This document shows, piece after piece, positions 1-33,883 of a stretch of 33,883 nt of DNA. The notes beneath the pieces were generated by a model that worked only from the letters and a program-made list of their open reading frames with translations, did not search any database and was not told the origin of the DNA. Every line of letters starts with the position of its first letter. The stretch's first letter is position 1. The stretch is taken from contig SLOL01000036.1 of NCBI GenBank assembly GCA_007132495.1, positions 1 through 33,883 of the forward strand, given 5' to 3'. A program made the translations under genes and the position numbers. Origin of the DNA: Balneolales bacterium (GTDB taxonomy: Bacteria > Bacteroidota > Rhodothermia > Balneolales > Natronogracilivirgulaceae).

Positions 1-56
1 CTTCTGTATTCTGACTTCTGTATTCTGACTTCTGTATTCTGTACTCTGTCTACTGA
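1..56. repeat. 14-bp tandem repeat at the window edge
   Basis: Two exact and one near-exact copy of the 14-mer CTTCTGTATTCTGA lie at 1-42, followed by a decayed fourth copy to 56. The array continues off the left edge, so its full size is unknown. It abuts and slightly overlaps the purC stop codon at 50-52. I see no hairpin or coding potential; it looks like an intergenic minisatellite. Confidence 0.75.
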
Positions 57-1006
57 TCCAGCAACTCCTCCAGATACCGGTTGAAGCCGGTGGTGGAAAC
101 CGGTTCAAAGGTCTCCCCGGTCAGTCTTTCGTAGAGCTCACGGTAGCGTCGATAGATCGAAATGCGCAGCTCATCGGGCAGGACCGGCAGTTTTTGATCC
201 AATGTGCCGTGATAGCCGTTGTCGATAAGCCACTCCCGGAGAAATTCCTTGGAAAGTTGCTTTTGAGGTGCGTTCTCTTCCAGAAGGCGCTGGTAGGTAT
301 CGGCATAGAAATAGCGAGAAGAGTCGGCAGTGTGCACTTCATCGATCAATACCAGTTCACCCTGCCAAAGACCGAACTCATATTTGGTATCCACCAGAAG
401 CAGCCCTTTCTTCCGGGCGGTCTCCGTTCCTTTCCGGAACAGGTTGAGGGCGGTCTCCCGGATCTCCTCCCACCGTTCAGCGGTGACCAGCCCCCGGTCG
501 ATGATCTTCTCTTCGGAGATGTCCTCGTCGTGACCCTGGTGAGCTTTGGTGGAAGGGGTGATGATTGGCTGTTCAAAGGCTTCGTTCTGGCGGAGTCCGT
601 CCGGCAGTTTTTGACCGCACAGCTCCCGGCCTCCATCCTGGTACACCCGCCAGGCGTGGCCGGACAAGTAGCCCCGGACCACAACCTCTACGGGAAGTGG
701 TTTGCATTTTCGGGCAATGGTGATATTGGGATGGGGAACATCCAGCACATGGTGCCGGCATACCGATGCGATCTGCCGGAAGCCGTACCAGGCAAGCTGG
801 TTGAGAAGCTGCCCCTTGTAGGGAATCGGTTCGGCAAAGATATGGTCAAAAGCCGATATCCGATCTGTGGCGATAATGGCCATGCGATCGCCGGGAAGCA
901 GGTAAATATCCCGGACTTTTCCCTGATAATCGGGGGGACGTCCGGAAACGGTGGTTTCCCGGATACATTGACCGAGTAGTGCTGAAGTATCTGTTGAGTC
1001 TTTCAA
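50..1006 (-). CDS. purC: Phosphoribosylaminoimidazole-succinocarboxamide (SAICAR) synthase
   Basis: This cytoplasmic enzyme joins CAIR and aspartate with ATP to make SAICAR in de novo purine synthesis. At 318 residues it is the longer, ADE1-like form rather than the roughly 240-residue enterobacterial form. Family signatures are clear: IATDRISAFDHIF near residue 45, VVRGYLSG near 110, ITPSTKAHQGHDE near 150, LLVDTKYEFG near 202 and LIDEVHTADSSRYF near 220. The start is a TTG (1004-1006): no ATG or GTG occurs between the upstream in-frame stop (1046-1048) and the conserved region, and this start gives the expected N-terminus. No strong Shine-Dalgarno is visible. The stop sits in the tandem repeat at the window edge. 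The next gene upstream, the lacI-type regulator, is on the same strand, but the gap holds a degenerate repeat, so co-transcription is uncertain. Confidence 0.96.
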   Translation of the reverse strand: MKDSTDTSALLGQCIRETTVSGRPPDYQGKVRDIYLLPGDRMAIIATDRISAFDHIFAEPIPYKGQLLNQLAWYGFRQIASVCRHHVLDVPHPNITIARKCKPLPVEVVVRGYLSGHAWRVYQDGGRELCGQKLPDGLRQNEAFEQPIITPSTKAHQGHDEDISEEKIIDRGLVTAERWEEIRETALNLFRKGTETARKKGLLLVDTKYEFGLWQGELVLIDEVHTADSSRYFYADTYQRLLEENAPQKQLSKEFLREWLIDNGYHGTLDQKLPVLPDELRISIYRRYRELYERLTGETFEPVSTTGFNRYLEELLDQ

Positions 1007-1011
1007 ACGGA

Positions 1012-1130
1012 TTCGGTTACTGGCGTTTGGGTAATCATATGACGATCAGAAACTGGAAGTGATCGGCCGGGCAAAGGGCAAGGCCGTGCATGTTCGGTTA
1101 CCGGCGTTTGGTTGAATATCTGACGATCAG
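1012..1130. repeat. 38-bp direct repeat: duplicated 3' end of the LacI-family gene
   Basis: Copies at 1012-1049 and 1093-1130 start 81 bp apart and match at about 32 of 38 positions. Both begin TTCGGTTAC and end GACGATCAG. The second copy contains the final codons and stop of the LacI-family gene. Read on the minus strand, the first copy resembles that tail (Leu-Ile-Val then a stop, then Pro-Lys-Arg and a stop) but is broken by an in-frame TGA. It looks like a small decayed duplication of a gene end lying between two genes. Confidence 0.65.
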
Positions 1131-2108
1131 TTCAGGGTTAATGATTTTTTGCATCAACGACGTCTCCTTGCTCTTGATCAATTCCGTCATACGGTTGATG
1201 GCCATGATTCCGGCATCGTACATTTGCTGGTCGATGGTGGATAGTCCCAGAAAGCGGGCGGTTTTGATATTATCGTACCCCATCACGGCTACATCGCCGG
1301 GGATATCAAGCTTCATTTCCCGGACGGCGTGCATTACGCCGATGGCCTGGGCGTCATTGGTGCAGAAAATGGCCTCGGGAAGTCCGCCGCGCTCTTTCAT
1401 GATCTGTACGGCTTCATAACCCGCCTCTTCACTGTACCCGGAGTGTTTCCGGGTAATGCCCGTTACAAAATAATCTTCATCCATGGGCAGGTCGTTTTTT
1501 TTCAACACTTCGCGAAATCCTCTTTCGCGGGAGTCGGCAACCGGTGATTTGCTATGGGAGCGTACCATGCCGATTTTTTTGTACCCCTCGTTGATCAGAT
1601 GTTCACCGGCCATGTAACCGCCCCGGTAATTGTCCCAGTAGATATAGTTGAAATCCTTGTGTTCAGAACCGACAAGCACGACCGGAATTCCTGCGTTTTT
1701 CAAACGGGTTTCAATTTCCTGATCGATACTTATGGAGAAAATGAGCAGTGCATCGGGTATACCCCGGTCCAGAAACGTTTTAAATGATTCTTCGGAGTTC
1801 TCCGAGCCGGTATTATAGATAATGATGTCAAGATCGGAACTCTTGAGTTGATCCTTGACTCCCTTCAGCACTTCATTGAAAAAGGGGGTGGTGAATGTTG
1901 GAAGTGCTACCGCAACGATCTGCGCCTCGCTGCGTGCCAGTTTCCTGGCATTGACCTGTGGGCGAAAATCCAGCTCTTTTATCGCATTCTGTACCCGCTC
2001 TTTGGTCGCTTTGGAAACATAGGGGGAACCGTTCAACACTCTGGAAACCGTGGAAATTGCAACGTTGGCTGTTCGTGCTACATCGTAAATGGTTTGTTTT
2101 TTTGCCAT
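1098..2108 (-). CDS. LacI-family transcriptional regulator
   Basis: The 336-residue protein has the full LacI layout. An N-terminal helix-turn-helix with hinge spans residues 5-58, with the signature TIYDVARTANVAISTVSRVL and a hinge around RPQVNARKLA. A sugar-binding-type periplasmic fold spans about 62-330, including the AIFCTNDAQAIGVMHAV and DVAVMGYDN stretches typical of LacI/GalR effector domains. Such proteins repress or activate carbohydrate genes in response to a sugar or derivative. No sugar transporter or catabolic gene is adjacent, so its target is unknown; the nearest divergent gene is the phytoene/squalene synthase. The ATG start gives a standard N-terminus. An AT-rich inverted repeat in the divergent region is a possible but weak operator. 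Confidence 0.93.
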   Translation of the reverse strand: MAKKQTIYDVARTANVAISTVSRVLNGSPYVSKATKERVQNAIKELDFRPQVNARKLARSEAQIVAVALPTFTTPFFNEVLKGVKDQLKSSDLDIIIYNTGSENSEESFKTFLDRGIPDALLIFSISIDQEIETRLKNAGIPVVLVGSEHKDFNYIYWDNYRGGYMAGEHLINEGYKKIGMVRSHSKSPVADSRERGFREVLKKNDLPMDEDYFVTGITRKHSGYSEEAGYEAVQIMKERGGLPEAIFCTNDAQAIGVMHAVREMKLDIPGDVAVMGYDNIKTARFLGLSTIDQQMYDAGIMAINRMTELIKSKETSLMQKIINPELIVRYSTKRR

Positions 2109-2436
2109 AACAGAAAAAGTACCTGGATAAATAATTGTCTAAAAAAGAAAGCAGTAAAAACCGTACAGAATTGCCCCACCCGCAATGTCAAGGTGGTGTT
2201 AATTCCGACGTATGCCATCCCGTGACCTAACACAGGAAATCAGGGAGTGCAAATCATCCCGTCTCCGGCAAAGCAAAAGCGAACTAACTAAATACAATAA
2301 AGAAAATTAGTGAATTTTACTAAAATGTTATACCAAAAATCGACATCTTGCAAAACTGTGGGAGGGTGTATCTGATCGTGGAACGAAAAACCTCTGGAAG
2401 TTTTTATATTTCCATATCCTGACATAAATAAAATCC
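2109..2436. other. Divergent intergenic region with AT-rich inverted repeats
   Basis: These 328 bp separate the divergent LacI-family and crtB-like genes and hold no convincing gene. Overlapping inverted repeats lie at 2303-2323: AAAATT (2303-2308) with AATTTT (2313-2318), and TTAGT (2307-2311) with ACTAA (2319-2323). They could bind a regulator, though they lack the central CG usual for LacI-family sites. TATATTTC at 2405-2412 is one base from the Bacteroidota -7 consensus and is placed well for the crtB-like start at 2437, but I see no matching -33 element. Confidence 0.35.
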
Positions 2437-3441
2437 ATGGACAGCAAAATACCATTGTTTTCGGTTCGCGCACTCCGGCCTGTCTATCACCGCACATCTC
2501 TTCACAACGGTGTTATTGATGAGGTCGAAGATCCGGAATTACGCGCGGCATATGCATACTGCCGGAAGATTATTCATACTTCTGCAAAAACGTTTTACCT
2601 CGCTGCCAGGTTCCTGCCTTATGAAAAACAGCGAAGTATCTTTGCAATTTATGCACTTTGCCGATACCTGGACAATTTGGTGGATGAGCAGGAAGAAGAG
2701 GCTCCGGAGAGCGGAAACCGTGTCGAACAAATAGCGGAGCTGCTCTCGGAATGGGAGCATAATGTACAGAGAACCTATAAAGGGGAGCAACTGACCCATC
2801 CTGTGCTGTACGCCTTTTCCGATGTACTGAAACGTTACCAAATCCCTGTCGATCTTCCTCTTCAACTCATTGAAGGGATGAATATGGATCTGGTCAGGAA
2901 TCGTTATGAGACATTCGACGAGCTGTACGACTACGCCTATAAAGTGGCCTCGGTAGTCGGATTGATGGTCTGTGAAGTATTCGGTTATGAGGATGATACG
3001 GCGCGGAAGCATGCCGTTGATCTTGGTATCGCCATGCAGCTTACCAATATACTGCGGGATGTGGGAGAAGATCTTCAGCGGGATCGCATTTACCTTCCGG
3101 CTGAGGAATTGGAAACCTACAATATTACCGAATCGGACTTGAAAAACCAGCGTGTAAGCCGGGAATTTGTATCTTTGATGAAGTTCCAGATCGAACGGGC
3201 CCGAGCCTATTACCGAAGCTCCGATAACGGCATTGCCATGCTGAACGGAGACAGCCGCATGCCGGTTTACCTTGCCCGGTATAATTATGCCCGAATTCTG
3301 GATCGCATTGAAGAAACGCAGTATCAGGTCTTTACGTACCGTGCACACCTTACCTTCACTCAGAAACTAAGCATTCTTCCGAAAGCCTGGTGGCAGACCA
3401 GGTTCAGCCGCCCGCGAAAAAGTTTTAAAAATTCAGTGTGA
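2437..3441 (+). CDS. crtB: Phytoene/squalene synthase family protein
   Basis: This enzyme condenses two prenyl diphosphates head to head, most likely two geranylgeranyl diphosphates to phytoene, the first step of carotenoid synthesis. Both Mg-binding DxxxD motifs are present: D79-N-L-V-D83 after the conserved ALCRYLD stretch, and D208-V-G-E-D212 in the hallmark NILRDVGEDLQRDRIYLP. The 334-residue length is normal. An N-terminal extension of about 30 residues precedes the conserved domain; the ATG at 2437 is the only plausible start there. No desaturase or cyclase gene is adjacent, so the carotenoid route must be completed elsewhere. Squalene synthase cannot be fully excluded from sequence alone, but the spacing and motif wording favour phytoene synthase. 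Confidence 0.88.
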   Translation: MDSKIPLFSVRALRPVYHRTSLHNGVIDEVEDPELRAAYAYCRKIIHTSAKTFYLAARFLPYEKQRSIFAIYALCRYLDNLVDEQEEEAPESGNRVEQIAELLSEWEHNVQRTYKGEQLTHPVLYAFSDVLKRYQIPVDLPLQLIEGMNMDLVRNRYETFDELYDYAYKVASVVGLMVCEVFGYEDDTARKHAVDLGIAMQLTNILRDVGEDLQRDRIYLPAEELETYNITESDLKNQRVSREFVSLMKFQIERARAYYRSSDNGIAMLNGDSRMPVYLARYNYARILDRIEETQYQVFTYRAHLTFTQKLSILPKAWWQTRFSRPRKSFKNSV

Positions 3442-3518
3442 TACATTAGCTTGTTCGTAGCCGGATTCACAGCTCCTGTATACACAATATCTATGTACCG
3501 TTTCAACAGAACATCTCC

Positions 3519-4232
3519 ATGAACAGCAAGAAACATACCTGGCAGAGTCCCAGTTTGGGAAGAAAAGCATCGGTTATCGTATATGGTACCGAGGGAACCC
3601 CGATGTTGGCATTTCCCGGAGATTCAGCCGCCATCACCGACTGGAAAGAGCAGGGGCTGTTGGAGGCCCTCTCTTATCAGATTGAAAACGGACACAACCG
3701 GATTATATGTGTCGAGTCGATCGATCGGGAGAGTTTTTTTAATACCGAGGTGGAACCGCGCACCCGAATAAACCGATATCGCCAGTATGAAGGGTATATC
3801 ATAGATGAAGTGCTTCCTTTTGTCCGGAAACTGACCGGGGATCTGTTTATAATGGCCGCCGGGGTGCATATGGGCGGCTACCACGCGCTCAATCTGCTGT
3901 TGAAATATCCCGGAAAGATCCAGAAGGTGATATCCATCGGGGGACGTTTTCAGCTCCGGCACTTCATGGGGGATTATTTTGATGACAATGTCTATTTCAA
4001 CAACCCATTGGAGTACCTTCCCAACCTGGATGACGAATCCATCCTTGAAGAAATCCGCAATACCGATATCCGGCTGGTTGTAACCCCGGACGATCCCTAC
4101 ATCGAACTGAACTATATGATGTCTGATATTCTCCGGTCCAAGTCCATCGATCATATATTTGATTACTGGATTGAAACGGGAACCAATCCCCGGGAAATCT
4201 GGGGCGATATTTTACAACGGCATGTACCTTGA
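3519..4232 (+). CDS. Esterase-like alpha/beta-hydrolase lacking catalytic residues
   Basis: The 237-residue protein follows the Bacteroidota esterase-like family that starts with a W-x-SPSLGR strand and carries a nucleophile elbow around residue 115, then a YFDDNVYFNNPLEYLPNL stretch. In active relatives the elbow reads G-x-S-x-G-G. Here it is G115-V-H117-M-G-G, so the nucleophile Ser is His (CAT at 3867-3869). Near the C-terminus, where relatives have an HDWxxW catalytic His, this protein reads TNPREIW, so that His is apparently Asn. The fold is otherwise intact and the frame is open. It is probably a non-catalytic homologue or an enzyme with altered chemistry. No signal peptide is seen. It lies 77 bp downstream of the phytoene synthase and may share its transcript. 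Confidence 0.72.
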   Translation: MNSKKHTWQSPSLGRKASVIVYGTEGTPMLAFPGDSAAITDWKEQGLLEALSYQIENGHNRIICVESIDRESFFNTEVEPRTRINRYRQYEGYIIDEVLPFVRKLTGDLFIMAAGVHMGGYHALNLLLKYPGKIQKVISIGGRFQLRHFMGDYFDDNVYFNNPLEYLPNLDDESILEEIRNTDIRLVVTPDDPYIELNYMMSDILRSKSIDHIFDYWIETGTNPREIWGDILQRHVP

Positions 4233-4239
4233 TCACATA

Positions 4240-4432
4240 TTTACACCTGAGTCCATGCATCTTTCCCGGCCCAGCACGCTTTCACCTGAATCCATGCATC
4301 TTCTCTGAATCCGCACGCCTTTATCTGAGTCCATGCATCTTCTCTGCCCCCACACACCTTTTCCTGAGCCTATGTATCTTTCCCGTCACAACGCGCGCGC
4401 TTTTACCTGAACCTGTGTATCTTTCCTGACCG
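4240..4432. repeat. 39-42 bp imperfect tandem repeat, about 4.8 copies
   Basis: Units begin at 4240, 4280, 4320, 4359 and 4401. Each has a TTT-rich start, then a core resembling CCTGAGTCCATGCATCTT, then a variable C-rich tail. The first three copies are closest; copies four and five have drifted (ATGTAT and GTGTAT instead of ATGCAT). The array fills nearly all of the gap between the esterase-like gene and murQ. The self-complementary ATGCAT in each of the first three copies is the only dyad I see. It is a minisatellite of unknown role. Confidence 0.8.
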
Positions 4433-4471
4433 AAGAACGGTCGGATTCACTTATAAACGAAATCATCAGCT

Positions 4472-5407
4472 TTGACAGATAAAAAATCGCTATACGTTCA
4501 GCTCGGAAAACTGGATACCGAGCAGAGAAATCCGGATACCCTGCATATCGACCTGGCCGATCCGTCGGAAATCGTCCGTCTGATGAATGAAGAGGACCGC
4601 AAAGTGGCCGAATGTGTGAATAACCGAAGCACACAAATAGCACAAGCGATTGATTACGCGCACCGGGCGCTGGCCGGCGGTGGACGGCTTATATACACCG
4701 GTGCCGGAACAAGCGGCAGGCTCGGTGTGCTGGATGCGGCAGAGTGTCCTCCCACTTTCGGGACCCGGCCGGACCAGGTGGTTGGGTTGATTGCCGGCGG
4801 CCGGGAGGCCATGTTTGTGGCCCAGGAGGGCTCTGAGGATAATCCGGAGAACGGAGAAAAAGATATTGCAGACCTCGGCGTTACCCACAAGGATGTCGTT
4901 TGCGGACTGGCTGCCAGCGGTCGTACGCCATATGTTCTGGGAACCCTTCAGGAAGCCCAAAAACGTGGCGCGGGAACCGTCATGGTTTGTTGTGTTGCCG
5001 CTGAACATGTAAAGCTGGACCCTCAGGCCGATGTTATGATCGACATCCCGGTCGGACCGGAAGTCATCATGGGCAGTACGCGGCTGAAGAGTGCAACAGC
5101 ACAAAAAATGGTTTGTAATATGATTTCAACAGGCGCAATGGTCAGACTCGGAAAAGTATACGAAAATGTGATGGTGGATCTGATGCTGACCAACCAAAAA
5201 CTGGTGGAGCGTTCCCGCCGTATCATCTGCATGTTTACAGACCTTGATTATGAACAGGCTTCTGATCTGCTTCAGCAAGCCGGCGGAAAAGTGAAGGTGG
5301 CACTGTTGATGGGATTGGCTAATTTAAGTGCCGGGGAGGCCGAACGACAGCTTGACGCACATGACGGCTTCATTCGAGCTGCTTTACAATCTCTCGAACA
5401 GGGCTGA
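4472..5407 (+). CDS. murQ: N-acetylmuramic acid 6-phosphate etherase
   Basis: MurQ removes the lactyl ether from MurNAc-6-phosphate to give GlcNAc-6-phosphate and D-lactate, feeding peptidoglycan sugar back into metabolism in the cytoplasm. The SIS domain is clear: the phosphosugar-binding stretch YTGAGTSGRLGVLDAAECPP (residues 76-94) contains conserved Glu91, and an acidic run around E119-E122 matches the second catalytic Glu region. GLAASGRTPYV and IMGSTRLKSATAQKM follow. Length (311) is normal. The start is a TTG at 4472; the only later ATG would delete the conserved N-terminal helix. The tandem repeat array lies directly upstream, so it falls in the probable leader. The following TonB-domain gene begins within about 65 bp and is probably co-transcribed. 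Confidence 0.95.
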   Translation: MTDKKSLYVQLGKLDTEQRNPDTLHIDLADPSEIVRLMNEEDRKVAECVNNRSTQIAQAIDYAHRALAGGGRLIYTGAGTSGRLGVLDAAECPPTFGTRPDQVVGLIAGGREAMFVAQEGSEDNPENGEKDIADLGVTHKDVVCGLAASGRTPYVLGTLQEAQKRGAGTVMVCCVAAEHVKLDPQADVMIDIPVGPEVIMGSTRLKSATAQKMVCNMISTGAMVRLGKVYENVMVDLMLTNQKLVERSRRIICMFTDLDYEQASDLLQQAGGKVKVALLMGLANLSAGEAERQLDAHDGFIRAALQSLEQG

Positions 5408-5471
5408 TTCCTCAGTGTACACATTCCAGCCGGCCACCGCAGGTTGCCGGAAGTTAACATTCAGCAATAGC

Positions 5472-6146
5472 GTGAGGTTTTTTCATTCCATTTACCAGCG
5501 TAACAGAGCCTATTTTTTCCGGTTTCAGATGGCTCTGGTATGTTCTCTGCTTCTGTTCATCCTGCTGTTTCGTTATTGGCCGGTATATATTGACCAGGAT
5601 GATTATCTGAATCAACGGTTTGATGAGGAAGAGGCGATCGGTCCCGAATTCATTGTAACCTCCCCCGAATTCAGCGTCGAGAGGATTGCTCCGCCGGTTC
5701 CCCGCCCTGACATCACGGTTCCCGATGAGGAGGTTGTCGATATGGAGTATGACCTGGATGTTGGCGAAATGGGTGAAGGGGAGGGATTGGCTCCGTTTGG
5801 CGCAGAGGAAGGAGAGCCGGAGATTGTGGAACAACCCGACCGTCGACCCAGTGTCCGGCGGATCGTCGAGCCGGTTATGCCTTCGCAAGCCCGCCGAGAC
5901 GGAGTACGGGTGGAAATAGTTGTACTGTTTGTAGTGTCTGATGAAGGTGAGGTGATTGAAGCGTCTATTGATGAGATGCGTATGTACAACGAGCAAACCG
6001 GCCGGTTCGAAGTGGTCAGCGAAACCGGATACGGTTTCCGGGAGGTTACACTGCGTGCCGCAAGTCAGTGGTTGTTTCATGCAGCCGAATATGACGGAGA
6101 CCGGGTGCGGGCCCGTGCACGCCACCGCTTCACCTTTGGAAATTGA
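5472..6146 (+). CDS. TonB C-terminal domain protein (energy-transducer-like)
   Basis: A short basic N-terminus is followed by one membrane segment (about residues 19-40, MALVCSLLLFILLF), an acidic linker, and a C-terminal domain (about 130-224) matching the TonB fold: a PVMPSQARRDG start, a VEIVVLFVVSDEGEV strand pair, and an LRAASQWLFHAAEYDG helix-strand. TonB proteins pass proton-motive energy from the inner membrane to outer-membrane receptors. The linker is unusual: it is strongly acidic and poor in Lys-Pro repeats. I chose the GTG at 5472, which gives 224 residues and a short cytoplasmic tail. An ATG at 5328 in the same frame would overlap murQ by 80 bp, so the start is uncertain. No ExbB/ExbD is adjacent. 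Confidence 0.78.
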   Translation: MRFFHSIYQRNRAYFFRFQMALVCSLLLFILLFRYWPVYIDQDDYLNQRFDEEEAIGPEFIVTSPEFSVERIAPPVPRPDITVPDEEVVDMEYDLDVGEMGEGEGLAPFGAEEGEPEIVEQPDRRPSVRRIVEPVMPSQARRDGVRVEIVVLFVVSDEGEVIEASIDEMRMYNEQTGRFEVVSETGYGFREVTLRAASQWLFHAAEYDGDRVRARARHRFTFGN

Positions 6147-6298
6147 CCTATTCGGAGTCGGGTTCTTTTACGCTTTCCCCCGTTATTGCAGTTGCCCGGC
6201 GCCGGGAATTGTCATATATTGGCTCCCTGTTTCAAGTCATGGCTGACCATTGCTTTCTTTCTGGATGACACGGTCAGCGGTTCAATATGAGACAACAC

Positions 6299-6386
6299 GG
6301 AGAGATGCCGGAGTGGTCGAACGGGCTCGCCTGGAAAGCGAGTGTACCCTAACCGGGTACCGAGGGTTCGAATCCCTCTCTCTCCG
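6299..6386 (+). tRNA. tRNA-Ser (anticodon GGA)
   Basis: The cloverleaf folds fully. The acceptor arm GGAGAGA pairs with TCTCTCC (6379-6385), with G6386 as discriminator. The anticodon stem CTCGC/GCGAG encloses loop CTGGAAA, with GGA at 6333-6335. A long variable arm (GTACCC/GGGTAC) marks it as a class II serine tRNA, and the T arm is GAGGG-TTCGAAT-CCCTC. The 3' CCA is not encoded. It would read UCC and UCU codons. Confidence 0.97.
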
Positions 6387-6747
6387 CACTTTTCCGCTCC
6401 GGTAACTGATACCATGGACCTCTTGCCCTTCACTTAAATGCTCATCATCCCGGTTACCCGTCATTTTACACCATAGCTCCTTTTTTTATTCATCAGATTT
6501 TTATCGTGTAAAATGTGTATTTTGTAAACCGTCGTAAAAAGAACCATCCTGTAAGGCCGGTTTTTTTACAAAGCTTCATTATTTATTAAAAGGTCTGATA
6601 AAAAACATGTGGAGGGACCGAAGTTCCGTTTCTGTGAGTTCTGGATAGCAGGAATAGCCGTATTTATGAGAATTATCTAATGTTGTTCGCATATATCCAG
6701 TATTCTTGTACATTTCACTGTCCCTATCAATTATTAAAAAAATCGCC
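6387..6747. other. Intergenic region between tRNA-Ser and the giant lipoprotein gene
   Basis: These 361 bp are AT-rich, with no supportable gene. Besides the hairpin listed separately, a weak promoter-like pair lies close to the lipoprotein start: TTG at 6683-6685 and TACATTTC at 6709-6716 (one base from TAnnTTTG), 23 bp apart. That would put the transcript start around 6723, just before the ATG at 6748. This is suggestive only. Confidence 0.3.
6534..6569. terminator. Hairpin with A/T-rich arms, possible bidirectional terminator
   Basis: GTAAAAAGAACC (6534-6545) pairs with GGTTTTTTTAC (6559-6569) to give 11 base pairs with one bulged G and a 13-base loop. The run of seven T on the right arm and A on the left could act as a terminator in either direction. 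It lies about 150 bp after the tRNA, so it may end that transcript or be incidental. Confidence 0.3.
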
Positions 6748-9700
6748 ATGAAGAAAGCTCCGTTAACGGTTATACTGTTAATTATATTGATTTTTACTTC
6801 TTGTGAACGTCCTGCAAGTCCCGATTTTGAAGTGCAACAGGCTTTTGATCTTCCCCTGATCCAGAGCGTTAACTATAAATTCCTGGGAGAAGGCAACGGA
6901 GCCATTGTTGACTCCACCAGTGAAGATTTTGATGACCTGTTTGTCGTCGGAGAGGATGGACTCGTTTCGCTCTCTTCGGAATTGGATTTTGATATCGGTG
7001 ATTTTGATAACATTATTCCCGCAATAGATGTGGATCCGACCGAGGTGGAATCCGAAATCGGACTGCTTGATGTGGATGACTTTTCATCGGAATTCGAATC
7101 CGAGGTGGGGGTTTTCGAGAGCGAAGCGGAAGCGATGGATGATGAAGAGGCTGAAGTGGGGGTTTTCCAGGTGGAATTCGAGGGTTCCGGTTCCGCAGAC
7201 TTTGAAACCGTTACCGACTCGGATCCGAGCCTGGTGAGTGCGGGTGATCCTGTTACCGCTCCCCCCGTCCCGAAGGTTATTGACATAGAACTGGATGCCG
7301 CCGACTTTCAACGGGCGGAAATCGAAGGCGGAGGTATGCGCTTTACCTTTGAGAACAACCTCGGGTTTGATATCTCCGATCTATCGGCTGAGCTCTTGTC
7401 CGATTATGATGATGTTGCTGGAACCGGTAATGCGGTCGGTACCCAGCTGCAGTTCGGTGCGGTAAACCATGGCCAAACGGTGGAGGATGTCATTGATTTT
7501 AACCCCGGCGATGAGGTGGAAGTGGTGTTGGCAATGAGGGTTACCATCGATTGGAACGACCAGAATATGCAAGATGACGCAGGCGACCTTGAAGTTACGG
7601 CGGGAGACGAGGATCTGGAGGTGCGCAACGCCACGGCCAATATCCGGCCGCAGAGCCTGGACCCCACAACCGAGGATCTGGTCATGGAGAATGAGAATTT
7701 TGAATATGCCCTGGTTTCCGGCGACCCGGAGCCCGGCGTTGATTATCAGCTGATCCTGTCCATCACCAATAACACCGAACTGCCGATCACCGATGAAACA
7801 CAGTCGGGTATGCCGGCGATTACCATTTCCAACTCGGACGGCGACGTACTGGATGAAAAGAAGAGCTTTGTCAATCTGGATGACCCCGGTTCCGGCAGTC
7901 TGGATCTTGGGGAGACCGCCGAGGTTATCATCGACCTGACCGGCCAGAAACTGACCCGTGTGCTCTCCTATGAACTGGATATCGGGACGGCCGGCGGATC
8001 GGCCCTTACCGTGGATCAGAACGACTTTTTCCTTATCAGTTCGGCGACTTCGGAGCTGCAATTCACTGAAGCACGAAGCGACATCGACCCGCAAAGTGAC
8101 ATCGTTCTGGAAGATACCAAAGATGTAGAGGGTGATTTTGTCAATGCGGAAGTGGAAGAAGGGGAGTTGCGGCTGGTGATTCGCAATGAAAGCAATATTC
8201 CGCTTGTGATCGATGAACTGCGTTTCTTTAATGCCGAGTCGTTTAAAGCCAAAAACACCGGACGGGTATTCCAGCAGGGATCGGATATCGGAGAGATCAA
8301 CAACGTGGAAATTCCTCCGCAAACTTCGGTAACCGAAATTGTCGCTTTGGATGGGGTCGGTATTTCCAACCGGATATCCTATGACGGCCTGGCTTCCTCG
8401 CCGGGAACCGAAAGTCCGGAAACGGTATTTTCTACGGATCTCATCATCACGGATCTGGATGGCTCGGTCCAACTGAGTTCCGCCTCTTCTGTGCTTGATC
8501 CCCAGGACTTTTCCACCAGTGGTGAAGTGGAAATATCCGAAGATGATTTCATCCTGGCTTCCATGGACCATTATGTTGAAATAGCTTCCGGAATGCTGAG
8601 AATCGGGGACATCGTCAATGAAATTGATCTTGATATCGATACACTCATTATTTCTTTTCCAAATATCCGTGCCGACAGTGACGGAACGGGGACCTATGCA
8701 CCGGCCGATTCTCTTTCCTTTGAATTTATCGGGGAAAATCGAATTCGTCGCGGCAGCGACCAGCATTTGGGTCAGCCGGAAGTGGAACAATCCCTGGAGA
8801 ATGTCCGCATCTTTGCTCCCGGCAACAAACTTGAATACAACGTGGTGGCTATCACGGAGAATACCCGCAATGCCGTGGGTGATGATACCGTCCGGACGGT
8901 TGAAGCAAGTAACCGTTTTATCGCAAATGTGAATATTGAGGATCTTGAGATCAGGACCGCATTCGGGAATGTACAAACCCGTGTTGAACTGCTGAACGAC
9001 GATGAGGGAGATGATGGTGTTATCGACCTGTACAATGACAACGAAGCCGAAGTCACGGAATTCGAAGATCTTGACGAAATATCGGACCGCATTTCTGGTA
9101 TCCATCTGGCCAATCCCAGCTTTGATCTGATCTATGATACCAATCTGGGGGTCAAGGGGACCATTATTGCAGCCATTGTGGGTATTGACAAAAACGGGGA
9201 TGAGGTGTATCTGTCCGGCAAACCCGGATCCGACCTGGAAGTGACCGAGGAGGACGACTACCAGAACCTCGTGTCCCGGGGCTCCCAGATTGATCGCAGT
9301 GATTTGGTCAAGTTCGAAGTCGATCCGGTTACCCAAATTGGGGAGGTGGCTCGGAGCAGAGTGGTCCGTTTTGATTCGGAATCATCCAATGTCGCCGACT
9401 TCCTGAGTAACCTGCCTAAAGAAATCCGTTTTATCGGAAAAGTGGTAGCCAATCCCGATGGCGGTGAAGGTTTTATAGTGGATCCGATCGAATTCAATAC
9501 CAATATGGGTATAGACATCCCCATCAACCTTTCCACCGCTGAAGGAAGTCCGGCTTCTATTGAGGATACGGTATCGGTGGATCTGTCTGACTTACCATCT
9601 CCCGACGATGATCCGGGATTGAGCGAGATGACCCTTTATGTTACTTATGAAAACGGATTGCCTTTCCGGACCGGATTTGATCTGATGTTTCTGGATGAGC

Positions 9701-9996
9701 AGGGCAGGGTATTAACGACTGCCGCGGGTCAGCCGGTCGAAACACTTGATTTTGAAATCCACGGGGCCCAGGTTGATGCCGTGAGCCGGTTTGTCAGCCA
9801 GCCGCATGGTGATGTCGCTGAGATAACCCTTACCGGGGAGCAGCTGGATTATCTGTACCAGACACGAAAAATCAAACTACTCGGTGAATTGGCAACCAGC
9901 CGGGATGATATCTCCGGTGAAGTCAAGTTGCGAGCCAGTGATTCTATAACATTGAAAATATCCGCCAGTTTTAAAACCGCCTTGAGGGTGGACTGA
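6748..9996 (+). CDS. Giant acidic surface lipoprotein with repeated beta domains
   Basis: I do not recognise this family. The 1082-residue protein starts with a lipoprotein signal (MKKAPLTVILLIILIFTSC), so Cys19 would be lipidated and the protein held in or on the outer membrane. Residues 60-170 are extremely acidic and low in complexity, with two related stretches around SEVGVF and EAEVGVF. From about 178 on, a domain seems to recur at least four times (near 180-205, 310-350, 465-495 and 608-640): an A-x-V-x-x-G-x-L-x-L-x-I-x-N pattern followed by a proline-bearing strand, like small Ig or LEA-type beta domains. The ATG at 6748 is chosen because it gives the signal peptide; an upstream in-frame TTG-type extension would spoil it. 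It ends 14 bp before an outer-membrane barrel gene and is surely co-transcribed with it. Confidence 0.8.
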   Translation: MKKAPLTVILLIILIFTSCERPASPDFEVQQAFDLPLIQSVNYKFLGEGNGAIVDSTSEDFDDLFVVGEDGLVSLSSELDFDIGDFDNIIPAIDVDPTEVESEIGLLDVDDFSSEFESEVGVFESEAEAMDDEEAEVGVFQVEFEGSGSADFETVTDSDPSLVSAGDPVTAPPVPKVIDIELDAADFQRAEIEGGGMRFTFENNLGFDISDLSAELLSDYDDVAGTGNAVGTQLQFGAVNHGQTVEDVIDFNPGDEVEVVLAMRVTIDWNDQNMQDDAGDLEVTAGDEDLEVRNATANIRPQSLDPTTEDLVMENENFEYALVSGDPEPGVDYQLILSITNNTELPITDETQSGMPAITISNSDGDVLDEKKSFVNLDDPGSGSLDLGETAEVIIDLTGQKLTRVLSYELDIGTAGGSALTVDQNDFFLISSATSELQFTEARSDIDPQSDIVLEDTKDVEGDFVNAEVEEGELRLVIRNESNIPLVIDELRFFNAESFKAKNTGRVFQQGSDIGEINNVEIPPQTSVTEIVALDGVGISNRISYDGLASSPGTESPETVFSTDLIITDLDGSVQLSSASSVLDPQDFSTSGEVEISEDDFILASMDHYVEIASGMLRIGDIVNEIDLDIDTLIISFPNIRADSDGTGTYAPADSLSFEFIGENRIRRGSDQHLGQPEVEQSLENVRIFAPGNKLEYNVVAITENTRNAVGDDTVRTVEASNRFIANVNIEDLEIRTAFGNVQTRVELLNDDEGDDGVIDLYNDNEAEVTEFEDLDEISDRISGIHLANPSFDLIYDTNLGVKGTIIAAIVGIDKNGDEVYLSGKPGSDLEVTEEDDYQNLVSRGSQIDRSDLVKFEVDPVTQIGEVARSRVVRFDSESSNVADFLSNLPKEIRFIGKVVANPDGGEGFIVDPIEFNTNMGIDIPINLSTAEGSPASIEDTVSVDLSDLPSPDDDPGLSEMTLYVTYENGLPFRTGFDLMFLDEQGRVLTTAAGQPVETLDFEIHGAQVDAVSRFVSQPHGDVAEITLTGEQLDYLYQTRKIKLLGELATSRDDISGEVKLRASDSITLKISASFKTALRVD

Positions 9997-10000
9997 TAAA

Positions 10001-10005
10001 AGGAG
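10001..10005 (+). promoter_or_regulatory. Strong Shine-Dalgarno for the barrel gene
   Basis: AGGAG lies 5 bp before the ATG at 10011. It stands out because most starts in this window have no such motif. It suggests independent re-initiation after the lipoprotein stop. Confidence 0.6.
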
Positions 10006-10010
10006 CTCTT

Positions 10011-11558
10011 ATGAACCGTACTATAACCTATCTTTGTTTACCGGCACTCTTTGCCATGTTCTGGCTGATTCCAGGTCAACTGTCACATGCACAGGGAATA
10101 CATACGACAGCCAATAATATGGGTCTTGGCGGGGGAGGAGGTGCCTATATGAATGGGTATCACGCCAATTTTATCAATCCCGCCAACCTGATGCTGCCGG
10201 ACAGGGGAAGACGCGTTTCCGTCGGTCTGCTTGGAGGCCTGAGTACTGCCGCCGGCGGCAGTCTGGTCAATATATCGCTCTATAATGACCATTTTACAAC
10301 GGGCCGGATGATTGATACCGAGGCGGCTGTACGTATTTCTGATGACTGGTTCGGTTCGGGATCCGGCTCCATGGGGTACATGGGTGTTAACCTTGATGTG
10401 ATACCTCTCGGGGTCAGTTATCGCCGGGACGATATGGCCTTCAGTACGGCATTTCGGGTCCGGACCATGGCTACCACCGGTATGAGCAAAGGATTGTTCC
10501 AGCTGTTGCTGACCGGACCCAATGCCGAAGTCTTCGGCAACGGCAGAAGTGTGAATCTCAATGTAGAGACACTGGCGATGGCCGAGTGGTCGTTCGGATA
10601 TGCCATGGAGGTCTGGCGGAATCAGGCGGAGTTCCGGCCCGGTACACAGCGTGTATATGCCGGCGTTGCCCCGAAAATTCTTTTCGGAATGGGGTATTCC
10701 AACATGGGTTTTGACTCCAATCTGCAGGTTACCGGAGGCTCGGATGCCCGGCTTGTTCATGAGTTTGATTACTTTGTTCAGAGTGTGGGAGACCTGACCG
10801 GGGACCTGGAAGCGTATTATCATGAGCGAAGAGTGATGGATAACCGCGATGCCGAATTCGGAGATTTTGTCGACGGGGACTCTTTCTCGGATGCCGGAGG
10901 TGTTCAGGGCATGGGGTTCGGACTGGATATTGGAGGTACCTGGGAATGGTACATGAGGGATGTATCCTATCCGGTGATTGGATCCGGTCCGCAGATTCTG
11001 CGCGCCTCACTTTCGATCACCGACATCGGCAGTATAAATTTCAACAACAATGCCGGCGACTTCCGCGCCATGGATACCTTTATTTGGGAAGGGCTTGACA
11101 TTGATTATGACCGCATCGATGAAGAGTTCGAAGGCGAGTCATCCGATTACTTTGAGCATATCCTGCAGGACAGCATCGGCAGTGATATCTATGGCAATTT
11201 TTCCCCGCAGGATATCTCTTCTCACCGGGTTGGGCTCAATCCCATGATAAACATCGGGGGCGCCTTGACCATGGGCCGGCTCGGGGTTATGATGGATGTC
11301 GGAAAAGGGTTCAATAACCGCGGAGTCAACAGCGACAGAATGTATATGGCACTGGGTACCGAATACAACCTGCTGAATGTGATCCCGTTGCGATTTGGAA
11401 TGCGAATGGGCGGATATTCATCATTTAACCTGTCTTTCGGCACCGGCGTGAATTTCAGGAGTTTTGAATTTACAACCAGTGTGATGACCACCCCCAGCTC
11501 AGGAAGCAGAGGCGCCAATATCTCGGCAGCCTGGAGCGGACTTGTGTTCCGGTTCTGA
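10011..11558 (+). CDS. DUF5723-like outer-membrane beta-barrel protein
   Basis: The 515-residue protein has a Sec signal peptide (cleavage around residue 27-29, after SHA or SHAQ). The mature N-terminus is Gly-rich and followed by NFINPANLM, the start typical of the DUF5723 family of Bacteroidota outer-membrane proteins. Many alternating amphipathic strands and a C-terminal VFRF ending in aromatic Phe support insertion by the BAM complex. Function in this family is unknown. The gene follows the giant lipoprotein by 14 bp with its own strong Shine-Dalgarno, so the two products probably act together at the outer membrane. It ends in a convergent region with a short tandem repeat. The family name is from memory of motif style; the barrel call is firmer than the DUF assignment. 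Confidence 0.75.
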   Translation: MNRTITYLCLPALFAMFWLIPGQLSHAQGIHTTANNMGLGGGGGAYMNGYHANFINPANLMLPDRGRRVSVGLLGGLSTAAGGSLVNISLYNDHFTTGRMIDTEAAVRISDDWFGSGSGSMGYMGVNLDVIPLGVSYRRDDMAFSTAFRVRTMATTGMSKGLFQLLLTGPNAEVFGNGRSVNLNVETLAMAEWSFGYAMEVWRNQAEFRPGTQRVYAGVAPKILFGMGYSNMGFDSNLQVTGGSDARLVHEFDYFVQSVGDLTGDLEAYYHERRVMDNRDAEFGDFVDGDSFSDAGGVQGMGFGLDIGGTWEWYMRDVSYPVIGSGPQILRASLSITDIGSINFNNNAGDFRAMDTFIWEGLDIDYDRIDEEFEGESSDYFEHILQDSIGSDIYGNFSPQDISSHRVGLNPMINIGGALTMGRLGVMMDVGKGFNNRGVNSDRMYMALGTEYNLLNVIPLRFGMRMGGYSSFNLSFGTGVNFRSFEFTTSVMTTPSSGSRGANISAAWSGLVFRF

Positions 11559-11613
11559 TCGGTTCTGTCGAATTCGTCGAACTCCAGGATCAGTCAGCGA
11601 CCGCCGAAGCCGC

Positions 11614-11697
11614 TACGCCTCTGTGAGGCTGTCTTCTGCGCCTCTATGACACTAGCCTGCACCTTTTTGGGACTGTCTGCGCCTCTGTGGCGAACTG
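11614..11697. repeat. 20-23 bp imperfect tandem repeat, four copies
   Basis: Units start at 11614, 11637, 11658 and 11678, each beginning TRCRCCTYTDTG-like (for example TGCGCCTCTATG and TGCGCCTCTGTG) with variable ends. They sit between two convergent genes. A small GCCTC-TGT-GAGGC hairpin forms in the first unit (11617-11629), but no T-tract follows, so I do not call a terminator. Confidence 0.6.
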
Positions 11698-11741
11698 TAT
11701 TACTATGGCGACTTGCATGTGAAAACAGCCTTTCAAACGGA

Positions 11742-12881
11742 TTACTTCGCTTTTTGATCTTGTTTCTCTTTAGCGAGTTTTCTCAGGTCCCGGTATTTTG
11801 AAAGCCGGTACAGGGAGATTTCATTCGGCAGATCGGTATGGGATATCAGGTGTTCAGCAAACAGTTTGCCGATATATTCCGAGTAGAGCAGTCCTTTGGA
11901 GCCGAGTCCGGAAAAGGTAAACAGTCCGTTGAATTCCGGATGTTTTCCTACAAGAGGCAACCGGTCCGGAGTTGTTGCCCGAATACCGGACCAGGAATGG
12001 AGATAGCGGCATTTGGTGTAGAGATCGGGCAGCAGTTCGGCAAGTTTCTGATCAAGCAGTGCCGCCCCCTGATCATCCGGGTTTTCATCGTGAAAATGGT
12101 GCTCATAGGTGCTGCCGACAACCAGTTTATGGGTGTCGACAGGAGCGATATAGCCATATGCGGAGACCGCGGGCAGGGTATCCACTTTTTCGTCACATTC
12201 GTACACGGCGAGCTGTCCTTTCACCGACTTCATGGGGAGCTCTGTCCAATACTTGTTTTCCCTGGTTTTATGTCCCGATGTAACCACGGCAACAGGTGCC
12301 GTAAAGGTTTCAGATCCTGATTCGAGCACCCAATCGGTATTTTGGAACAGATTATAAGGTCCACCAAACTTGAAAGTAACATTTCTGTCGGTGAGAAAGG
12401 CTGCATACGCTTTCAGATACTCCGGAGTCTGTATTACCTTCCCTTTTCGGATAAAGAGTCCGCCGGAATTATCCTTGAGACCGGGAATTCGCCGGGCCAG
12501 GTCATCCGGGGAGAGCCAATCGATCCAGTGTTTGGGCCACCGGCTTTTTTTAATGGCCGAACGAAAATTTTTACCAAGCTTTTCGTCGATAGCCGGTCGA
12601 ATAACGCCATTCTCATAACTCAGTTTCAAGCCGGAGTAGGAGGAGATATTCTGTATTCGCTTTTCCAGCATTTGCATACTGGTTTCCGCTCTCCATGCAA
12701 GCGTAGCTTTCTGACCCGTTATCGGGTTAACCATGCCGCCGGGTACGCCGGAAGCACCTTCCCCTATTTGATTGGCATCATATACCAGTACACGGATATC
12801 TTTTTTTATTTCTACCAGGTGGGCAGCCGTAGAAAGCCCGGCCAGTCCACCCCCTGCAATGATGACATCAAATTTTTGCAT
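11742..12881 (-). CDS. FAD-dependent oxidoreductase, DAO family (MnmC C-terminal-like)
   Basis: The 379-residue protein begins with a Rossmann FAD motif, VIIAGGGLAGLSTAAHL (GxGxxG at residues 10-15), and continues with GASGVPGGMVNPITG and, near the C-terminus, GIRATTPDRLPLVGKHP and FSGLGSKGLLYS. This arrangement matches D-amino-acid-oxidase-type flavoenzymes, and the TPDRLPLVG stretch recalls the oxidase half of MnmC, which removes the carboxymethyl group from cmnm5U34 in tRNA. No methyltransferase half is fused. The substrate is unknown; a stand-alone tRNA-modifying enzyme or a small-amine oxidase are both possible. It is convergent with the barrel gene and has a 71-bp gap to pncA, so it may be the last gene of the pncBA transcript. 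Confidence 0.82.
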   Translation of the reverse strand: MQKFDVIIAGGGLAGLSTAAHLVEIKKDIRVLVYDANQIGEGASGVPGGMVNPITGQKATLAWRAETSMQMLEKRIQNISSYSGLKLSYENGVIRPAIDEKLGKNFRSAIKKSRWPKHWIDWLSPDDLARRIPGLKDNSGGLFIRKGKVIQTPEYLKAYAAFLTDRNVTFKFGGPYNLFQNTDWVLESGSETFTAPVAVVTSGHKTRENKYWTELPMKSVKGQLAVYECDEKVDTLPAVSAYGYIAPVDTHKLVVGSTYEHHFHDENPDDQGAALLDQKLAELLPDLYTKCRYLHSWSGIRATTPDRLPLVGKHPEFNGLFTFSGLGSKGLLYSEYIGKLFAEHLISHTDLPNEISLYRLSKYRDLRKLAKEKQDQKAK

Positions 12882-12952
12882 CCTTTTCCATTTCAGTTCC
12901 GGTAATCAAACAACGATCCGGCATGAACATTTTCCGATATACGATTTAATTT

Positions 12953-13567
12953 TCAGATACCCAAAGACCCGGAAGAGGTGATTTTCGCACCAGCTTCTTT
13001 CATTTCGCGCCAGGCTTCCGCCAAAGACCCGTCCACGTCAAGACCGCGCACGGCATCTTCCACCACGTAAACCTGGAACCCTTCTTTCCTGGCATCCAAA
13101 ACAGTCCATTTTACACAAAAATCTGCTGCCAATCCAGTGATATAAAGTGTTTCAATACCTCTTTCTCTGAGGTAGCCGGCCAGACCGGTTACCGTTTGAT
13201 GATCATTTTCGTAAAACGCGGAATAGGAGTCGATATTCTTGCGAAATCCCTTCCGGATGATCATCTGACTCGGCTGCAGATCAAGGTCCGGATGAAAAGC
13301 GGCGCCTTCGCTGCCCTGGACGCAATGATCGGGCCACAGTACCTGGGTGCCATAGTGCATTTCCACCGTATCGAACGGATCCTTGCCCTCATGGGAAGAG
13401 GCAAAGGAGTGGTGACCGGCAGGATGCCAGTCCTGGGTGTTGATGATATTGTCAAACTTGTCCATAAGCCTGTTTATCACCGGGACGACCTGGTCGCCTT
13501 CCGGTACGGCAAGTGCGCCACCCGGACAGAAATCATTTTGCGTATCGACAACCAATAATGCATTCAT
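12953..13567 (-). CDS. pncA: Nicotinamidase
   Basis: PncA hydrolyses nicotinamide to nicotinate for NAD salvage. The full catalytic set is present: Asp8 in VVDTQNDFCPGG, Lys106 in IRKGF and nucleophile Cys151 in GLAADFCVKWT. Metal ligands are Asp46, His48 and His52 in DWHPAGHHSF, plus the WPDHC His81. At 204 residues the length is normal. I chose the ATG at 13565-13567 over the TTG two codons upstream, since it directly precedes the conserved strand. It starts 6 bp after the pncB stop (same strand), so the two are translated from one message and act in sequence. Confidence 0.95.
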   Translation of the reverse strand: MNALLVVDTQNDFCPGGALAVPEGDQVVPVINRLMDKFDNIINTQDWHPAGHHSFASSHEGKDPFDTVEMHYGTQVLWPDHCVQGSEGAAFHPDLDLQPSQMIIRKGFRKNIDSYSAFYENDHQTVTGLAGYLRERGIETLYITGLAADFCVKWTVLDARKEGFQVYVVEDAVRGLDVDGSLAEAWREMKEAGAKITSSGSLGI

Positions 13568-13573
13568 AATCAA

Positions 13574-15031
13574 TCACTTTCTGATTTGGTCTATAAGGGC
13601 TTTCATTGATGCCCCAAGCCTCACTTCATAACAAACCGGATCGGTTAAGCGTTTGATTTCATCCGGCAGACGAGCAATACGGGATTGACTGAAACCGGCA
13701 ATGTTATCAAGGTCGGTTTCATAATGGCAAAGGCGCCCGGATTTCATCACATAATGACGAATTTGCTCGATTTGTGTTGTTGAGACTCCCTCCGCTTCGG
13801 TCACCGGTTCCTGTTCCGGTACTTTGGGTGGTGTGCTTTGTGCTGCTGCCTCCGCATCATCGCCGGCGTCACCCAAATGTTCTGGGTTTTCATCGGTATC
13901 GGCCAATGTGACAAGATCTCTGCGGAACCACCCCTCTTGATCCGATTCCCGCAGCAAATTTTTAACGCCGGGCAAATTACTTTTTGAAGTTTCCTCGGTA
14001 GTTTTCATGGTAGGGTGCCGGTCAACCATGCTCATTTTGTAAACCCCGCTCAGGGCACCGTCCGGATAACCGGTGATCAGCCGGGTGCCCACGCCGAAGA
14101 GATCGACGGGCGCACCTTCACGCATTAAATTGCTTATGACATGTTCATCCAGCTGATCCGAAACCGCAATGGCGACATAGGAGAGACCGGCATCGTCAAG
14201 CATGGTACGGGTTTTCCGCGAAAGCTCAGAGGGGTTGCCACTGTCAAGACGGACCCCCACAAGCCGGTGTCCCCGCTCTTCCAGTTCTTTCGCAACCGTA
14301 ATAGCATTGGGGACACCCGACTCCACCGTATGATAAGTGTCCACCAGCAGAATGCAGCTGTCCGGGTAAATCTCCGCATAACACCGGAAAGCCTCCAGTT
14401 CACTGTCGAAACACTGGATCCATGAATGGGCCATGGTGCCCGAAGTCGGTATTCGGTAACGATATCCGGCCAGCACATTAGAAGTGGCGTCGATGCCCCC
14501 GATACGGGCAGCGCGAGTGGCTGATATTGCACCGGTACCCTGACCGCGTCGCAATCCGAAATCCACCAGTTTCCGGTCGCCACAGGCCAGACGGAGCCGA
14601 CGTGTCTTGGTGGCTATAAGTGACTGAAAATTCAGAATATTCAGCAGCAGCGACTCAACCAGCTGACAGGAGAGCAGCGGTCCCGATACGGTCAAAACAG
14701 GCTCACCGGGAAAGACCACCTCGCCCTCACGGACCGATATTACGGTACCGTCAAATCGATATTTTTTGAGATAGTTGCAAAAATCCTTGTCAAACCCGTT
14801 TTCAGCCAACCACTCTACTTCGTCGGAGGTAAAACGATATGAGTCCAGCACGGAGAGCAGTTGTGACAAGCCGGCAAATACAACAAACGCTCCTTCATAA
14901 GGGGCGTTGCGAAAAAAATAGTCAAAATGTGCTTTTTTCCGATGGATTCCGGTTTTATAATATCCCTGACCCATGGTCAGTTGATAAAAATCGGTGTATA
15001 ATCCCGGATGGGGAATATCGGTTACTTCCAT
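13574..15031 (-). CDS. pncB: Nicotinate phosphoribosyltransferase
   Basis: This enzyme converts nicotinate and PRPP to nicotinate mononucleotide, the step after pncA. Signatures include the start GLYTDFYQLTMGQGYY, DFGLRRGQG near residue 157, IPTSGTMAHSWIQ near 207, LLVDTYHTVESGV near 235, RLDSGNP near 263 and FGVGTRLITG near 315. Length is 485. An acidic, Pro/Glu/Ala-rich insert of roughly 40 residues (about 380-420) sits before the C-terminal part and looks unstructured. The ATG at 15031 gives the conserved N-terminus. It is divergent from the envelope operon. TAGCTTTG (15121 to 15114 on the minus strand) matches the -7 consensus upstream, but no -33 partner is evident. Confidence 0.95.
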   Translation of the reverse strand: MEVTDIPHPGLYTDFYQLTMGQGYYKTGIHRKKAHFDYFFRNAPYEGAFVVFAGLSQLLSVLDSYRFTSDEVEWLAENGFDKDFCNYLKKYRFDGTVISVREGEVVFPGEPVLTVSGPLLSCQLVESLLLNILNFQSLIATKTRRLRLACGDRKLVDFGLRRGQGTGAISATRAARIGGIDATSNVLAGYRYRIPTSGTMAHSWIQCFDSELEAFRCYAEIYPDSCILLVDTYHTVESGVPNAITVAKELEERGHRLVGVRLDSGNPSELSRKTRTMLDDAGLSYVAIAVSDQLDEHVISNLMREGAPVDLFGVGTRLITGYPDGALSGVYKMSMVDRHPTMKTTEETSKSNLPGVKNLLRESDQEGWFRRDLVTLADTDENPEHLGDAGDDAEAAAQSTPPKVPEQEPVTEAEGVSTTQIEQIRHYVMKSGRLCHYETDLDNIAGFSQSRIARLPDEIKRLTDPVCYEVRLGASMKALIDQIRK

Positions 15032-15191
15032 AAAAGTACATCCCTTTTAAAGAGCTGTTCTGCAAAATGCAACCTAATGGAAAACATTATAATAGGTCTC
15101 AAAGTTCGTAATTCAAAGCTACAAAACCTATATTACACGGATTAAAACTTTAGCAAAGGGTTTCCATCCAGCAACAGTCTTCCCCCGGCAT

Positions 15192-15818
15192 ATGCCAAGA
15201 ATTTTTTTTACACTGCTTATTATATTTTGTGTTACCATCGCTGTTGACGCCCGGACACCGGGCGGGGGCGATTCCCCCGATATTACATCCAATGCCGGGA
15301 TTGTTGCCCACGAAACTTCGTCCATCATACTGGCGTTGCTGGATACCGATGGTGAGTTGCGTCTGCCCGGCGGTGAGATCATCCGGCAGCCGGTAAGTCT
15401 CCGGATGGATGCCCCGGCCGGGGTTCGGGAGCAGGTTACTTCCCGCCTGATGTCGGAAGGCATACGATTGGCCGCCGAGTCATCCCGCTATCACATATTG
15501 CAGGTGGAATGGGAGCCGGAAAACCGTCTTGTCCGGGAGCGGGGAGGAGCGTCCAAAAGGATTATGCAATCCGTAGTTATATTTTCCTGGTATGATGAAG
15601 ATCGGGAGATACAAAAAACATGGACATCATCGTTCAACCGGGAAGATGAAATTCCCTCGGACCGGGTTTCAGAAATCGAGTCGAGCTGGGATCCCGCTTT
15701 GTTTCAGGAGAGGGAGGAGTCCCGCCGGTTTTCTTTTATACGCCGTCTTGCCGAACCTGCGGTGATAACCGGGGCAGTGGCGGTTACCGTTTATCTCCTC
15801 TATAATGTTCGTCGTTGA
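15192..15818 (+). CDS. Exported tail-anchored protein of unknown function
   Basis: I do not recognise this gene. The 208-residue protein starts with a signal-like hydrophobic segment (MPRIFFTLLIIFCVTIAVDA). The middle (about 40-175) is predicted soluble, probably mixed alpha/beta and periplasmic: ETSSIILALLDTDGEL, a VTSRLMSEGIRLAAESS helix and VVIFSWYDEDREI strands. It ends with a second hydrophobic stretch (about 188-205, AVITGAVAVTVYLLY) and a short basic tail, NVRR. It therefore looks anchored by its C-terminus. Its stop overlaps the next start (TGATG), so it is translationally coupled to the Ig-like lipoprotein. The pairing suggests a shared envelope role. It is first in a six-gene run that includes mltG. 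Confidence 0.7.
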   Translation: MPRIFFTLLIIFCVTIAVDARTPGGGDSPDITSNAGIVAHETSSIILALLDTDGELRLPGGEIIRQPVSLRMDAPAGVREQVTSRLMSEGIRLAAESSRYHILQVEWEPENRLVRERGGASKRIMQSVVIFSWYDEDREIQKTWTSSFNREDEIPSDRVSEIESSWDPALFQEREESRRFSFIRRLAEPAVITGAVAVTVYLLYNVRR

Positions 15819-17452
15819 TGCAGGAAATAAAAAAACTTATCACGATCTTTTTGCCGGCCATTGCATGCGCATTGCTGGTGCTTCAGTGTGCGACACCCAC
15901 ACAACCGTCCGGCGGTCCGCGTGACACGACACCGCCCGAAGTGGAAGAGACCGAGCCGGCACCGGAAACCACCCTGTTTGAGGGCGACCGGGTCCGCTTC
16001 AAGTTTTCGAAATATATGGACCGTGACAGTTTTATGGACGCTTTTCAGATGGAACCCGATCTGAATCTTGATTTTGAGATCAGCTGGAGCCGGCGAACCG
16101 CAACCGTCCGTTTTGACGAACCGCTTCCCGACACTACAACGGTTATATTTACCCTTGGTGCGGATCTAAGAGATACCCGCAATAATAATTTGGCCGCCCC
16201 GTATCAACTGGCACTGTCGACCGGTCCGGATATTGACCAGGGGCGCATAACCGCAACCGTCAGAGACGCTGAGACCGGCGAAGGCTTGATGGGAGAGCGG
16301 GTTGTACTCTACAGGTATCCATACGACCTGAGCACCGGTGCGGATTATGTGGGAGAGGCCGATTCGGCCGGTGTGGTACGATTTAACTATTTGAGAGAGG
16401 GCTCGTACAAGGCTTTTTGGCTGGATGACCGCAACCGGAATCGAAGATGGGACCGTCCCAGAGAGGATGCACAACCCTTCCGGACCGACAGTCTGGTACT
16501 CGACCATGACGGGGAAGCGGATTCCGGAACCGTATTTGTCATAAGTGAAGACACCATTCCGCCGGTGCTTCATGCGGTCGGCATGCTTTCGGAGGTGCGG
16601 CTGCGGCTTCGTTTCAGCGAAGAGATCACCTTCGGCGACAATTCGGTGCTGGATATTTTTCATGATGACGGGACCTGGCTGACGGAGGCGGTTCCCCTGT
16701 ATGTGGATCCCGATAATTCCAATGTCCTGTTTGCCCAGGCCAGAGAGCCGCTGCCCGACGGGGAGGAGTACCGGATTGAGATGCAGGGAATAACCGACCC
16801 CGCCGAAAATGTTGCCGAAATGGATGTGGAGCTGTTTCCCGGTTCGGATGAGCCCGACACTACGTTTGCGCGCTATATCGGAAATGATACCCGGCACGGC
16901 ATTGTACCGGACGAGCCGATCGTCATTCGGTACGCCAAACTGCTGGATAATGAACCCGATGTACTGGATTCTCTGATCGTCATCGAAACGCAAACCACAC
17001 ATGCGCCCTGGCCCCACGCCGAAGTGTCCGATAATCTGCTCTTCATATATCCGGATGGCGAATGGCGGCAGAGTGAGGACTATGAGATCCGGGTCTGGGA
17101 CGATGAAGAGCTGGAGCACAGGACCATTCGGCCGGTGATACATTATGAGAATGAGCTCGGAGAACTGCATATTACGGTCGAGGAACCCGAAACAGATACC
17201 ACCCGGCACCAACTGGAGCTTGTCAATGAACAGGGAGAGCTTGTGCGAAGTGAAAGCTTCCTTGATGAGATTGAGCTGTCGGGTATACCGGCAGGCGACT
17301 ATGTCCTCAGGGTATTTGAATTACGGGAAGGGACACGTTCCTGGGACCGCGGGAGTGTGGATCCGTTTCGTGCGCCGGCACGCTATTTTGTACAGGAAGA
17401 GGTGCCGGTACAGCCGGGTATGACCGGTCAGCTTTATGTGGAATGGGAGTAA
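15818..17452 (+). CDS. Ig-like domain lipoprotein
   Basis: The 544-residue protein has a lipoprotein signal with lipidated Cys24, followed by the phylum-typical mature start CATPTQPSGGPRDTTPPEVE. An Ig-like (Big_5/SbsA-type) domain covers roughly 35-125, with the FKFSKYMDRDSF stretch. A transthyretin-like or CnaB-like region follows (about 148-215, GRITATVRDAETGEGL to YKAFWLDDRNRN), then a second Big_5-like domain (about 248-345) and a C-terminal beta region. Proteins of this design are common in Bacteroidota, but their function is unknown. The ATG at 15818 overlaps the preceding stop; the TTG one codon upstream is a less likely start. It belongs to the operon that contains mltG. Confidence 0.85.
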   Translation: MQEIKKLITIFLPAIACALLVLQCATPTQPSGGPRDTTPPEVEETEPAPETTLFEGDRVRFKFSKYMDRDSFMDAFQMEPDLNLDFEISWSRRTATVRFDEPLPDTTTVIFTLGADLRDTRNNNLAAPYQLALSTGPDIDQGRITATVRDAETGEGLMGERVVLYRYPYDLSTGADYVGEADSAGVVRFNYLREGSYKAFWLDDRNRNRRWDRPREDAQPFRTDSLVLDHDGEADSGTVFVISEDTIPPVLHAVGMLSEVRLRLRFSEEITFGDNSVLDIFHDDGTWLTEAVPLYVDPDNSNVLFAQAREPLPDGEEYRIEMQGITDPAENVAEMDVELFPGSDEPDTTFARYIGNDTRHGIVPDEPIVIRYAKLLDNEPDVLDSLIVIETQTTHAPWPHAEVSDNLLFIYPDGEWRQSEDYEIRVWDDEELEHRTIRPVIHYENELGELHITVEEPETDTTRHQLELVNEQGELVRSESFLDEIELSGIPAGDYVLRVFELREGTRSWDRGSVDPFRAPARYFVQEEVPVQPGMTGQLYVEWE

Positions 17453-17458
17453 TCCGTT

Positions 17459-18430
17459 ATGGTGATGGACAATTACGCCTCAATATACCGTCTGATTATG
17501 ATACCACTGATGGCCGGGGCGTCGTTCTTGCCGCCGGATATCAACGCTTGGAGTCCGGGAACGGAGCAGCAAACAGAGGTGGGCGCTGTTGGGATTGCCG
17601 CTGTGGAGACTACCGCTGCCGAGACTGCCACTGCCGAGACTGCTGCTGTGGAGGCAAGTGACACGGTAAAGGTAACAGGTACACCGCTGCTGGACCACCT
17701 GGATGGCGCACGCGCCATGGCTGTCAGGGGAGGAGCAATGGTGACGATCGCCGAAGCCGGTGAAGTCTCGATGTATCGGCTGCTTGTTGATACGCCGGAA
17801 CCGGAAGCCGTAGAGCAGAATCCGGGTCGTGAATGGAACCGGCCCGAATCGGTTGCCACTGTAATGGATACATATACCGTGGTCGCAACTGCAGAATCCG
17901 GTCAAGTGCATCTGCTTGACGAAGAATTGGAACAAGTACGAAGCTTGTCCGTGCCTTCCTGGGTAACGGGAAGCGATTTGTTTCAACCGGTGGATGCTAC
18001 AGCCAATGACATCGGTGAGATTTTTGTTTTGGATCGTCATGCACAACGGATTTATCACTTCAATGCCAACGGAAGCTATCTGGTGCATGTGGATCTGAGT
18101 GCACTGCAGGGTCCATCGGCAATTAGCTATGCCGCGGAGTCGCTTTTTGTGGCGGATCGTGAGCAGGGGCGCGTCTTTGTGCTGACCGTGAGCGGGCATG
18201 AGCTCGCTTCCATAGGCACCTTCCCGAACCTGTACCGTGTGAGAGTTTATGATGAATTGATCTGGATTCTTTCCGGAAGTGTGGTCCATCTGTTTGATAT
18301 GTACGGTGAGCATACCGGTAACTGGCAAATGGAGGCTGCTGATGAACCATTACAGGATATTGCCGTTATTGACGGACAGGTATTTCTATTGACCTCCTCT
18401 TCTTTGTATTATCTTGGATCACTACCATAG
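17459..18430 (+). CDS. Beta-propeller-like exported protein
   Basis: The 323-residue protein has an N-terminal hydrophobic segment (about residues 8-25) that is probably a signal peptide or anchor. A low-complexity Ala-Glu-Thr linker (about 49-66) follows, then a region with recurring strand patterns resembling an NHL/6-bladed propeller (for example IGEIFVLDRHAQRIYHFN and ESLFVADREQGRVFVL). Such propellers bind proteins or carbohydrates; nothing here shows an enzymatic role. The gene starts 6 bp after the Ig-like lipoprotein stop and 20 bp before the next gene, so it is operonic. The propeller call rests on pattern, not on a named family. Confidence 0.6.
   Translation: MVMDNYASIYRLIMIPLMAGASFLPPDINAWSPGTEQQTEVGAVGIAAVETTAAETATAETAAVEASDTVKVTGTPLLDHLDGARAMAVRGGAMVTIAEAGEVSMYRLLVDTPEPEAVEQNPGREWNRPESVATVMDTYTVVATAESGQVHLLDEELEQVRSLSVPSWVTGSDLFQPVDATANDIGEIFVLDRHAQRIYHFNANGSYLVHVDLSALQGPSAISYAAESLFVADREQGRVFVLTVSGHELASIGTFPNLYRVRVYDELIWILSGSVVHLFDMYGEHTGNWQMEAADEPLQDIAVIDGQVFLLTSSSLYYLGSLP
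17606..17650 (+). repeat. 15-bp coding repeat, three copies
   Basis: Three adjacent 15-mers start at 17606, 17621 and 17636, each beginning GAGACT followed by a GCC/GCT-rich stretch. They encode the Ala-Glu-Thr linker of the propeller-like protein. The unit is a multiple of three, so copy-number change would lengthen the linker without a frameshift. Confidence 0.7.
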
Positions 18431-18450
18431 ATACCCTTATTCCGAAAACC

Positions 18451-18918
18451 ATGGCCGCTCATATACAGTTTATCATGCACAGCAATTCCGGCAAGCGCCG
18501 GCTTTTTCATGCTATTCTGGCACTATTAACCGGGGTTCTGGTGCTCTTGTGGCCCGATTCCCTGTACTATATTGTGGGAAGTTACCTTATTGCAACCGGA
18601 CTTCTTTTTCTGATTTTCCGGGCCCCTTCTCTGATGGTGGCCGCTTCGGTGGTGGCCGGTATGTTCATTTTCGCCTTTCCCGCGTTCATACCCTACTTCT
18701 TTGCTTTTTTCCTGCTGGTCATCGGCATCGCCACGCTTTTGGGTGCAGGCCTGACCGCTTTTGCTGTCTTTCCGGTCCTGGCGGCGGTCTTGTTGATCCT
18801 TTTTCCTGATATTATATCGATTATTGTAGCCGTTTTCCTATTACTGTATGGCCTGACTTCGATTGCTGCCATGATTCGATCCGGTAACAAAGACGATGAG
18901 ATTGTGGAAGTTTATTAG
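18451..18918 (+). CDS. HdeD/DUF308-like small membrane protein
   Basis: The 155-residue protein is almost entirely hydrophobic, with five or six transmembrane segments and short loops. The repeated arrangement of paired helices with a WPDSL and later a FPDII turn recalls the DUF308/HdeD family of inner-membrane proteins, where hydrophobic hairpins are separated by Pro-Asp turns. HdeD is linked to acid resistance in enterobacteria, but nothing here shows that role. The C-terminus (GNKDDEIVEVY) is charged. It sits 20 bp after the propeller-like gene and 27 bp before mltG. An in-frame ATG eight codons in is an alternative start. Confidence 0.6.
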   Translation: MAAHIQFIMHSNSGKRRLFHAILALLTGVLVLLWPDSLYYIVGSYLIATGLLFLIFRAPSLMVAASVVAGMFIFAFPAFIPYFFAFFLLVIGIATLLGAGLTAFAVFPVLAAVLLILFPDIISIIVAVFLLLYGLTSIAAMIRSGNKDDEIVEVY

Positions 18919-18945
18919 TAAATCATTTGAAGGATTTTTTGTGTT

Positions 18946-20046
18946 ATGAGTTTCTTTTTTTTAAAACACCTCGCAATGAGAGAATGGGCTGCGGGAGCGA
19001 TTGTGCTTATACTTTCATTTTTGCTCGTATTCGCTTCCAGATCGCTGCGATTGAACGATCCGGCAGCTTTGTACGCACCGGTGGAGACGGAGCTGCTGGT
19101 ACACGAAACGCTGGATATTGAGGGTGTGGTGGAGCTGCTGGATGAAAACGGTATGGAGTTCGACCACGAAGAAATTCGCTGGGCATCCGGCATTATGGGC
19201 TGGCGCAGTTTCAGTCAGGGCCGTTATACGTTTGAGGGAACGGTAAGCTACTCCGACTTTTTCTCAAAGCTGGCACTGGGTTTGCAGGATCCGATGACGC
19301 TGCGTGTTCCTGCCGGAGCCTCAAAAGAGGCATTGAAAGTGTGGCTGGCTCGACAAATGAAGTTTGAACTTGATGAACTGAAAGAGGTTATGGCCGACAC
19401 CACATTTCTGTCGCGTCACGATCTGGAAGCTCATCAACTGTACGGCCGTCTTATTGCGGACTCCTACGAAGTGTACTGGACAACCGGCCCCGAGCGGCTG
19501 CTTGACCGCCTTTTATCAGAGTTTGACGCGAGGGTTGCACAACCGTATGCCGACCGTATGGAAGAGCTGGGCCGGGATGTTGATGAAATCACTACCCTGG
19601 CATCGATTATTGAATGGGAGGCACGGTATGACGATGAGAAGCCGGCAATAAGCGGGCTTTATTGGAACCGCTTGAATCAACGATGGCGTTTGCAGGCCGA
19701 TCCCACCGTCAATTATGCCAAAGGAGAACGGAGCCGGCTTGTATATGCCGACTATCGAATAGATCACCCCTATAATACGTACCGCATTTATGGTCTGCCA
19801 CCCGGCCCTATCACCAATCCATCTTTTTCATCTATTGAAGCAGCACTGTTCCCCGAGGATCACGACTATATGTTTATGGTGGCCACTCCCGAGGGAACCC
19901 ATGCCTTTTCCCGGACTTATGCAGAACACCGACGCAAAAGCCGGGAGTGGACCGATTGGCTCCGCGAAGAGCGCAGAAAAAGGGCGGAGATGGAACGGGA
20001 AGAAGCTATGAGGGAGGCGGAACGTGATGACTCCGGTGACAGTTAA
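18946..20046 (+). CDS. mltG: Endolytic transglycosylase MltG
   Basis: MltG is an inner-membrane lytic transglycosylase that cuts nascent glycan strands and sets their length. One transmembrane segment (about 17-35) is followed by the YceG domain. The catalytic Glu is E223 in LASIIEWEARYDDEKPAI, and the product-side motifs QADPTVNYAKG, YNTYRIYGLPPGPI and FSSIEAALFPEDHDYMFM are all present. The 366 residues include a charged, probably helical C-terminal tail rich in Glu and Arg. The ATG at 18946 gives the expected short cytoplasmic end. Being placed inside a run of exported and lipidated proteins supports a cell-wall or envelope role for the whole cluster. Confidence 0.94.
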   Translation: MSFFFLKHLAMREWAAGAIVLILSFLLVFASRSLRLNDPAALYAPVETELLVHETLDIEGVVELLDENGMEFDHEEIRWASGIMGWRSFSQGRYTFEGTVSYSDFFSKLALGLQDPMTLRVPAGASKEALKVWLARQMKFELDELKEVMADTTFLSRHDLEAHQLYGRLIADSYEVYWTTGPERLLDRLLSEFDARVAQPYADRMEELGRDVDEITTLASIIEWEARYDDEKPAISGLYWNRLNQRWRLQADPTVNYAKGERSRLVYADYRIDHPYNTYRIYGLPPGPITNPSFSSIEAALFPEDHDYMFMVATPEGTHAFSRTYAEHRRKSREWTDWLREERRKRAEMEREEAMREAERDDSGDS

Positions 20047-20073
20047 CCTGCAGAACGGAAAGCGTGCAAATAC

Positions 20074-20655
20074 ATGGATGCTGTAACGTTGGAATTTTAT
20101 TGGTTCGGTTGGGTGGTTCTGCCTTTTCTGATTTTTCTGGCGAGGGTTTGCGATGTGACATTGGGTACACTTCGTATCATTTTTGTATCAAGAGGATTGA
20201 AGTTTCTTGCTCCGCTGGTCGGTTTTTTTGAGTCCCTGATCTGGCTTCTTGCCATCGGACAGATTGTCCAGAGCCTGACCAATCCGGTTCTGTATATCGC
20301 CTATGCAGCAGGCTTTTCATGCGGCAATTATGCGGGAATATATCTGGAAGAAAAGATTGCGATGGGGTTGCTTTGTGTGCGAACCATCACCAATGAGGAT
20401 GCTACGGAGCTAATTGAATACTTGAAGGCTCAAGAGTTCGGTGTGACATCGGTTTCTGCGAGCGGGATCAGCGGCCAGGTCCGGTTGATATTAAGCATCA
20501 TCAAGCGAAAAGATCTGAAAAAACTGCTGAGTATCATCAAGGATAAAGCACCCAGGGCCTTTATATCCGTGGAGGATGTCCGTACGGCCAGTGAAGGGTT
20601 TTTCCCGCAGAAAAGTCCCGGCATCTTTTCCAGATGGCCCGTAATGAGGAAATAA
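20074..20655 (+). CDS. UPF0316 (DUF2179/DUF5698) membrane protein
   Basis: Three N-terminal transmembrane segments (about 10-95), including the ARVCDVTLGTLRIIFVSRG and GFFESLIWLLAIGQIVQ stretches typical of UPF0316, are followed by a soluble DUF2179 domain (about 115-180) ending in the PRAFISVEDVRTASEGFF motif. Function in this family is not established; DUF2179 is a small cytoplasmic sensor-like domain. The 193-residue length is normal. It is last in the operon, 27 bp after mltG, and converges with the LpoA-like gene. The ATG at 20074 is well placed. Confidence 0.85.
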   Translation: MDAVTLEFYWFGWVVLPFLIFLARVCDVTLGTLRIIFVSRGLKFLAPLVGFFESLIWLLAIGQIVQSLTNPVLYIAYAAGFSCGNYAGIYLEEKIAMGLLCVRTITNEDATELIEYLKAQEFGVTSVSASGISGQVRLILSIIKRKDLKKLLSIIKDKAPRAFISVEDVRTASEGFFPQKSPGIFSRWPVMRK

Positions 20656-20679
20656 TGCCCGGTTGAACCGATCAACCGG
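20656..20679. terminator. Strong hairpin between convergent genes
   Basis: CCGGTTGA (20659-20666) pairs perfectly with TCAACCGG (20672-20679) around a 5-base loop, immediately after the UPF0316 stop. No T-tract follows on either strand, so a classical intrinsic terminator is not shown. TGCCCGGTT at 20656-20664 is also the reverse complement of AACCGGGCA at 20769-20777, so a longer alternative pairing across the gap is possible. Confidence 0.4.
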
Positions 20680-20781
20680 AGAGGGCAAAATGACCGGTAT
20701 AAGACGACGAATGGGGCCGGGTTATTAAATTTTCATCCGATGCCGTCCGGCAACCGCATGGACTATCGAACCGGGCAGTAA

Positions 20782-22695
20782 TCAGGGATCGTCATTATTC
20801 CCATTATCTGAATCTTCATCAAAATCGCCGAATTTCACCCGAACCGTCTCATCCCGGTCAACCCTGAAAATGTGCAGGTGTTGGTTTATATGGGAATTCC
20901 GGAAGTCGATGTTGGTAATCACTCCTTCATACAGAGGGCGGTTACGCAGCTCTTGTTTAAGTCGGGCAGGGTTTTGGAGCCGTGCAATAGACTGAAACAC
21001 AAAGGTTCCTACGTCATAACCCAGATGACCGAAATTATCGGGATTCGATCCTGAAAGTGAGCGGTAATTGCTTTGAAAGTTATAGGTCTGCCGCCGGTCA
21101 TCGTCTCTGTGGAAGAAGTTGCTGTAATAGATATCGAAGTAGCTTCTTGCAGCGTTGCTCAACTGCACATGTGCCATCTCTTCGTTGCCAAGTATGGTGA
21201 CCCTGCTCCGGGTGGCTTGCAGATCGTTGAGTATAAGCTCAATGAGTTGTTCCGCTCCGGCTCCGGTTACGGAGATATAAAGGCCTTTGACCGGTTGCAG
21301 TTCAAAATGTTCCTCCTCCGGATCATCAAGGAGATCTTCGATGAAACTCTCGATGAAGCGTTCATCACCGGCAAAGTAGGGCGTGATGTGATCGACCTCA
21401 AATGCGCGGGCTTCAAAATCTTCGCTGAAATAGTACAGTACAGTGGCTCCGAGCCGTTCGGCCTCGTTACGGAATTCCCGGCCTTCGCGCGATACAGGCT
21501 GGTTGCGCTGCGTAATAACGGCAAGGGTGTCCAGACCCAGTTCGTTTACCGCAAATGCCGCCATGGCACGGCCCCGGGTCTCAAAGGTCGGATTGATCTG
21601 ATATAGATAGGGATTGCTGATATTCAGGGTATCGGCATTGGCCAACGGCGGTATCACCGGGATCTGGTAATATTCGGCCAGCCTGCCGATGCGATAGGCG
21701 GCATCCGAAAACAGGGGACCGATGACGGCATCGGCATGATGTGTCCAGGCCAGTTTGGTCAGCGCAGCCTCCTGGGTGAGAGAAGTATCCGAGGTTTCAA
21801 TATGGTGCAGCCGGATGTGCCGGTCTTCATGCTCCCGGTTGAACTCTTCGGCCGCCAGAAGATAACCATTGTACAGGGAGCGTGATATCCGCCACTCACC
21901 GGAACCGGGTTCAGTGACCGGAAGAAGGACACCAATATTGTGCACCATTCCGTTCGGGGGAGGGCCGAACGAATGTGACGGGGAGAGCTCCCGGGGCAGG
22001 CGTTGAATTCGGCGGTTCAGGGCAGCGAGAATGTTGGTATCTACTGTCGATTCGTATAACGGATACAGTGTGTTGTAGAGTTCATTCGCCTCTGAGCGTA
22101 CCATGTGATCAAGTCCGTAACGGAAAAGGTCGAGTTGTACCGGTACCGACACACTTTGCGACAGGGCTTGCCTGCGTTGTTCGGTCGTCAGGTATCCCAG
22201 GATCCGGTCATATACCTCATCGGCATCACGGTTCAGGTTTTGATAGGCGGGACGTGATTTGAGGTCGTGGAGCATGTCGAGACTGATACCGAATTGCCGG
22301 GTCTGGATATGGGCGAGAGCCAGTGTATACCGTGATTCATCGAACAAGCGGGGATCGTCGTCCCGGGTAAGCTGGTGCAAGTGCTGTTTGGCAAGGGGAT
22401 AATTGCCAAGTGCGAAATAGCTTTTACCGGAAAACAGACGGGCTTCCGGAGTAGGTATTCCGTCGAACAGTACGGCAGCCGAATCGTATTCAGCTTCGCC
22501 ATAGTGTTCCATCGCCGCCCGGAATCGTTCTTCTTCATCACTGTCCCGGTCAGAGTCGTCCTGGACGGTCGCCACGTCTGCCGGCATCCCGTTGAAATCT
22601 GTGAAATGGGCGGAGGTGTATGAATAGCTTGTCGCTACTGTTAAAAAAAACAGCGGGAGGACAACAACCGGAATAAACAAGATACGAATGTTCAT
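20782..22695 (-). CDS. TPR plus periplasmic-binding-fold protein (LpoA/LppC-like)
   Basis: The 637-residue exported protein has a signal peptide (MNIRILFIPVVVLPLFFLT, no lipobox Cys), a helical TPR-like region (about 45-215, with FRAAMEHYGEAEYDSAAVLF and EARLFSGKSYFALGNYPLA units) and then a type I periplasmic-binding fold (about 250-620: IGVLLPVTEPGSGEW, ADAVIGPLFSDAAYRI, IPVIPPLANADTL). This is the architecture of LpoA, the activator of penicillin-binding protein 1A, and also of ABC-type amino-acid binding proteins. The lack of lipidation differs from LpoA. The ATG at 22693-22695 is chosen; a TTG nine codons upstream would extend the signal without need. It follows guaA on the same strand after 54 bp. 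Confidence 0.8.
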   Translation of the reverse strand: MNIRILFIPVVVLPLFFLTVATSYSYTSAHFTDFNGMPADVATVQDDSDRDSDEEERFRAAMEHYGEAEYDSAAVLFDGIPTPEARLFSGKSYFALGNYPLAKQHLHQLTRDDDPRLFDESRYTLALAHIQTRQFGISLDMLHDLKSRPAYQNLNRDADEVYDRILGYLTTEQRRQALSQSVSVPVQLDLFRYGLDHMVRSEANELYNTLYPLYESTVDTNILAALNRRIQRLPRELSPSHSFGPPPNGMVHNIGVLLPVTEPGSGEWRISRSLYNGYLLAAEEFNREHEDRHIRLHHIETSDTSLTQEAALTKLAWTHHADAVIGPLFSDAAYRIGRLAEYYQIPVIPPLANADTLNISNPYLYQINPTFETRGRAMAAFAVNELGLDTLAVITQRNQPVSREGREFRNEAERLGATVLYYFSEDFEARAFEVDHITPYFAGDERFIESFIEDLLDDPEEEHFELQPVKGLYISVTGAGAEQLIELILNDLQATRSRVTILGNEEMAHVQLSNAARSYFDIYYSNFFHRDDDRRQTYNFQSNYRSLSGSNPDNFGHLGYDVGTFVFQSIARLQNPARLKQELRNRPLYEGVITNIDFRNSHINQHLHIFRVDRDETVRVKFGDFDEDSDNGNNDDP

Positions 22696-22749
22696 GGCAT
22701 AAAATAAGATTCGCAGTGACAATATTAGATAAACGGATTAACCCTTGCG

Positions 22750-24300
22750 CTATTCCCATTCAATGGTAGCCGGCGGTTTGGAGCTGATGTCGTACACGAC
22801 ACGGTTTATTCCCTTGACTTCGTTGATGATCCGGTTGGAAACCCTGCCGAGAAATTCATAGGGAAGGTGGGCCCAGTCGGCCGTCATGCCGTCGATGCTG
22901 GTTACGGCACGCAAACCGACGACAAATTCATACGTGCGTTCATCTCCCATAACGCCGACACTTTGTACCGGAAGCAATACGACGAAAGCCTGCCAGACCG
23001 TGTCATAGAGATTGTGTTTGCGCAGCTCCTCAATATAGATGGCATCGGCTTCCTGTAGCAGGGCGACCTTTTCGCGGGTGACATCGGAAAGGATACGGAT
23101 AGAGAGCCCCGGTCCGGGAAACGGATGACGGTTCAGAAAATCCCTGGGAATCTCCAGGGAAGCGCCCACTTTGCGCACTTCATCCTTGAACAGTTCGCGA
23201 AGGGGTTCAATAAGCTTCAGATTCATCTTTTCCGGAAGGCCACCCACATTGTGATGGGATTTGATGGTGACCGAAGGGCCCTTGAAGGAGACACTTTCGA
23301 TTACATCGGGATAGAGGGTTCCCTGGGCAAGATGTGTGAATCCGTTTTCTTCCGAAATGGCATTGTCGAAAACTTCAATGAAGGTGTTTCCGATTATTTT
23401 TCGCTTTTCTTCCGGGTCGGAGACCCCTTCCAGACGGTCCAGGAACAGGTCGGAAGCATCAACGGCCTTGACCGGAAGCTTCAGTTTTTCCGTATAGAGT
23501 CGCTGGACATCTTCAAACTCGTGCTTCCGGAGCACACCGTTATTCACGAAAACACAAAGCAGCCGGTCGCCGATAGCCCGATGGAGCAGTGTGGCGGCAA
23601 CGGTGGAATCCACACCACCGGAAAGTCCGCAGATGACCCTGCCTTCGCCCGCGTTGGTTTGGATTTGTTCAATAGTGCTTTCGATAAACGAGTCGGGGGT
23701 CCAGATTCCGTGCAGATTGCAAATGTTCCGCACAAAATTGTGCAGAATTTCACGGCCGAATTCGGTATGGACCACTTCCGGATGGAACTGGACACCATAA
23801 ACCGGCCGGGTCACATCTTTGACGGCAGCCACCGGTGCATTTTCGGTACGGGCGATGATGTCAAAATTCTCCGGCAACTGGATGATCTGATCACCGTGGC
23901 TCATCCATACGGTACTCTCTTCCGGTATTCCGGCAAAAAGATCATTGCGTTTTATGACAGAAATCCGGGCCCTCCCGAACTCCCGCTTTTCGGCATAGGC
24001 TACGGATCCCGGTTTGTGCATGTGGGTCATGAGCTGCAAACCGTAACAAATGCCGAGAATGGGTACGTTCAGGTCAAATATTCCTTTGTTAAGCTTCGGT
24101 GCATTACCGTCGTTGACGCTCATAGGGCCGCCCGAAAGGATTACTCCCCCCGGGGGTCGCTCCCTGAATTTTGAAATATCGACGTTATAGGGATGGATTT
24201 CGCAGTAGACCTGGCTTTCACGAACCCTGCGTGCAATCAATTGATTGTACTGAGATCCGTAATCCAGGATGAGGATCCATTCTTTTTCCGGTGTGATCAT
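22750..24300 (-). CDS. guaA: GMP synthase (glutamine-hydrolysing)
   Basis: GuaA aminates XMP to GMP in purine synthesis. The glutaminase domain carries the triad Cys85 (GICYGLQL), His173 and Glu175 (GVQFHPEV). The ATP pyrophosphatase P-loop is SGGVDST (227-233), and the C-terminal dimerisation domain ends in [11 protein letters not shown], the canonical GuaA ending. Length 516 is normal. The ATG at 24300 is standard. About 100 bp separate it from gcvH upstream; I see no riboswitch in that gap. It may be a member of the efp-acc-gcvH run or have its own promoter. Confidence 0.97.
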
Positions 24301-24400
24301 CCAGTGGCCTGTTCAGATGATGGAGAGAAGGTTTCTGTTATTCCATACCCCGTCAACATCTTATACAGCAAACAATGTCCGGAGATGGACGGCGGTTGTA

Positions 24401-24781
24401 TCAGGCGATAATCTGTTCGTAATCTTCGGCAGTGAGCAGGTCATTCAATTCCGAAGAATCCGACATCTTTATTGTGATCATCCAGCCCTTGTCATAAGGG
24501 TCGTTGTTAATAAGTTCCGGTTCGTCTTCCAGTGACTCGTTCCATTTCTGGATCTCGCCGGAAACCGGCATGAACAATTCGGAAACGGTCTTTACCGCTT
24601 CAACGGTGCCGAAGGCACTGTTCTTCTCCACCGATTCACCAAGCTTGTCGATTTCCACAAATACGATATCACCAAGTTCACTCTGGGCAAAATCGGTGAT
24701 GCCGACGGTTACCGTGCCGTCACCGTTATCGCGCACCCATTCATGTTCCCGTGTGTATTTCAGTTCTTTCGGATGGTTCAT
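24401..24781 (-). CDS. gcvH: Glycine cleavage system H protein
   Basis: GcvH is the lipoyl carrier that shuttles the aminomethyl group between the P, T and L proteins of the glycine cleavage system. Lipoylated Lys64 lies in FGTVEAVKTVSELF, and the start (KELKYTREHEWV) and end (LLTAEDYEQII) are typical. The length of 126 is normal. No gcvP or gcvT is nearby, so the partners lie elsewhere. It starts 13 bp after the accC stop on the same strand, so it is probably co-transcribed. H protein can also serve as a lipoate donor for other complexes, which may explain its place here. Confidence 0.97.
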   Translation of the reverse strand: MNHPKELKYTREHEWVRDNGDGTVTVGITDFAQSELGDIVFVEIDKLGESVEKNSAFGTVEAVKTVSELFMPVSGEIQKWNESLEDEPELINNDPYDKGWMITIKMSDSSELNDLLTAEDYEQIIA

Positions 24782-24794
24782 ATGATTTCTCTGT

Positions 24795-26147
24795 TTAAGT
24801 TAAATCGGGGTTGAATATGAATTGATTTTCCAGGTATTTCGTATCAAAATGTCCGCTGATAAAATTGGGGTCATCCATCAGTTGCAGCTGATAGGGAATA
24901 TTGGTTTTGATTCCTTCAATTACAAACTCATTGAGTGCGCGCTTCATCCGTGCGATGGCCTGTTTCCGGTCAGGTGCGCTTACGATAAGTTTGGCGATCA
25001 TGGAGTCATAGAAAGGCGGTACCGAATATCCGGAATAGGCGTGGGTATCCACCCGGACACTGTGTCCCCCCGGCAGGTGAAAAGCCTGTATCTTGCCGGC
25101 TGACGGTCGGAAATTGAAAGCCGGATCTTCGGCATTGATCCTGCATTCTATGGAGTGACCGCGCATCTTGAGCTTCTTTTTCTCCAGGGGAAGCCCGGCG
25201 GCCACTTCGATCTGAAGCTGGATCAGGTCTTCGTTGGTCACCTCTTCGGTAACGGGATGTTCTACCTGGATCCGGGTGTTCATCTCCATGAAGTAGAAAT
25301 TATGATCTTTATCCAGCAGAAATTCGATGGTTCCGGCCCCTTCATAATGGATGGTTTCGGCGGCGGCAATGGCGGCCTGACCCATTTTTTCGCGAAGTTC
25401 GGGGGTCATAACCGGACAGGGTGCCTCTTCCAGCATCTTCTGATGCCGCCGCTGCATGGAGCAGTCCCTTTCGCCGAGGTGGATCACCTGGCCGTGCCGG
25501 TCGCCGACAATCTGTATTTCGACATGGCGCGGCTCGACGATGAATTTCTCCATGTAGATTTCGGGGCTGCCGAAACAGGCTTCCGCTTCGTTGCGTGCTG
25601 CAGTGAGCTGTCGCTCGATTTCTGTCTCCTCATTACAGATACGCATGCCGCGTCCCCCGCCTCCGGCTGAAGCTTTCAAAATGACCGGATAACCGATTTC
25701 AGAGGCGACCTTTCCGGCCTGTTCGGCTGAACGGATGACGCCGGTACTGCCCGGTATCGTGGGCACACCGTATTTCTGCATGTTTTCGCGTGCCATGGAC
25801 TTGTTGCCCATGGTGTCGATCATTCTGGAAGAGGGACCGATAAACTTGATATTGTGTTCTTCACAAATTCTGGAGAACTCGGCATTTTCGGCCAGGAAGC
25901 CATAGCCGGGGTGGATGGCTTTGGCATCGGTGATCTCCGCTGCGGCGATAATCCGTGGAATCTTCAGGTAGCTTTCCCGGGCCGCAGGCGGGCCGATGCA
26001 GACCGCTTCGTCGGCAAACTTGACATGAAGGCTCTTTTCATCGGCTGTAGAATAAACCGCCACCGTTTTGATTCCCATTTCCCGGCAAGTGCGGATAATT
26101 CTCAGTGCAATTTCGCCGCGGTTGGCGATAAGTATTTTATCAAACAT
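24795..26147 (-). CDS. accC: Acetyl-CoA carboxylase, biotin carboxylase subunit
   Basis: AccC carboxylates the biotin on AccB with bicarbonate and ATP, the first half of malonyl-CoA synthesis. The N-terminal domain ([20 protein letters not shown]), the Gly-rich ATP-grasp loop ([11 protein letters not shown] near 165), the biotin/bicarbonate site ([14 protein letters not shown] near 290) and the C-terminal FIEGIKTN-like region ([13 protein letters not shown]) are all present. The 450-residue length is standard. It follows accB by 8 bp on the same strand, so the two subunits are made together. The carboxyltransferase subunits are not in the window. Confidence 0.97.
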
Positions 26148-26155
26148 AATGCGGA

Positions 26156-26662
26156 TCAGGAGGGCTCAATGAGAAACAGGGGCTGGTCAAATTCGACCGG
26201 TTGCGCATTTTCAGCAAGCATCTTGACAATTTTGCCCGAGTGTTCCGATTCAATTTCATTCATAATCTTCATCGCCTCGATGATGCAGAGGACATCCCCT
26301 TTGGATACCGTGTCACCGATGCTGACGAATGGATCGGACTCCGGTGAAGGGGATTTATAGAAGGTTCCGACGATAGGCGAACGGACCGTGATGTATTTGT
26401 CTTCAGAGCCGCCCTCCGGGGCAGCACCGGCGGTCGCCTGAGCCGGTGCCGGCGGTGCGGTTTGTGGCGGCGGTGCTGGTGCTGCCTGTGGCTGCTGACC
26501 CGGATAGGTACCTGCCATATAGACCGGAGAACTTTCTCCTCTATAGATGGTATCCGCCTCTTTTTTTACTCTGATTTTGAAATCCCCTTCTTCGATTTCG
26601 ACTTCGTTGACATCGCTGTCGGAAATCAGGTTCAGAAGATTTTTAATGGTTTTTAAATCCAT
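26156..26662 (-). CDS. accB: Biotin carboxyl carrier protein of acetyl-CoA carboxylase
   Basis: AccB carries carboxybiotin between AccC and the carboxyltransferase. Biotin is attached at Lys132 in [15 protein letters not shown]. The N-terminal dimer domain (1-50) is followed by a flexible linker (about 52-85) that is unusually rich in Ala, Pro and Gln, then the biotinyl domain (about 90-168). Length 168 is slightly longer than the E. coli protein because of the linker. The stop is 8 bp before accC and the start is 13 bp after efp, which gives the common efp-accB-accC order. Confidence 0.97.
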
Positions 26663-26675
26663 ATAAGAAGTGAAG

Positions 26676-27248
26676 TTATTGTTTTACTCGTTCCAGATAC
26701 TGCCCGTCTTTGGTGTTCACCTTGACCAGGTCTCCTTCGTTGATGAACAATGGTACCTGGACCGTGGCGCCGGTTTCAAGTTTTGCAGATTTAGAGCCGC
26801 CTTGTGCCGTATCTCCTTTTACACCCGGTTCGGTCTGAGCAACCTCAAGGACAACCTGGTCAGGAATTTCGACGAAAAGGATTTCATCGTTCTCGGCAAA
26901 GACAGCGATTTGTACATCCTGGTTTTCTTTCAAAAATTTGGCCCGTTCAATCTTTTCTTCGGGTACGGGGATCTGTTCATACGTATCTTTGTGCATGAAA
27001 TGGTAGATATCCCCTTCACGATACAGATACTGATAAGGACGACGCTCCACGCGTACAGCCTCGACATTTTCACCGGCCCGGAAGGTCTTCTCCAGTACTT
27101 TTCCGTTGACGACACCTTTTAATTTTGTACGGACAAAAGCGCCGCCTTTGCCGGGTTTGACGTGCAGAAATTCAAGGATACTGTAAATCTCCCCATTGAG
27201 CATAATGGTGAGACCGTTGCGGAAATCGGAAGTGGATACTTTGGGCAT
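26676..27248 (-). CDS. efp: Elongation factor P
   Basis: EF-P rescues ribosomes stalled at polyproline stretches. The 190-residue length and three-domain layout are standard: KOW-like N-terminal domain, OB domain and a C-terminal OB domain ([24 protein letters not shown] is split by the linker, then [12 protein letters not shown] at the end). The loop residue that is modified in some bacteria is Lys34 ([10 protein letters not shown]), the EpmA-type lysine rather than an Arg. The ATG at 27246-27248 ([12 protein letters not shown]) is clearly the right start; a longer reading frame upstream has no family support. A good promoter lies 32-63 bp upstream. It leads the accBC-gcvH(-guaA) run. Confidence 0.97.
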
Positions 27249-27279
27249 ATTGCTGATTACATTAAATGATAAGAATGTC

Positions 27280-27311
27280 CAAAAATACCATTGTTCCGGT
27301 TTGAAGACAAA
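27280..27311 (-). promoter_or_regulatory. Bacteroidota-type promoter for efp
   Basis: On the minus strand, TATTTTTG (27287 to 27280) fits the -7 consensus TAnnTTTG, and TTTG (27311 to 27308) sits 20 bp upstream as the -33 element. The predicted transcript would start about 25 bp before the efp ATG at 27248. This is the best two-part promoter match I find in the window. Confidence 0.5.
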
Positions 27312-27397
27312 TGGCATTGCAACAAATTGAGCAGTGAAACGGTCGGTGAACCGAATGTTATGCATCCCTTACGGATGTCATGCATATTGTTGAAGAA

Positions 27398-28756
27398 TCA
27401 GGAAACCAGGTTGTATAACGTTGTTATCAGGACCAGGGCAATCAATACCGGGCAAATATATTTGATAAAGAGGGTCCAGACATTTTGAAAATAACCATGG
27501 TCAAGGTTTTCGTACCCCGACCGGATCTCTTCAATGGCGTTTTCGGTTTTCCAGAACCAGGCAAGGAACAGGCTGAGCATCAAACCGCCGAGAGGCAGTC
27601 CCACATTGTTGAAGATCGTGGCCAGCAGATCAATCAGACCGATGTTGAATGAGATGATCAGCGAGATGGCCAGAACCAGGCCGCCTACAATCATGGCCGC
27701 TTTTTTTCGGGCTATCTTGTGCTCATCGATGATGTAGGATACCGGCACTTCCAGCAGAGAGATGGTAGAGGTGAGTGCCGCCATGCTCAACAGGATAAAG
27801 AAGGAGCTGCCGAAAATGAGTCCGAAGAACCCGCCCATGCTCTTGAAGAGGTTCGGAAGCACATCAAATACAAGCGTGGTGCTGGCAAACAGATTCCCGT
27901 CCTCATCCATGATGGTGATGCCGGCGTGTTGTGCTACAAACATAGCCGGTATAATCAGGAGTCCGGCCAGAAAGGCAATACCCATATCGGCAATGGTGAC
28001 ATAGGTGGCCGATTCCACGATATTCTGATTTTTTTTCAGATAGGAGCCATAGGTGAGCAATGCACCCATGCCCAGAGAGAGAGAAAAAAAGGCCTGGCCA
28101 AGGGCTGAAAAAACCAGATCGGTATTGATGGCCGTCAGGTCGGGAAGCAGATACATCCGAAGGCCCTCCATGCTTCCCTGAAGCGTGAAGACATATCCGA
28201 TCATGATGATGAGTACAAGGATGAGAATGGGCATGAGGGTTTTGGTAGCCCGCTCGATCCCGTTGCTGACACCGCCGGTGATGATTCCGACCGTGGCGAT
28301 CATGAATAATATGGCAAAAAAGGCGTTTTTAATGCCATTTTCAAGGTCAGAAACCCATTCGGAAGCCGCCACTATGCCCAAATAGTAGAAGATCTCCTCA
28401 AAGATGTAACCGACCGTCCATCCTGCAATGACCAGGTAAAACGACAGGATCATCACTCCGCACATGACTCCCCACAGGCCGATGAGAGGGGGGAACCATC
28501 CGTTGCCCAGTTTTTTAAAGGCACCCACCGGATTCCGGCGCGTGTGCCGGCCGATGGCAAATTCGGCGATCATAACCGGCAGGCCGACGATCAGGCAGCA
28601 GATAACGTAAATAAGGATGAAAGACGCCCCGCCATTGTCGGCTACTTGCGTTGGAAATCCCCAAATGTTACCAAGACCCACCGCTGATCCTGCGGCGGCC
28701 AGAACAAAGCCGAGTTTGGAATTCCAATTGCCTCTTTCCGTCTTTGTTTCAGACAA
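27398..28756 (-). CDS. Sodium-dependent transporter, NSS (LeuT-like) family
   Basis: The 452-residue inner-membrane protein has about 12 transmembrane segments and the NSS signature in TM1, GFVLAAAGSAVGLGNIWGFP (residues 16-35), where the helix is unwound around the Na+ and substrate sites. FIRYVICCLIVG-like TM2, TM3 and the later FSLSLGMGALLTYGSYLKK stretch (TM6-7 region) also fit. NSS members carry amino acids or other small amines with Na+. The substrate cannot be told from sequence. It is followed downstream on the same strand by efp, after a 149-bp gap with its own promoter, so it is probably transcribed separately. Confidence 0.92.
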   Translation of the reverse strand: MSETKTERGNWNSKLGFVLAAAGSAVGLGNIWGFPTQVADNGGASFILIYVICCLIVGLPVMIAEFAIGRHTRRNPVGAFKKLGNGWFPPLIGLWGVMCGVMILSFYLVIAGWTVGYIFEEIFYYLGIVAASEWVSDLENGIKNAFFAILFMIATVGIITGGVSNGIERATKTLMPILILVLIIMIGYVFTLQGSMEGLRMYLLPDLTAINTDLVFSALGQAFFSLSLGMGALLTYGSYLKKNQNIVESATYVTIADMGIAFLAGLLIIPAMFVAQHAGITIMDEDGNLFASTTLVFDVLPNLFKSMGGFFGLIFGSSFFILLSMAALTSTISLLEVPVSYIIDEHKIARKKAAMIVGGLVLAISLIISFNIGLIDLLATIFNNVGLPLGGLMLSLFLAWFWKTENAIEEIRSGYENLDHGYFQNVWTLFIKYICPVLIALVLITTLYNLVS

Positions 28757-29026
28757 AGTGTTCTCCGTTACGTCCTGTGATTACCTGACTTGCCGGGGGA
28801 TCAATACGTTATTCGTACAACGCCAATCAGCGTTGACAAATTCAATAATGTACCACCGCAATTTGAAAGTCCAAAATATTCTATTTGCGCCATACGATTC
28901 AACTTAAAATATTGCGGATTGACAGGTTCCGGAAAGCAAAGTTATGCACGATCCTTTTTGGAAGATTTTGTTCAGGGGAATAATACCACAACGGTGGCGG
29001 TATACATGGATGAAATTCGAATTGTA
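28757..29026. other. Intergenic region with a short inverted repeat
   Basis: These 270 bp upstream of the transporter and downstream of the GH13 gene hold no convincing gene. CAACGC (28818-28823) and GCGTTG (28830-28835) form an inverted repeat with a 6-base loop, about 60-80 bp before the transporter start. It could be an operator or RNA hairpin. I find no TAnnTTTG promoter for the transporter in the expected place. Confidence 0.35.
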
Positions 29027-31027
29027 TTATTCCGGTATTTTCCGCAGGATCATGCCGGAAGTGGCGGGAATGGTCAGCGGGTTGTTCTTTACTGCCGCAG
29101 CTTCTTCCGGATACACCCGTAACCCGTCGGCGATGATCTCCCACCGGCCTTCGGGAAGAGTCAGCTGATGATCGGTTTCGCTATTGCCGTTAAGAGTGAC
29201 AAGCAGATGGTCGTTGGTGGGCAACTCCTCACTGTAAATTTCAAAAGTCAGCAGCAGGGGATCCTCGTACTCATGGAACGTAATATCACCGGCTTCGGCC
29301 AGCCGCAGCTGTGGATAGTGCCTGCGTATCCGGATCAGATCTCTGTAGTATTCAAACAGGCTTTGGTTGGCTTCAATTTCCGTATAGTCGAGGTAATTGG
29401 TCTCGTTGTCTTTCTCGTAGCTGTTATGGTCCAGTTTGCCCCGGTCCGGGTCGTCATCGTTATCCGGCACAATCCATTTCGAACGACCCCATTCCTGTCC
29501 GGCGTGGAGCATCGGGATACCCTGTGACGTCATTAAAAAGAGTGCCGCCAACCGGGCGGTTTTCATTTCCCGCTCATTGAGCGGAATCAACTTTGTCTTC
29601 TTATTGAACTTTTTATTGCGTTTTGCGGGATCCAGGGCGATGCGTATGAAGTCACCGAGCGTGTAACCGTCATGAGCTTCGAGGTAGTTGATGGCGTGTT
29701 CCTGATGATGGAACCGTCCGTTTGGTTCATGGATCAGGGTACCTTTGATAAAGTTTTCCAGGGATTCACGACTGCTTTCATAATGCCATTGGCCAAATAT
29801 AAAGCCCGGCGTTTCAACCGGGTTGATACCCTTTACCCCGTTACGGAGCTGGTCGTTCCAGGAAGACCAGCCATATGCCGAAAAGCCGGTGGGGTCGTAG
29901 CCGCCACCCCAGGGTTCGGCGATTAGCAGGACATTGGGGTTGATTTTCTCCGCTTCACTCCGAATCTCTGCAATCGTTTCCCGGTCGATGAGATTGGCCA
30001 GATCAAACCGGAAACCGTCGATATGGTACTCCTGCATCCACCAGAGCACCGAGGAGATGATCAATTCCCGGATATAGGGGGATTCGGTGCGCAGGTCATT
30101 GCCGCATCCGCTCTCCGATGTGAGTTTCCCGTCTTCATCAGTCCGGAAAAAATCGGTCCGGTCCAGGTACTTCAGGGGGTTCAGATCATATTGGGAGACA
30201 TGGTTGTAGACGACATCCATAATTACGGCAATGCCTTCACGATGCAGCTCCCGGACCAGCTGCTTCAGTTCCGTTGCGGCTCTGTCCGAAGTGCCGGTGA
30301 CCGTTCCCGCTTTGGTGCTGCCATCCGAGGCGTACATGGTTTCCGGGGCAAAAAAATAACTGGTCATGTAGCCCCAGTGGTTGCGGGAGTACGCGTTCCA
30401 GGTATTGTGAAAACCTTCCGGGGTTTTTTGACAAAACGGAGGCTCAAACCCGGCAAACTTCTGAAGCGGCAGAAATTCCACGGCATTGACGCCGAGCTTT
30501 TTGAGATGGCTTATGCCACCGGTTATATTGCGCTCGATCATCCCGTTATAGGTTCCTGGTGATTGGGCTCCGGCGGAGGGGTGCGCAGTCATATCCCGCA
30601 GATGGGTTTCGTAGATGATCAGGTCGCGCTGTTCCGGTGGAATGACAAAAGAGTCGCCCTGCCAGTTAAAGGGTTCGGGTTCATCAATCCGGGTACGCGC
30701 ATACTGGCGGTAATGGTTGGAAGTGGCAATCTGCCTTGAATAGGGATCCGCGATCAGGGATTCGGTGTGCAGCAGACCTTCGGCATCTCCGGGGTGTTGT
30801 ATCCGGTACGCATAGTATTTGCCCACGTGCCGGCCCGGCAGCTTCAGATGCCAGTTGCCGTCGTCGAGCTTTTCCATCGGATGATATTCGCCATTACGCT
30901 GGTCATACCTGTTAAACAGAACGGCATCAACCCGCTCGGCTTTCGGGCAATAGAGCCGGAACAGGCAAAATGTCGGTTTTTGCTGCGCGCCCCAGATGAA
31001 GGACAGAGATTGGTTTTGACCGGCCAT
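29027..31027 (-). CDS. GH13 debranching-type glycoside hydrolase (isoamylase/GlgX/pullulanase-like)
   Basis: The 666-residue enzyme has an N-terminal CBM48-like beta domain (about 8-105) and a GH13 barrel. Region I is DVVYNH (271-276); the nucleophile is D342 in DGFRFDLANL, the acid/base is E371 in IAEPWGG, and region IV is AHD (451-453). The NHWGYMTSYFFAPE stretch is typical of alpha-1,6 debranching enzymes acting on glycogen, starch or pullulan. No signal peptide is seen, so it is probably cytoplasmic and acts on glycogen or imported oligosaccharides. The family is too broad to choose between GlgX, isoamylase and type I pullulanase. No other glycogen gene is adjacent; metG is upstream with a 62-bp gap. 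Confidence 0.88.
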   Translation of the reverse strand: MAGQNQSLSFIWGAQQKPTFCLFRLYCPKAERVDAVLFNRYDQRNGEYHPMEKLDDGNWHLKLPGRHVGKYYAYRIQHPGDAEGLLHTESLIADPYSRQIATSNHYRQYARTRIDEPEPFNWQGDSFVIPPEQRDLIIYETHLRDMTAHPSAGAQSPGTYNGMIERNITGGISHLKKLGVNAVEFLPLQKFAGFEPPFCQKTPEGFHNTWNAYSRNHWGYMTSYFFAPETMYASDGSTKAGTVTGTSDRAATELKQLVRELHREGIAVIMDVVYNHVSQYDLNPLKYLDRTDFFRTDEDGKLTSESGCGNDLRTESPYIRELIISSVLWWMQEYHIDGFRFDLANLIDRETIAEIRSEAEKINPNVLLIAEPWGGGYDPTGFSAYGWSSWNDQLRNGVKGINPVETPGFIFGQWHYESSRESLENFIKGTLIHEPNGRFHHQEHAINYLEAHDGYTLGDFIRIALDPAKRNKKFNKKTKLIPLNEREMKTARLAALFLMTSQGIPMLHAGQEWGRSKWIVPDNDDDPDRGKLDHNSYEKDNETNYLDYTEIEANQSLFEYYRDLIRIRRHYPQLRLAEAGDITFHEYEDPLLLTFEIYSEELPTNDHLLVTLNGNSETDHQLTLPEGRWEIIADGLRVYPEEAAAVKNNPLTIPATSGMILRKIPE

Positions 31028-31089
31028 GCGGTTTCCGTTGCGAAATACGATAACTAAACTCCTAATAAATTTGATTTAATGTCATGACA

Positions 31090-33117
31090 TCAGGAAACCG
31101 TACTTCCGTTTTCGGCATCAGCAGCAAGGAATTTAAGTGATCCGTCAGGGTTTTCAGCCATCAGAACCATTCCTTCGCTGGGAATTCCCATCATTTTCCG
31201 GGGTTTGAGATTGGCTACCACGATCACTTTTTTTCCGGTAAGATCCCCGGGATCATAGTGTTGCGCAATTCCGGCCATGATGGTCCTTTTTTCAACGCCG
31301 ATATCGACGGTCATCTTAAGCAGCTTGTCGGACTTCGGTACCGGTTCCGCCGTCAGAATTTCTCCGACGCGCATATCCAGCTTGCTGAAGTCTTCAAAAG
31401 TGATTGTGTTTTTGATGGGCTCCAGATCCGGCTGTTGTTCGTCCTGCTGCCGGGTTTGCTCTTCGAGTTTCCGGTATTGGGCGTCGATCGTCTCGTCCTC
31501 CAGTTTTTTGAACAGAATTTCTCCTTTGTCTACAGGGTGTCCGGCTTCCAGGGTCTGTTCTTTGATATCCGGCCATCCGGTCTTGTCGATGTGAAGATAG
31601 GAGCGAAGCTTGCCACATGCATCCGGAATCACCGGATCGAAAATCACCGATAGCGCCGCGGTTATCTGGCAGCAGACATTGAGTACGGTTCCACAGCGTT
31701 CGATATCGTTTTTCCGCAGGTGCCAGGGCTCCATCTCGGTAAAGTACTTGTTTCCGGCACGGGCCAGGGTCATGCTTTTCTGGATGGCTTCCCGGAAGTG
31801 GAAGGTCTCATAACAGGTTTCAACCTCGTCTTTTAGCCGGGTGATTTCTCCGAGCACTTTCCGGTCTTCTTCAGTGAGCTCACCGGCCTCAGGTACCTTT
31901 CCATCAAAATAACGGTTGGTAAAAGAGACCGTCCGGAAGACGAAGTTGCCCAGAATGTCGGCAAGCTCGCCATTGACATGATCCTGGAAATATTTCCAGG
32001 AGAAGTCGGCATCTCTGGTTTCGGGCAGCCCGATACCGAGCACATAACGCAGCAGGTCGGGCTCAAAGTCTTTGAGATATTCATGCAGCCAGACCGCCCA
32101 GCCCCGGGAGGTTGAAAGTTTTTGGCCCTCCAGATTCAGAAATTCATTGGCGGGTACGTTTTTGGGAAGGATGTATCCGTCATAGGACATCAGAACCGAA
32201 GGAAACATGATGCAGTGGAATACGATGTTGTCCTTGCCGATGAAATGGATCAGATCGGACGCATCATCCCGCCAGTACTTCTTCCAGAGTTCGGGATCAC
32301 CTTGCTGTTGCGCCCACTCCCGGGTGGCCGAGATATAGCCGATTGGGGCGTCAAACCAGACATAAAGGACTTTTCCTTCGGCTCCTTCCAGCGGTACGGG
32401 GACCCCCCAGGTCAGGTCGCGGGTAACCGCACGGTCGCCAAGCCCCTGTGTGAGCCAGCTTTTGACCTGGCCCATTACGTTGGGTTTCCAGTTTTCGGTG
32501 CTGTCAAGCCAGGCCTGCAGATCATCCTGGAAGTCACCGAGGGGAAGAAACCAGTGCTCTGTTTCTTTATGAGTGGGTTTATTGCCGGTGACCATGCTGC
32601 GGGGCTCGATCAGGTCGGACGGTGACAGCGAGGTACCGCATCGTTCACACTGGTCGCCAAACGCTTCGGCGTAATCACAGTGAGGACACGTGCCCTTTAC
32701 ATAGCGATCAGGCAGGAACATTTCGGCATCTTCGTCATAGAGCTGGGTTTCACTTTTCTTTTTGAAGACCCCTTTCTCGTTCAGAACCTTGAAAAAATCC
32801 TGCGATGTCTCGTGGTGTACCGGTGAACTGGTGCGCCCGAAATAATCAAAAGAGATGCCGAACTGCTCAAAAGTTGCTTTGTTCATCTCGTGAAACCGGT
32901 CAACAATATCCTGGGGAGTGACCCCTTCCTTGTCGGCGGCGATGGTAATGGGTACACCATGCTCATCGGATCCGCAAATGAACAGGACATCCTCTTCCCG
33001 CATGCGCTTGAAGCGGACGTAAAAATCAGCCGGGAGATAGGCTCCGGCAAGATGGCCCAGGTGTATGGGGCCGTTGGCATAAGGCAGTGCTGAGGTAACC
33101 AGGGTTCTTTTACCCAT
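31090..33117 (-). CDS. metG: Methionyl-tRNA synthetase with C-terminal tRNA-binding domain
   Basis: MetG charges tRNA-Met. It has the HIGH motif as HLGH (19-22), the KMSKS motif as KLSTS (333-337), a zinc knuckle with Cys144, Cys147, Cys157 and Cys160 (CPHCDYAEAFGDQCERC), and a C-terminal EMAP/Trbp111-like domain (about 572-675, FSKLDMRVGEILTAEPVPKS) that helps bind tRNA. The 675-residue length is that of the E. coli-type dimeric enzyme. The ATG at 33117 is standard. It is divergent from the antiterminator gene at the right edge; the 275-bp gap between them holds promoters for both. Confidence 0.97.
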   Translation of the reverse strand: MGKRTLVTSALPYANGPIHLGHLAGAYLPADFYVRFKRMREEDVLFICGSDEHGVPITIAADKEGVTPQDIVDRFHEMNKATFEQFGISFDYFGRTSSPVHHETSQDFFKVLNEKGVFKKKSETQLYDEDAEMFLPDRYVKGTCPHCDYAEAFGDQCERCGTSLSPSDLIEPRSMVTGNKPTHKETEHWFLPLGDFQDDLQAWLDSTENWKPNVMGQVKSWLTQGLGDRAVTRDLTWGVPVPLEGAEGKVLYVWFDAPIGYISATREWAQQQGDPELWKKYWRDDASDLIHFIGKDNIVFHCIMFPSVLMSYDGYILPKNVPANEFLNLEGQKLSTSRGWAVWLHEYLKDFEPDLLRYVLGIGLPETRDADFSWKYFQDHVNGELADILGNFVFRTVSFTNRYFDGKVPEAGELTEEDRKVLGEITRLKDEVETCYETFHFREAIQKSMTLARAGNKYFTEMEPWHLRKNDIERCGTVLNVCCQITAALSVIFDPVIPDACGKLRSYLHIDKTGWPDIKEQTLEAGHPVDKGEILFKKLEDETIDAQYRKLEEQTRQQDEQQPDLEPIKNTITFEDFSKLDMRVGEILTAEPVPKSDKLLKMTVDIGVEKRTIMAGIAQHYDPGDLTGKKVIVVANLKPRKMMGIPSEGMVLMAENPDGSLKFLAADAENGSTVS

Positions 33118-33334
33118 AAATGATCGCTGATAAATAATCGTGGTTGTGGAACATTGTAATCCGGCTTAAGATACGGCAAGAAGCGGCAATATGAAATGGC
33201 TATGACGGCAACTCGTCATACATGAAACATCCAGGGCGGTGACTGTCGGTTACAAGTCGGTGATACGGCAGCGATTTTCAACTCCATAAAAACTGCAGCA
33301 GAACCATGTAATTTTTACTGGTATCTTTACTTCA

Positions 33335-33342
33335 TACTTTTG
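33335..33342 (+). promoter_or_regulatory. -7 promoter element upstream of the UpxY-like gene
   Basis: TACTTTTG is an exact TAnnTTTG match about 51 bp before the ATG at 33393. A T-rich stretch at 33312-33316 lies roughly where the -33 element should be but does not contain a clear TTG. The predicted leader would be about 40 bases. Confidence 0.4.
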
Positions 33343-33392
33343 ATATTTGAGAAAGGGATGAAAACAACTTATAAATTCATAAGGATTGACGC

Positions 33393-33883
33393 ATGATGAA
33401 GCCTCGCTGGTATGCGCTTTATACCCGACCGAAGTTTGAAAAGAAGGTGGAGGAACGGCTGAAAGAGGTGGGTTTTGAAGTATGGTTGCCGCTTCACACG
33501 GTAGTAAGGCAGTGGAGTGACCGGAAGAAGAAGATGATGGTGCCGTTGTTCAACGGCTATGTATTTGTCCGGACCGAAAAGAAACAGCTCTATCATGCCG
33601 TTCAGATAGATGGTGTCGCAAGAACCGTGGGTTTCGATGGTGAGCCGGCACCGATCCGTGATGAACAGATTGAAATGATCCAGAAAATTCTGATCGGGCC
33701 CGATGCTTTTGAAGTCAAACAGACCAAATTTGTCAAAGGGGATCCGGTCAGAGTGGTGGATGGTCCGCTGAAAGGAAACGAAGGCAAGTGGATCTCCTGG
33801 CGCGGCAAAAAGCGGGTTGCGCTTGAAGTGGAACACCTCAGCCATATGCTGGTCGTGGAAATCCCGGCGGTATATATCGAAAA
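33393..33883 (+). CDS. UpxY/NusG-like transcription antiterminator, incomplete at the right edge
   Basis: The reading frame runs open from the ATG at 33393 (or 33396) to the window end, at least 163 codons. The N-terminal NGN-type domain reads MMKPRWYALYTRPKFEKKVE and continues with LFNGYVFVRTEKK and IDGVARTVGFDGEP. A KOW motif, VKGDPVRVVDGPLKGNEGKW, comes near residue 112-131. This is the layout of specialised NusG paralogues (UpxY, LoaP, RfaH group) that prevent termination within long polysaccharide operons. In Bacteroidota such genes are often the first gene of capsule or exopolysaccharide loci, so the gene beyond the edge may begin one; that is inference. It is not the housekeeping NusG by context, since secE and rplK are absent. 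Confidence 0.85.
   Translation, partial: MMKPRWYALYTRPKFEKKVEERLKEVGFEVWLPLHTVVRQWSDRKKKMMVPLFNGYVFVRTEKKQLYHAVQIDGVARTVGFDGEPAPIRDEQIEMIQKILIGPDAFEVKQTKFVKGDPVRVVDGPLKGNEGKWISWRGKKRVALEVEHLSHMLVVEIPAVYIE

Follow-up and report, generated by a model that had tools for sequence, protein, structure and literature searches.

A probable pseudoenzyme of the putative esterase family PF00756 in a conserved operon of the Balneolales

The locus and its genes

The window, i.e. the whole stretch of 33,883 nucleotides of a Balneolales genome which was analysed, contains an open reading frame for a protein of the Pfam family PF00756 (E 1.1e-5; 25.8 bits, above the gathering score of 22). This family, named "Putative esterase", comprises feruloyl/CE1-type esterases such as 5vol as well as S-formylglutathione hydrolases. 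A search of the window protein against NCBIfam gave no model above its cut-off, and PHROGs contained no match to it. The gene is present as a single copy in the window's genome, the next match being short with an E-value of 0.08. Residues 113–123 of the translation read A-A-G-V-H-M-G-G-Y-H-A. An active serine esterase has a Ser in the GxSxG motif and a His in the HDW motif; these positions are occupied by His117 and Asn223. The catalytic acid is retained as Asp192, placed by alignment to 5vol. Homologues of the window protein's lineage which are without the nucleophile Ser are referred to as dead below.

Table 1 Features of the window. Counts refer to the 73 aligned sequences of the dead clade and to the 43 Ser-bearing sequences
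Feature	Position	Strand	Remarks
PurC (SAICAR synthetase), conserved neighbour	50..1006	-	in 55/73 dead stretches
LacI-family regulator, divergent from the operon	1098..2108	-	in 42/73 dead stretches; also beside the synthase in loci without the esterase
Squalene/phytoene-synthase-like gene (PF00494)	2437..3441	+	first gene of the operon; sole PF00494 match in the genome
Dead esterase homologue (PF00756)	3519..4232	+	237 aa plus stop; Ser117→His, His223→Asn, Asp192 kept
His117 codon (CAT), nucleophile position	3867..3869	+	column with Ser in 43 rows, 0/73 in the dead clade
Asp192, catalytic-acid position, retained	4092..4094	+	Asp in 70/73 dead rows; aligns with GDDDF of 5vol
Asn223, catalytic-His position (HDW motif)	4185..4187	+	His in 43/43 Ser rows, 5/73 dead rows
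Tandem repeat of 39 bp	4245-4380		3.5 copies, between the dead esterase and MurQ
MurQ, N-acetylmuramic acid 6-phosphate etherase	4472..5407	+	TIGR00274, 372.7 bits (cut-off 302); in 63/73 dead stretches
TonB-C-like protein, operon member	5328..6146	+	PF03544, E 1.7e-6; in 62/73 dead stretches; start chosen mechanically, overlaps the end of murQ
General biotin carboxylase	24813-26093		about 50% identical to the second copy in the operon (window's family)

The conserved order of the operon is phytoene-synthase-like gene, dead esterase, second biotin carboxylase, MurQ and TonB-like protein. The window's operon lacks the carboxylase, and its dead esterase is followed by MurQ. The 39-bp tandem repeat lies in the gap where relatives have the second biotin carboxylase; its core pattern (up to 3 mismatches) occurs at three sites here and, with 3 mismatches, at one site elsewhere in the genome. 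Among the products of the operon and its surroundings MurQ, PurC and one acyltransferase representative pass their NCBIfam cut-offs. The synthase stays below the cut-offs of both the CrtB and the HpnD model. As for the AccC-like carboxylase, the cut-off of TIGR00514 is reached by one member and missed by another one given without its first residues.

Homologues within and outside the order

In the order Balneolales, 128 genomes were searched for homologues with a match threshold of E 1e-5 or better. Matches were found in 78 genomes at 90 loci, and all of these loci including the window were read. The Ser at the nucleophile column is kept at 16 loci and lost at 74, i.e. in 73 sequences by alignment and in L185. 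The latter (L185/L204, genome G099) is a dead copy with a low-complexity insertion after about residue 70; its frame is still open and its sequence contains GVGEG, so that it is without Ser as well. Because of the insertion L185 was omitted from the tree and from all counts based on 73 rows. A tally by genome gives 72 with the dead form, 16 with the Ser form and 10 with both.

Outside the order, 29 of the 82 rows of a search of the phylum were fetched, 27 with and two without Ser. Together with the 16 from the order this makes a total of 43 Ser rows. The two Ser-less sequences (L155 and L156) were counted apart from the dead clade. They appear to be independent cases: L155 has GVDLGG and no HDW motif, L156 has GCGFG with HDW kept. 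Three named relatives of the window protein with 69–73% identity are all from Balneolales MAGs. Furthermore, plasmid records contain 14 distant homologues (about 29–33% identity), and a scan of viral contigs found no further relatives.

Catalytic positions in the dead clade

When 119 homologues are aligned, residue 117 of the window protein falls into the column with Ser in 43 rows, and Asn223 of TNPREIW into a column which is His in every one of these 43. A sequence-only reading of the locus had described a nucleophile elbow GVHMGG with His117 encoded by CAT, and an Asn at an HDW-type His position; both are borne out by the translation and the alignment. In a quick tree of 118 rows the 73 dead rows make up one side of a branch with an SH-aLRT value of 99. 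This tree has long branches and was rooted at the midpoint, and the position of the root is not shown by it. The state "no Ser" needs three changes on it, one each for the 73-row group, L155 and L156.

The losses are conserved across the clade but the replacing residues are not. Ser is missing in 73/73 rows and the catalytic His in 68/73, while exactly His117 occurs in seven and Asn223 in 20; the homologues L068 and L070 share this His with the window protein. The nucleophile site is occupied by Gly (26), Asp (19), Ala (12), His (7), Asn (3), Phe (2), Glu (2), Gln (1) and Arg (1), and the 16-row group to which the window belongs has His, Gly or Asp. At the column of the catalytic His, Asp (29) and Asn (20) prevail beside His (5) and others. 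In the five rows with His at 223, residue 117 is Gly in four and Asp in one, never Ser. Since nine different residues are found at the nucleophile site, His117 is a local state due to drift, and its use as a replacement nucleophile was rejected.

A subclade of 15 rows (L089, L095, L097, L098, L100, L101, L103, L104, L109, L147, L148 and L167–L170) shows four fixed residues, Asp117, Arg35, Arg194 and Glu224. All four are absent from the same positions in the order's 16 Ser-bearing relatives, and only one of the 15 rows retains the catalytic His. Such newly fixed charged residues at or near the old site could represent a new chemistry or a ligand site.

The change in the window is not a sequencing error because it is common to relatives. 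A restriction to one genome, which would have spoken against a maintained protein, is therefore not the case, and both sequencing error and decay in a single genome are ruled out by the relatives and by the dN/dS values among them.

Selection and conservation

The dN/dS ratios were calculated from Nei-Gojobori counts. For the dead pairs with a dS of 0.05–1.5 the median is 0.074 (range 0.025–0.162; 25 pairs); the window is in none of these pairs, as its dS to every relative falls outside the limits used, and is therefore excluded from the selection test. The close pairs of dead genes are under purifying selection. Four close pairs of Ser-bearing genes (L138/L136, L135/L137, L087/L094 and L123/L124) have ratios of 0.033–0.052. 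The range in the dead pairs extends above that, and therefore some relaxation is likely; constraint on the dead clade may be a little weaker than on the Ser form. The median of 0.376 for 15 pairs of the Ser group includes very distant pairs and is no yardstick.

Forty positions are conserved in the Ser rows both of the order (16) and from outside it (27). In the dead clade, conservation is at least 70% for 28 of them and at least 85% for 20, and twelve fall below 60% (117, 189, 24, 223, 224, 45, 160, 228, 152, 125, 41 and 122). Many positions are invariant or nearly so in the 73 dead rows; N60, R83, E97, D183, R185, H212, Q54 and K136, for example, reach 96–100%. A new clade-wide consensus, defined as a residue in at least 85% of the dead clade and in less than 30% of the order's Ser rows, was found at no position. 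Of the 20 positions with the strongest drop in conservation, seven are no more than six residues away from a member of the triad; 39 of the 237 positions are that close (P 0.029). This suggests, though not strongly, a modest enrichment of erosion next to the triad in sequence. The view that the frame is intact and the protein maintained agrees with the intact frames of the relatives, the low dN/dS in close pairs and the conservation of most other positions.

Ser-bearing relatives

The Ser-bearing proteins of the same order and phylum are direct homologues of the dead form, with up to 46% identity. They differ from it by Ser at 117 and His at 223 in 43/43 rows, and also in their context: synthase, carboxylase or MurQ is found near none of the 43 in the stretches read. 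Instead, an ATP-grasp gene is located directly downstream in 23 of the 43, among them 15 of the 16 within the order; most of the others are not from the order and lie beside different genes. ATP-grasp-type neighbours occur in 0/73 dead rows. The ATP-grasp label is based on weak Pfam matches and a profile match to D-Ala-D-Ala ligase (E 3.4e-5). Other genes near the Ser form, judged by one representative each, are a circularly permuted ATP-grasp, a GATase-like protein below the cut-off and GCS2. G003, a genome of the window's family, carries both forms (L082 and L083): the dead copy is followed by carboxylase and MurQ, and the Ser-bearing copy adjoins an ATP-grasp gene.

Ties to the neighbouring genes

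The carotenoid-type synthase seen beside the window gene in the first reading is a real neighbour, and it is the next assigned gene upstream in 62/73 dead rows. The next assigned gene downstream is the biotin carboxylase in 66/73 and MurQ in 6/73, the window being among the latter. Adjacency in these counts ignores unassigned ORFs below 110 aa, and gene starts were chosen mechanically. The gap between synthase and esterase (median 105 nt in 62 rows) is wider than that between esterase and carboxylase, which measures 5–15 nt in 39/66 rows with a median of 11 and is negative in 14/66 with the mechanical starts.

By tally, the dead esterase is absent from 49 of the 118 synthase-bearing genomes. 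In 33 of the 39 synthase loci without an adjacent esterase which were examined (five from genomes with a Ser form elsewhere, L206–L210, and one, L205, from genome G015, which has dead copies elsewhere) the synthase is directly followed by the carboxylase, and therefore the esterase can be missing with the operon undisturbed. The dead esterase is thus dispensable: many genomes of the order are without it beside an otherwise intact operon. This would also fit a gene of low value under slow loss. On a tree of the synthase, which has long branches, the presence of the esterase needs at least six changes, with gains and losses indistinguishable.

Two genomes of 98–99% completeness, G018 and G030, contain a dead esterase, and a search at E 1e-20 gave no match for the synthase in them. 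In addition, five genomes (G000, G002, G010, G018 and G019) have the dead esterase without a second biotin carboxylase. A strict partnership with the synthase is weakened by the former and one with the second carboxylase by the latter; the partner is not strictly either of them, because the dead esterase persists without each.

Structure and known parallels

A profile built from 15 family members finds the esterase 5vol with E 1e-8. The Ser, acid and HDW regions line up, and GDDDF of 5vol is aligned to GxxD of the family in the acid region. AlphaFold2 on four sequences gave a weak model (pLDDT 50.8, pTM 0.48). The best ten Foldseek hits of this weak model are mostly CE1/ferulic acid esterases, 5vol being first, with TM-scores of 0.30–0.47; these matches are corroborative at most. 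The dead clade belongs to the same sequence family as the PF00756 esterases but lacks the nucleophile Ser throughout and the catalytic His in most rows.

Non-catalytic proteins with a hydrolase fold are a kind already known because two precedents exist. MPT51/FbpC1 is a non-catalytic alpha/beta hydrolase according to its description (PMC4232451). As in MPT51, the dead clade has lost catalytic residues with the sequence maintained. MPT51 is a mycobacterial fibronectin-binding protein and differs in host, context and lineage, and the likeness is one of description. Presumably, it falls within the PF00756 group as well. The second precedent is the gibberellin receptor GID1, a ligand-binding protein with a hydrolase fold, for which a derivation from a lipase by loss of the catalytic His has been suggested (PMC3531792). 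GID1 keeps Ser and Asp and binds its ligand with them, whereas in the dead clade the Ser is gone and the residues of the catalytic loop vary widely, which makes the old pocket a less probable place for a conserved ligand here. Searches of the open-licence literature found nothing specific on a pseudo-esterase clade of this kind and no description of the lineage, and among the matches listed there was nothing specific on Balneolales and carotenoids.

Role of the protein

The window protein is probably a maintained pseudoenzyme whose role needs the fold and not the catalytic site. On the evidence of the residues, the dead clade would have no hydrolase activity. In one lineage of the order a PF00756-type esterase would have lost both its nucleophile Ser and its catalytic His. 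The dead form has its place in the conserved operon downstream of the phytoene-synthase-like gene and upstream of the gene for the second biotin carboxylase. Selection would then act on the fold and on most other conserved residues of a non-catalytic, dispensable protein. Such a protein may have a structural or binding role via a surface outside the old pocket. As variation is greatest at the catalytic residues and at several of their neighbours in sequence, self-assembly or an interaction via the surface appears likelier than a conserved ligand in the old pocket. The acid Asp192, still kept in nearly all dead rows, is a counterpoint to the pseudoenzyme.

The same Asp192 is compatible with catalysis of another type, in which His117 or Asp117 together with Asp192 serves as a new nucleophile or general-acid/base set in a rebuilt site. 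Asp acts as nucleophile in epoxide hydrolases and dehalogenases, and the charged set fixed in the 15-row subclade would suit such a site. The nine residues at the nucleophile position include many Gly and Ala, however, the catalytic His is gone from most rows and from nearly all of the Asp subclade itself, no position shows a new clade-wide consensus, and even the window's own family is variable, with His, Gly or Asp in its 16 closest rows; rebuilt catalysis is thus very improbable. There is a small chance that the old site was rebuilt and not just lost: in the Asp subclade the charged set would form a new ligand site or give a new Asp-based activity, and in the window's family the residue (His, Gly or Asp) would turn over, with an envelope or isoprenoid partner bound by a different surface.

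Two further readings concern the operon. A redundant, decaying gene with little or no function could ride in it, its frame being kept by translational coupling to the next gene. The short gap to the carboxylase, the dispensability and the changes of presence on the synthase tree would be expected of such a passenger. Coupling preserves the frame and not the amino acids, yet the close pairs have low dN/dS ratios, many positions are nearly invariant, and the window and five relatives keep the esterase though the carboxylase no longer adjoins it, all of which makes decay a doubtful explanation. Alternatively, the protein could be an accessory subunit or regulator of the upstream phytoene-synthase-like enzyme. 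The synthase is the usual upstream neighbour and the only enzyme of its family found in the genome, but the gap to it is the wider one, G018 and G030 keep the dead esterase with no synthase match, and a large share of the synthase-bearing genomes do without it; this role is likewise unlikely. A maintained pseudoenzyme, as favoured here, would mean that the label "esterase", given from a family match alone, would mislead for proteins of the dead clade.

With 74 dead and 16 Ser-bearing copies among 128 genomes, ten of them carrying both, the Balneolales would offer an order-wide case of the change from enzyme to pseudoenzyme. The dead copy has its own conserved operon, which makes it a usable system for the question what selection retains after the loss of catalysis. 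Moreover, the dead esterase is an extra, unexplained member of an operon whose genes relate to isoprenoids, lipids and murein.

Deviating copies

Genome G015 has two diverged dead copies (L084 and L085), and downstream of both are genes for carboxylase, MurQ, acyltransferase and a TonB-like protein; either the operon is duplicated or the assembly is mixed, a contamination of 5% being listed. L102 of genome G122 is a dead copy outside the operon, with the usual neighbours absent from the stretch read.
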